Assembly: GCA_003134995.1 (NCBI GenBank)
Contig: PLDC01000011.1
Coordinates: 203,976-267,975, forward strand
Direction of reading: 5' to 3'
Length of the DNA: 64,000 nucleotides
DNA from: Acidobacteriaceae bacterium
GTDB lineage: Bacteria > Acidobacteriota > Terriglobia > Terriglobales > Acidobacteriaceae
Shown here: positions 1-64,000 of the stretch, piece after piece
Position numbering within the stretch: position 1 is the first letter of the stretch
How the letters are laid out: each line of letters opens with the position of its first letter
The notes under the pieces: model-generated
What the model was told of the DNA's origin: nothing
Database searches by the model: none
The model's input: the letters and a program-made list of their open reading frames with translations, nothing else
Made by a program: the position numbers and the translations under genes

Positions 1-2408
1 CCCACGCAGGAGTTCAGGTCAATCGCCATGCCCCACGCGTAGTCTTCTTCTTTATAGGGATAAGGCTTGTACAGCGTGAGCCCCGGCGCCGGCTCTGGTT
101 CTTCTTCGGTGGCGAAGTTCGGCTGCTTTTGATATTCCTCAAGCGTGGTTTCGCGGACCAGCGGACGATGGCCGCCATCGGGCGTGTCCATGCTCTGGTA
201 GCCCTGCGTGGATGCAAGCTTGTAATTTTCTCCGGTCTTGCGGATTTGCAGGCCGGTGGCGAACCAAGGCGCATCGCTCGTGCGCAACGCGTAAGCATCG
301 AAACCAACCGCAGTGCCGACGCGGCCGGCGCGCTTGCGTCCGTAGCCTAACGTCACCGTGACCGAGTTGTCAGGATGGCCGGCTTGAATCCAAACCGGGC
401 CGGTGACTTTCTTGCCGTTCAATTCCAGTTCGACAACGTCTTCTACTTTGATCTGAAGCCGCTCGGCCATCTTGGGGCCGATGAGGATGGCATTGTCCCA
501 GACCAGCTTGGTCATTGGCTTGGGAAGCTCCTGCAGCCAGCCGTTGTTGGAGAATTGTCCGTCGTAGACGGTGGGATCGCGGCGGATGTTGAGCTCGATG
601 GCATTCCGTTCAGTCTTAACTTCCAAGCTAGGGGTTGCGGATTTCGCGGTAACCGATTTGGGAGCGAAGTTCGTTCCTTCGACCCAGCCGTCGTGCAGAG
701 ATTTGCGCCAGAACTGTTCGAAGTCGGCCCCGGCATGTTGCTTCTGCCAGTAGGCGCGAGTCAAATCGTATCCGGTTGCATCGGCTTGACCCGAAAGCAA
801 AGCTACAAACTCCAATGCACTCTTTCCGCCATAGAGTGGCGCAATCAAAGGTTGGATGATGCTGACAGTTCCGTCGTAGGCGCGAGCATCGCCCCACGCT
901 TCGAGTTCATGCGCTTGATTAATGTGCCACTGACAAAGCTCCGCGGTTTCGTTCTGATACAGGCCGAGGTGAGCGCGCGTCGGAACCTTGCCGTTCTTCA
1001 GAACGTCGGCGAACTCGAGATCGGCAGGCGCGTCATAAGCCGGGTTGCCACCGAGAATGACAAGCAGATCGACTTTGCCGCCTCGCATATCGGCGACGAG
1101 GTCTTTAAGCGATTCAGTCTGGTTGATCGGATTCGCATCGACTGGATCGGTATAGAAGACGGTCTTGCCGACGTTGCCGCAGATGGAGTTTCCGCATCTG
1201 GAGTTAATCTCGTGTGCCAAGGCGTGAACTGCGGGCGGTTGATGATCTCCGACGACTAAAATGCCTGAGCCGCCATGCGCGAAGAGCTCGCTGACGGCCA
1301 AAAGTGCGAACTGTTTCTGCCTTTCGCTGAACGCACCTCCAAGGTCATCATACGGCCTGCTGTCCTTCAGCAGTGTCGCAGGCATGAGCCGCCCGAAATG
1401 CTGAATCATGCTAGCGGGCAACGGCAGCCGATGATCCGCTTTCGCCCCCGTAGTCGTCGGCGTGCTCTCGATCACATACAGCCGGTTCATGTTGCCGTCG
1501 GGATTGCGGCGTTTGGCGAAGTCGCGGATGTAGCGGACGTTTCCCGGAAAACCCGCATACAGGAAGTCGGCGTCGAGCGAGACGATTACGTCGGCCTTTT
1601 CGAAATCGTAGCGTGTCTCGACCGGCTGGCCGAAGGCCAGCTTCGCGCCTTCGAGCACATTATCGCGATTGACCGGCTCATACACATGCCACTTGGCCTG
1701 CGGATAAATCTTCAGGAAGTTGCGCAGTTGGTCGGCGAGCGTGGGCGAAGAGATAGTCGGCGTGAGGATGCGAATGCCCGCGCCCTGCAGCGCCTTCTGC
1801 GCGGTAAGAGGTCCGTGAAGCGCGTTCAGAAGCGCTTGCCAGGATTGCTGATCGCCCATCGACACCACGCTTTGCGAGCGGTCGGGATCGTAGAGGCCGA
1901 GAATCGACGCTTGCGCAAAAATGTCTGTGCCGCCGAGCGACGCGGGATGCCGGTCGTTGCCTTCGATCTTTGTGGGACGCCCGAGATGGCTCTCGACCAG
2001 CAGCGGGTTGGCGTATCCGCCGAGCGTCATCGCCGTGGCGTAGAACTGCGGGCGGCCGGGGATCACGTCCTCAGGCTGGCGCACGTAGGGGACGATGGGT
2101 TCGAGCGGCAGGCGCACGCATCCGGTCATGCCGGCCAGCGCCATGGACGCGCCCATCACTTTCAAGAAGCCGCGGCGCGAGACGGAATCGACCCACTCTG
2201 ACGCGCCTTTGGGAAATTCGCGGTGCAGCGCTTCCTGGAACGCGGGGCTGCCGGCAAGTTCTTCGAGGCTGCGCCAGTACTCCGGGCCGCTCACCTTCGA
2301 CTCTGCGTTTTCAATCTCGGCGCGCACGGAAGCGAGGTCGAGCTGTCCCTTCTTCGAAGGGCAAACATCTTCTTTCTTCGCACCGCCGTTTTGTTCTTCC
2401 ATCTTCAT
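1..2408 (-). CDS. actB: ActB-like molybdopterin/Fe-S subunit of alternative complex III (3' end beyond window)
   Basis: Minus-strand frame open to window edge (absent from ORF track). Translates as MEEQNGGAKKEDVCPSKKGQ...SRRGFLKVMGASMALAGMTGC (Tat-like motif) and ends at the window edge with YKEEDYAWGMAIDLNSCVG (start of ferredoxin-like domain). Start 2402 or 2408. Confidence 0.9.
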   Translation of the reverse strand, partial: MKMEEQNGGAKKEDVCPSKKGQLDLASVRAEIENAESKVSGPEYWRSLEELAGSPAFQEALHREFPKGASEWVDSVSRRGFLKVMGASMALAGMTGCVRLPLEPIVPYVRQPEDVIPGRPQFYATAMTLGGYANPLLVESHLGRPTKIEGNDRHPASLGGTDIFAQASILGLYDPDRSQSVVSMGDQQSWQALLNALHGPLTAQKALQGAGIRILTPTISSPTLADQLRNFLKIYPQAKWHVYEPVNRDNVLEGAKLAFGQPVETRYDFEKADVIVSLDADFLYAGFPGNVRYIRDFAKRRNPDGNMNRLYVIESTPTTTGAKADHRLPLPASMIQHFGRLMPATLLKDSRPYDDLGGAFSERQKQFALLAVSELFAHGGSGILVVGDHQPPAVHALAHEINSRCGNSICGNVGKTVFYTDPVDANPINQTESLKDLVADMRGGKVDLLVILGGNPAYDAPADLEFADVLKNGKVPTRAHLGLYQNETAELCQWHINQAHELEAWGDARAYDGTVSIIQPLIAPLYGGKSALEFVALLSGQADATGYDLTRAYWQKQHAGADFEQFWRKSLHDGWVEGTNFAPKSVTAKSATPSLEVKTERNAIELNIRRDPTVYDGQFSNNGWLQELPKPMTKLVWDNAILIGPKMAERLQIKVEDVVELELNGKKVTGPVWIQAGHPDNSVTVTLGYGRKRAGRVGTAVGFDAYALRTSDAPWFATGLQIRKTGENYKLASTQGYQSMDTPDGGHRPLVRETTLEEYQKQPNFATEEEPEPAPGLTLYKPYPYKEEDYAWGMAIDLNSCV

Positions 2409-2416
2409 CGGTTCCA

Positions 2417-2449
2417 CATCACAAACTCTGTCATCATCACAAACTCTGT
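2417..2449. repeat. Short tandem repeat (catcacaaactctgt x2, period 18, third degenerate unit follows) just upstream of actB start
   Basis: CATCACAAACTCTGT at 2417-2431 and 2435-2449, then ccacaacctctgtc. Confidence 0.7.
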
Positions 2450-2460
2450 GCCACAACCTC

Positions 2461-2682
2461 TGTCATCCTGAGCGGAGCGAGAGTTCGCGAAGCGAAGTCC
2501 CGCGCAGTCGAAGGACCCCTGTACTGCCGGCAGCGGCAAAGACGCTGCAAGGCATTCTCACGATGCTGTCCGAGCGCGAGTGAGAACTCCCTGCAGCGGC
2601 AGTAGAACTGCCCGCATTGCAGGGGTCCTTCGACTCCGAAATTGCTTCGCTTTGCGAAGCAATTTCTCCGCTCAGGATGACA
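2461..2682. repeat. MITE-like palindromic element, copy 1
   Basis: Perfect 17-bp terminal inverted repeats TGTCATCCTGAGCGGAG / CTCCGCTCAGGATGACA; inner 16-bp inverted repeat AGTCGAAGGACCCCTG / CAGGGGTCCTTCGACT; 12-bp hairpin AAATTGCTTCGC-ttt-GCGAAGCAATTT. Confidence 0.85.
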
Positions 2683-2700
2683 ATTTTCATAAGCTCATCT

Positions 2701-3399
2701 CTACCGGTGACACGTGTTGCAACTGGTAATGTCTTTCACGCTGCGAACGCTGTACTTCTTTACCAACGCTGTGCCCAGGTCGAACTGATCGTCGTACCTC
2801 TGCCCATCTACCTTGACGGGATTCAAGCCTGTAGGCTGCTGGTAACGCATATTGAATACCTGCTCGCGCGGACGCAGATTCTTTTCCGGAGCGCGATGGC
2901 AATCCAGGCACCATTCCATCTGCAACGACTCCTGCTGGTACATCAGCGGCATCTGGTCGACTGGGCCGTGGCAGGTGTTGCATCCCACTCCTTTATTGAT
3001 GTGAATGCTGTGGTTGAAATAAACGAAGTCAGGAAGTTGGTTCACCCGCGTCCATTGCAGCGACTGTCCGGTGCGGTAGCTGGCGCGGACTGGCTCGAGC
3101 AGTTGGGCGTTGGTCCAGATCTGCGAGTGGCAGTTCATGCAGGTCTTGGTAGGAGGAATGCCAGCGAAGCTCGAAGTTTCGACTGTGGTGTGGCAGTAGC
3201 GGCAGTCGATGCCGAGTCCGGCAACGTGATGCTGGTGGCTGAAGGGTACGGGTTGTGGCTTGCGCACTCCGGCGTAGGTAACGTAGGGCGAACGCTGCAC
3301 TTCCAACGCCGCCCAGCCGAGCACAGCAACGACGAACACCGCGCCAAAGATGGTGGCGCGCGACAAAGTGTTCGTGCTGCGATGAAAGATTTGCGGCAT
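2701..3399 (-). CDS. actA: Multiheme cytochrome c, ActA-like subunit of alternative complex III
   Basis: Five CxxCH motifs (CRYCH, CMNCH, CNTCH, CLDCH, CNTCH), N-terminal hydrophobic segment, directly upstream of actB. Confidence 0.85.
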   Translation of the reverse strand: MPQIFHRSTNTLSRATIFGAVFVVAVLGWAALEVQRSPYVTYAGVRKPQPVPFSHQHHVAGLGIDCRYCHTTVETSSFAGIPPTKTCMNCHSQIWTNAQLLEPVRASYRTGQSLQWTRVNQLPDFVYFNHSIHINKGVGCNTCHGPVDQMPLMYQQESLQMEWCLDCHRAPEKNLRPREQVFNMRYQQPTGLNPVKVDGQRYDDQFDLGTALVKKYSVRSVKDITSCNTCHR

Positions 3400-3618
3400 G
3401 CTTGCGTACGAGCTTAGGGAGTGCGATCAGACGCACTCAATCCCAGCTATGTTGCCGAGTACTTGTGTTGGAGCGCAAAGAAAACACCCAAAGATTTTCC
3501 CTGCACCATCTATGAAACAGCAAATTATAAATATTTTGCGGGCAGTTGTCGCGCAATTTCACGTCTGAGAAAGAAAAAATTCCAAAATGAAACTTGCGAC
3601 ACAATGTGGGACATCGTT

Positions 3619-5064
3619 TCAGCGCAGATTCATCACCAACAACTTCGGCTCGGTCATTTCCTCGATCGCGTAGCGCAAGCCTTCGCGGCCAAGGCCGGAG
3701 TCTTTGACGCCGCCGTAGGGCATCTGGTCGATGCGGAACGAAGGGACATCGCCCGCGATCAGTCCGCCGACTTCCAGTTCGTCGTACGCCTGGAAGAGAA
3801 GTTTCACATCGCGAGTGAACAGACCGGCCTGCAGGCCGTAGTTGGAGTTGTTGATGCGGCGCAGGGCTTCGTCAAAAGTCTGATACGGCTCGACGGTGAC
3901 GACGGGACCGAAGATTTCCTGGCAATTCACTTTCATGTCAGGCCTTGTGCCCGTCAATACCATGGGATCGACCACGGACCCGTGGCGTCCACCGCCGCAG
4001 AGCAGGCGCGCTCCGGAATGCACCGCTTCCTCCACCCAGTGAATGACGCGAACGGCATCGCTCTCGCGAATCAGCGGGCCGACATCGGTCGATTCCTCCA
4101 TGGGATCGCCCGTTTTCAGTTTCTTCACGCCTTCAACAAGCAAGTCGGTGAATTTACCGTAGACCGATTGTTCGACCAGAATGCGCTGCACAGAGATGCA
4201 GGTCTGTCCGGCGTAGGCGAAGCCGCCAGCAACACAGCGCTCGGCGGCATAGTTGAGATCGGCGTCGCTGTGCACAATCACTCCGGCGTTGCCGCCCAGT
4301 TCGAGCACGACCTTCTTTTTTCCGGCGCGGCGTTTGATGTCCCAACCTACGGGCACGCTGCCGGTGAAGCTGATCAGCTTGATGCGCTCATCGGTGACGA
4401 GAAGACTGGCGTCATCGTTTGAAAGCGGGAGCACGTTGAATCCGCCATCGGGCCAGCCAGCCTGCTGCACGCACTCTGCCAGCAACAGTGAGCACAACGG
4501 AGTTTGCGGCGCAGGTTTCAGCACAATCGGGCAACCCGCAGCGATTGCCGGCGCTACTTTGTGGACGACCAGGTTCAGCGGAAAGTTGAAGGGCGTGATG
4601 CCAGCGATGGGACCGAGCGGGAATCGCTTCACGATGCCCCAGCGTCCGGCGGTGGACTCCTGCCAATCGAGCGGGAGATACTCGCCGTAAATGCGCGTGG
4701 CTTCTTCGGCGGCAACGTTGAAAGCAAATGTGGCGCGGTCCACTTCAGTGCGCGCAAGCTTGATGGGCTTGCCGGCTTCCTGCGCCAGGGTACGGGCGAA
4801 TTCTTCGCGACGCTCGACGATCGACTGAGCAACGCGCCGCAAAACGCGCTGGCGTTCGAAGGCAGGCAGGCGGCGTGTAGTTCCGAAAGCCTTTACCGAG
4901 GCGGCGATTGCGGCTTCAGCATGCTCGCGGCGAGCCTGTGTGACTCGCGCGATTACGGTGCCATCAAAGGGCGCGCGGATTTCGACGATGTCCCCGTCGT
5001 CCATCCATCGGCCGTCGACAAAGAAACCGTGGGTTGCGACTGGGGCAATCGTCATTTCCGCCAT
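3619..5064 (-). CDS. Aldehyde dehydrogenase family protein (NAD(P)-dependent)
   Basis: ITPFNFPLN, FTGSVPVGWDI, VLELGGNAG, FAYAGQTCISVQRI motifs. Confidence 0.93.
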   Translation of the reverse strand: MAEMTIAPVATHGFFVDGRWMDDGDIVEIRAPFDGTVIARVTQARREHAEAAIAASVKAFGTTRRLPAFERQRVLRRVAQSIVERREEFARTLAQEAGKPIKLARTEVDRATFAFNVAAEEATRIYGEYLPLDWQESTAGRWGIVKRFPLGPIAGITPFNFPLNLVVHKVAPAIAAGCPIVLKPAPQTPLCSLLLAECVQQAGWPDGGFNVLPLSNDDASLLVTDERIKLISFTGSVPVGWDIKRRAGKKKVVLELGGNAGVIVHSDADLNYAAERCVAGGFAYAGQTCISVQRILVEQSVYGKFTDLLVEGVKKLKTGDPMEESTDVGPLIRESDAVRVIHWVEEAVHSGARLLCGGGRHGSVVDPMVLTGTRPDMKVNCQEIFGPVVTVEPYQTFDEALRRINNSNYGLQAGLFTRDVKLLFQAYDELEVGGLIAGDVPSFRIDQMPYGGVKDSGLGREGLRYAIEEMTEPKLLVMNLR

Positions 5065-5207
5065 TGTTGCCTCCGGGATGCAGACAGCGGTTTTGATTAT
5101 AGGCCTGGGCAGGTGGTTGCTTTTTCTGGGAGAGCAAAATCTTCAACACAGGGGACACAGAGGTTCACGGGGTAAAACGTGGCCGTCAACTACAATGAAG
5201 GCCGTCA

Positions 5208-6584
5208 TTGCCCATGCCCACTTTGGAAACTATTGTTGCGCTTGCCCCGCGTTTGCGGCGGAAGGAAGTGTCTCCGGTCGAAGTGACTCGCGCTTGCCTG
5301 GATCGCATTGAGAAACTCAACCCCGCGTTGAATGCCTTCATCACTGTGACCGCTGACTCTGCACTGGCGGAGGCGCGGGCCGCGGAGATCGAAATCTCGC
5401 GGGGGAAATGGCGCGGTCCGCTGCATGGGATACCGATTGCGATCAAAGATTTGATCGATACTGCGGGCACGCGCACGACCGCTGCCAGCGCGCTTTTCGA
5501 GCACCGCATTCCGGCCGAAGATGCTGAAGTCGTGCGGCGATTGCGGCTTGCTGGTGCGGTAATTTTGGGTAAGAACAATCTGCATGAGTTTGCTTATGGC
5601 GGGAGTTCGCTGGTCAGCTTCTTTGGCGATGTTCACAATCCGCGGAACACGGAGCATATCGCTGGCGGATCTTCTGGAGGTTCGGCGGCGGCCGTTGCCG
5701 CGGGGCTTTGCTATGCGGCGATTGGAACGGATACTGCGGGTTCCATTCGCGAACCGGCTGCGCTTTGCGGGTGCGTCGGGATCAAGCCGACCTATGGGCG
5801 CGTGTCTGCGCGGGGTGTGATTCCGCTTTCGTGGTCGCTGGATCATGTTGGTCCGCTGGCTGCGACGGTTAGCGATGCGGCTGTTGTGCTGCAGGCTATT
5901 GCTGGATACGATGCTCTAGACGTTTGCAGCGCGGATGTTCCGGTCTCCGATTACGTTTCTGGTCGCTCTTCTGAACTCGGCGACGAGACTAAAGCTTTGA
6001 AGGTTGGGATTCCGCGGGCGCATTTTTATGATGACCTTGATGGCGAGGTGCGTTTTGCGGTGGAGAAGGCTTTGGCCGTGATCGAAACGCTGGTGGCTTG
6101 CGTTCGAGATGTGCAAGTCGAAGTGTCTTCGGACCGCACTGTGCAAGCCGCCGAGTCATATGCTTATCACGCCGAGCATGTTGCTCGGACGCCTGAGCTT
6201 TATCAACCAGAAACTTTGCGGCGCATTCAGTCGGGCGCGAACATTTCGGCGGCGGATTACATTCAGCGGCGCCGCCAACTCGATGGGGAACGACGGCGGG
6301 CTCACGAAATGTTTGCCGACGTGGATCTGCTCATCACGCCCACGATGCCTATTCCCGCACCGGCGATCGCCGACCTGAAAAAGAATCCGGCTGCGCTTCG
6401 TCCGGCGGAGTTGGCGTTGCTGCGCAACACGCGGCCGTTCAATGTTTGGGGACTGCCTGCCGTCTCAGTGCCCTGCGGCTTTACTAAAGGCGGCTTGCCT
6501 ATCGGGTTGCAGATCGCCGGGCCACACTGGCGGGAGGATCTGGTGCTGAGGCTGGCTCATGCTTATGAGCAGGCAGCCCTCTGA
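5208..6584 (+). CDS. Amidase signature family protein (GatA-like)
   Basis: GIPIAIKDLIDTAG, GGSSGGSAAAVAAG, GTDTAGSIREPAALCG. Confidence 0.9.
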   Translation: MPMPTLETIVALAPRLRRKEVSPVEVTRACLDRIEKLNPALNAFITVTADSALAEARAAEIEISRGKWRGPLHGIPIAIKDLIDTAGTRTTAASALFEHRIPAEDAEVVRRLRLAGAVILGKNNLHEFAYGGSSLVSFFGDVHNPRNTEHIAGGSSGGSAAAVAAGLCYAAIGTDTAGSIREPAALCGCVGIKPTYGRVSARGVIPLSWSLDHVGPLAATVSDAAVVLQAIAGYDALDVCSADVPVSDYVSGRSSELGDETKALKVGIPRAHFYDDLDGEVRFAVEKALAVIETLVACVRDVQVEVSSDRTVQAAESYAYHAEHVARTPELYQPETLRRIQSGANISAADYIQRRRQLDGERRRAHEMFADVDLLITPTMPIPAPAIADLKKNPAALRPAELALLRNTRPFNVWGLPAVSVPCGFTKGGLPIGLQIAGPHWREDLVLRLAHAYEQAAL

Positions 6585-6892
6585 AGTCTTTCCTGTAAGG
6601 CGCTCGAAAACTCTTCTGTAGTCGCAATCCCTGCGCGGCCATGTGGCATCGTAAAGGTGCGCAATTGCTGACGGCGAACTTGCCCGGCCTTGCGCACGAA
6701 ATCTTTTCATGAGCGCTGGCGCGATGTGGGGTCGCACCGGCTTTTTTTCTGTGGATTTCTGAGCGAAATAAAGTTTAGACGTTACTCGCCCATCTGGGCC
6801 GAATTGGCTCTTGAGGCAGATTCCGGATGAATTTTTTTCTTGCGATACCTCTGAAAGCCTTGCCCAGCGCGGGTTTCGGAAAACGGATCTCG

Positions 6893-7051
6893 CAAAATAT
6901 AGTTTTCAAAGAACTTAGATATCAAAATCTTGAGAACAAAGGGCTTAGGGACGGGCACTCTGGGTGCTTTCAACCGTCACTGCCTCGACCATGATGGGCT
7001 GATTTGGATTGTGGCGCAAGGTCAGATGTCACAAGGGGGCTGTGGAAAACT
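6893..7051. repeat. Dispersed intergenic element, copy A (two 30-nt units plus 77-nt core)
   Basis: Units 6893-6922 and 6923-6952; core 6975-7051; collinear with 63714-63873, including exact 21-nt match gcgcaaggtcagatgtcacaa. Confidence 0.75.
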
Positions 7052-7088
7052 ATGAGGCTGCGGGCGCTCGCTGCGCGCTCGACTGCCG

Positions 7089-8073
7089 CTACTTCGTTGA
7101 CCTGCTGGTTCGATGCCCATGACTCGAACCTACCTCGGGTGCGGTTGTTAGCAGCACCACATAGTCGCAGTGCGGCTTCACACTGTCGATCGCGGTTACC
7201 ACGTCCGCCCAGCGTACGTTCTTATCTGACTCGACATACGCCTTGGACTGCGACTGAGCCTCCGGATTGGTGCAGACCGAGATGCCCAAGTTATCCCAAG
7301 TGGTCTTCTTCGAGTTCAAATAGATTTCTGGTTCCTGATCGGCGCCCATAGCTGAGAGCGCAATTAGAGATGGCTGGACCAGTGCGCCTCTGATCTTGTT
7401 ATCTCCCAGCTTGAGTAGGCGGACGTCCAATCCCACTGGGCTGCGAAAAGTTGAAAAACTCATAAATGCCACCATGACGGCCGCGAGACCGGGCGCCGCT
7501 AGCAGTGCAAACGGGGGCAGCTTCGAGAATTGTCGTCTTAGCGGGTATTTGGGGAAGATGCGGGATCTTCTGGTCGGGTTCCCAGCCTGGCTGTCCCAGC
7601 CTGGATCGGCCTTCAGTTGGAGCTTGCCTGTGAGCCACAGCACGTAGTTGGATGAGCCTGCCGCCGCCAGCGCCACGAGCAGGCCGCCCATAGTGGTTAG
7701 GAGCGAATGGGACAAGTTCGTGACAATCATCGCCATCGCCGCCCCCTTTTGCATGCCGATACCCCTGAATGAATCGAGGATGCCGCAAGCAAGCACCTGC
7801 AAGTCCGAGGTATGGCGCGGTGGTCGGAATCGACCGGAGAATTCGCACACTTCTGTTCAGATCAACGATCAGTGCGCGCGCGTAAGCGGCGGGCTCACGG
7901 GGGGCTTCACGATAGCGATAGGAATCGCGACCGAAAACGACAGCAACGTAAGCAAGCATTGCCGCAAGGACTAAGATGTCGATGCGCAAAATCCAGTCCA
8001 GGCGATTCCATAAGTAAAAGACATTCCAATCCAGGTCGTCCGTTTGCCACGATATGACACGGATTGCGAGCAT
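7089..8073 (-). pseudogene. ExbB/TolQ-ExbD/TolR fusion with apparent frameshift near 7785-7797
   Basis: ORF 7399-8073 gives the ExbB N-half up to TTAPYLGLAGAC; ORF 7089-7850 continues as GILDSFRGIGMQKGAAMAMIVTNLSHSLLTTMGGLLVAL and then an ExbD-like domain (EIYLNSKKTTWDNLG...AYVESDKNVRWADVVTAIDSVKPHCDYVVLLTT). Confidence 0.7.
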
Positions 8074-8201
8074 CGGCAGGATTTGTATCCCTCGTTAACT
8101 GCGAACTGTTCCTATGTGGAGACACCGCGCGAGCGGTTCAGGTTCCCCGCTCAAGGTTAAGATTCTGCTTCCGCGCGACGATGGCTTGGTCTAGGGCTTG
8201 A

Positions 8202-9128
8202 TCATTTCTCTGCGTTGAGCGTGCCACGGAAGCTCTGGTGATCGCATTTTCCGCCGATGACTAAGGCGTTCGTCATCAAAAGGGCCGACTCGCTTGGATC
8301 GGTGAAGACTGCAACTATGTGCAATTGAGATTCGTCGTTCATTGCGAACCACATATTGACGGAATCTCCGCTGATTGAGCTGTATCGACTTAGGACTGAT
8401 CCGTGTGTGCTGTATGTCAGGGGATCGGCGACTCCGCGCGAGAAGCATGGAGAGCCCTTGACTTGAATCGTCCCGGTGAGCGGAAGGTGGAAGTGAACAT
8501 CACCGGTGTTTAGCCTTTGGGATACGACGGCACCCTGCGTGGCGGTGATGCGAAATTTCGCCTCATACGTCTGCGGGCCTGTGTAGGCCGGAGAAGGCGG
8601 CTCAAAATACTTCATCGTCAGCGAACCGGAAAAGGTGGCATTGAGTGGTGCGAGCGGAGTAGCGGTAAAAGTATTTGTCTGCCGATAGGTGGGGCACTTT
8701 GAGGAAAGGTCGCCCGTCAGAGTATATTCGCCGCTCCAGGTAGTCGCGCCCTCGGCGGGAACGTGGCCGCTGATTTCCACTTGGATCGTGGCTCGGGGAC
8801 TATTCTTCAGTGTAAAGGTCCCATCGGGGGCGATCTCGCCGTGCAGACCTCCGCCAATGCCGCCCGAGCCATCTCGCGGAGAGTTGGGGCAAACTGCCTG
8901 ATAGTCGCCACTGGCGATAATCTGCGTACCGTTCGTCTGAAGGAACATGGAGAGAAGCGGAAACTGATTCTTTTGCCGGTTGCCCGCGATGTTCCAGTTA
9001 CCATTCAACGGCGAAGAAGGAATGGGGATCTGAGGCGACGCGGTCGAAGAGGCATCGGTTCCGCTTTGCGCGTCGGCCGACGATCCTGCAAGCAATAGAA
9101 ATAGCGAAACCGCAGTTACGAGGCGCAT
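8202..9128 (-). CDS. Hypothetical secreted protein
   Basis: Start at MRLVTAVSLFLLLAGSSADAQ (signal peptide) fits better than the ORF-track start at 9260. Confidence 0.7.
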   Translation of the reverse strand: MRLVTAVSLFLLLAGSSADAQSGTDASSTASPQIPIPSSPLNGNWNIAGNRQKNQFPLLSMFLQTNGTQIIASGDYQAVCPNSPRDGSGGIGGGLHGEIAPDGTFTLKNSPRATIQVEISGHVPAEGATTWSGEYTLTGDLSSKCPTYRQTNTFTATPLAPLNATFSGSLTMKYFEPPSPAYTGPQTYEAKFRITATQGAVVSQRLNTGDVHFHLPLTGTIQVKGSPCFSRGVADPLTYSTHGSVLSRYSSISGDSVNMWFAMNDESQLHIVAVFTDPSESALLMTNALVIGGKCDHQSFRGTLNAEK

Positions 9129-9174
9129 TTTCGTGTACTCAGCAGCCCAGCATTTACTCGATGAGATGCATAAG

Positions 9175-9561
9175 CTAAGTTTGGCTTCCTTTCCCTTGGC
9201 GAAGCCTGCGGTCGAGCACATAGGCGCCCCCGAGAACCGCAAGCCAACAAGCGGTATCAACGAGCAAGGAGACGACTATGAAGCTAAAGTCCATGTCGAA
9301 AGATCCGTTCGGGTAGAACAGCGACCATGCCATAAGCCCGGGTGTAGGCGGTATGAAGCGTCTTAAAGAAAGGCTCTCACAGATAAAGGCCAAGACGAAG
9401 GATAAAGGTGCTGCGATCGCGAAGGGCAGTACCTTGCGCCAATTCATGGAATATCTCGGCTCACTGTTGGAAATCGCTACCACTCTTTGCTCGTTTAAGA
9501 GATCAACCGTTTCCCCGGCAATTGCGCCGGGATCTAGTTCCGAAGTCCTGATGAAGCTCAA
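9175..9561 (-). CDS. Hypothetical membrane protein
   Basis: Hydrophobic segments; same strand as neighbours. Confidence 0.5.
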   Translation of the reverse strand: MSFIRTSELDPGAIAGETVDLLNEQRVVAISNSEPRYSMNWRKVLPFAIAAPLSFVLAFICESLSLRRFIPPTPGLMAWSLFYPNGSFDMDFSFIVVSLLVDTACWLAVLGGAYVLDRRLRQGKGSQT

Positions 9562-9597
9562 CCTCTGCGCGCCCTCGATCTAGTTCCTACGAACGAA

Positions 9598-12500
9598 TTA
9601 GAAGCTGTCTTTGGCGGTGGATGCGCGTTCAGATTTCAGTTCGCGCAGGAGCAGACGCACTATCATTCCGTCGAAGCCGGTGCCGCTCATTTTGGATAGT
9701 TCGTCCAGCGCTTGCTCGGGCGTGCGGGCGGCGGCGATGGAGTGCTCGGTGAGCATGTTGGCGTAGGCGTCGGCCAGGGCGATGATGCGCGACCATAGGG
9801 GGATCTGCTCTCCTTTGGCACCGTCGGGATAGCCGGTGCCGTCGAAGCGCTGGTGGTGATGCTCGATGGCCTGGCGCATCATTGCGCTGTGCGGGAGGAT
9901 GCCGGCGATCTCGGCTCCGACGCGCGCGTGCATTCTTACTAGGAAGAATTCGTCGTCGGTGAGCGGGCCGGGCTTGTTTAGAATGCGTTCGGGGACGAAT
10001 ATCTTTCCGACGTCGTGGATGCGCGCCGCGTAGACCAGATCGGACGTTTCCTCGGGAGGCAGGCGGAGGGCGCGCGCGAGAATTTCTGTGTAGCGCGCCA
10101 CCAGGTCTCCGTGGCCTGAGGTGTGTAGCTCGCGAGATTCGGCGGCGCGGCTTAAAACTTCAATTGCTTCCTTCAGCAGCGGGACGTTGCAGTCCTCTTC
10201 GCCGCCGCAGAGTTTCACCAGCATCTGACCCAGTTCTTCAAGATGCTCGGGGCCGTTGTGCTCGCGCTGGAGAAATCCTTCGATGTAGGAGGAAATCTGC
10301 TGGCGTTGCGCGGCGAATTCTTCGCCGGCAGCAAACTCTTCCGCAGCCGAGACGAGATTGCCGCCGGAACGCTTTGAAACGTACATGCCCGCGTCGGCTA
10401 CGCGGATGATGTCTTCGATGGAGAAGCCGTGCGTGGGGAAGCTAGCTACGCCGAAGCTGCCGGTGATGTGGTGCTCGCTCAGCATGGGGTCGGTAACGAT
10501 CCATTGGCGCAGGCGCTCGGCTAGCACCTGCGCCTGCTCGGGTCCGGTTTCGGGCATGAGGATGATGAACTCGTCTCCGCCGTAGCGCGCGACTACGTTC
10601 GACTGCCGAGACTTCTGTTCGAGCAGCCTGCCTACACGAGCTAGCACCAGGTCACCTTCGAAGTGGCCCATGGTGTCATTTACTTCTTTGAACTTGTCGA
10701 GGTCGATCAGCACGACGGAGAACGGGCGTCCGGAGCGCGAGGCGCGCTTCCATTCGGCCGAGAGCGCTTCCCAGAAGAAACGGCGCGTCTTGATTCCGGT
10801 GAGGCCGTCGGTGATGGATTGCTGCTGCAGTTTCTGGAAGACGAAAGCGTTGTGCAGAGCTGTCGCGAGCAAGTCGGCGAGGGTGTTGAGAATGAGGACA
10901 TCCTGCGGCGAGAAAGCGCTCTCGCTGCGGCTTTCGATGTTCAGCGCGCCGAGCAGAGTTTCGCCGTACGTGATGGGAATGCAAAGCACGGAGCGGGACT
11001 CGGGCAGAATCGCGCCCATCTGGCCTTCAAGGCCATTCTGCACCAGGGCGCGCTCGCCGGTGCGGGCGACGCGGCCAAGAATTCCGATGCCGAGCGGAAT
11101 ACGCTTGCCCATGGCGTGAGCTGTCGCTCCGGCCTCGGCTTTGATTTCGATCTCCTTCGTTCCGTAATCGAGCAGGCCGATGCCGATATGATCGAAGCTG
11201 AAATTCTTTTGGATCTCTCCGACAATTTGTCCCAGCATGTGCACGGGATCGTCGCTGGAAATGGCTGTGCGCGAGATGTTGTTGAGAAATGCGAGCTGGC
11301 GTGAGCGCCGTTGTTCGTCGGCGAAGAGGCGCGCATTTTCTACGGCGACCGATGCCTGGCCAGCGGCGGTTACGAGAACATCGAGGTCGCGCTGCTCGAA
11401 CACAAATTCCCGTTCGGTGCTCATGGCGACCATAACGCCAGCCGACTTGTTGCTCAGAAGAATCGGCGCTGCACAAATGCACTTGGCTGGACGCTCAGGA
11501 CGGTACGTTACGCCTAATCGCGCTCGCGTTTTTTCGAGGTCGGAGCGTATGAGCAGTGGCTGCCCGGTTCGGATTACATATTCGGTGAAGGCATTCTCGA
11601 GTTTGCGGGAACGCTTGGGCAGTGTGTGGTCGTTTTCCACTTCGAGTTCGAAGCGGATTTCGTCTCCCTCTTGAAAAGCTATGTAGAAATCGCTGGTGTT
11701 GAAAATCTGCCCTAGCTCGGAGTGGATGGTGCGCAGGACTTCATCCTGATCGAGCCGCGAGCTGATGGCCTGGCCGATTTCGGTGAGCAATTCATATTCT
11801 TGGGTGCGGCGGTGGGCGTCGTGGGCGATCAGGTAGTTGTCGAGTGTGAGTCCGAGTTGCAGGGCGAGGCCCACCATCAAGCGCGGGCCCGATGCGCCGA
11901 AGGCCTTGCGCTGTGCGTGAGGGAACAAAATCACTCCGAAGGCGTGCTCGCGGGTTTGCAGGCTGACGGCAGTGAGGTTTCGTATCCCGGCATCGGAGAG
12001 GACCTTCTTGAAATCGACGAATGATCCGGCTGAGCCTATGGGCAGCGGTTCCGTCATATGAGCGACGTCATGCACGGTGAACAGGCCGCCTTGCCGGTAG
12101 GCTAATTCGCAGACGTACTCACCCGCTCCGGTCCGGGTGAGGAGGTTGATGAATTCCGGGGAGAAGCCGCGCTCGACCGAGGGCAACAGGCTGCGCCAGC
12201 GTTCTGAAATGTAAATGACGGCTTGGCGCGCGGACAGGGCTCCTGCCAGCCGGTCGAGGGCCGACTGCATGCTGGGGAGCAGATCGTCGGCGGAGAGCAG
12301 GCGGCGCGGATCGACTCCCAGGGTGGAGAGTGCGAGCGTGTTTTCCTGCACGGCGTTGCGCTCGTTCTCAAAGAGGACCATCACCATGGCGATGCCGAGC
12401 AGCATTTGCGGCACCGGGCCGAGGACGTGGCCGACGCTGCCAAACATTTCCATCCAGGGATTATTCGATTGAATGGAACCCAGCAACACTGCCCAGAACG

Positions 12501-13011
12501 CGAGAGAAAACGCCAGCAACTGGAAGGCGACTGAGCCTTTGCGGTGGGCGTGCAAGTAGAACGCTGCTGAACAATAGAGCAGGACGGCGCTGAGAAAAAA
12601 AACTCCGAGGCTAAGGGGACGCTGTCCTGATAAAGTCGGGTGGCCCAGGTGATTAAACAGATCGACGCAGGCCGCGGCCGTTCCAACTAAAGCGAGAATC
12701 CAGTCATACCAGCGGACACGGAAAGATCCGCGCGTGAGGCGGGTGGAAACGAAGATGCTCACGCCCATCGCTACCGAAAATAAAGAACTGAAGAAAAATG
12801 CTATCGGCGCCGGCGGATAGTAATAGCGGAATGCGTCGAGCGCGTAGTGAATGGAATAGCAGGCCCAGGCGATCTGCCAGGCGCGGAAGTAGGCTTGACG
12901 GCTCTGCTGGTAAAGGTAGGTGAACAGCAGGCAGAGCAGCAGGGCGACCACGCCCGGAATGATGACGATACTGGTGGCGATAGAATTCATGAGGCCAGGA
13001 AGGCTTCCCAC
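9598..13011 (-). CDS. Membrane-anchored GAF-GGDEF-HD-GYP protein (c-di-GMP signalling)
   Basis: N-terminal multi-TM region, GAF-like repeats, RYGGDEFIILM, then HDVGKI...HHQRFDGTGYPDG. Confidence 0.9.
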   Translation of the reverse strand: MGSLPGLMNSIATSIVIIPGVVALLLCLLFTYLYQQSRQAYFRAWQIAWACYSIHYALDAFRYYYPPAPIAFFFSSLFSVAMGVSIFVSTRLTRGSFRVRWYDWILALVGTAAACVDLFNHLGHPTLSGQRPLSLGVFFLSAVLLYCSAAFYLHAHRKGSVAFQLLAFSLAFWAVLLGSIQSNNPWMEMFGSVGHVLGPVPQMLLGIAMVMVLFENERNAVQENTLALSTLGVDPRRLLSADDLLPSMQSALDRLAGALSARQAVIYISERWRSLLPSVERGFSPEFINLLTRTGAGEYVCELAYRQGGLFTVHDVAHMTEPLPIGSAGSFVDFKKVLSDAGIRNLTAVSLQTREHAFGVILFPHAQRKAFGASGPRLMVGLALQLGLTLDNYLIAHDAHRRTQEYELLTEIGQAISSRLDQDEVLRTIHSELGQIFNTSDFYIAFQEGDEIRFELEVENDHTLPKRSRKLENAFTEYVIRTGQPLLIRSDLEKTRARLGVTYRPERPAKCICAAPILLSNKSAGVMVAMSTEREFVFEQRDLDVLVTAAGQASVAVENARLFADEQRRSRQLAFLNNISRTAISSDDPVHMLGQIVGEIQKNFSFDHIGIGLLDYGTKEIEIKAEAGATAHAMGKRIPLGIGILGRVARTGERALVQNGLEGQMGAILPESRSVLCIPITYGETLLGALNIESRSESAFSPQDVLILNTLADLLATALHNAFVFQKLQQQSITDGLTGIKTRRFFWEALSAEWKRASRSGRPFSVVLIDLDKFKEVNDTMGHFEGDLVLARVGRLLEQKSRQSNVVARYGGDEFIILMPETGPEQAQVLAERLRQWIVTDPMLSEHHITGSFGVASFPTHGFSIEDIIRVADAGMYVSKRSGGNLVSAAEEFAAGEEFAAQRQQISSYIEGFLQREHNGPEHLEELGQMLVKLCGGEEDCNVPLLKEAIEVLSRAAESRELHTSGHGDLVARYTEILARALRLPPEETSDLVYAARIHDVGKIFVPERILNKPGPLTDDEFFLVRMHARVGAEIAGILPHSAMMRQAIEHHHQRFDGTGYPDGAKGEQIPLWSRIIALADAYANMLTEHSIAAARTPEQALDELSKMSGTGFDGMIVRLLLRELKSERASTAKDSF

Positions 13012-13225
13012 GAGGATCTAGCCAGCACCTTGGGAGAGGCCGATTATTAATGTTTTCACATGCAAGGGTGTGAGCACAACAGGATTTAAGTACACTGTCC
13101 TGACTCTAGTTACCTGAAATCAATTACTTAAGCAATACGGGCTTTCTGAATCAAGTTTCTCGAGCAACTTGCTGGCTCGGTTGACGATGCGTGCTCGGCA
13201 CCATACCATCGAACTTTCGCCATTT

Positions 13226-14713
13226 ATGCCTGAATCTCAGCCTTTAACATCCCTTGGACCTGGGCCGCGAGTGCGGTTCGCGCCGTCGCCTACCGGCTTT
13301 CTGCATGTGGGTAGCGCCCGGACTTTTATTTTTAACTGGCTTTATGCTCGCCACAATGGCGGGACGATGATTCTTCGGCTGGATGACACTGACGTTGAGC
13401 GCAACAGCCAATCTTCGGTGGATTCTATTTTTAAAGGATTGAAGTGGCTGAATTTGTCGTGGGACGAAGAGTACAAACAATCCGAGCGCATCGAGTTGCA
13501 CCGCAAGACCGCGTGGGCGATTTTTGAGAAAGGGCTGGCTTACCGCGACTTCACTCCGGCGCATACCGGTGATGCGGAAAAATCCGGGGCGCAGGGAACG
13601 TGGCTGTTTAATCCGGGTGCGCGCGAAGTTTCGCGCGAGGAGAGTGACCGGCGTGCCGCGGCGGGAGAGCCGTTTGCGCTTCGCTTTCGGGTGCCGCGCG
13701 AAAGTGGGCAGTTGGTGCGATTCAACGATGCGGTTTACGGTGAGCCGGTGAAGGCTGGAGCCGACATCGAAGACTTTGCTCTACTTCGATCCGATGGGAT
13801 GCCGACTTATCATCTGGCTTCGTGCGCTGACGACGCTGACTTGCGCATCTCGCACATCATTCGCGGGCAGGATCATCTTACGAACACCTTCAAGCATGTG
13901 CTGATCTTTGAGGCCGCCGGCTTTGCGCCGCCGCAGTTCGCGCATCTGCCGCTGCTGGTCGCGCCCGATGGCACGAAACTTTCCAAGCGCCGTCACGGTT
14001 CTGTAGTCAGCGTTACAACTTACCGCGATGCCGGATTTCTTTCGGCAGCTTTCATCAATTTTCTTTGCCTGCTGGGGTGGTCTCCGAAGAACGATCGCGA
14101 GAACATGTCTTTGGAGGAGTTGAAAGAGGTGTTTTCTCTTGAAGGGATCAATCGTTCGAATGCCGTAGTGAACTTCAAAGAGCCGGCTGCGACACCGGAG
14201 GAAGCGTTCGATCCGAAAGCTGTGTGGCTTAATGCTGAGCATATTCGCGGTTTGCCTGTGGAGGATTTGAGCACGCGGCTGTTGCCCATCGTGCGTGGAG
14301 CGGGATTCAACGTCACGCCGGAAAAGATGCTGCGGATCACGCCTTTAATCCGCGAGCGCATCAAGCTGTTGAGCGAAGTGCTCACGGCGGCTGATTTTAT
14401 TTTTGTCGATCAATTGCCGCCTTACGATCCGGCCGAACTGATCCCGCAAAAGGGAGACATGGCCATGGCAGCGAAGGTCCTCGCGCGAGCCCGAGAAGTG
14501 CTGGCGGGTATCGAGTTCAAACACGATCCGTTGGATCAGGCTCTGCGCGCCGCCGCGCTGGAACTCGGAGTGAAGGCGGGACAAATGTTTCAACCGATTC
14601 GAGTTGCGGTGTGCGGGCGGAAGAATGCTCCACCGCTGTTTGAGACGCTGGAAGTAATTGGGCGGGAGATTACGCTTAAGCGAATCGAGGACGCTCTGCA
14701 GAAGATTGTGTAG
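13226..14713 (+). CDS. gltX: Glutamyl-tRNA synthetase
   Basis: [23 protein letters not shown] and KLSKRRHGS class I motifs; start at MPESQPL more likely than 13169. Confidence 0.95.
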
Positions 14714-14966
14714 CGAATCCTGTGTGACGTCTGCAAACAAAAGCCCAAACCGTTTCCAGTTCGGGGCGTCAACCTGTCCGGTTAAGTTGATTGTAGAAGA
14801 TGGGTCCTTTCAAGCAAACGTAACTTGAGGTTCTGCCGCCGATTTTGTTGCATCTCAGTTGGTCTAACTTCTATCTATTCAAACACAGGCTTGTTTAGAA
14901 AAATCTGAAAGTCTCCGCAAGCTCTTCATCACAACCTTCATACAAGTCGCATAGAAAGGAATTCGC

Positions 14967-15977
14967 ATGAAAGCCGTACAAGTTAGCAAGCCCGGAGGTA
15001 ATTTCGAAATCGTCGAGCGCCCCAAGCCAGAGCCCGCACGCGGACAGGTGCGCATCAGGGTGGAAGCCTGCGGCATCTGCCACAGCGACGGGCTGGTCAA
15101 AGAGGGGCTTTGGCCGGGAATTCAGTATCCGCGAGTGCCGGGCCATGAGATTGCTGGGCGCGTCGACGCGGTCGGCGCCGACGTTACGCTGTGGAAACCC
15201 GGTCAACGAGTGGGAGTGGGATGGCACGGCGGGCACTGCTTCCAGTGCGATCCCTGCCGGCGCGGCGACTTCGTCCTATGCCAGTTCGCGAAAATTACCG
15301 GCATCAGCTTCGACGGAGGCTACGCCGAATACATGGTGGCGCCTGCGGAAGCGGTGGCCGCGATGCCGGATGACCTGCCTGCGGATGAAGCCGCGCCGCT
15401 GCTCTGCGCGGGCATTACGGTGTTCAATTCACTGCGCAACTCGGGCGCACGCGGCGGCGACACGGTCGCGGTGCAAGGGATCGGAGGGTTGGGCCATCTC
15501 GGGATTCAGTACGCCCGGCAGATGGGTTTTCGCACTGTCGCCATTGGCCGCGGCAAAGATAAAGAGGCACTGGCGCAGAAGTTGGGTGCGCATGAATACG
15601 TTGATACTAGCGCTGGCGCGCCTGCCGAAGCGCTGCAAAAGCTGGGAGGAGCGCGCGTGATTCTCGCGACCGCTCCTGATTCGAAGTCGATCTCAGCTCT
15701 GGTCGATGGACTAGCTGGAAATGGAAAGCTGCTGATCGTGGGAGCGGGCTTCGAGTCGCTGACGGTGACCCCGCTGCAATTGATCGGCGGACGCAAGGCC
15801 TTGCAGGGTTGGCCCTCGGGCACGGCGAAAGACTCCGAGGAAACTTTGCAATTCAGTTCCCTGAGCGGTGTGAGGCCCATGATCGAGCGCTATCCGCTGG
15901 AGAAAGTTGCCGAGGCTTACGACCAGATGATCAGCGGGAGGGCGCGGTTCCGGGTGGTGCTGACGATGGGCGGGTAG
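14967..15977 (+). CDS. Zinc-dependent alcohol dehydrogenase
   Basis: CGICHSD, GHEIAGRVDAVG, GGHCFQCDPCRRGDFVLC, GIGGLGHLGIQYAR. Confidence 0.93.
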   Translation: MKAVQVSKPGGNFEIVERPKPEPARGQVRIRVEACGICHSDGLVKEGLWPGIQYPRVPGHEIAGRVDAVGADVTLWKPGQRVGVGWHGGHCFQCDPCRRGDFVLCQFAKITGISFDGGYAEYMVAPAEAVAAMPDDLPADEAAPLLCAGITVFNSLRNSGARGGDTVAVQGIGGLGHLGIQYARQMGFRTVAIGRGKDKEALAQKLGAHEYVDTSAGAPAEALQKLGGARVILATAPDSKSISALVDGLAGNGKLLIVGAGFESLTVTPLQLIGGRKALQGWPSGTAKDSEETLQFSSLSGVRPMIERYPLEKVAEAYDQMISGRARFRVVLTMGG

Positions 15978-16063
15978 CGGGCTGTCGACGCCACCATCTC
16001 GACCGAAGCCTTTCGGCGGAAGTTCAGCGATCTTAATATTTTGAAGTCGAGAAGGTAACATTT

Positions 16064-16411
16064 ATGTTACCATTAAAGATTGTTGAGGTTCTGGAATACC
16101 TTCAGCCGGACGGTCGCAGCCCTTGTGCCGGGTGGTTCGACCGCCTCAACGCGCCGGCGGCTGCCAAGGTTTCCATCGCGCTAGCACGGTTGTCACAGGG
16201 GAACTATTCCAGCGTAAAGGGCGTGGGCGGCGGTCTTTATGAGTACAGGATCGACTTCGGTCCGGGTTATCGGATGTATTTCGGCAAGGACGGCGAACGC
16301 ATAGTCCTGTTACTCGGTGGTGGAACGAAGAAGCGGCAGCAGAAGGACATCGCGGGCGCGCTTAGCCGGTGGCAGGACTATAAGCAAAGGAAAAACCAGG
16401 AGATTCGATAG
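16064..16411 (+). CDS. RelE/HigB-type toxin (addiction module killer protein family)
   Basis: DGRSPCAGWFDRL...GGGLYEYRIDFGPGYRMYFGKDGERIVLLLGGGTKKRQQKDI; overlaps next gene by 1 nt. Confidence 0.88.
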   Translation: MLPLKIVEVLEYLQPDGRSPCAGWFDRLNAPAAAKVSIALARLSQGNYSSVKGVGGGLYEYRIDFGPGYRMYFGKDGERIVLLLGGGTKKRQQKDIAGALSRWQDYKQRKNQEIR

Positions 16412-16731
16412 TGGCTCTCACTCGAGATTTTAAAGAAACGATTCAGGCGCGAGCTCGGCGCGATCCCGCATTTCGTAAAGAGCTGTTGCGCGAAGCGGTC
16501 GAAAGCTTCATTGCCGGAGATGTGGAAACGGGAAAGACCGTGCTGCGCGATTACATTCATGCCACCGTGGGCTTTAACGATTTGGCCGGAGGAACGCATC
16601 ACTCGCCCAAGAGCCTGATGCGTATGCTCGGTCCAACGGGGAATCCGCAAGCTCGCAACCTTTTCGATATTGTCCAATACCTTCAGCGAAAGGAAAAGGT
16701 ACGGTTCGTAGTGCGCGCCGCGGCGAGATAG
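16411..16731 (+). CDS. Antitoxin / HTH addiction module antidote protein
   Basis: GTG start overlapping the toxin stop; DNA-binding antidote-like sequence ending THHSPKSLMRMLGPTGNPQARNLFDIVQYL. Confidence 0.82.
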   Translation: MALTRDFKETIQARARRDPAFRKELLREAVESFIAGDVETGKTVLRDYIHATVGFNDLAGGTHHSPKSLMRMLGPTGNPQARNLFDIVQYLQRKEKVRFVVRAAAR

Positions 16732-16766
16732 CGTCCAGGCGCTTGATCTTGCGATAAGATCATCAG

Positions 16767-18497
16767 GTGAATTCTTCTCATCCCCCTACTGAAGCTGGAG
16801 AAAAAGCTGTGGCTGCCTCGCCCTCGCCCGCTCCGTCGAACTTTATTCGCGACATCATTCTGGAAGACGTGAAGGCCAACAAGCACGACGGCCGCGTGCA
16901 GACCCGTTTCCCTCCCGAGCCTAACGGCCACTTGCACATTGGACACGCCAAGGCAATCTGTATCGACTTCGGATTGGCCGACGAATTTGGCGGGCATACG
17001 AATCTGCGCTTTGATGACACGAATCCTGAGAAGGAAGAAACCGAATACGTCGAATCGATCAAGGCCGACGTGAATTGGCTCGGCTTTCAGTGGGACGGGC
17101 TGTTTTACGCTTCGGATTATTTCGATCAGCTCTACGAATGGGCGATCAAACTTATCAAGGATGGCAAGGCTTACGTCGACGACCTGACAGCGGAGGAAAT
17201 TCGCAAGCATCGCGGAACGCTGACTGAGCCGGGCAAAGACAGTCCCTATCGCAACCGGTCAGTCGAAGAGAATCTGAACTTGTTTGAGCGCATGCGGGCC
17301 GGGGAATTTCCCGATGGGTCGCGGGTTCTGCGCGCGAAGATCGATATGACTTCACCAAACCTGAACTTGCGCGACCCTGTGATGTACCGCATTCTGCACG
17401 CCGAGCATCATCGCACTGGCAACAAGTGGTGCATTTATCCGATGTACGACTACGCGCATGGGGAATCGGATTCGATCGAGCGCGTGACGCATTCTCTGTG
17501 CACGCTTGAGTTTGAAGATCATCGCCCGCTTTATAACTGGTTCATTCAGCAGTTGGGGATTTTCCCGTCGCGGCAGATCGAGTTTGACCGACTGAACCTC
17601 ACCTACACGCTGTTGAGCAAGCGCAAACTGCTGCAACTGGTGCAGGAAAAGCGCGTGAGCGGGTGGGATGATCCGCGCATGCCTACGCTTGGCGGCATTC
17701 GGCGGCGAGGGTATACGCCGGAGGCGATTCGAAATTTTATTGCGTCGATTGGCGTGTCGAAGACTACGGGATCGATCGAGCTGGCCATGCTCGAACATTT
17801 TGTCCGCGAAGACTTGAACAGGCGCGCGGCGAGGGTGATGGCGGTGCTGCGTCCGCTGAAAGTTGTGATCGACAACTATCCGGAGAATCAGACGGAGCAG
17901 ATGGATGCGGTGAATAATCCTGAGGACGCAAGCGCGGGCACGCGGAAGGTGCCATTCTCGCGCGCGCTTTATATTGAGCAGGATGATTTTCGCGAAGAAC
18001 CGCCGAAGGGATATTTCCGGCTTTCTCCGGGCCGCGAGGTTCGCTTGCGCTATGGATATTTCATCACCTGCAAGAGTGTGGTGAAGAATGACGAGGGGGA
18101 AGTGATTGAGGTGCACTGCACTTATGATCCGGCGACGCGCGGCGGGAATGCGCCTGATGGCCGCAAGGTGAAGTCGACGATTCACTGGGTGTCAGCGGCG
18201 ACTGCGATTGATGCCGAGGTGCGGATTTACGAGAACCTGTTCACAAAAGAAAATCCAAATGAGGTCGCGGAGGGCGAGGACTTTACGGCGAATCTGAATC
18301 CGCTGTCGCTGGAAGTGATCGCGAATGCGAGGTTGGAGCCGTCTTTGGCCAATGCCGCTGTGGGCGGCCGCTATCAGTTTGAGCGGTTAGGATATTTTTG
18401 CGTCGATCCGGATTCAGCGCAGGGCAAGCTTGTGTTCAATCGCACTGTGGCTTTGAAGGATGCTTGGGCTCGAGCGGGGAAAAAGGGCAAGAGTTAA
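16767..18497 (+). CDS. glnS: Glutaminyl-tRNA synthetase
   Basis: [57 protein letters not shown] start. Confidence 0.95.
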
Positions 18498-18526
18498 GGT
18501 GTCGTTGAGCGCTACAAAAAGTAAAA

Positions 18527-18578
18527 CCCCGAGCGGGATTCAACTCGGGGTAAGCACATCAGCCTGTCCAGTTCAAGG
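18527..18578 (+). repeat. tRNA-like fragment / inverted partial copy of the tRNA at 18679-18751
   Basis: agcacatcagcctgtcc (18554-18570) equals the minus-strand D/anticodon segment of the tRNA; preceded by perfect hairpin CCCCGAG-cgggattcaa-CTCGGGG. Confidence 0.6.
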
Positions 18579-18678
18579 CAATTATCCGAAGTCTTAAACT
18601 GTAAGTCAAGGTTACTTGAGGAGTCCGCCTGTCCGGGAACTCCTCATTCAGAATTCCCCTACCAACCAGGGAATGCTG

Positions 18679-18751
18679 TGGACCCGGCGGGATTCGAACC
18701 CGCACCTTCGAGCAGGACAGGCTGATGTGCTACCAATTACACCACGGGCCA
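18679..18751 (-). tRNA. tRNA-Asp(GTC)-like, possibly degenerate
   Basis: TGGCCCGTGGTGTAATTGGTAGCACATCAGCCTGTCCTGCTCGAAGGTGCGGGTTCGAATCCCGCCGGGTCCA; perfect T-arm; mismatches at 1:72 and in the anticodon stem; C at position 37. Confidence 0.6.
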
Positions 18752-18907
18752 GCAACCAGAGTAGGCGCAGGTGCTTGGCAAACAAGGCTGCGCGTCGGGT
18801 AAATTTGGGCGCCGTCCCATTTCGAAACTCGTTATACAATCTGAGGCACTTTATTGATTCCGAAAAGCGTGTGCTAACGGAGCACGCCGGCTTACGTCTG
18901 GTACCCC

Positions 18908-19819
18908 ATGCACATAACTATTCTCGCCATATTTTTAGCGATCTCTCGCACGCCGGCTTCGATGTGCAGCGCCGGCATCCTGATTTTTCTCATCGCGCTG
19001 TGGGCGGCGAGGACCGATTTGGCGAAGGCCCGCGGTCTCGACAAGATCGTCGCGTTGAGCAATTTGTGTTACGCCACGCCCTTGGCCGTGTTCGGTGCGC
19101 TGCATCTCTCAGCCGCCAAAGACCTTATGCCCATGGTGCCCAAGTATATTCCGTGGCATTTGTTTTGGGCTTATTTCTTCGGCTTTGCGCTGGTCGCGGC
19201 GTCTTTGAGTATTGCCACAAAAATCCAGGTGCAGTGGTCCGGCCTGTTGTTCGGGATCGCGATGTTTTCTTTTGTGGCGATGTTGATCATCCCCGGAGTT
19301 GTCGCGACTCCCAACGATCGGTTCGGATGGACGTTGATCCTCCGCGAAAGCTCGTTCGGGGGCGGAGCTTGGATTCTTGCGGGAAGCGCCATGCGCGAGC
19401 AAGGCCGCGGACAATGGGGAAGCAAGCTCATAACTGTCGGTCGCGTGTTGATCGGGATGGCCTGCTTGCTTTACGGAGTCGAACATTTTCTGCACCCGGC
19501 TAATGTGCCCGGAGTTCCGCTGGAAAAATTCATGCCGCCGTGGATTCCGGGGCACGCGGGTATCGCCTACGTGACGGGGGCACTTCTTCTGATTGCCGGA
19601 GTTTTTATTTTGCTGAACAAGAAGACGCGGATGGCGGCGACTTATCTCGGGACTTGGATTGTTCTGCTGGTCTTGTTTGTTTATGGGCCGATCCTGATTG
19701 CTTCGCTGATGGACCCGAGCGTGGCCGTTCAGATTGAGGGAATCAATTACTTCTTTGACACGCTGCTGTTTGGGGGAACGGTTCTTGTGCTGGCCAGCGC
19801 CTCGCCGCGTACGGATTAG
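18908..19819 (+). CDS. DoxX-like multi-TM membrane protein
   Basis: Multiple hydrophobic segments; LYGVEHFLHP...WIPGHAGIAYVTGALLLIAG pattern. Confidence 0.65.
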   Translation: MHITILAIFLAISRTPASMCSAGILIFLIALWAARTDLAKARGLDKIVALSNLCYATPLAVFGALHLSAAKDLMPMVPKYIPWHLFWAYFFGFALVAASLSIATKIQVQWSGLLFGIAMFSFVAMLIIPGVVATPNDRFGWTLILRESSFGGGAWILAGSAMREQGRGQWGSKLITVGRVLIGMACLLYGVEHFLHPANVPGVPLEKFMPPWIPGHAGIAYVTGALLLIAGVFILLNKKTRMAATYLGTWIVLLVLFVYGPILIASLMDPSVAVQIEGINYFFDTLLFGGTVLVLASASPRTD

Positions 19820-19903
19820 AGTGCGAAGATCCAAGTCAACGGCTTTAACCACAGAGGTCACGGGGTTTCACAGGGTAAACCGTTTCAGTGAAGCCCGATC
19901 TAG

Positions 19904-20488
19904 TTAATGCACGTTCGGGCTTTGTGCGGGGTTGCGATGGTTGCCCGCAGCGGGTGGTTCTTTCACTACTTTCACTTCAAAATTTACGGGCAAGTTTTTC
20001 GGAGGGTAGCAGGCGGCGTTGTCGCAGGCCTGATAGCGGAGAACTCCGCGCATTCCGTATTTTCCCGGGACGACTGAGTGCAGCGGATGTACCGCTACGG
20101 CGATGGTGAAGTCTCCGCTGTAGACGCTCAGCTTTTCGTCGGGCGAGAAGGGAAAACTTCTGTCTTCGCCCGCGGGATATTCGATCTTTCCCAGGATGAT
20201 GTCGGTGGGCAGGTCCATCTTCAGGGCGGTGGCGATGAGGAACTCCGACTTGGGCGCGTTGGAGTTGATGTGATAGCCAGGCGGGACGCGAAAATTCAGG
20301 TTCACCATTGTCGCTTGGGCACGCTGCGCCGTGACCAGTGGGATGGCTGCCACCTCAAGGGTGGGGGCTTTGCCCAATGTTTGTGCGGACGAGAGACTGG
20401 CTGCTAGAAGAACGAACGCAAGCAGAACGCTCAGCGACGCGTCGCCGCGAAGTTTTTGCTGCTGGCGATTCTTTCGGTCAATCATCAT
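19904..20488 (-). CDS. DsbD N-terminal (alpha) domain protein
   Basis: Signal-like N-terminus; VPPGYHINSNAPK...LRYQACDNAACYPPKNLPVNF. Confidence 0.82.
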   Translation of the reverse strand: MMIDRKNRQQQKLRGDASLSVLLAFVLLAASLSSAQTLGKAPTLEVAAIPLVTAQRAQATMVNLNFRVPPGYHINSNAPKSEFLIATALKMDLPTDIILGKIEYPAGEDRSFPFSPDEKLSVYSGDFTIAVAVHPLHSVVPGKYGMRGVLRYQACDNAACYPPKNLPVNFEVKVVKEPPAAGNHRNPAQSPNVH

Positions 20489-21078
20489 TGCGCAACCGAA
20501 CTCTTTTCTGAAGCGGATGCCTGGCTCGCGGCAGGCCGGGTGTTGAGCGCTTTCTTGATTGAGTCCTCGATCTCGGCCTTGCCCCTTAGGCCGATGATTT
20601 TGTCTACGATTTTGCCGTCGCGCGTGATCAGAAAACTTTGCGGCAAAGCGGGAACGCCGCCGTACGCGTCGCCCACCGAATCTTTTCCGATGAGGATGGG
20701 ATAGTTCACGCCCATATCCTTGGCGAACTTGGCGATGTCTTCTTTGCTGCCGTCATCCATGGCGACGCCGACGATTTGGAACCCTTGTGCGCGGTATTGA
20801 TTCTGCAGGTCGACGAACCAAGGCATTTCGATTTTGCAGGGACCGCACCACGTCGCCCAAAAGTTGAGCAGCACTGCTTTGCCTCGAAAGTCGGAGAGGT
20901 GCGTGGTCTTGCCGTCGAGCGATTCTAGAGAGAAATCGGGCGCGATTGTTGATTGCGTTATACGGGGCGTTGTGGAGGCGTTGCGGCGCGCCTGATGATA
21001 GCCAAAGTACAGCATCAGCGCAACCACGAACGCCACGACTACTAGAGCTAAAGGACTGCGTTTCACGGAATTCTCCAT
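20485..21078 (-). CDS. TlpA/ResA-like thiol-disulfide oxidoreductase
   Basis: N-terminal anchor; VLLNFWATWCGPCKIEMPWF; 4-nt overlap with the DsbD-alpha gene. Confidence 0.93.
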   Translation of the reverse strand: MENSVKRSPLALVVVAFVVALMLYFGYHQARRNASTTPRITQSTIAPDFSLESLDGKTTHLSDFRGKAVLLNFWATWCGPCKIEMPWFVDLQNQYRAQGFQIVGVAMDDGSKEDIAKFAKDMGVNYPILIGKDSVGDAYGGVPALPQSFLITRDGKIVDKIIGLRGKAEIEDSIKKALNTRPAASQASASEKSSVAQ

Positions 21079-21108
21079 GCGCGATCTGTTTCGCGAGACT
21101 TACCAATC

Positions 21109-21831
21109 CTATAAGGCAAAGCGGTTCAGGAACGAAAGCCAATTCGAAATCAAAGTGAAGCGGCCGATCACGAGCAAGATTCCGAGGCCGATCAGCAAGG
21201 CTCCGCTAGCCACTTCCAGCGCGTGCATGTGCGAGCGGAAGCGGCTGTAAAACTTCAGAAATCTTTCCATCAAGAGCGATGTCAGTAGAAACGGCACGGC
21301 CAGCCCCAGCGAATAAACCGCGAGCAGCAGGATGCCCTTCACCAGCGTATCTTGTTCCCCGGCGATGGTGAGGATTGCCGTCAGGATCGGCCCCAGACAC
21401 GGAGTCCAGCCGAAGGCGAAGGCGAAACCGATTACGAATGCGCCGAGCGGTGTGCTGCTGCCTTTCACGCTGTGCAGGCGAGCGTCCGTATAGAGCGCTT
21501 TGATCTTGAAGATGCCGGTCAGATGCAATCCGAAGAGAATGATGACGACGCCTGCAACTCGGGCCAGGGTGTGTTTATACATTCCGAGCACCTGGCCAAT
21601 TTCAGTCGCAGCCGCCCCGAGTGCGATAAAAACAACGCTGAAGCCAAGAATGAATCCGATGGAGTTCACCATCACCCGCTGCATGAGGTGAGCTTGCGGC
21701 GCTTTCAGTTCCTCCAGGCCGGCTCCGGAAATCAGCGAAAGATAGCCCGGAACCAGCGGCAGCACGCAGGGCGATAGGAATGAAATCAGGCCGGCAAAGA
21801 ATGCGGCTAGCGGAAGTGGAAGGGTCGACAT
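21109..21831 (-). CDS. ccdA: CcdA-like cytochrome c biogenesis / DsbD transmembrane protein
   Basis: AFFAGLISFLSPCVLPLVPGYLSLISG, FGWTPCLGPILTAIL. Confidence 0.93.
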   Translation of the reverse strand: MSTLPLPLAAFFAGLISFLSPCVLPLVPGYLSLISGAGLEELKAPQAHLMQRVMVNSIGFILGFSVVFIALGAAATEIGQVLGMYKHTLARVAGVVIILFGLHLTGIFKIKALYTDARLHSVKGSSTPLGAFVIGFAFAFGWTPCLGPILTAILTIAGEQDTLVKGILLLAVYSLGLAVPFLLTSLLMERFLKFYSRFRSHMHALEVASGALLIGLGILLVIGRFTLISNWLSFLNRFAL

Positions 21832-22043
21832 GCCTGCTTAATTGTACCTGTATCGCTTTTACCTTATGTCAGATAAGACGCTCGAAACGGGAATTAGTTT
21901 CGCTCTTTGAGTTCCCCGGCTTACCTCAGCCAGCAGAGAGGCCGCGCCTGGGTTTGTCCGGTTTTTGGAACAGCGAAAGATCCTGCGCGCAATTGAGTCT
22001 ATGCAGGAATACAATGCTGGCGCAATGAAAAAGGAGAAAGTCT

Positions 22044-23222
22044 ATGCCCAGCACCTCGAAGAAGAAAACAACAAAAAGCAAAACCAGCACTGGGGCCCTG
22101 CAAGCAAGTTGGACAGCTACGCCGATCTCGACGCCGCAAGAATACATAAATTCCGTCGCGATCTCGCAGAACGGCAGCACGGTGGTTGCAGGCACCTTCT
22201 ATTTCCCCTACGCAGCGGGAGCAAAGCACAGTAATGCCGACGTATCACCGATCACTGTAGGCACCTTCGCCTGGAATGCGGCGGGTAAATCGCTTTGGCA
22301 AGATAAATTCCCAGCGACTGAAGGCGTGTACTGGGTTGCAGTATCGCGCGATGGAACATGGGCGGCCGCTGCCGGCTTGTCGGCGCCTGGGCAGGGTTTT
22401 GTTTATATCTACAATGTCGCTTCCGGGGCGCGAGTTTCCACCTATAACACCAAAGTCAGGGTAAACATGGTCGCGTTCTCCAGTGACGGGTCTTACCTGG
22501 TTGCGGGGGCGGACGAAACGTACTTGTTTTCCCGGAGCGGGTCGACTTGGGGAGCGCCGCAAAAACTGCCGTGTGCTGCCGGCGACAGTGTAGTCGCGGT
22601 TGCCATGTCGGCGAGTGGGCAGTGGATAGTCGCGGGGACGTTTCTCGGCGCGGTCATCCTCGTCAAGAATAATGCAGGGGGTTTCGGCACTCCCGTTTCC
22701 TGGCAGCTTAAGGACACCACGATTCACTGGGTTGCCATGTCCGCCAATGGCTCAACCTTTGCCGCGGCTGCAAGCGGCTCAAGTGTTTACTGCTTCCAAA
22801 CTGCAAGCTTCGGAAGCACCAAGGGGCCAGCGTGGACGGCGCCTCTGACCGGTTGTAAGAGCTGCCGTACGGTCGCTGTCTGCGATGACGGCTCTATGGT
22901 TTCAGCAGGCGGCAATGTGGGCACTGCGGGCAAGATTTTCCTGTTCTCCAATCTGGGGACGTCAGGAAAGCAGGTTTGGGCCAAGCCGACTAAGCGGAAT
23001 CCGAACAGCACGTCGCTTGATACGGCCGGCAAGTATGTGACGGTGGCGGATGGCTATCCCGATCAGACGCCGGGCGACTTTTACTTGTTTGGCGCAGCTG
23101 GCAATACTCTGGGCAGCCTCCAGACAAGCAACATGAGCTGGCCCATGCAGATCTCAGCCGATGGGACGGCGATAGCGGCAGGTAGCGATAACTCCAGCGT
23201 CTATTATTTTGTTGTGAAGTAG
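22044..23222 (+). CDS. WD40/PQQ-like beta-propeller protein
   Basis: Repeating blades such as VAVSRDGTWAAAAG, VAFSSDGSYLVAG, VAMSASGQWIVAG, VAMSANGSTFAAA. Confidence 0.8.
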   Translation: MPSTSKKKTTKSKTSTGALQASWTATPISTPQEYINSVAISQNGSTVVAGTFYFPYAAGAKHSNADVSPITVGTFAWNAAGKSLWQDKFPATEGVYWVAVSRDGTWAAAAGLSAPGQGFVYIYNVASGARVSTYNTKVRVNMVAFSSDGSYLVAGADETYLFSRSGSTWGAPQKLPCAAGDSVVAVAMSASGQWIVAGTFLGAVILVKNNAGGFGTPVSWQLKDTTIHWVAMSANGSTFAAAASGSSVYCFQTASFGSTKGPAWTAPLTGCKSCRTVAVCDDGSMVSAGGNVGTAGKIFLFSNLGTSGKQVWAKPTKRNPNSTSLDTAGKYVTVADGYPDQTPGDFYLFGAAGNTLGSLQTSNMSWPMQISADGTAIAAGSDNSSVYYFVVK

Positions 23223-23241
23223 CACTGAGTCCGCCGCGGAT

Positions 23242-24267
23242 TCATTTTGTGGGCGGCAGTGTCGGCGCGGGTTCAGGCGAGCCTTCGGCAAGGGCCTTGT
23301 GCAAGAATCCGGACGGCACGGCTGCGGTCAGCACGACGTGGTCGCCCTCCTGCTTGATCTGAAGGCTGTCGAAGAGCGCTTTCACATCGGCATCGTTGCC
23401 GTGGGTTCCTACGGAAGTCTCGGCGGCGTGAGTCATGGCGATGAAGACGTTGACCTTGTCGGCGACGGCGCGCGCGTCATCGGGAGATTGCGTGAAGGCT
23501 TCGGCGCGAAGGTGAACCGCCTGCGCCATGGGATGAAGCGGGTTGAGAGCGCTTCCCGAAATGACGAGCGTTGCCGGCTTATTGAATACCACGCTCAACC
23601 CGCCAGCTTCGGGTGCCGCAGGATCGATGCGCGCCACCGCCCAAACCAGACTGGCCAACTGAACGTGCTTATAGTATTGGCGTAAAAGCGCAGGCCCTCC
23701 GAATGGAGAAGCCAGGCGCCGCGAGCGGTCGATCATTCCCTGAATCACGGCAGGGTCGTCATGATTGGACGCAGCTACCGAATCGGGGCTCAGCACCGCG
23801 ACACGCAACTGCCTGCCTTCGAGAAGAATCGTGAAAATCTCGACCGAGTTATAGTTCTCGACCGACTTTGAGAGCTGCCGCAAATAAGCGGTAAGGCGCT
23901 CGCCTTGAAATTTTCCCTCGAGCACTTCGGAGAATCGCACTTCCGGCGCCGAGCCGCCGGTTCCGCCTCCAGGCCACTTGCCCGGGTAGTGAATGGCGAA
24001 GGCGGCTTTATCGAGATCGCGCTCGAACTCAAAGCCGGTGTCGCGGATGAACTGCTCGTACTCGGGAGCGTGGCTGACGGAGGGCAGGTCCTTGCCCGAG
24101 TTTGCCCTGCGCACTGCGCCGAGGTTGAGATAGAAAAAAGCATCCGCTCCGGGCAACAGGCGCGCGGGCTCCGGCGGGGCGTGCTTGCGCAGTTGGACGG
24201 CGAGGGTCACCGCCGCGACGATCACTACGAACAGCAGGACGATGGGAAAGGTGCGCCTAATTCGCAT
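23242..24267 (-). CDS. Hypothetical protein with N-terminal membrane anchor
   Basis: MRIRRTFPIVLLFVVIVAAVTLAVQL; long ORF. Confidence 0.7.
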   Translation of the reverse strand: MRIRRTFPIVLLFVVIVAAVTLAVQLRKHAPPEPARLLPGADAFFYLNLGAVRRANSGKDLPSVSHAPEYEQFIRDTGFEFERDLDKAAFAIHYPGKWPGGGTGGSAPEVRFSEVLEGKFQGERLTAYLRQLSKSVENYNSVEIFTILLEGRQLRVAVLSPDSVAASNHDDPAVIQGMIDRSRRLASPFGGPALLRQYYKHVQLASLVWAVARIDPAAPEAGGLSVVFNKPATLVISGSALNPLHPMAQAVHLRAEAFTQSPDDARAVADKVNVFIAMTHAAETSVGTHGNDADVKALFDSLQIKQEGDHVVLTAAVPSGFLHKALAEGSPEPAPTLPPTK

Positions 24268-24561
24268 GGAATGCGGTCAGGGAAGAAATGATAACACTGT
24301 GGGGTGCACGTGTCAGAGTCGCAATTCGAGGACAGACTCTCTTGAGAGTGGCCGACTGTTCTATAAACTATCGGCAAATAGTTGTTGCAAAGGCCGCCTT
24401 CCTGCTGGGCACTCGCTCGCCCTGCATTGCCGGGTTGCAAAATTCTGCATCTTGACGGCGGCCATAACCGAGGGCATGATGCTCCTCGCCCGGAAAACAC
24501 CTCGGGCCATGTATCCGCAGTCACTCTCGACGTCTTGCTGGTTTGTGCAGGAGAATCCGTG

Positions 24562-26175
24562 ATGCGAAGCAGAAATTTGTCGTTTGCCTCGATGACAGCG
24601 ACGATTAGCCTCATGATCACCGTGACCGTGTGTGCCTCCGTGGCTGTGGGGCAAACCTCCGTTCTCACTTATCACAACGATAATTACCGAACCGGCTGGA
24701 ATTCTGGGGAGACCACGCTTACGCCATTGAACGTGAATGCCGCTCAATTCGGCATGCTAGCCACGGTGGTGGTAGACGATCAAGTGGATGCCGAACCTCT
24801 CCTGGTCCCGAACGTGAACGTCACCGCAGGCAGTCACCAGGGCACGCATGACGTGGTCTATATTGTGACCGCCAATGATACGGTTTATGCCATCGACGCC
24901 AATGCCGGCACGCTGCTGCTGCGCAACCATTTGGGAACCCCAGTTGGCACCCCGCTCGGCTGCACGAATAACGGACCCAACGTGGGCATCACCTCGACTC
25001 CGGTGATCGATCTCAGCACCAACAACATCTACGTGATGGCCTACACGCAAGCCAGCGACGGTCCGACTTACACGCTGCACGCGCTTGACCTGGGTAGCCT
25101 GATAGACAAAATTCCCCCCGAGGTTGTGGCCGCGACGCACCCTCTCACGGATGGAAGCAGTTACTCTTTCAACGCGACCTACCAGCGCCAGCGTCCGTCT
25201 CTGCTGGAGGCCAACGGCAACGTTTACGCGGGATTCGGCAGCTTCTGCGATTATTCGGCCGGCGCTACACGCGGATGGGTCCTCGGTTGGAGCGCGACTA
25301 CTTTAGCTCCGCTGGTGAACAGCGAGTTGCTCGATACCCAGGCCAGTGACGCCGACAGTTATTTTCTCTCTTCGATCTGGATGTCGGGCTATGGCCTGGC
25401 GGCAGACGATTCCGGCAATGTCGTCTTCGTGACTGCAAATTCCGACTTTTCCGGAACCACCTATGATGGCATCACCAACGTTCAGGAAAGCGTCGTGAAG
25501 CTGTCCTCGGACTTAAGCACAGTAGTGGACTTGTTCACTCCTGATGATCAGGCCAGCCTTGATGAGACCGACACGGATTTCGGTTCGGGTGGAGTAATGA
25601 TTCTTCCCGATCAACCGGGTACGATCCCTCACCTGGCCGTGGCTGCGGGCAAGAACGGCAGCATGTTCTTTATGAATGAGGACGATCTTGGAGGGTACTC
25701 ACCGACCACGAACAACGTTCTAGGAACTTATCAAATCGGTGGTTGCTGGTGCGGAGAGTCGTATTTCGTCGATCCGAGTGATGGTTTGGGACGCGTGGTA
25801 TCCAGCGGCCTTGAAACGGCAGAGGTGTGGAAGGTAGTCACATCGCCCAGCGTGAGGTTAGCCGCTGTGAGCCGCGCGCCGCTCAGCACGGGACAGAGGA
25901 AAGGTTTTTTTACCAGCATATCGTCGAATGGCACGTCTAACCCCATCATCTGGGCGCTGGCCCGCCCAACGAGCAGGACGAATCCGATTCCCACGCTCTA
26001 TGCGCTGAACCCAGAAGCCGGTGGGAGCATTATGAGCACGCTCTTCATTGGTCTCGCTGGTTCGTGGCCGAATTGGGGTTCGGGCTTCAATCAGGTCCCC
26101 ATGATTGCCAACGGCAAGGTCTACGTCGCCAGCAACAAGCAACTCCGCATTTTCGGATTGAAATCAGGGAAGTGA
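24562..26175 (+). CDS. Secreted PQQ-like beta-propeller protein
   Basis: Signal peptide ...ICASVAVGQ-like; NDTVYAIDANAGTLLLRNHLG; ATG 24562 preferred over 24382. Confidence 0.8.
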   Translation: MRSRNLSFASMTATISLMITVTVCASVAVGQTSVLTYHNDNYRTGWNSGETTLTPLNVNAAQFGMLATVVVDDQVDAEPLLVPNVNVTAGSHQGTHDVVYIVTANDTVYAIDANAGTLLLRNHLGTPVGTPLGCTNNGPNVGITSTPVIDLSTNNIYVMAYTQASDGPTYTLHALDLGSLIDKIPPEVVAATHPLTDGSSYSFNATYQRQRPSLLEANGNVYAGFGSFCDYSAGATRGWVLGWSATTLAPLVNSELLDTQASDADSYFLSSIWMSGYGLAADDSGNVVFVTANSDFSGTTYDGITNVQESVVKLSSDLSTVVDLFTPDDQASLDETDTDFGSGGVMILPDQPGTIPHLAVAAGKNGSMFFMNEDDLGGYSPTTNNVLGTYQIGGCWCGESYFVDPSDGLGRVVSSGLETAEVWKVVTSPSVRLAAVSRAPLSTGQRKGFFTSISSNGTSNPIIWALARPTSRTNPIPTLYALNPEAGGSIMSTLFIGLAGSWPNWGSGFNQVPMIANGKVYVASNKQLRIFGLKSGK

Positions 26176-26263
26176 CGGAAGCAATCCAATTATCGCGGTT
26201 GTGATAGTTTTGCGATCTGCGCGGAAAAACGATCTTTGCGACGCAGACTCTCTGGCTTCCGGT

Positions 26264-29011
26264 TTACTTCCTTAACTCCGCAGGCCAGTTCGTCACCAAT
26301 TGCAGCGGGACCGGGCCTTCGTCTTCGGAGTGGTTCACCAGCAAGCGCTTGCCATCGGAGGAGGCGTCGAACGCGATACCGAGGCCGGGCGAAGCGGCGT
26401 GGAACAAGCGCTGGGGCGCGCCGACTTCTACCTCGGATCCCTTTGGGGTCACTGTGCAGACGAAGATATTGTCCGTAAGGTCCTTGAAGAACAGTTCTCT
26501 CCCGTTCGCGCTCCACGCGGGATAGGCACCGCTATTGGTCGACACTCTCCATTTGCCCTTCCCGTCGGGAAAGCTGGTGATGTAAATGTCCTGCTGGCCG
26601 GATTCGTCGGAGGCGTAGGCCACCCATCGACTGTCGGGAGAAACTCGATAAGCGGAGAGATTCGATTGCGCGGAAGGCGGCTGCACAGCCGTTACGGCTT
26701 TGCCATCTCCATCGACAGGCTTTATCCAAAGGGAAACCATTTTCTCGCCGTCGCCCCACAGATAGGTGAGATATTTTCCATCGGGCGACCAGCCTGGCAT
26801 GTGGTAGTTGTTGCTTTGCTCGATGAGTTTCTTCTCAGCGCCGCTGCCGTCCGCGGACTTGGATCGGATTTCGACGTTGCCGCCGCCCCCGGTGACCAGC
26901 GCCGTGAAGATCAGCGATTTCCCATCGAGAGACCAGGCAGGTTCCTGTACCACTTGCTCGTCGAAGGTGATGCGCGTCTTGGTCTTGCGATCAAGGTCGA
27001 CCGTCCAAATGCCGTTGCCACTGGCAAAGGCCACTCGCTTGTTATCGGGCGAGAGCCGCACATCGCGTACTCCTAACAACCCGCGCGCATTGGTGGCGTT
27101 ATTCTCTTGCGGGTCGTAGTCGGCGAGCGTCTTGCCCGAACGGTCGAACATCACGAGATGACTCTTGGCGGAGTCAGTGCTGCCCAGTTGGTACACCATC
27201 AATCCGTTCTGGGAGACAGAGAAAATACTGCGCCACACGCCAACGTCGTCGCGAAGGTAGGTCACTACTGGAGTGGGCGAACCAGACAGGGTACCGTTGC
27301 TGGGATCGAAGGGCTGCGCTACTAACGCCGTGTTGAGACGGTAGAGAAGATAGCCGGATGCGTACTGCGCCGCGGAATCTGTGGCCAGCACGAAGTGCGT
27401 TTCTTTGCTGTCGACGGAACCGAAGTAGATTCCGTTTTGTTTGGGATCGCCTCCGGTATGGCTGGTGGCAAGAAAAAGAAAATGTTTGCCATCGGGCAGA
27501 AACCAGGGCCAGCGTTGGGTAGTGTGCTTTGTTCTATCGAGTATGGTCGCGGGCTCCGCGGTGCCCCCCTGCGCGCTCACTTTCACCAGTGCTCCCGTAA
27601 AATCCGGGGCGAACACAATCACGTTGTTGGTGCTCCAGCTTCCGCCGCGGGAGTTGGACGCATCACCTATGGTAGCGGCCGGGCCGCCATTGGCGGAAAT
27701 TTTCATCACCTTGCCGCCGGCAAAGAAGCCGATGAAGAGTCCGTCGGGCGACCAGAAAGGATGCGCAGCGCCCGCGGTGCCTTGAAGCGGTTGCGCCGTG
27801 TCGCTGCTGAGCGAGCGGACCCACAGCAGTTTGGTTTCGCCAGAATGAGCGACGAAAGCGATCTTATCTCCTTGCGGAGAAATCACCGGCATGCCGCCGG
27901 CATCGCCGGTTGCGTCGAGAGAAAATTTATCTGGCGGAGGGATTTCGGCGTGAAGCGACAACGGCGTTTCGGAAGATTTTGCCCAGCGGTATCCGGCGAA
28001 TGCGGCGAGTGCGATGAACGCGAGTAGGAGAACGGCCAACCCGGCAGTCCATGCTCGAGTTAGCGGCAATGACTTTGTCGAATCTTTCGTGGTCGGGTCG
28101 CTCATCGACTCGACGACCCAGCGCAGATCCATTGCGAGATCGTGCGCGGATTGCAGGCGGTCCGCAGGATCTTTGGCGAGGCATGCGCGGACCACGCGAT
28201 CGAGCGCGGGCGGAGCGAGTGGCTGGCTGACGGTGATGGGCTCCGGATCTTTTTCCAGAATGGAAGTGAATACGCTGAGTTGCGATTTGCCTTCGAAGGC
28301 GCGGCGGCCGGTGACCATTTCGTAGAGAACGCAGCCGAAGCTGAAGAGGTCGCTGCGGGCGTCGGCTTCGCCGCCTTGTAGAAGTTCGGGCGCCATGTAT
28401 TGAAATGTTCCGACAATCGAACCCTTCTGCGTGAGCGGCGACACCGCCGCGGTGAGCGACGCGAGATTCATGGTCGGCGTAGAGGGAGTGAATGCGCCCA
28501 TGCCTTGCGAGGTAATCGACAACCCTGGTTTCGACAGACCGGGCTTGGCCAGACCGAAGTCCATCAGCTTTGCGCCGGCTTTGGTCAGCATAATGTTCGC
28601 CGGCTTCAGATCGCGATGGATGATGCCTTGCTGATGTGCCTTCTCGAGTGCTTGCGCGATTTCGATTGCAATCTTCAGGGATTGATCGATGGGCAGCGCG
28701 CCTTTGGCCAGGCGGTCGGCGAGAGTCTGGCCTTCGAGATACTCCATGACCAGGAAGTCGGTGCCGTCCTGGCTGCCGATGTCGTGCAGCGTGCAGATAT
28801 TGGCATGCTGAAGCGCGGAAATGGCTTTGGCCTCGCGCTCCATGCGCTGTTTCAATTCCGGATTCGAGGAAAGATGTGACGGCAGAACTTTGATGGCGAC
28901 GGTGCGATCGAGGCGCGTGTCTTTGGCGCGATAAACCTCGCCCATGCCACCGGCGCCGAGCGGAGAAATGATTTCGTAGGGACCGAGTTTCGTGCCAGAG
29001 GTGAGGGCCAT
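26264..29011 (-). CDS. Serine/threonine protein kinase with C-terminal TolB/WD40-like propeller
   Basis: LGAGGMGEVYRAKDTRLDRTVAIKVL, IIHRDLKPANIMLT, TM near residue 330, repeated SPDGKY/SPDSRW blades. Confidence 0.95.
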   Translation of the reverse strand: MALTSGTKLGPYEIISPLGAGGMGEVYRAKDTRLDRTVAIKVLPSHLSSNPELKQRMEREAKAISALQHANICTLHDIGSQDGTDFLVMEYLEGQTLADRLAKGALPIDQSLKIAIEIAQALEKAHQQGIIHRDLKPANIMLTKAGAKLMDFGLAKPGLSKPGLSITSQGMGAFTPSTPTMNLASLTAAVSPLTQKGSIVGTFQYMAPELLQGGEADARSDLFSFGCVLYEMVTGRRAFEGKSQLSVFTSILEKDPEPITVSQPLAPPALDRVVRACLAKDPADRLQSAHDLAMDLRWVVESMSDPTTKDSTKSLPLTRAWTAGLAVLLLAFIALAAFAGYRWAKSSETPLSLHAEIPPPDKFSLDATGDAGGMPVISPQGDKIAFVAHSGETKLLWVRSLSSDTAQPLQGTAGAAHPFWSPDGLFIGFFAGGKVMKISANGGPAATIGDASNSRGGSWSTNNVIVFAPDFTGALVKVSAQGGTAEPATILDRTKHTTQRWPWFLPDGKHFLFLATSHTGGDPKQNGIYFGSVDSKETHFVLATDSAAQYASGYLLYRLNTALVAQPFDPSNGTLSGSPTPVVTYLRDDVGVWRSIFSVSQNGLMVYQLGSTDSAKSHLVMFDRSGKTLADYDPQENNATNARGLLGVRDVRLSPDNKRVAFASGNGIWTVDLDRKTKTRITFDEQVVQEPAWSLDGKSLIFTALVTGGGGNVEIRSKSADGSGAEKKLIEQSNNYHMPGWSPDGKYLTYLWGDGEKMVSLWIKPVDGDGKAVTAVQPPSAQSNLSAYRVSPDSRWVAYASDESGQQDIYITSFPDGKGKWRVSTNSGAYPAWSANGRELFFKDLTDNIFVCTVTPKGSEVEVGAPQRLFHAASPGLGIAFDASSDGKRLLVNHSEDEGPVPLQLVTNWPAELRK

Positions 29012-29042
29012 GGGTTGGCGGCATTATAGCGCCTCGCGAGCG

Positions 29043-31259
29043 CTAGTCTGCCATCTTCTCGCCGGCAATAATCAATCCATGGCTGCTCAAAAATTTTCGG
29101 AGTTCGGCCAAGTGACGGCCGTCTCCTGAAGACTCCGGCGGAGGCGTCACAAGAATGAATTCTGTGCCCGGTTGAAACTGACTCAGCTTCTCTTCGAGAT
29201 CGTCTAACGAGTGAAACTCGTATTGCGCAACCCGTAAGTCCAGGCCGGTCGGCTCATAGTCGGCCGCCGAGATGGCGAGTGGGCGGCTCCGCCAGATTTT
29301 CAAGTATCCATCTAATTGATCGCGCACCCGTTTGACGCTTGTCACTTGCGCGAGCTGTTTCAAGGCACGCTCGTCTGACAGCCACGCCTTTCCAGTAGCC
29401 AACGCCTGCGCCAGGTTCTGGCCCAATCCCAGTTGATAGGGGCGATCCCCCGCGTTCTCCGCGAGCGGGAGATTCAGTTCCGATTCCTGGCCCGCCCACA
29501 TCACAGCCCATTCCTTGAAGCGCCGCAAAAGTGCGGGTTCTGCAGCGGGCGAGCCGTATCTTCCCAGCATCGTAGCTGCAGTCTCAGCAACCTGTGGGTC
29601 GGGGTCGTCGAGGCTTCGAATACCGATTTCCTCCAGGACGGGGTCGTAGTGAATTTCGGAAATCTCTTGAAACAACCCGTGATTACAGGCCGTAAAATCC
29701 TTGCCCCGCGCCGCGACAGCATCTTCAATGCGCACCCGCGCCCCTATAGGATCCACACGCAGCACATACGCCAGCAGCGGATCCTGAATGGCACAGGCTA
29801 ACTTCCCGAGAGACGGATCTAACTTGGCGGTGACTTGCGGAAGGATCGCGTCAGAGGAGTAGCGAGCGATCAATGAGGCGATATTGGAAAGGCCTCCGTA
29901 GTCACTGCTTGTCGTCAAATTTTCGGCAAGAGCAAAATCGACCTCCGGCAGCGTCTTGTCCGGCAAAATTCCCAAAACTCTCGCGCCAAATCGAGGACGT
30001 GGACGCGTGATCTCGCGAATGATCGCAGGGGTTGCGCCGGCGGGATCCAATTCATACCAGTGCTGAAGAGCGCTAGCGCTAAGTTGGAGTGACTGGTACG
30101 CACTCGTTTCACGCATTTCTGGGAAGTCTCGGTAAGCCTCAGCGACATGACGGAGAAGCGGAACCAGTTCCGGTCCGGCAATCTTGTTCCAACGATCAGT
30201 CAACAGGAAAGTCTGGGTGTCCGGAGCAAGTTGATCGAACATTGAAACAATCTGATGGACTAGCCTGTCTGTGGTAGGTTTCGGAATCCCGCCGCTGTTC
30301 CACGCTTCGTTCAAAGCTGTGCTGAGACTGACCGTCAGAGCTTTTCCCCGTTTAGCTGGGAGCGCGGCTATTAATTGTTCGACCGCCTTGCCCTGCTCCT
30401 CCCGCCAATCCTGATCTGCGGGGACTTCATTTACCCTCCTCAATGCCGACATAAACGCGTCGGAGATCGGATGGTCGGGGTCAGCTAGCTCATGCTCAAG
30501 AGCGTTCTTGACCGCCTCACGCTCAGGAGAAGCGATCAGCCCGAGCATGCAAATATAGTCGAGCCCTCCCGAAGACTCGCCGCGCAGGCGCTTTGCCAGT
30601 TCCTTCGCGGCATCGGCAGTTCCAAGAAAGCGGACGGTTTCAAGAGCCTTTGTACGCTCCATCATGCCAGCTTCCTGGTCCTGCTCCTTGTCGGCGGGTG
30701 CCTTATCAAGAATTGCGACCGCAGTACGCAAGGTCATGTCTTGCCAGGATCTCGTAGCGGGGACGATTCGCAGCGTTACCTCGTTCGACTGCACAGCGAT
30801 GGACGAAGAGCCGAGCTGGCTTGAGGGATTCTTAACGCCAACCCGGCTGCTCACAACCGTCAAGCGATAGACGCCGGCCCGTGTGAAGCGCACCCACTCA
30901 TTAAGATTGAGAACAATCGTCCAGGGTTCCGGGCTAAGAAAGCTGAACTCCGTCAAGCCCCCGCCGGGCCCGCCTAGACGACCCTCTAGCGGATCGACCA
31001 CGCCGTCGGCGGGCGACAGATCGAAATGCTCATATTCCATCCTGCCGCTGCGGTCATACTGGGCCCTGTCGATCTGATAGAGGTCCTTAGCGGCGCTGCT
31101 ATAGGACAGCCTCAAGAGTATCTTTTCGCCGATGTGAAATTCGTGTTGGGAGGAGTCGACCGAAACCTGAAGGACAACGGCATGCTCGACAGGGGTTGGG
31201 GACTGAGCTAACGAATAGCCAACCAAGCCAAACAGAAACGGGAGTGTGAAGGATCGCAT
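29043..31259 (-). CDS. Secreted HEAT-repeat-like hypothetical protein
   Basis: Signal peptide MRSFTLPFLFGLVGYSLAQS; DDPDPQVAETAATMLGRYG and alpha-helical repeat pattern. Confidence 0.7.
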   Translation of the reverse strand: MRSFTLPFLFGLVGYSLAQSPTPVEHAVVLQVSVDSSQHEFHIGEKILLRLSYSSAAKDLYQIDRAQYDRSGRMEYEHFDLSPADGVVDPLEGRLGGPGGGLTEFSFLSPEPWTIVLNLNEWVRFTRAGVYRLTVVSSRVGVKNPSSQLGSSSIAVQSNEVTLRIVPATRSWQDMTLRTAVAILDKAPADKEQDQEAGMMERTKALETVRFLGTADAAKELAKRLRGESSGGLDYICMLGLIASPEREAVKNALEHELADPDHPISDAFMSALRRVNEVPADQDWREEQGKAVEQLIAALPAKRGKALTVSLSTALNEAWNSGGIPKPTTDRLVHQIVSMFDQLAPDTQTFLLTDRWNKIAGPELVPLLRHVAEAYRDFPEMRETSAYQSLQLSASALQHWYELDPAGATPAIIREITRPRPRFGARVLGILPDKTLPEVDFALAENLTTSSDYGGLSNIASLIARYSSDAILPQVTAKLDPSLGKLACAIQDPLLAYVLRVDPIGARVRIEDAVAARGKDFTACNHGLFQEISEIHYDPVLEEIGIRSLDDPDPQVAETAATMLGRYGSPAAEPALLRRFKEWAVMWAGQESELNLPLAENAGDRPYQLGLGQNLAQALATGKAWLSDERALKQLAQVTSVKRVRDQLDGYLKIWRSRPLAISAADYEPTGLDLRVAQYEFHSLDDLEEKLSQFQPGTEFILVTPPPESSGDGRHLAELRKFLSSHGLIIAGEKMAD

Positions 31260-31434
31260 GGCTCGCCTACCTCGAACGATTAGACACCGAATCCTTGCGG
31301 TGAGATAGATAATTGCTTAACCGCGTATCCGGGTTGCGCGAAATTTGTCGCTTGTGATAGCTTAGTAAATTGTCCCGGACATCTGGAAGGGATCAAGGGT
31401 ATACTTGTGTCTATGAAGACACTTGTCCCCGTAC

Positions 31435-31510
31435 GCTGGCGTAGCTCAGTCGGTAGAGCACCTGATTTGTAATCAGGGGGTCGGGGGTTCAAATCCCTTC
31501 GCCAGCTCCA
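31435..31510 (+). tRNA. tRNA-Thr(TGT)
   Basis: GCTGGCGTAGCTCAGTCGGTAGAGCACCTGATTTGTAATCAGG...CGCCAGCTCCA, cloverleaf with encoded CCA. Confidence 0.97.
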
Positions 31511-31814
31511 GTATACGAAGATCAGAATACGAAATTCAGGCGGGCAGCGGAACTCTTTAGGTGGCGCAACAGGTTTTTCCAACGCACTTCATTCGGAACT
31601 GCTCCGGCGTGCAGTAATCTTCGCGCGGCGCATTCGTAGAGCGCGAGTCTTGGTCTTCCCTGATTTGCGAAAAGCTGATTTGCGAAAAGCCGATTAGCGA
31701 AGTTTGCGAAATCTAGTTTGGCGGTCCGGCAGTAGAAGTGTGCTGCTTTCGGTTCGCGGATTCGCACAATGTCCTGCTGGATGAAGCGCAACGGCTGCAT
31801 CGCCCGGCGGTTTT

Positions 31815-31903
31815 GCACAGGTGGGTGAGTGGTTAAAGCCAACAGACTGTAAATCTGTCCCTCCTAGCGAGGTACGAAGGTTCGAATCCTTCCCTGTGCA
31901 CCA
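31815..31903 (+). tRNA. tRNA-Tyr(GTA)
   Basis: GCACAGGTGGGTGAGTGGTTAAAGCC AACAGACTGTAAATCTGT, long variable arm, encoded CCA. Confidence 0.97.
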
Positions 31904-31939
31904 GACTATGTAGTGGCAGTTTCGACTGCGGCGGGAATT

Positions 31940-32119
31940 ATGAGTCGCTTGGCGATGGCGTTGATTGCGTACCTGGTTTTGGGTGTGCTGGCTTTTACCA
32001 CGCTGACTGATTCGCGGATCCGGTTGCTGACGCTGCTGATTCTGGCGCTGTTCGCGTTCAAGACGTGGGTGCGACGCAAGGAAGTGATTCATCCGGACGG
32101 CGAAAGCGATTCGGAGTGA
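31940..32119 (+). CDS. Small membrane protein, hypothetical
   Basis: MSRLAMALIAYLVLGVLAFTTLTDSRIRLLTLLILALFAFKTWVRRKEV; lies between tRNAs. Confidence 0.55.
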   Translation: MSRLAMALIAYLVLGVLAFTTLTDSRIRLLTLLILALFAFKTWVRRKEVIHPDGESDSE

Positions 32120-32176
32120 GAAGGTTTGGCTGAGAGCTGACGCTTTTTGATTGTGACGGCGGACAGCTGGTTTCAG

Positions 32177-32252
<76 letters not shown>

Positions 32253-32289
32253 GAGTTTGGAAGTGCCAAGGTTGAAGGATTCGTGAAAG

Positions 32290-32343
32290 GGCATGGCTTT
32301 AGCCGTGCCGTTGGGTTGGGAATGGAAAGCGGCTTTAGCCGCT
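32290..32343. repeat. Two short GGCTTTAGCC-centred palindromes
   Basis: ggcatGGCTTTAGCCgtgcc and agcGGCTTTAGCCgct. Confidence 0.6.
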
Positions 32344-32388
32344 GTGGTTAGCTGAGAGCTGACGGCTGATAGCTGACAGCTGGGTTTA

Positions 32389-32463
32389 GCGGGAGTAACT
32401 CAGTGGTAGAGTCACAGCCTTCCAAGCTGTTGGTCGCGGGTTCGATTCCCGTCTCCCGCTCCA
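32389..32463 (+). tRNA. tRNA-Gly(TCC)
   Basis: GCGGGAGTAACTCAGTGGTAGAGTCACAGCCTTCCAAGCTGT...CTCCCGCTCCA. Confidence 0.97.
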
Positions 32464-32482
32464 GAGTTTTGGTTGAGGTGCG

Positions 32483-32833
32483 ATGAGAGAAGGCTTCGAG
32501 CAAGCGACGATCAAGATTGAGAAGAAGCAGGAATTTGCGAAGCTGCAAGCGGCGGTCGAGCAGGCGTTCCTGCCCGAGAAGGCGGAGCGGTTCCTGAAGC
32601 AGATGGATCGCAAAGGAATTCGCGTCCGGGAGTTTGACTCGGTGCTTTCGGCCCGCTTACTGGAAGGTGCCGGGAGTGGAGCGGCGGCGGATTCAGGGTT
32701 AAGTGCGTGGCAGCTGTATCAGGAGTTGCCCCTTTCCGATCAGGCGCAGATGCGCGAGTTTTATCTGTCGAAGCTGGAAACGGTGGACACAGCGCTGCGG
32801 CACAAGTTCAAGAAGTTGTATCAGTACTACTAG
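32483..32833 (+). CDS. Hypothetical protein
   Basis: 116-aa charged/alpha-helical ORF between tRNA-Gly and tuf; coding strand of operon. Confidence 0.6.
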   Translation: MREGFEQATIKIEKKQEFAKLQAAVEQAFLPEKAERFLKQMDRKGIRVREFDSVLSARLLEGAGSGAAADSGLSAWQLYQELPLSDQAQMREFYLSKLETVDTALRHKFKKLYQYY

Positions 32834-32865
32834 GCGGCGAGGTGCAGCCGTCAAGAAGTTGCACA

Positions 32866-32901
32866 GGTCCTTCGGCGCGAAAGACGCGCCTCAGGATGAC
32901 A
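32866..32901. repeat. Half-element of the palindromic family
   Basis: GGTCCTTCGGCGCGaaagaCGCGCCTCAGGATGACAA. Confidence 0.7.
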
Positions 32902-32931
32902 AGATTTTTAGGCTAGGAGCTAAGAGCTGTT

Positions 32932-34119
<1,188 letters not shown>

Positions 34120-34183
34120 GGACAGCCATCAGCTGACAGCCGTCAGTAAAACCTGACGGCTGAGAGCGGCCGTTGCGCAAGCG

Positions 34184-34229
34184 AGTTGCAGAGGTCCTTC
34201 GGCGACAGAAACGTCGCCTCAGGATGACA
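34184..34229. repeat. Half-element of the palindromic family
   Basis: AGTTGCAGAGGTCCTTCGGCGAcagaaacgTCGCCTCAGGATGACA, close to 32860-32901. Confidence 0.7.
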
Positions 34230-34277
34230 GATTTAACTGAAAGCTGACAGCTGAGAGCTGACAGCGGGAGTTTTGAG

Positions 34278-34430
34278 ATGCCCCGAGAGATTGTTACGTT
34301 ACAGTGCGGTGATTGCAAAGAGCGGAATTATTCGACCACCAAGAACCGGAAGACGACGACGGAACGGCTGGAATTCAAGAAGTTCTGCAACCGTTGCCGC
34401 AAGCACACGCCGCACAAAGAAGTGAAATAA
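34278..34430 (+). CDS. rpmG: 50S ribosomal protein L33
   Basis: [50 protein letters not shown]; below ORF-track length cutoff. Confidence 0.97.
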
Positions 34431-34525
34431 TTGAGCGAGTGGGCGATTTTGCGATTGTGTGATTGAAAAACCCGAATTGAATGGTTTTCAATCGCTCAAT
34501 GACCCGATCACTCAATCACTCAATG
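34431..34525. repeat. Low-complexity inverted-repeat region of GTGATTG/CAATCAC-type units
   Basis: gcgattttgcgattgtgtgattgaaaaa...ttttcaatcgctcaatgacccgatcactcaatcactcaatg. Confidence 0.6.
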
Positions 34526-34529
34526 TTAC

Positions 34530-34605
34530 AGGGGCGTAAGCTCAACGGTTAAACTGTCGGTCTCCAAAACCGAACTTGGGGGTTCGAATCCCTCCGCCCC
34601 TGCCA
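34530..34605 (+). tRNA. tRNA-Trp(CCA)
   Basis: AGGGGCGTAAGCTCAACGGTTAAACTGTCGGTCTCCAAAACCGA...CGCCCCTGCCA. Confidence 0.97.
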
Positions 34606-34647
34606 GATTTTGGAAGGATGCTCGGAAACGGTCAGGACAGGAGCAGT

Positions 34648-34923
34648 ATGGCAGTGGAGACAAAGAAGATGACAACGTCGATCGCAACCGCCGGCGAGAG
34701 TTTTCTCGACCGGATCAAGGTCTGGCCGGAGCGGACCAAGTCGTTTTACAACGACGTACGCTCCGAAATGCGCAAGGTCACTGCGCCGTCGTGGAAGGAA
34801 GTGCGCGGCACCACCGCGGTGGTGGTGGTCACGGTGTTCATTTTCGGCGTTTATTTTTTCATCATCGATAATGTGATCCAGAGGGGCGTCACGTTTTTGT
34901 ACAGCTATTTTGGGAGCCACTGA
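34648..34923 (+). CDS. secE: Preprotein translocase subunit SecE
   Basis: YNDVRSEMRKVTAPSWKEVRGTTAVVVVTVFIFGVYFFIID; between tRNA-Trp and nusG. Confidence 0.95.
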   Translation: MAVETKKMTTSIATAGESFLDRIKVWPERTKSFYNDVRSEMRKVTAPSWKEVRGTTAVVVVTVFIFGVYFFIIDNVIQRGVTFLYSYFGSH

Positions 34924-34970
34924 GCTTCGAAGACACCGAGCGTTAGAAGAAGAGCAGGCCGGAGTTTAAC

Positions 34971-35603
34971 TTGATCATGCAGGACGAAGAAAAGAACGAA
35001 GCTGACGCGGGCGGAGAACAGCCGTCCGGCGCGGAGGGCGTTGCCGCCACCAGCGAGCCGCCTCGCAACCCCAACATGAAGTGGTACATCATCCACTCGT
35101 ATTCAGGGTTCGAGCGCAAGGTGAAAGAGTCGCTGGAGTCGCGCGTCATGGCGTTTGGCCTTCAGGAGAAGATTGGCAAGGTGCTGATCCCGACTGAGTC
35201 GGTCACTGAGGTGCGCGGCGGCAAAAAGTATACGTCCGAGCGCATGTTCTATCCCGGCTACGTGCTGGTAGAAATGGACATGGACGATCACGTTTGGCAC
35301 GTAGTGAAATCCACGCCGCGCGTGACTGGGTTTGTGGGCACCGGGCAGCAGCCCACGCCGCTTTCCGACGAAGAAGTGCAGCACATCGTCTACAAAGTCG
35401 CGGACAGCCGCGAGAAGCCCAAGCTCAAGGTCAAGTTCGAGAAGAACGAAACCGTGCGCATTTCGGAAGGGCCGTTCGCGACCTTCCAGGGCATTGTGGA
35501 CGAAGTAAATGAGGATCGCGAAACTCTGAAAGTCATGGTGACGATTTTCGGCCGCTCGACCCCGGTGGAGCTGGAGTTTAACCAGGTGGAGAAGGTGGCG
35601 TAG
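34971..35603 (+). CDS. nusG: Transcription termination/antitermination protein NusG
   Basis: [45 protein letters not shown]. Confidence 0.97.
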
Positions 35604-35621
35604 CGTCACAGGGCGATCGAT

Positions 35622-36002
35622 ATGGGCACATTCACGACAAAGTTTAAAGTCTGGAATCCGACCCGCCCTGAGAGCGCTCAGGAGATTGAGGCGTTAGTCG
35701 ATACCGGGGCGGCGTTCAGCTGGATTTCCCGCTCGCGACTGGAAGGCCTGGGATTGAACCCGAGTCGCCGAATGTCTTTTCGTACTATCGATGGAAGAGT
35801 GATGGAGCGTGATATGACCGCGATCTACATCGCCAGTGCCGGGTATTCCGCACCGGACATGGTGGTGATGGCGGAGCCGGGCGAGATGGAAGTGCTTGGC
35901 GCTCACAGCATTGAGGGCCTTGGGCTGGCCGCCGATCCGGTGCAGAAGAGGCTTACGCCAACGATTATGCTGGCTCTTTCTGCTGGGTTGAATTCATTTT
36001 AG
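35622..36002 (+). CDS. Retropepsin-like aspartic protease family protein
   Basis: EALVDTGAAFSWISRSRLEGLGL (DTGA active-site motif) and EVLGAHSIEGLGLAADP. Confidence 0.8.
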   Translation: MGTFTTKFKVWNPTRPESAQEIEALVDTGAAFSWISRSRLEGLGLNPSRRMSFRTIDGRVMERDMTAIYIASAGYSAPDMVVMAEPGEMEVLGAHSIEGLGLAADPVQKRLTPTIMLALSAGLNSF

Positions 36003-36039
36003 GAGATCATAAGCGGGAACATTCGCTTGAAGAGAAATT

Positions 36040-36471
36040 ATGGCAAAGAAAGTTACAGGTTTCGTAAAGTTGCAGATTGCGGCGGGCAAGGCGACTCCGG
36101 CGCCGCCGGTGGGTCCGGCGCTTGGGCAGGCGCAGATCAATATCATGGAGTTCTGCAAGCAGTTCAACGCGCGCACGAACCAAAAAGAGATGGAGGGATT
36201 GATCATCCCGGTCGTGGTCTCGGTCTATAGCGACCGCTCGTTCACCTTCATCACCAAGACGCCTCCGGCTTCGATTCTGCTCAAACGTGCCGCTGGCATC
36301 GCCAAGGGATCGGGCACTCCTAATAAAGATAAGGTGGGCAAGGTGACGTTGAAGCAGGTGGAAGAGATCGCGAAGCAGAAGATGCCGGACTTGAACGCCG
36401 CGTCGGTTGAGACCGCGATCAAGAGCGTTCGTGGGACCGCGCGGTCGATGGGAATTGAAGTCATTGGGTGA
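36040..36471 (+). CDS. rplK: 50S ribosomal protein L11
   Basis: [36 protein letters not shown]. Confidence 0.98.
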
Positions 36472-36597
36472 TTGGGAGATGGAGTGATTGCGTGATTGAA
36501 AAAATCGCCCGATCGCTTAATCGCCCGATGAGCTAATAGTCAAATGCACCACGGCTGATCGAAGCAATGACCAGCGGTGGGAGACGAGGAAGAGACG

Positions 36598-37305
36598 ATG
36601 AAAAAAGAAGGAAAGAATATCGCGAAGGCGCATGCCGCAGTCGAGCAGCGGCCTTACACATTGCAGGATGCGGTTCCGTTGCTGCAGAAGGTCAAGTTTG
36701 CGAAGTTTGACGAGACGGTCGAGATCACCTTGCGGTTGGGGGTCGATCCCAAGCACGCCGACCAGATGGTGCGCGGTACAGTCGTGCTGCCGCATGGCCT
36801 AGGCAAGTCGAAGAAGGTTTTGGTCATCGCTTCGGGCGATAAAATCAAAGAGGCCGAGGCTGCGGGGGCCGACTACTTCGGCGGCGAAGAAATGGTCGAG
36901 AAGATCACCAAAGAAAACTGGACCGATTTCGACGCGCTGATTGCCACGCCTGACGTGATGAAATCTGTCGGACGGCTGGGAAAGATTCTTGGTCCGAAGG
37001 GCTTGATGCCGAATCCGAAGACGGGAACGGTCACGATGGATGTGGCCAAGGCAGTGCAGGAAGTGAAGGCCGGCAAGGTTGAATTCCGCACCGACAAGAC
37101 GGCGCTTGTGCATGTGCCCGTGGGCAAGATTTCGTTCCCGCCCGACAAGCTTATTGAGAACGCTACGGTGCTGATCACCAGCGTGATCAAGGCCAAGCCG
37201 TCGGTGGCCAAGGGAAAGTACATCAAGGGCTGCACGTTGAGTTCGACCATGGGGCCGGGGATTTTGCTGGATACGGCTCCGATTGAGACTGCGGCTAAAG
37301 CGTAA
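36598..37305 (+). CDS. rplA: 50S ribosomal protein L1
   Basis: [51 protein letters not shown] 36598 preferred. Confidence 0.98.
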
Positions 37306-37317
37306 ATCGCAACGGCG

Positions 37318-37365
37318 TGTAGCGGCGAGACGCCGCCACGACAGCCGCCGGGACGGCGGCGCTAC
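37318..37365. repeat. REP-like palindromic GC-rich element, copy 1 (rplA-rplJ spacer)
   Basis: tGTAGCGGCGAGACGCCGCCACGACAGCCGCCGGGACGGCGGCGCTAC. Confidence 0.75.
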
Positions 37366-37388
37366 CTTGTGAATCGAGGAAGAAGGAA

Positions 37389-37973
37389 ATGCCAGTTACT
37401 AAAGCGAGAAAAAAAGAGCAGGTTGAGAAGCTGAGCTCGGAACTGAAGAATGTTTCGAATGCCGTCGTGGCGACCTACAGCAAGATGACCGTGGCCCAGG
37501 ATTACGAGCTGCGCAAGGCCCTGCGCGGTGCGGGCGCGAAATATCAAGTGGTGAAGAACACGCTGGCCGAGCTTGCCGGCAAGGGCACGAAGATCGAGGA
37601 AGGGTTGAAAAACCTGACTGGCGTGACCTCGATCGCTTACACCACGGGTGACCCCGTGGCGATGGCCAAGGCGCTCACCAAGTACGCCAAAGACACGCCC
37701 GAGTTCACCTTCAAAGTGGGCGTGGTCGAGGGCCGTGTGATTTCGATCAAAGAGATCGAGGCGCTGGCCAGCATGCCGTCGAAGGAAGAGATTTACGCCA
37801 AGCTGCTGTTCCTGATCAATTCTCCGGCGCAACGACTGGTTACGGTGATGAACGCCGTTGGACGCGACATCGCTGTGGTTATCTTGCAAGGCGTAGAGAA
37901 GGGCAAGTTCGCTGGCGGCGGCCCTGCAGCCGAAGTTCCTGCGACCGAGGCCCCTGCGGAAGCGCAGGCTTAA
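37389..37973 (+). CDS. rplJ: 50S ribosomal protein L10
   Basis: ELRKALRGAGAKYQVVKNTLAELA; location between rplA and rplL. Confidence 0.97.
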   Translation: MPVTKARKKEQVEKLSSELKNVSNAVVATYSKMTVAQDYELRKALRGAGAKYQVVKNTLAELAGKGTKIEEGLKNLTGVTSIAYTTGDPVAMAKALTKYAKDTPEFTFKVGVVEGRVISIKEIEALASMPSKEEIYAKLLFLINSPAQRLVTVMNAVGRDIAVVILQGVEKGKFAGGGPAAEVPATEAPAEAQA

Positions 37974-38143
37974 GAGTCTCGGCGGTCGGCAGTGCTAAAG
38001 AGATTTGGTCATCCGAGGTCAGGGGTTGCGCGGTTCTGCTCCAGGCGTTGTCTGGCGACTGGAAATGAGCTTGCCGCACTGGAAACCCGGCCGACGATGA
38101 CGAAAGCAAGCAAATTCATAACTCGAAGAGTGGAGAAACTAAC

Positions 38144-38524
38144 ATGGCAGACCTGCAACAGATAGAGGATTCAATCGTAGGGTTGTCGCTGCTGGATGCG
38201 GCGCAACTGGTGAAAAAACTGGAAGCGCGCCTGGGCGTCTCGGCGGCAGCCGCGGCTCCAGTGATGGCGGCGGGCGGCGGCGCTGCGGCGGCCGCGGCTC
38301 CGGCTGAGGAGAAGACGGAATTCACCGTGCTCCTCAAGGAAGTTGGCGCCAATAAGATCAATGTAATCAAGGCCGTTCGGGAAGTCACCAGCCTGGGCTT
38401 GAAGGAAGCCAAGGAGCTGGTCGATGGAGCGCCCAAGAACATCAAGGAAGGCGTTTCCAAGGACGAGGCCGAGACCATTAAGAAGAAGTTCACTGAGGCT
38501 GGCGCCGTCGTCGAAGTGAAATAG
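38144..38524 (+). CDS. rplL: 50S ribosomal protein L7/L12
   Basis: [56 protein letters not shown]. Confidence 0.99.
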
Positions 38525-38530
38525 CTTTAT

Positions 38531-38627
38531 CGTAGCGCCAGCCTCTGGCTGGCTGTCGCGGGGGCGTCCCGCCCTCGCTCATGGCGGCGAGACGCCGCCG
38601 TGACAGCCGCCGGGACGGCGGCGCTAC
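38531..38627. repeat. REP-like palindromic GC-rich element, copy 2 plus inverted relative (rplL-rpoB spacer)
   Basis: GTAGCGCCAGCCTCTGGCTGGCTGTCGCGGGGGCGTCCCGCC... then GGCGGCGAGACGCCGCCGTGACAGCCGCCGGGACGGCGGCGCTAC. Confidence 0.75.
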
Positions 38628-38993
38628 AAAATATTTACGTTCTGGTTGTGAAGCGTGGGAAGTAGTGTTAGCATCTAACCTAACACCGCTTCCCCTGGCC
38701 TCACTCAATCGCGGGCGAGACCCGCAGGGAAGCTTGGGCACTGTTCCGTGGGCAGGCGGAACGGAAACGGCCGAAGAGAACTGGCGCGAAAGATAACAAA
38801 TTCAGATTGGCGAAACGCCTTGCACGGCGTCTGCGGGAACGACTGTCCCCGCAGACGCTTCGTCGTGTTTTCCGCGCATCACTTTTCTAGGCTTCAACAG
38901 GTTCGCAACAGCAGCTAAGCAGCGCGGCGCGATGTGCGCCCCACATTCCGCGGGTAATCGCAGCGCTCGGCTGCGCCTGACATTGGGAGTTTC

Positions 38994-43463
<4,470 letters not shown>

Positions 43464-43700
43464 TGAAACCAGTTCCCGGTTCCCGGTTCCCGGTTCTCAG
43501 TTCTCAGTTGCGGCTGAGAATGGGATCGGGAGCCGCGAATGAATGAAGAGTTTTTTTGAATTACTGCCACTGCGGCATTCGCTCTCAATGCCGCATGACC
43601 GGCAAGGTTCGATCCCGGTTTTGCTGACAACTGGGAACTGAGAACTAGTAGCGAGGGCCGTAAGCGGCAACGACACTGCCGAGGAAAGCGGAGGAACACC

Positions 43701-47888
<4,188 letters not shown>

Positions 47889-47921
47889 GCCGAAACTGCA
47901 ATCGAGAAGCGTGTGTTGATT

Positions 47922-48111
47922 TGTCATCCTGAGCGTAGCGGGTGCTTCGCGAAGCGAAGCACCCGCGAAGTCGAAGGATCCCTATAGGCTGGTACTGTTC
48001 TATACACGGCAGGGAATTCTCATCATGCGGCCGAGAGCAGCGTTTGAGCGCAGGGATTTTTCGACTCCGTAGCCGTTCGCTTCGTGAACGGCTACTCCGC
48101 TCAAGATGACA
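47922..48111. repeat. MITE-like palindromic element, copy 2 (3' of rpoC)
   Basis: TGTCATCCTGAGCG...CGCTCAAGATGACA ends; arm hairpins GGGTGCTTCGC-GAAGCGAAGCACCC and GTAGCCGTTCGCTTCGTGAACGGCTAC; core CAGGGAATTCTCATCATGCGGCCGAGAGCAGCG resembles inverted core of copy 1. Confidence 0.8.
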
Positions 48112-48126
48112 GCAATAGCTTTACTC

Positions 48127-49101
48127 ATGCACGCAAACCCAAAGATCGTGCCCATCGAGGAACCTGGCCCGCTTCCCTCGTTGCAACCCGCGCCTTCCCG
48201 TCCTAAGCTAGGGCCAGCGATGCTTCGCTTTCTGCGCCTTTTGCGGCTGGCCGTTTGGCGTGCCTTCCAGCACGATGCCTTTTCCATCGCCAAAGCCAGC
48301 GCGTATTCTTCGATCCTTACTTTTTTCCCAGCGCTGCTGGTGGTGGGCTCGGTGCTCGCGACCTGGCGCAAGGGCGCGCCTTACATGCGCGAGATTACTT
48401 ACGCGCTTTCCCGCATTCTTCCCGCCGGAACTACAACGGCGATGAATTTCTTGCGGGGAGCTGCGCAGCGCCCGGTGGGCCTGCTCATCACAACTTCACT
48501 GTTGACCCTGTGGACCGCTTCCGGCGTAATGATTTCGTGGATGGAAGGCTTTCGCCGCTGTTACGAGCTGCCCAAAATCTGGGGACTGGTTCACGAGCGG
48601 CTGATCTCATTCCTGCTCGTCATCTTCGCCCTTCTTCCCATGACCTTCGCCACTTTGCTGGTGGCCTTCGGCAGCAAAATTGAAACCGACATTCTTTTCT
48701 ATACCGCGCGCGAATTCAGCCCATACATCCTGCTGATGTGGACTGTCATCCGCTGGGTGATCGCCACGCTTACCAGCATCGCAGTGATTGCGCTCATCTA
48801 CCACCACGCGGTCCCGCGCACCCAGCCCTGGCACAGCGTGGTCCCGGGTGCGACCCTCGCCACGGCCATGTGGTTCTCGACCACACTGCTGTTCGGTTTC
48901 TATCTGAAGCACTATGCCGACTACAGCATTATTTACGGATCGCTCGGCGCCGCCATTGCACTGCTGGTCTGGATGTACATGGTCTCTCTCGTGATCCTCG
49001 TGGGCGCGGAATTCAACGCCATGCTCTTCCCGCGGGCCATGCTGGGGAAAGAACTGATCGCCGTCAGTTCCTCCAAACTGGAAACACTCCGCGAGAAATA
49101 G
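48127..49101 (+). CDS. YihY/BrkB family inner membrane protein
   Basis: SKASAYSSILTFFPALLVVGSVLA...YHHAVPRTQPWHSVVPGATLATAMWFSTTLLFGFYLKHYADYSIIYGSLGAAIALLVWMY; upstream ATG 48106 lies in repeat end. Confidence 0.9.
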   Translation: MHANPKIVPIEEPGPLPSLQPAPSRPKLGPAMLRFLRLLRLAVWRAFQHDAFSIAKASAYSSILTFFPALLVVGSVLATWRKGAPYMREITYALSRILPAGTTTAMNFLRGAAQRPVGLLITTSLLTLWTASGVMISWMEGFRRCYELPKIWGLVHERLISFLLVIFALLPMTFATLLVAFGSKIETDILFYTAREFSPYILLMWTVIRWVIATLTSIAVIALIYHHAVPRTQPWHSVVPGATLATAMWFSTTLLFGFYLKHYADYSIIYGSLGAAIALLVWMYMVSLVILVGAEFNAMLFPRAMLGKELIAVSSSKLETLREK

Positions 49102-49274
49102 GCTCAGGAAATTCAGCAATCTGCCGATCTTATATTCAGCACCAATGCTTAGCTTTTCTTAACCGAAATTCCAAATGGATACGATTGCATCGTTCGCTGC
49201 CATTCGCGCAGCTTAAGAAGTCCTAAGCAATTACAATAAATATTCCGATAAGAAAGACGCTACTCTCCCAAACG

Positions 49275-50843
49275 ATGAACCCACGCAAACCTGATCTCGC
49301 GACGGACAACTTTCCCAGCGCGGAGGCTGTTCCTTCCTCCGTCGCGCTCTCTGCAAAGACCGGCCCGCGCCGCGCCAAAATCATCTGCACCATCGGCCCG
49401 GCCTGCCACTCCGAGGCCGCCATGCGCGACCTGCTTCGTCTCGGTATGGACGTGGCACGGCTGAACTTTTCTCATGGCACGCACGAAGATCACGCCCGCA
49501 ACATCGAACGCCTGCGCCGCGCCGCTGAAAAAGAAGACCGCACCGTCTGCATCCTGCAGGATCTGCAAGGCCCCAAGATCCGCACTGGACGCCTGAACGA
49601 CCACCAGCCCATCGAATTGAAAAGCGGCTCCAGCGTGATCATCACCCCGCGTGACATAGTCGGAACGCCCACGCGCATTTCTACAACCTTCCCCGATCTC
49701 GCCCATGAAGTCATCCCCGGCGCTCGCATTCTTCTGCGCGATGGTCTTATCGAATTGTGCGTGCGCACCGTGCGCGGCAAGGATGTGGTCTGCGATGTTT
49801 TAAATGGCGGGATGCTCGGCGAACATCAGGGCATCAACTTGCCCGGTACCGCGTTGTCCATCCCCGCGCTGACGGAAAAAGATCGCAAGGATCTCGAGTT
49901 CGGCCTCAAACACGGAGTGGATGCAGTTGCGCTCTCCTTCGTGCGCTCCGCGGCCGATGTAAACATGGTCAAGCAAATCGTCACCGGCTACGGCAGCGAC
50001 ACTCCTTTGATTGCGAAACTCGAAAAACCCCAGGCCATCGACCATCTCGAAGAAATCCTCGAAGCCTCCGATGGAGTGATGGTCGCTCGTGGCGATCTCG
50101 GCGTCGAGATGGCGCCGGAAAAAGTTCCCGTGATTCAAAAGCACGTGATCCGCCGTGCCGCAGTGTGGCGCAAGCCGGTAATCACCGCGACGCAAATGCT
50201 CGAATCGATGGTCGAAAATCCGCGCCCCACGCGCGCCGAGGCCAGCGACGTGGCCAATGCGATTTTCGATGGAAGCGATTCGGTGATGCTTTCTGCGGAA
50301 ACCGCCAGCGGCCACTATCCGCGCGAGGCGGTCGCTATGATGTCGCGCATCGTCATCGAAGCCGAAAGCAATATGGGCGAGTTCACCCTGCCTCGCCGCC
50401 GCCGCGACCGGCACGGCCTCTCCGTCGCCGAAACCATTTGCGAATCGATCGCGCACGCCGCCGAAGACCTGCCCATGGGCGCCATCGCGGTTTTCACCGA
50501 GACCGGCAACACCGCGCGCATGATTTCCAAATATCGCCCGCAAGCCGCCATCTACGCCTTCACGCACAATTCCATTGTGGCGCAGCGCACCAATCTTTAC
50601 TGGGGCGCGCATCCCATGAAGTGCGGTCAGAAACTTTCCAGCGACAGCATGGTCGACGTGGCTGAATATGAGTTGCTGAGCCGCGGACTGCTCAAAGCCG
50701 GAGACGTTCTGGGAGTGGTCGCAGGCACGCGCCAGGCTTCCGGTTCCACCAACTTTATGCGCCTTCATGTAGTCACCGCGGAAGAGGCGGGCGCGGTCAC
50801 GCAATCCGCGAGCAAACGCACTCCGGCACGCAAGAAGCTATAA
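49275..50843 (+). CDS. pyk: Pyruvate kinase
   Basis: AKIICTIGPACHSEAAMRDLLRLGMDVARLNFSHGTHEDH, KPVITATQMLESMVENPRPTRAEASDVANAIFDGSDSVMLSAETASG. Confidence 0.98.
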   Translation: MNPRKPDLATDNFPSAEAVPSSVALSAKTGPRRAKIICTIGPACHSEAAMRDLLRLGMDVARLNFSHGTHEDHARNIERLRRAAEKEDRTVCILQDLQGPKIRTGRLNDHQPIELKSGSSVIITPRDIVGTPTRISTTFPDLAHEVIPGARILLRDGLIELCVRTVRGKDVVCDVLNGGMLGEHQGINLPGTALSIPALTEKDRKDLEFGLKHGVDAVALSFVRSAADVNMVKQIVTGYGSDTPLIAKLEKPQAIDHLEEILEASDGVMVARGDLGVEMAPEKVPVIQKHVIRRAAVWRKPVITATQMLESMVENPRPTRAEASDVANAIFDGSDSVMLSAETASGHYPREAVAMMSRIVIEAESNMGEFTLPRRRRDRHGLSVAETICESIAHAAEDLPMGAIAVFTETGNTARMISKYRPQAAIYAFTHNSIVAQRTNLYWGAHPMKCGQKLSSDSMVDVAEYELLSRGLLKAGDVLGVVAGTRQASGSTNFMRLHVVTAEEAGAVTQSASKRTPARKKL

Positions 50844-50852
50844 TCACGGAAT

Positions 50853-51143
50853 ATGTCCCAGGAATTCCTGTCCCTCGCGATCTGGGAGCCTGTGCCCGGC
50901 ATGGAGGCCGCTGCACTCGCGACCATTCGCGAACTGAACGCCATTGTCTCGCAGAACGGATACGGGCGCGATCTTCTTTACCGCGATGGCGATTCTCACT
51001 ATGTGCTCCTTCGCTACTGGAACTCCGAGCAGGCCCGCAGCGCCGCGCTGGAAGATCCCGAACTGCTTCGCTGCTGGGCACGTCTGGGCAATGAAATTCA
51101 AATCCTGAAAGTTTATGAGAAGCTGGAAGAAGTAGGTGTGTGA
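50853..51143 (+). CDS. Hypothetical protein, possible ABM-like fold
   Basis: Compact 96-aa ORF immediately downstream of pyk. Confidence 0.6.
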   Translation: MSQEFLSLAIWEPVPGMEAAALATIRELNAIVSQNGYGRDLLYRDGDSHYVLLRYWNSEQARSAALEDPELLRCWARLGNEIQILKVYEKLEEVGV

Positions 51144-51249
51144 GTTTGCTAACTTGAACATGTGGGGACAGCCGCCTCGGCGGTCCGGCCGAGCGCAGCG
51201 AGGCCGACCCGGGAATGCCCGTTAAGAATTCGAGAAGACAGCACTATCC

Positions 51250-51936
51250 ATGTCCACCGATTCCAGTCCGCAAGTCTTCACGGATGTCTCAGCAGACCCA
51301 TTCGTACGCGGCCTTCTGCACCGTCCAGCCAATCCCAATGGCGGTGGCCTCGTGCTGGCCCACGGCGCTGGATCGAACTGCCAGGCTCCTCTGCTGATTG
51401 CGTTGGCGCAAACTTTTTCCGAGGCTGGCTTCGTCGTGCTGCGCATCGATCTGCCCTTTCGGCAGGATCGGCCCTACGGTCCGCCGGGGCCGGGCGATGC
51501 CAAACGCGATCGCGCCGGATTGAAGAATGCAGCCGCCGCCATCGAGAATCTGGGCCCGAGCCGCATCTTTCTCGGCGGCCACTCCTACGGCGGAAGGCAA
51601 GCCAGCATGCTCTGCGCCGAGACGCCTGAAGATGCTCCGCGAGAAATTGCGGGCCTGTTGCTGCTTTCCTATCCTCTGCATCCTCCGCGCAAACCCGAAC
51701 AGCTCCGCACCCAGCATTTTTTCCATCTGCATACCCCATCGCTTTTTGTGCAAGGCACGCGCGATCCCTTCGCCTCGATCGGCGAAATCGAACAAGCCAT
51801 AAAGCTGATTCCCGCGAAGACCAAGCTCGTTCCCATTGAAGGCGCTGGTCACGATTTAGGACTCAAAGGCAAGGCGGGTCGAGAGGAATTATCCGCGAAA
51901 GTGCAGTCAGAGCTTCAGTCGTTCTTCGCGATTTGA
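51250..51936 (+). CDS. Alpha/beta hydrolase (KANL3/Tex30-like)
   Basis: GGLVLAHGAGSNCQ, IFLGGHSYGGRQASM nucleophile elbow, GAGHDL. Confidence 0.88.
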   Translation: MSTDSSPQVFTDVSADPFVRGLLHRPANPNGGGLVLAHGAGSNCQAPLLIALAQTFSEAGFVVLRIDLPFRQDRPYGPPGPGDAKRDRAGLKNAAAAIENLGPSRIFLGGHSYGGRQASMLCAETPEDAPREIAGLLLLSYPLHPPRKPEQLRTQHFFHLHTPSLFVQGTRDPFASIGEIEQAIKLIPAKTKLVPIEGAGHDLGLKGKAGREELSAKVQSELQSFFAI

Positions 51937-52055
51937 ACGGGGTCGCAACACTCTGTCGTCCCGACCGGAGCGAGCGAAAGCGAGCGGAGCGGAGGGACCT
52001 GCTTTTTCTTCCAGCCTAGTTGCAGTTAACCCGTGCAAATCCGCAGCGAGCAGAT

Positions 52056-52898
52056 CTAATTCACCCAACCTGACTTCGACCCGCCATTTCCCTTGCGAGG
52101 ATCGTCATCGGGCGGGACGTAATTTCCGTGCTCATCGAAATGGACATCGCGGTCATGCTTGCGCATGTAGACTTCAAACTTCTTCGCCGCCCGCCGCCTC
52201 TTCCAGCGGTAGTAGGAATTATTCAATCCGTACCACCACTCCGAAAGCGAAAACTTTCCCGACATTCCCCGAGCCGGCGAAAACTTTACGTACAAGTATC
52301 CAAACAACAGCCCGCCCAGATGGGCCATGTAGGCAACTCCGCCTCGGTCTCCTATGGCGAATGCTACGGTCACAACGATGAGGATGAGCACGAAATACTT
52401 GGCCTTGATCAGAAACGGAAACGGTATCATCATGATTTCGTTCTCGCCGAAGACCATGCCGAACGCCATGAGGATGGCAAAAACGCCGCCCGAGGCGCCG
52501 TAGGTTACCGTTGCGGGAGTGCTCAGGATGTGCGCGAACGCGAAAATTATCGTGGTGAGCGCAGCCCCGATTACGCCGGCGAAGAACAACTCCAGAAAGC
52601 GACGCATGCCCCATGAGCTTTCGAAGCTTGCGCCAAACATCCAAATGCCAAGCATGTTTCCAAACCAATGCCAGAACGCGAAGTGAATAAAGCTGTAAGT
52701 GACAATCTGCCAGATCCAGAAGTGGAAGACGGTTAGGGCGGGAACCAGCCCGAGATGCAGCTCGACCCAATCCTTCACCGCCGGCGTGCCGAAGGCCAAC
52801 AGCAAGAGAAAGATGGCTGTGTTGATGCCCAGCAGCCAGATCACCGCCGGCGTAAACGGCGGAAAGCTCAACGTCATCTCGCGACCACGACTGCGCAA
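52056..52898 (-). CDS. Rhomboid family intramembrane serine protease
   Basis: HWFGNMLGIWMFG, TYGASGGVFAIL, AYMAHLGGLLFGYLY. Confidence 0.92.
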   Translation of the reverse strand: MRSRGREMTLSFPPFTPAVIWLLGINTAIFLLLLAFGTPAVKDWVELHLGLVPALTVFHFWIWQIVTYSFIHFAFWHWFGNMLGIWMFGASFESSWGMRRFLELFFAGVIGAALTTIIFAFAHILSTPATVTYGASGGVFAILMAFGMVFGENEIMMIPFPFLIKAKYFVLILIVVTVAFAIGDRGGVAYMAHLGGLLFGYLYVKFSPARGMSGKFSLSEWWYGLNNSYYRWKRRRAAKKFEVYMRKHDRDVHFDEHGNYVPPDDDPRKGNGGSKSGWVN

Positions 52899-52916
52899 GG
52901 TTACACGCTCCTCTTA

Positions 52917-53105
52917 GCACACTCTATTTAGCAGTAGATACCCAAACTCAGCGTTCGGGCAAGAGCACGTTTGGCAGACCCGGATGCCCTTCGGCATCGA
53001 CGGGCTCTCACTGCAAAGATGACATCATCCCTAGAAAGTTTCAGAGTAGTGCGCCGCTAACCGCCCAGTCCCGGCCCGACGCCCGCGATCCGCGGGCTTT
53101 TCTTA
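52917..53105 (+). ncRNA. Candidate structured RNA ending at a strong intrinsic terminator
   Basis: No CDS; hairpin AGACCCGGATGCC-CTTC-GGCATCGACGGGCTCT and AGAGC/GCTCT, ACTCT/AGAGT long-range pairings; ends in terminator. Confidence 0.35.
53081..53105 (+). terminator. Rho-independent terminator
   Basis: GCCCGCG-atc-CGCGGGC followed by TTTTCTT. Confidence 0.8.
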
Positions 53106-53199
53106 AGAGGCGAAATCATGTAGGCTCCCGCATAAGAAATGTCAAGGGCCAAGCCGGTTACGGTCGAATAAAAAGTTTGCCCTTTACAGCCTCGCCCCC

Positions 53200-53228
53200 T
53201 TGACCTGCGGCGGGGGAGAATCTAAATA
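53200..53228 (+). promoter_or_regulatory. Sigma70-like promoter upstream of LysW-like gene
   Basis: TTGACC - 17 nt - TAAATA. Confidence 0.5.
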
Positions 53229-53297
53229 TTATCAAGGGAATCTATTACGGCATCGATATTGGCATCGAAGTGGCACCGAATGCGATGCGGAGGAATC

Positions 53298-53495
53298 ATG
53301 GTTCTTTGTCCTGAATGCGAAACCGATCTGGATGTGGAAGAAGAAGAAGTCGACGAAGGCGAGATTGTCTCTTGCCCCGAGTGCGGCACGGATTTCGAAG
53401 TGGTCACCACCAGTCCGCTCGAGTTGAAGGCGATCGAGGCCGGCTACGTGGAAGAGGAAGAAGAAGTGGAGACCGAAGACGGTGACGACTCCTAG
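53298..53495 (+). CDS. LysW-like zinc-ribbon amino-group carrier homologue
   Basis: MVLCPECETDLDVEEEEVDEGEIVSCPECGTDFEVVTTSPLELKAI; two CPxC motifs with LysW spacing; ATG 53298 preferred. Confidence 0.75.
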   Translation: MVLCPECETDLDVEEEEVDEGEIVSCPECGTDFEVVTTSPLELKAIEAGYVEEEEEVETEDGDDS

Positions 53496-53922
53496 GCTTC
53501 GGCACGCCGTCTTGCCTGCTCGCTTGTATTCTCTCTGCCTGCTGCTCGTTTTCTTTTTCGCTGCCTTAGCTGTGCACGTCTTGCCGCTGGCCAGCGCAAC
53601 TCCCGCGACCCAGAAGCTGAAACCGACCGATCCCTATGCCCTTATCTTCGGCACGGTCTGGGGTCCCGACAATCGCTCCGTCTATGGCGTAACCGTTAAG
53701 ATTCGCCGATTGCCGGATAAGAAGGCGAAGTGGGAAGTCTATTCCAATCACGAAGGGGAATTCGCCCAGCGCGTCCCTGCCGGCAAGGCTGACTATGTAG
53801 TCTGGGCCGATCTAAAGGGTGTGAAAACAACGGACGGCCAGCCCTTGCATCTGGCGGAACAGGTGCCAGTCCACGTAGAGTATGACGAGCGGGTGGATAT
53901 TGGCTTGCACCTGACCCGATAA
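53482..53922 (+). CDS. Secreted carboxypeptidase-regulatory-like domain protein
   Basis: Signal peptide; YALIFGTVWGPDNRSVYGVTVKIRRLPDKKAKWEVYSNHEGEFAQRVPAGKADYVV; overlaps upstream stop. Confidence 0.75.
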   Translation: MTTPRLRHAVLPARLYSLCLLLVFFFAALAVHVLPLASATPATQKLKPTDPYALIFGTVWGPDNRSVYGVTVKIRRLPDKKAKWEVYSNHEGEFAQRVPAGKADYVVWADLKGVKTTDGQPLHLAEQVPVHVEYDERVDIGLHLTR

Positions 53923-53956
53923 AATAAGCCAGTAAAGTTTGAGCCGAGGAGCCTGA

Positions 53957-54373
53957 GTGAATCAGATCGAGTTCACCATATTGTGCAGAAAGAGAAATAA
54001 GACCCGCATCGCTCCTGCTGCGGCTGTCAAGAAGGCTGCCCTCATCGCCGGTGCGCTCCTGCTCGCGATTTCCGTGGCTCTCGCTCTTCCCGACAACAAA
54101 GACAAACCCAAGGGCCGTCTTCTCTACGGCAAGGTCCTCGATCAGCAGGATAATCCCGTAGTCGGCGCGATCGTATACCTCACCAATACCCGCACCCACG
54201 CCGTGAAGACCTATATCGTCAGCCAGGAGGGCACGTATCGCTTCCCTGGCCTTTCCACGGTGGATTACGAGGTCTACGCTCAGTACAACGGCAAGAAGAG
54301 CGATACCAAGTCGGTCAGCCAGTTCGACGATCGGACGCAGGTCTACATTGATCTAAAGATTCAGGGACACTGA
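53957..54373 (+). CDS. Secreted carboxypeptidase-regulatory-like domain protein
   Basis: GRLLYGKVLDQQDNPVVGAIVYLTNTRTHAVKTYIVSQEGTYRFPGLSTVDYEVYAQYNG. Confidence 0.78.
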   Translation: MNQIEFTILCRKRNKTRIAPAAAVKKAALIAGALLLAISVALALPDNKDKPKGRLLYGKVLDQQDNPVVGAIVYLTNTRTHAVKTYIVSQEGTYRFPGLSTVDYEVYAQYNGKKSDTKSVSQFDDRTQVYIDLKIQGH

Positions 54374-54615
54374 AAAGCTCTCTAGCAATCGGGCTTTCAG
54401 CGGACTTTTCGCCGGGGAACAAAAAGAGAACATCCTCGCTTCCGCAGACCACATTTTGACATTTATTTACAATCCCCGTCCTGAGGGCCTCACTCCCTGA
54501 CCGAGGCAATCTTTCATGCCTCATTCTTTAGTAACGAGAACCCATGCAACTCTTTGCTGCTTTCCGGGTTCAATCATGTAAGGATGTTCTCGTTTGGGAG
54601 GAGACCGTGCGAATC

Positions 54616-55260
54616 ATGAGTATGTTTCATAACAAAAATCGTCGCTTCTGGGCTGTGAGCACGCTGGCAGGATTGATCTTAATGGCCATGTCGGCGTTCG
54701 CCCAACAGGGCGCCATGAGCCCTAATCAGGGAGAGAATGACGGCGTCAGCGCCGGCGGCAACTGGATGGAGTTTCAGTCGGAAGACAAGATGACCGGCGC
54801 GAAGCAGGTCCGCTTCGAACTGCTGGCGAACAACTACCTCAAGGGAGATCCCGACTACAAGCCGCGCGTCGAACTCTCCTGCACCAATGGCAAATATAAA
54901 TTCGCCGATTTCAATCCCGGCGCCGCGCTGGGCAAGGGCCGCTACCCTGGCTATCCCGGTTACGGATTTGCACCTTACCCGTATCCCTACGCTTACGGGC
55001 CGTATCCCTACGGTTGGTACGCGCCGAAGGCGTGGGTTATGGTGCGCATCGACGGAAGCCATGACCACAAGGGCTGGAACCTAATGCGCGGCAACATTCT
55101 TTCCATGGATAAAGGAACGGTTCGCGGCATGATCGGAGCCCAGGTCTTCAATGTGGAAGTCAGGACCAAGTCTGGTTTCGAGATCGCCGAGTTCTCGCCC
55201 GAGGGCCTGAACCTGGACGAAGTCAAGCACAGCTGCGATCTGACCCATCACAAGCCGTAA
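54616..55260 (+). CDS. Secreted hypothetical protein with Gly/Tyr/Pro-rich segment
   Basis: Signal peptide ending SAFAQQ; GRYPGYPGYGFAPYPYPYAYGPYPYGWYAP. Confidence 0.75.
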   Translation: MSMFHNKNRRFWAVSTLAGLILMAMSAFAQQGAMSPNQGENDGVSAGGNWMEFQSEDKMTGAKQVRFELLANNYLKGDPDYKPRVELSCTNGKYKFADFNPGAALGKGRYPGYPGYGFAPYPYPYAYGPYPYGWYAPKAWVMVRIDGSHDHKGWNLMRGNILSMDKGTVRGMIGAQVFNVEVRTKSGFEIAEFSPEGLNLDEVKHSCDLTHHKP

Positions 55261-55287
55261 CGGAATGCGTCTGGCGCACCATTCAAG

Positions 55288-55316
55288 GGGCTGAGCCGTC
55301 GGCTCAGCCCTTTTTT
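55288..55316 (+). terminator. Rho-independent terminator
   Basis: GGGCTGAGCC-gtc-GGCTCAGCCC-TTTTTT, 10-bp perfect stem. Confidence 0.93.
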
Positions 55317-55358
55317 CCTTGGCCTCGAGGGCATAGTGCTTGCCCGTCGGTTACTTGC

Positions 55359-56003
55359 GTGCCCACTGCCTCTCCTGTTCCACTTGATCCATCGTCTGCG
55401 AGCGAGGGCACAAGATCTATGGACGGAGGCGTGATTCAAGGGGCGGCGCTGCTGCTGTTCGCAGTGGGAGTGCTCGTCTACACCGTCATCCTTTACAACG
55501 AGCTGGTGCGCCTGCGCAACGACAATGATCGCGCGTGGGCGAACATTGACGTGCTGCTCAAGCAACGTCACGACGAGATCCCCAACTTGGTCGAAACTGT
55601 GAAGGGATACATGCAGCACGAGCAGCAGACGCTGCTGGAGGTGACGCAGGCGCGCGCGGCCTCCATGAACGCGGCCAGCATCGGGCAAAAGGCCACGGCT
55701 GATTTAATGATGACGGGCGCGCTGCGCGGACTGTTCGCCGTCGCGGAAAATTATCCCCAGCTCAAGGCCAACGAAAACTTTCTGAAGCTGCAAACGCGCA
55801 TCAGCGAACTCGAAGAGCGCATCGCCGACCGCCGCGAGTTCTTCAACGACGACGTCAACACCTATAACACGCGCATCGGACAAATCCCCGAAGTCTTCGT
55901 GGCCAGCTTCATGAGCCTGAAACCGCGCGCCATGTTCCAGGTGTCGGACGAAGACCGCAAGCTAGTAGAGGTAAAGTTCCAGGGCCAGAGCGCAGGCGCG
56001 TAG
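55359..56003 (+). CDS. LemA family protein
   Basis: YNELVRLRNDNDRAWANIDVLLKQRHDEIPNLVETVKGYMQHEQQTLLEVTQARAA; true start may be downstream. Confidence 0.93.
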   Translation: MPTASPVPLDPSSASEGTRSMDGGVIQGAALLLFAVGVLVYTVILYNELVRLRNDNDRAWANIDVLLKQRHDEIPNLVETVKGYMQHEQQTLLEVTQARAASMNAASIGQKATADLMMTGALRGLFAVAENYPQLKANENFLKLQTRISELEERIADRREFFNDDVNTYNTRIGQIPEVFVASFMSLKPRAMFQVSDEDRKLVEVKFQGQSAGA

Positions 56004-56016
56004 AAGTTACTTACCC

Positions 56017-56613
56017 TCAAATATCCCCCTGCTTGCCCCGCGTGTAAACATAGACCAACGCAAATGTTGACCCAGCGTGGCCGTCGCGCGGTTCGATGGC
56101 GACTACGTGCTGGTTATCCTCCCGCCCGACTTTCAGTTCAGTAACCGGGCCAGTATTATCGCCATCACATTTCAACTCTTTCTTTCGAGAGTCAGAATCC
56201 TTGTCGTCGATGTCAGCGTGGGTATCGCCGCCGTGTTCGCGCGTGTGGCATTCCAGAACCCTCCCGTATTTTTTTAGCTTGTCGCGATAGTAGGCGATGA
56301 CTTTATCCGCCGCGTCATCCGATTCATATTTCGCGACCACAATTTTGAAGCCGAAAGCCTCGGTGAGTAGCCCCAGGTTCACGGGATCGCTGTCGTCCTT
56401 GTCGCGGCGCGGACGCGCTCCAGGATAGAGCGGCAATCCAGCCTTGCGCGCGTCGCCATCGTTGCCCAGGTGCAAATCGCCCGCCGAGCTTTGGATATCA
56501 AGATGCTTATTCTGATCGCTGTCTGATTTCTGATCTTGTGCAGAGCAGACACCTATTGCCAGAACGACGCCAAATGCCACTACGAAAATTGAACGCGAGA
56601 ACCGTCGAAACAT
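56017..56613 (-). CDS. Secreted hypothetical protein (paralogue of 56626-57216)
   Basis: Signal peptide; YESDDAADKVIAYYRDKLKKYGRVLECHT shared with next gene. Confidence 0.75.
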   Translation of the reverse strand: MFRRFSRSIFVVAFGVVLAIGVCSAQDQKSDSDQNKHLDIQSSAGDLHLGNDGDARKAGLPLYPGARPRRDKDDSDPVNLGLLTEAFGFKIVVAKYESDDAADKVIAYYRDKLKKYGRVLECHTREHGGDTHADIDDKDSDSRKKELKCDGDNTGPVTELKVGREDNQHVVAIEPRDGHAGSTFALVYVYTRGKQGDI

Positions 56614-56625
56614 AACTTCCCTCCA

Positions 56626-57216
56626 CTAAATATCGGCATCCTTGCCATGCAGTCGCACGAAAACCAGCGAAAAGCTAGATCCCTTACCTTCCGGTTCGAC
56701 TTCCACAATGTGCTGATCATCTTCCCGCCCGGCCTTCAGTTCCACGTTGCTGCCGTGCTCGCCATCACAAGTCAACTCGTTCGAATCGTGCATGGCCCGG
56801 TGTCCCTTTTTCATGTCCAGGTTCAGATGCGAGGTGTGGCATTCGAGCACGTGGCCGTACTTCCTCAACTGATCTTTATAGAACGAGAGCACCTTGTCCG
56901 GAGCATCGTCGGATTCATACTCGAGCGCCACGACCTTAATTCCGTATCCGAAGCCGGAGATATTTACATTGGCGCTCTTGTCGCTGCCGTCAGAATCTTT
57001 CTCCTTCAAGTGAGCGCCGGGGTAAACCGCCAGGCCGATATCGGAAATATCAGCCTGCTTGCTGACGTGAACGCCTCCGAAAAGCGTCTTGACGTCCACC
57101 TGCTTGTCTTGCCCGTTGCCCTCTTTTTTCACATTTACGCTGCACGCCGGCAGGAGCAGCAGCGCGACGAGGCCAGCCGCAACTGTGCCAAATGCCGCGA
57201 AATTATTTCTGTTCAT
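56626..57216 (-). CDS. Putative lipoprotein, paralogue of 56017-56613
   Basis: MNRNNFAAFGTVAAGLVALLLLPAC lipobox; YESDDAPDKVLSFYKDQLRKYGHVLECHT. Confidence 0.78.
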   Translation of the reverse strand: MNRNNFAAFGTVAAGLVALLLLPACSVNVKKEGNGQDKQVDVKTLFGGVHVSKQADISDIGLAVYPGAHLKEKDSDGSDKSANVNISGFGYGIKVVALEYESDDAPDKVLSFYKDQLRKYGHVLECHTSHLNLDMKKGHRAMHDSNELTCDGEHGSNVELKAGREDDQHIVEVEPEGKGSSFSLVFVRLHGKDADI

Positions 57217-59110
57217 GTTGAGACCCTCCACTCGCGACCTGCGCCGCGCGCTCAATCCCAGCGCCTCGCTGCGCCACATTCGGAATGCTCACAGGCAGAT
57301 GCCCGCGAATCGCAATTTCCCCAAACAGCGCCTTCACCGCCGCCGTCTCCGAAACCGAAGCATTCGAAAACGTACACATGTAATTCTCTATCGCCGGAAA
57401 CGCCGCCGCAAGATACGGGTTGCCCATGGCGACGACCGCAGTCTTTTCCGCGCCGCGATCCAACATCTGTTGCAGCAGCGCTCCAGTCGCATCCGCCATC
57501 GCTACCGAGTTCCCCACCTTGCCCGCCGTCGGCACCACATAAACAGCGGCCACCACGGTCTTAGCTTCGGCCACCGCCTTCAGCACTTCATCGCTCATGC
57601 CAGCGGCGATTCGCGGGTCCACATAAATCAGGTGCGCATCCGGGATTCGTCCGCGAAATTCCCGCGCGAAAGCGCGCCCCGCGTCCGTCCTCACATCGTC
57701 GGAGAAAAGCACCGCGACCACCTGATCGCGCGTCTCCTCTATTGTGGTATACGGAAGTGCACCCTTCGCGGTTCCCGCATTCTTTGGTGAAGCTTTGAGC
57801 GGCAGAACCTTGCCATTGTCGCGCACCAGCGTAATCGCAGAATCGGCCACCTGCTGCCCGAAAGCCAGATTCGCGGGCCTGGCGACCACGTTGGCGAGCG
57901 CGTTCACATCCACCAGGCGGGCGTCCTGCAAGCCGAGAGAAGCCTTTGCCTTCAAGATCTTAAGCACTGACCGGTCAAGCCGTTCGCGCGAGATCTCACC
58001 CGACTGAACCGCCCGAACCATCGCATTATACGAAGCCGGAAAGTCGGCGGGGATGATCAACATGTCGTTCCCAGCCTTGAAAGCCTCGACCGCAGCGCGC
58101 CCAATATTGTTCGCGAACAGGTGCGTGAGCCCAGCCATATCAAGCGCGTCGGTGACGATGATCCCTTTAAAGCCAAGCTGTTTTTCCAGCAAATCAGTAA
58201 CGATCGTCGGCGAAATCGTGGCCACGTGGTTCGGGTCTGAATCAAGCGCGGGCACAGTCACGTGCGCCACCATAACCGAATCGACCCCGGCAGCAATGGC
58301 TTGCCGAAACGGTGGCAGTTCAATCGAATCAAGGTGAGCGCTGTCCACGGTAACGCGGGCGACGCCGAGATGCGAATCGGTAGCCGTATCTCCGTGACCG
58401 GGAAAATGTTTCGCCGTAGTCAGCATCCCGCCTTCATGCGCGCCTTTGATGTAGGCCGCGACCAGATCGCCGACTTGTTTGGGATCTTCTCCGAACGAGC
58501 GCGTGTTGATGATGGGATTGGCGGGGTTCGAATTCACGTCAGCATCAGGAAAAAAATTCCAGTGAATGCCGATCGCCCGCGATTCTTCAGCGGTGATGCG
58601 GCCGAACGCTTCGGCGTCTTCGATCTTGCCATCTCCTCCGAAAGCCATGGCGTGCGGAAAGACAGTCGCTCCCATCAACCGCATTGGAACGCCGCGTTCA
58701 AAATCGGCCGCGAACAGCAATGGCAACTTCGACTCGCCCTGCAGTCGATTGAGCAGCTCGGCAGCTTCGTACGGTTCGCTGCGAAGAAGATACGGACCAT
58801 CCACATGCACGGTCATGGCGAACGACCCCACATGATATTTCTGCATGGCGTCGCGCCATTGCAGGTATTCAGGATTCTCCACGTTCAGAAAACTGGCGCG
58901 GCACCAGATCATGAACACCTGTCCGACTTTCTCTTCGACGGTGAGCTTGCGCAGAGTCTTCTCAGCCCATTTCTCGCCAGCCGGCGTTAAATGAATGGGA
59001 CCAGGGCGCTGGTATTTGTCTTTATCCTTGGCGAAGGCTGTTGTGAAGGACGCGAAAAATAGTAAGAGAGCGAGTATGTGACGCATGCAGAAACGATAGC
59101 AGAAGGGCAT
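57203..59110 (-). CDS. Glycoside hydrolase family 3 (NagZ/beta-N-acetylhexosaminidase-like)
   Basis: FAADFERGVPMRLMG, TTAKHFPGHGDTATDSHLG, GIIVTDALDMAGLTH. Confidence 0.93.
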   Translation of the reverse strand: MPFCYRFCMRHILALLLFFASFTTAFAKDKDKYQRPGPIHLTPAGEKWAEKTLRKLTVEEKVGQVFMIWCRASFLNVENPEYLQWRDAMQKYHVGSFAMTVHVDGPYLLRSEPYEAAELLNRLQGESKLPLLFAADFERGVPMRLMGATVFPHAMAFGGDGKIEDAEAFGRITAEESRAIGIHWNFFPDADVNSNPANPIINTRSFGEDPKQVGDLVAAYIKGAHEGGMLTTAKHFPGHGDTATDSHLGVARVTVDSAHLDSIELPPFRQAIAAGVDSVMVAHVTVPALDSDPNHVATISPTIVTDLLEKQLGFKGIIVTDALDMAGLTHLFANNIGRAAVEAFKAGNDMLIIPADFPASYNAMVRAVQSGEISRERLDRSVLKILKAKASLGLQDARLVDVNALANVVARPANLAFGQQVADSAITLVRDNGKVLPLKASPKNAGTAKGALPYTTIEETRDQVVAVLFSDDVRTDAGRAFAREFRGRIPDAHLIYVDPRIAAGMSDEVLKAVAEAKTVVAAVYVVPTAGKVGNSVAMADATGALLQQMLDRGAEKTAVVAMGNPYLAAAFPAIENYMCTFSNASVSETAAVKALFGEIAIRGHLPVSIPNVAQRGAGIERAAQVASGGSQHEQK

Positions 59111-59212
59111 GTGTTAGGTGCTAAGTCTTAGGCCCTTAGGATTGGCCTTGGGCGAGCCGTAGGGGACCGTCGTAGCTCATAGCCGTCATAACTCATAACT
59201 ATCGGTGTTCTT

Positions 59213-59681
59213 GTGCCAGATTGGGAACTTGTTTTGTGTTGCGCCGGGCCCTTAATGGCCTTAGTATTCTGCAAGTTGGCAACGCCACCTCAGCGACGAC
59301 CGAGTAAGGCCGAATTGGAAAGTTCAGTTCGGCTTCGCCGTATCGACGGCATCGTTTCGACTATGCAATATGCTATAATGTGGTTCTCCCTCGTAGCTAT
59401 TGCGGCTTTCTTTTATCTTTCGACTAAATCGCTTGCGGGACATTACACTTTTGCGGACATTGGCATCAAAGTCATTGGAGATTTCAAAATTAGCGAGGCG
59501 CTCTCGTATTTGTTTGGAGCTGGAGGCATGGGGGTACGGATTGAGAGAGCGTAGGCTTCGCCGGCAGACGACGGAGCGCTTCACGCAGCGTAACTACAAG
59601 CTTGAAAAGCTCGTGGACCCCAATCGAACCTCAAGCCATCTAACGACCAGGGGCACCACAAACCCGGAGGACAGGATATGA
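59213..59681 (+). pseudogene. Conserved small membrane protein with apparent +1 frameshift in G5 run
   Basis: ORF 59213-59554 ends soon after LSYLFGAGGMG; shifted frame continues YGLRERRLRRQTTERFTQRNYKLEKLVDPNRTSSHLTTRGTTNPEDRI; shift at GGGGG 59530-59534. Confidence 0.6.
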
Positions 59682-60247
59682 GCGCAATAGTGAATGGTTC
59701 TCATCTCGTGATTGGCCTGTTCGCCCTGTGGTTTTTGTATTTTTTCTGCTGGCACGAGCACAGAATAGACGCTTACCGGCAGCGTCTTTTCGGAGTGCGT
59801 GACGACCTCTTTGACTACGCGGCTTCAGGGGCCATCAGGTTTGATGATCCCGCCTATACGACGTTGAGAGACTTGTCGAACGGGCTGATTCGCTTCGCTC
59901 ACAGACTAACGTTCACTCGAGTTTGGGCGCTTGCGCTACTCGGGGACCTTCCGCGCACCAACCGCATGGAGGCTTGGATGGCGGATGTTGAGACCCGTTC
60001 GCCAGAGGTGCGGGATAGACTTTTGAAGGCCCACAAGCAGATTGAGAGTGCATCACTGTGGCATGTTCTCGCATGGTCGCCACTCGCCTGGATCTGTATC
60101 CTGGTGGCACTTATCATCAGGCTTCTGAGGATTCGGGTAAAAGTCGAGGTCGTGCGTGGGCCCAGGGAAATCTCTGCCGTACTAGAGCAGGAAGCCTTGG
60201 AGCAAAGCTCCCTGGTTGACGACGACAGCTGTCTCGCAACAGTCTGA
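59678..60247 (+). CDS. Hypothetical membrane protein
   Basis: N- and C-terminal hydrophobic segments; start overlaps preceding frame. Confidence 0.6.
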   Translation: MSAIVNGSHLVIGLFALWFLYFFCWHEHRIDAYRQRLFGVRDDLFDYAASGAIRFDDPAYTTLRDLSNGLIRFAHRLTFTRVWALALLGDLPRTNRMEAWMADVETRSPEVRDRLLKAHKQIESASLWHVLAWSPLAWICILVALIIRLLRIRVKVEVVRGPREISAVLEQEALEQSSLVDDDSCLATV

Positions 60248-60271
60248 GCGCCGCCCGACACGCTCGCAAAC

Positions 60272-61234
60272 TTAGACGGACTCAAGACCTAATACCAGCG
60301 CTCCGGTTTGACTCTGGATCTGCTTATCGTCGCCAAACCCGCGCAGCCAGTGGACATCCGGTTCGCGCCGGAACCAGGTCGTCTGCCGCTTGGCGTAATT
60401 GCGGTGCGCTTGTTGAGCCGCGTGCAGCGCCTGTTCGCGCGTAAGCTCTCCACGCAAAAATTGCCCAGCCTGCTTGTAGCCGAGCGAAGACAGCGGACCC
60501 GCGGCTGAACCGTACTTCTTCAGCAATCGCTCAGTCTCTTCGATCAACCCACCATCAAACATCTGTTGCGCGCGCCTATTGATTCGGTCATACAGAGCCT
60601 GCCGATCAGGCTCAAGCCCAATCCGCAAAATGCGAAAGCCGCGCAACGGATCGCGCCCGCGTTCCCAAAGTTCCGTCATCTTCTGCCGCGACGCGACGCA
60701 AACTTCAATGGCGCGGATAAGCTTAGGCGTGTCGTTGGCATGAATCTTCTCAGCAGCCGCGCGATCGAGCCTCCGCAGAATGCGATGAAGATAACTCGAT
60801 CCGCGCTGCTCAACTCGCTCACGCAAGCGCTCGCGCAATTCTTCAGACCGCTGTGGACCAGAAAAAAGTCCTTCGAGCAGAGCGCGCAGGTAGAGTCCAG
60901 TTCCCCCGACAACGATAGGCAAGTGTCCGCGCGCCTGAATCTCATCGAGCACTTGCCGCGCCATTCGAGCGTACTCGCCGGCCGTGATGTTGCCGGTGGG
61001 CGCGACGCAATCAAGCAGATGATGCGGCGCTCGCGCTCGGTCGGCCGCATTCGGCTTCGCGGTTCCCAGGTCAAACTCGCGGTACATCGCGACCGAATCG
61101 CAGTTCACGATCTCGCCGCGAAAGCGCTCAGCAAGTGAAAGTGAAAGCGCAGTCTTCCCGCTGGCCGTGGGGCCGAGCACGACCACCAGCAGTGGTTCAG
61201 GCTGCGCCGAAGCCACCGTCAGCGAACGCTCCAA
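60272..61234 (-). CDS. miaA: tRNA dimethylallyltransferase
   Basis: VVLGPTASGKTALSLSLAERF, NCDSVAMYREFDLGTAKP, VGGTGLYLRALLEGLF. Confidence 0.96.
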   Translation of the reverse strand: MERSLTVASAQPEPLLVVVLGPTASGKTALSLSLAERFRGEIVNCDSVAMYREFDLGTAKPNAADRARAPHHLLDCVAPTGNITAGEYARMARQVLDEIQARGHLPIVVGGTGLYLRALLEGLFSGPQRSEELRERLRERVEQRGSSYLHRILRRLDRAAAEKIHANDTPKLIRAIEVCVASRQKMTELWERGRDPLRGFRILRIGLEPDRQALYDRINRRAQQMFDGGLIEETERLLKKYGSAAGPLSSLGYKQAGQFLRGELTREQALHAAQQAHRNYAKRQTTWFRREPDVHWLRGFGDDKQIQSQTGALVLGLESV

Positions 61235-61480
61235 TGAATCACGTGCCAGTAGCGTGTGAGGGTGATCGCGAGCAGCAGAAGGGCGATTAGGAGCAGGCCG
61301 GAAGTTTCCGTCGCATAAATCGCGTGCCGCGCGTGCTTGTGAGAATCGCTTTGGCGATGAGCAGCCACGACTTTATTGTACGCCGCACAGAACTGCCCTC
61401 AACCAAATATGGAGTCGCTCATTCTGGTGTATGCGGGCGCGCCGGCGCTTGGTGCTACACTACGCGTCGTCGGCCATCTC

Positions 61481-62332
61481 ATGCCACCTTTCGAAGGAAA
61501 ATCCAACAGAGTAGCGCGGTTTGGAGTCTTCGAACTCGACCTGAACGCAGGCGAGCTACGCAAGAACGGCGCGAAGCTTCGCCTGCAGGAGCAGCCGTTC
61601 CAGGTCCTGGCCCTGTTGCTCGAGCGTTCCGGCGAACTGGTCACGCGCGAAGAGTTGCGCCAGAAGTTGTGGCCCGCCGACACTTTCGTGGATTTCGACC
61701 ACAGCCTGAACACCGCCGTGAACAAGCTGCGCGAGACTCTCGGCGATTCGGCATCCAGCCCGCGCTACATCGAGACGCTAGCGCGCCGCGGATATCGTTT
61801 TATCGCACCGATGCAGCACAGTGCGGGCCGTGCAGCCGAGCGCAGCCAAGTGGCACCGAGCTCCGAGAAAGATTCTCCCAACGCAATGCATCCCGAGCTC
61901 CAAGTCCCCATTCCGCACCGCGGACTAACGCGCGGACTGTTCGCCCTGATTCAACTCATGTACCTGATCTTCTACGTAGTAGCACTCTTCCGTCTGCACG
62001 CGATCTTGTCCGTCGCAGATTCCTTCTTGCCAGGATGGGGCGCGACCGCGCTGGTCGCAGCGGTAATGGTGACCGCAGGTGCGGGAATTCCGCTGCGCTG
62101 TTATCTACTCTCGGCGGTGGGATTCGATTACCAGCGCCTCGGCGAAAAGTTCCAGCAGATGTTTCCGTTTATTCTCGCCCTCGATCAGTTGTGGGCCGTT
62201 GCTCCATTCCTGCTGACGCACAAGATCGGGCTGGGCGCGGCCTTCGCCGCTAGCGCTGCACTTCTCTATGTGCCATTCTCCGAGCGAACCCTGATTCGTC
62301 TCGCCTACGTAAGGCGCCGAACGCAAGGGTAA
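61481..62332 (+). CDS. Winged-helix (OmpR/CadC-type) DNA-binding protein with C-terminal TM helices
   Basis: FGVFELDLNAGELRKNGAKLRLQEQPFQVLALLLERSGELVTREELRQKLWP...ALNTAVNKLRETLGD-like; then hydrophobic helices; ATG 61481 preferred. Confidence 0.85.
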   Translation: MPPFEGKSNRVARFGVFELDLNAGELRKNGAKLRLQEQPFQVLALLLERSGELVTREELRQKLWPADTFVDFDHSLNTAVNKLRETLGDSASSPRYIETLARRGYRFIAPMQHSAGRAAERSQVAPSSEKDSPNAMHPELQVPIPHRGLTRGLFALIQLMYLIFYVVALFRLHAILSVADSFLPGWGATALVAAVMVTAGAGIPLRCYLLSAVGFDYQRLGEKFQQMFPFILALDQLWAVAPFLLTHKIGLGAAFAASAALLYVPFSERTLIRLAYVRRRTQG

Positions 62333-62364
62333 GCGCGAAGAGCGCGCCGGACCACCATCTCGAC

Positions 62365-63270
62365 TCAAGCCTTCTTCAGAAATTTCCCTTGCTCAAGCTC
62401 CTGGAACGCTTGGCGAAGTTGCTCCTGCGTGTTCATCACTATTGGTCCGTACCACGCAACTGGCTCCTGCAGAGGTTTTCCGGAGCACAGCAGAAACCGT
62501 ATTCCATCATCACCGGCTCGCACCGTTACTTCATCGCCTCGATCGAAGAGTATGAGTGAGCGGTTATCGGCTTCCACCGGCGGCGTGGTGTCGAGCCACT
62601 TCACGGACTCGGTTGGCACCGCGAGCGGGCCTGATGCGTTGCAGAACTTTCCCGCGCCGCCGAAGACATAAGCAAAAGCGTGACGAGATGTTTCCACCGG
62701 CAAAGTTTTCGTTTTGCCCGGTGCGACCGACACGTCGAGATAAATTGGATCGGCCGCGATTCCATCCACCGGGCCTTTCTTGCCCCAGAAAGTTCCGCAC
62801 ACCACGCGCACGTGCGTGCCGTCGTCATCTTTTATCTCGGGGATGTCGAGCGCCTTCACTTCCTGGTAACGCGGCGGCGTCATTTTCAACGATGCCGGAA
62901 GATTCGCCCACAACTGAAATCCGTGCATGCGCCCCGATTGATCGCCCTTCGGCATCTCCTGATGAATGATGCCGCTGCCCGCCGTCATCCACTGCACATC
63001 GCCGGCGGCAATGGCGCCGTGGTTTCCCATGCTGTCGCCATGCTCTACCGTTCCTGCCAGAACGTACGTGATGGTTTCGATCCCGCGGTGCGGATGCCAC
63101 GGAAAGCCCGCGAGATAATCTTCGGGAACATCGTTGCGAAAATCGTCGAGCAGAAGGAACGGATCCGTCTCCTTCGTGTTGCCAAAGCCAAATGCACGCC
63201 GCAAATGCACGCCCGCGCCTTCCAGCGTAGGTTTCGATTTAATCAGCTGCTTTACCGGTCGAATGGACAT
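62365..63270 (-). CDS. Pirin family protein
   Basis: DPFLLLDDFRNDVPEDYLAGFPWHPHRGIETITYVLAGTVEHGDSMGNHGAIAAGDVQWMTAGSGIIHQEMP. Confidence 0.95.
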   Translation of the reverse strand: MSIRPVKQLIKSKPTLEGAGVHLRRAFGFGNTKETDPFLLLDDFRNDVPEDYLAGFPWHPHRGIETITYVLAGTVEHGDSMGNHGAIAAGDVQWMTAGSGIIHQEMPKGDQSGRMHGFQLWANLPASLKMTPPRYQEVKALDIPEIKDDDGTHVRVVCGTFWGKKGPVDGIAADPIYLDVSVAPGKTKTLPVETSRHAFAYVFGGAGKFCNASGPLAVPTESVKWLDTTPPVEADNRSLILFDRGDEVTVRAGDDGIRFLLCSGKPLQEPVAWYGPIVMNTQEQLRQAFQELEQGKFLKKA

Positions 63271-63359
63271 CAGAGGATCTCCAATCAGGAAATCTTTTGA
63301 TGTCGAACCGCTGATCGAGGATTCTTAGCCGCGGTTATCGTCGGGTCTTAAGATCCTAG

Positions 63360-63561
63360 GCCGTAACGAGCAACTTCTCCGCCGCCCGGTTTAGTTCCAC
63401 CAGCGCTTCCAGCCCTCGCTCCCGTTACCGCCGCAGCCACACGCAGCCGGTTTCCCGCGGAACCCCGTAGCTCTCGCAGAGCTCACTCATCGTGTGCTGA
63501 TGTTCTACTCAAAGGTAAACCGCGCTCTCTCGTCCATGACACTGATCGCTTCCCAAGGCAT
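63360..63561 (-). mobile_element. Decayed N-terminal remnant of an IS481-like transposase
   Basis: Minus-strand MPWEAISVMDERARFTFE*NISTR* then, in shifted frame, MSELCESYGVPRETGCVWLRR*RERGLEALVELNRAAE. Confidence 0.7.
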
Positions 63562-63713
63562 GTCGTTCTTCTACAGGCCTTCGAAAATCTACGATAGTGT
63601 CAGGAATGTCCCGGGTCTGCTTTGTCGGCGATCCGCCCGGTTTGTACCACTGGGTACCCCCTCCCCACCCCCCTCGATATCTGGAATCATCGAGTTAGAC
63701 ATGTTTTGCCCGG

Positions 63714-63873
63714 CAAAATCTAGGGCCTAAAGGACTTAGGCACTAAAATATAGACAACAAAGTACTTAACAACGGGAAGGGTAAATCTTTTCCCGGCGTC
63801 ACGTCCTCGACCATGATCGCGCGATTTAATTTTGTGCGCAAGGTCAGATGTCACAACGTGCCTGTGGAAATCG
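63714..63873. repeat. Dispersed intergenic element, copy B (two 30-nt units plus 77-nt core)
   Basis: Units 63714-63743 and 63744-63773; core 63797-63873; collinear with copy A. Confidence 0.75.
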
Positions 63874-63892
63874 CAGGCGGTTGCGGAGCCTG

Positions 63893-64000
63893 CTACCTTC
63901 GCCGCATATTCAATTTTGGAAAACTGAGAACGCGGGCGACTGGATCGTTCATATCGCCGGGTCCCATCGTCGCATACTCCTTGTGGTTTGGATGCTGCGG
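63893..64000 (-). CDS. C-terminal end of an unidentified CDS (5' part beyond window)
   Basis: Frame open to window edge: PQHPNHKEYATMGPGDMNDPVARVLSFPKLNMRRR*. Confidence 0.4.
   Translation of the reverse strand, partial: PQHPNHKEYATMGPGDMNDPVARVLSFPKLNMRRR

Follow-up and report, generated by a model that had tools for sequence, protein, structure and literature searches.

A dispersed intergenic repeat family in an Acidobacteriaceae genome, homologous to DNA upstream of uncharacterised zinc-finger genes

The window analysed here is a stretch of 64,000 nucleotides of the source genome (G000; the other G numbers denote relatives), and it contains two copies, A and B, of an intergenic element. 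Copy A lies beside the 3′ side of an amidase gene and is followed on its right by a minus-strand gene that the first-pass annotation had called exbBD-like. This name is only weakly supported, since ExbD is matched at 25.7 bits against a cut-off of 25.4 and MotA_ExbB remains under its cut-off. The features of the two copies are as follows, where HQRM is the name given here to an uncharacterised zinc-finger family, found through the protein at locus L039, that is described later.

6749..7051, minus strand (sense of the HQRM gene leader; plus in the orientation first annotated): copy A, full element, delimited by alignment with the orthologous copy in G025 and by the drop in conservation at the right end
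6749..6760, plus strand: left terminal motif CTGTGGATTTCT, repeated directly by the right terminal motif; many copies have it at their left end
6766-6775: AAATAAAGTT, after the left terminal motif CTGTGGATTTCT, at the left end of copy A
6893..6922, minus strand: 30-nt unit 1, read from the sequence; homologous to the type II HQRM gene leader
6923..6952, minus strand: 30-nt unit 2, read from the sequence and found by the unit pattern search
6983..6995, minus strand: conserved CCTCGACCATGAT block (ATCATGGTCGAGG in gene sense), from the alignment of 37 copies
7014..7051, minus strand: core GCGCAAGGTCAGATGTCACAAGGGGGCTGTGGAAAACT, the best-conserved part and right end; candidate promoter or upstream site in gene sense
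7040-7051: right-end motif CTGTGGAAAACT of copy A
63596..63872, minus strand: copy B, of the C-rich subfamily, with its core at about 63833-63870

Homology between copy A and the orthologous copy in G025 extends across 6749-7051 with 82% identity in the alignment; a few bases beyond CTGTGGAAAACT, conservation is already at background. The segment annotated earlier, 6893-7051, is real but represents only the right half of the element. In the plus-strand orientation, the element opens with the left terminal motif and a tract that is C-rich (GGTACCCCCCTCCCC) in most subfamilies and T-rich in that of copy A. At least two 30-nt units and CCTCGACCATGAT come next, and some 17 nt of variable sequence separate CCTCGACCATGAT from the core GCGCAAGGTCAGATGTCACAAKGGGGCTGTGGAAAACTT. 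The terminal direct repeats are of the CTGTGGA type. What had been read from the right half by eye was reproduced: the two adjacent 30-nt units are present at 6893-6922 and 6923-6952, and the exact 13-mer cctcgaccatgat and 21-mer gcgcaaggtcagatgtcacaa occupy 6983-6995 and 7014-7034, respectively. The block of 77 nt said to be shared with copy B aligns over 74 nt with 63797-63870 (80%, ungapped), and the collinearity of the two copies is borne out by a blast alignment of 142 nt at 73% identity.

The description of a two-part dispersed intergenic element also holds, and far more than the two copies in the window exist. The source genome has about 45. Gene calls were available around 37 core sites, all of which fall outside predicted genes. 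A blast search of this genome gave 39 matches (E ≤ 1e-3), and a profile built from sequence only (71 positions) gave 47. The 19-nt core with at most three mismatches was found 45 times, against 2 for the reversed-pattern control, and the 30-nt unit pattern 44 times, against 0. The repeat family is far beyond chance. Among 45 congeners, core counts range from 0 to 87: G030 has 87, G025 and G064 56 each, G000 45, G014 35, and many congeners 0-5. Outside the genus, in the same family and in others, counts stay close to the control level, except for G091 with three good copies. The expansion is restricted to some species of one genus. A 34-base core pattern gave one exact match, in the acidobacterial MAG palsa_423, in the GTDB collection, which possibly does not include the source genome. 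Phage and plasmid records contained nothing that matched the element, and a 20-base core pattern was absent from viral contigs. A literature search found no description of the element or of a link to such a gene family, a weak negative given the poor coverage of subscription journals.

The orientations of the genes neighbouring the 37 core sites are random (10 <<, 9 ><, 8 <>, 8 >>, and 2 one-sided). On the left, no gene comes closer than 190 nt, and on the right a gene may start a few bases from the core; these distances fit an element that lies to the left of a sharp right end. The link of copy A with the exbB-like gene is incidental, because the orthologous locus in G025 keeps the element while the DNA to its right differs.

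A gene for a 185-aa Cys/His protein was found to the left of one copy (L039). A search with this protein gave five matches in G000, and HQRM genes occur widely across the Acidobacteriaceae relatives. In the alignment, the motif CxHIKxxGxxCGSPALRGExFCYFHQRM precedes a conserved helical segment. Searches of Pfam, NCBIfam, and PHROGs assigned HQRM to no family at a meaningful score and revealed no recognisable catalytic domain. The Cys/His spacing resembles that of the small zinc-binding proteins of DUF5763 (PF19067), which one HQRM protein matches weakly (17.1 bits, below the cut-off of 26.3), though HQRM differs in its extra conserved helical segment and long variable tail. An AlphaFold model of modest confidence (pLDDT 73.7, pTM 0.34) predicts a zinc-finger-like N-terminus and two helices, and a PDB fold search with the model gave nothing better than E = 5.

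The position of the core relative to the HQRM genes should be noted. In G000, four of the five HQRM genes have the core 240-340 nt upstream in a single orientation (chance about 6e-13). When 29 HQRM loci of G000 and its relatives were inspected, about half had a core-like site upstream in the expected orientation, and none had one in the opposite orientation or downstream. These sites are located 203-339 nt upstream and are oriented so as to point away from the gene. In G091, which belongs to another genus, all three profile matches adjoin three HQRM genes. The HQRM leaders of G092 and G069, from genera without the core, appear by eye to have the same design, namely promoter-like TTGACA..TATAAT, 30-nt-periodic CTAACYCCTTTG.. 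units, a G-rich tract, and the ATG. A further upstream core match at L164, at 2 nt and with four mismatches, is chance-like. In the upstream regions of the type I HQRM genes (L144, L152, and L153), an open frame extends upstream through the 30-nt units, so that translation may truly start some 80 codons before the conserved ATG. Coding by the units in solo copies was rejected, over half of these copies having all three frames broken.

Copies without the gene were compared with HQRM upstream DNA in G000, G025, G030, and G035. All 53 tested are collinear with it on the same strand, with 0 matches on the opposite one; given their common ancestry, 53 is a number of copies rather than of independent events. 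The body of the solo copies corresponds to about 53-172 nt and the core to about 250-283 nt upstream of the gene. The best match of 28 solo copies is the type II HQRM gene of G000 (C23:747495), with up to 84% identity over 116 nt. This collinear, same-strand homology shows, at the level of sequence, that the element corresponds to the upstream region of the HQRM gene family. In gene sense, the core reads TTTTCCACAG-CCCC-ATTGTGACATCTGACCTTGCGC and includes a DnaA-box-like TTTTCCACA and a weak -35 (TTGCGC/TTGACA). A simple promoter scan did not call the core and called a TTGATA-18-TATATT pair within the units of copy A. From the weak -35/-10 resemblance, we infer that the core belongs to a putative HQRM promoter region.

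The flanks of solo loci in G000 and its relatives contain neither an HQRM gene nor a remnant of one, and the solo copies are demonstrably insertions without the gene. At the ppa-ccmE locus, the divergent neighbours are about 150-250 bp apart in eight congeners and 600-1100 bp apart in four more, all of them element-free. In G035, the element is present there without cargo, with about 100-150 bp to ccmE, and in G000 the element is accompanied by 3.3 kb between the core and ccmE. On the 3′ side of the amidase gene, a core-bearing element is present in six of the 30 genomes examined (G000, G025, G064, G033, G028, and G030), G032 has a coreless piece, and none was detected in 23. The elements at this site in G064, G033, G028, and G030 belong to the C-rich subfamily and are 66-69% identical to copy A, so that the genomes either inherited one old insertion in common or acquired elements here more than once. 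About five of 18 relative loci examined share their site with a G000 copy. These comparisons indicate that the family has been mobile over genus-level time and that copy A is an old, inherited insertion. No target duplication is visible beside the element ends, the relatives being too diverged to provide exact empty sites.

Orthologous solo copies have diverged more slowly than neutral sites. Between G000 and G025, the element at copy A is 83% identical (253/305), compared with 62% (150/241) at the fourfold sites of the amidase gene (p = 6e-8), and the intergenic DNA flanking copy A is 59-60% identical. At ppa, the corresponding values are 80% for the element and 66% for fourfold sites (p = 0.01). 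This slow evolution is evidence for a retained role, though it singles out none in particular. Gene conversion between copies could contribute to it, but selection is favoured because the best match of a copy is its ortholog.

Insertion sequences of the IS1595 type are concentrated in the copies. G000 has 14 IS1595-type transposase genes above the family cut-off, and seven of them are inside element copies (L012, L015, L016, L021, L035, L038, and L041), which make up 0.24% of the genome (p about 1.6e-15). The inserts are bounded by 8-bp duplications in L012 (CAAAATCT), L035 (AGGTCAGA), and L038 (CTTACTGG). Those in L015, L016, and L021 occupy a common (G/T)TTAGCGG position; two are closely related, and one is only about 71% alike. 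IS1595 has an apparent target preference, and its concentration in the copies makes these a candidate safe-haven target. The inserts are younger than their host copies, because they are nested and have their own ends and 8-bp duplications.

These observations are probably best explained if copy A belongs, without an accompanying gene, to a dispersed family of non-autonomous elements of about 300 bp and is a mobile copy of the HQRM upstream region. The mobile unit would comprise the putative HQRM promoter, the 30-nt-periodic leader, and the G-rich tract. A trans-acting factor may recognise the conserved 36-bp core and the CTGTGGA-type terminal direct repeats, and the recognised element would then be copied into new intergenic sites in a gene-repeat partnership like that of REPINs. 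Retained solo copies would serve the host, most simply by offering the factor that acts on the HQRM promoter additional sites to bind. The homology with HQRM upstream DNA, the gene-free insertions, the random orientation, the species-specific copy number, and the slow evolution all favour this explanation; against it, no transposase or recombinase tied to the element was found, HQRM shows no catalytic domain, the diverged relatives yielded neither a target duplication nor an exact empty site, and some congeners with HQRM genes have few or no copies. Mobile promoters, also called putative mobile promoters, are upstream regions of genes that occur in many dispersed copies. The element is like them in that the upstream region of one gene is scattered in many copies. 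It is unlike them in that the copies are about 300 bp long, strongly diverged (70-85%), and randomly oriented to both neighbours rather than placed upstream of genes. The term putative mobile promoters appears in PMC8049555.

A more specific proposal is that HQRM itself is a new DNA-binding partner of neither DDE nor HuH type, which would bind the DNA upstream of its own gene and promote or allow the copying of that DNA. The promoter/leader and its protein would then constitute a gene-repeat system, with the retained solo copies as genome-wide binding sites. We regard this as doubtful. G007 and G018 possess HQRM genes but few or no element copies, which means that HQRM alone is insufficient for spread.

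The solo copies might instead be relics of HQRM genes, left when a whole gene unit moved and the gene decayed while its upstream region persisted. Their sequence and geometry are identical in kind to the HQRM upstream region, and the solo left end is near the position of the HQRM start codon, both of which speak for this reading. However, solo copies outnumber genes by about 10 to 1, many of them have a common left end, their flanks lack HQRM remnants, and G035 holds the element alone between ppa and ccmE. Together, these points make the relic reading improbable.

Relationship to a MITE, that is, to an end of a classical DDE insertion sequence, is very unlikely. The element is MITE-like in being short, non-coding, dispersed, non-autonomous, and variable in copy number, and IS1595 transposons sit inside copies. 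The nested IS1595 units, however, bring their own ends and duplications and hence arrived later. A search of three copies for repeats found no shared terminal inverted pair, the CTGTGGA repeats at the ends being direct, and target duplications are not visible as far as the diverged relatives allow. The element has no parent insertion sequence and matches a gene upstream region, and no known IS end accounts for the similarity between copies A and B. Nor does the core resemble an integron attC site, as it is not an imperfect palindrome.

REP/REPIN sequences and their RAYT (TnpA-REP) partners are dispersed non-autonomous intergenic repeats and a gene family flanked by the same sequence, with moderate copy numbers that differ among species (PMC8049555, PMC8266576). 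Our element shares the dispersed, non-autonomous, intergenic character, the tie to a gene family, and the species-variable copy number, and the genome has eight matches to Y1-type transposases. In contrast to REPs, it is non-palindromic, about 300 bp long, without a conserved hairpin, and linked on one (upstream) side, and the partner is a zinc-finger protein without a HuH/Y1 domain. Of the eight Y1 genes, a single one lies at close range to a copy (about 1.2 kb, C23:636616), and none has copies on both sides. That the element is a REP/REPIN moved by a RAYT is highly improbable. The conserved ncRNA or 3′-UTR element proposed in the first-pass annotation is scarcely credible: the element is intergenic and conserved, with a right half that can be aligned across 37 copies, but RNAalifold on these copies gave nine nearly invariant and no compensatory pairs at -2.5 kcal/mol, no Rfam family matched this locus at gathering score, and the random orientation and missing covariation speak against such a role.

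Synteny with relatives is often intact through the left flank and the element and broken at the right end (for copy A, window 7051 onwards). Toxin-antitoxin and other accessory genes are frequent at these breaks (L009, L013, L015, L028, L029, L034, L035, L038, and L042). The breaks, with toxin-antitoxin genes to the right of the core, suggested that the element might be a site-specific integration site for accessory genes; the cargo-free element at ppa-ccmE in G035 speaks against this idea. In L013 (638+ and ~3650-) and L072 (6232+, 8045-, and 8412-), right ends face each other across genes of 2-3 kb in a composite-like arrangement. A possible defence protein, with pentapeptide repeats and a C-terminal TIR domain, is encoded directly to the right of one copy (L037:3840-5096, minus strand).

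Most dispersed repeats of bacteria are either palindromes associated with HuH transposases or reduced insertion sequences. Here the repeat corresponds to DNA upstream of the genes of a widespread and uncharacterised zinc-finger family. This correspondence suggests that a gene control region has turned into a mobile and apparently conserved genomic repeat. An uncharacterised multi-copy protein family thereby gains a testable candidate DNA partner, and the genomes, in which the element is gene-linked only, present in few copies, or present in many, form a natural series for how regulatory DNA may become mobile.

Other repeats are also present in the window. An imperfect inverted repeat at 2503-2638 has arms of 59 nt (76%) and a loop of 18 nt, and the overlapping segment 2621-2683 also pairs with 47921-47983. 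A GC-rich direct repeat of 44 nt, 95% identical between 37322-37365 and 38584-38627, is of a different type.
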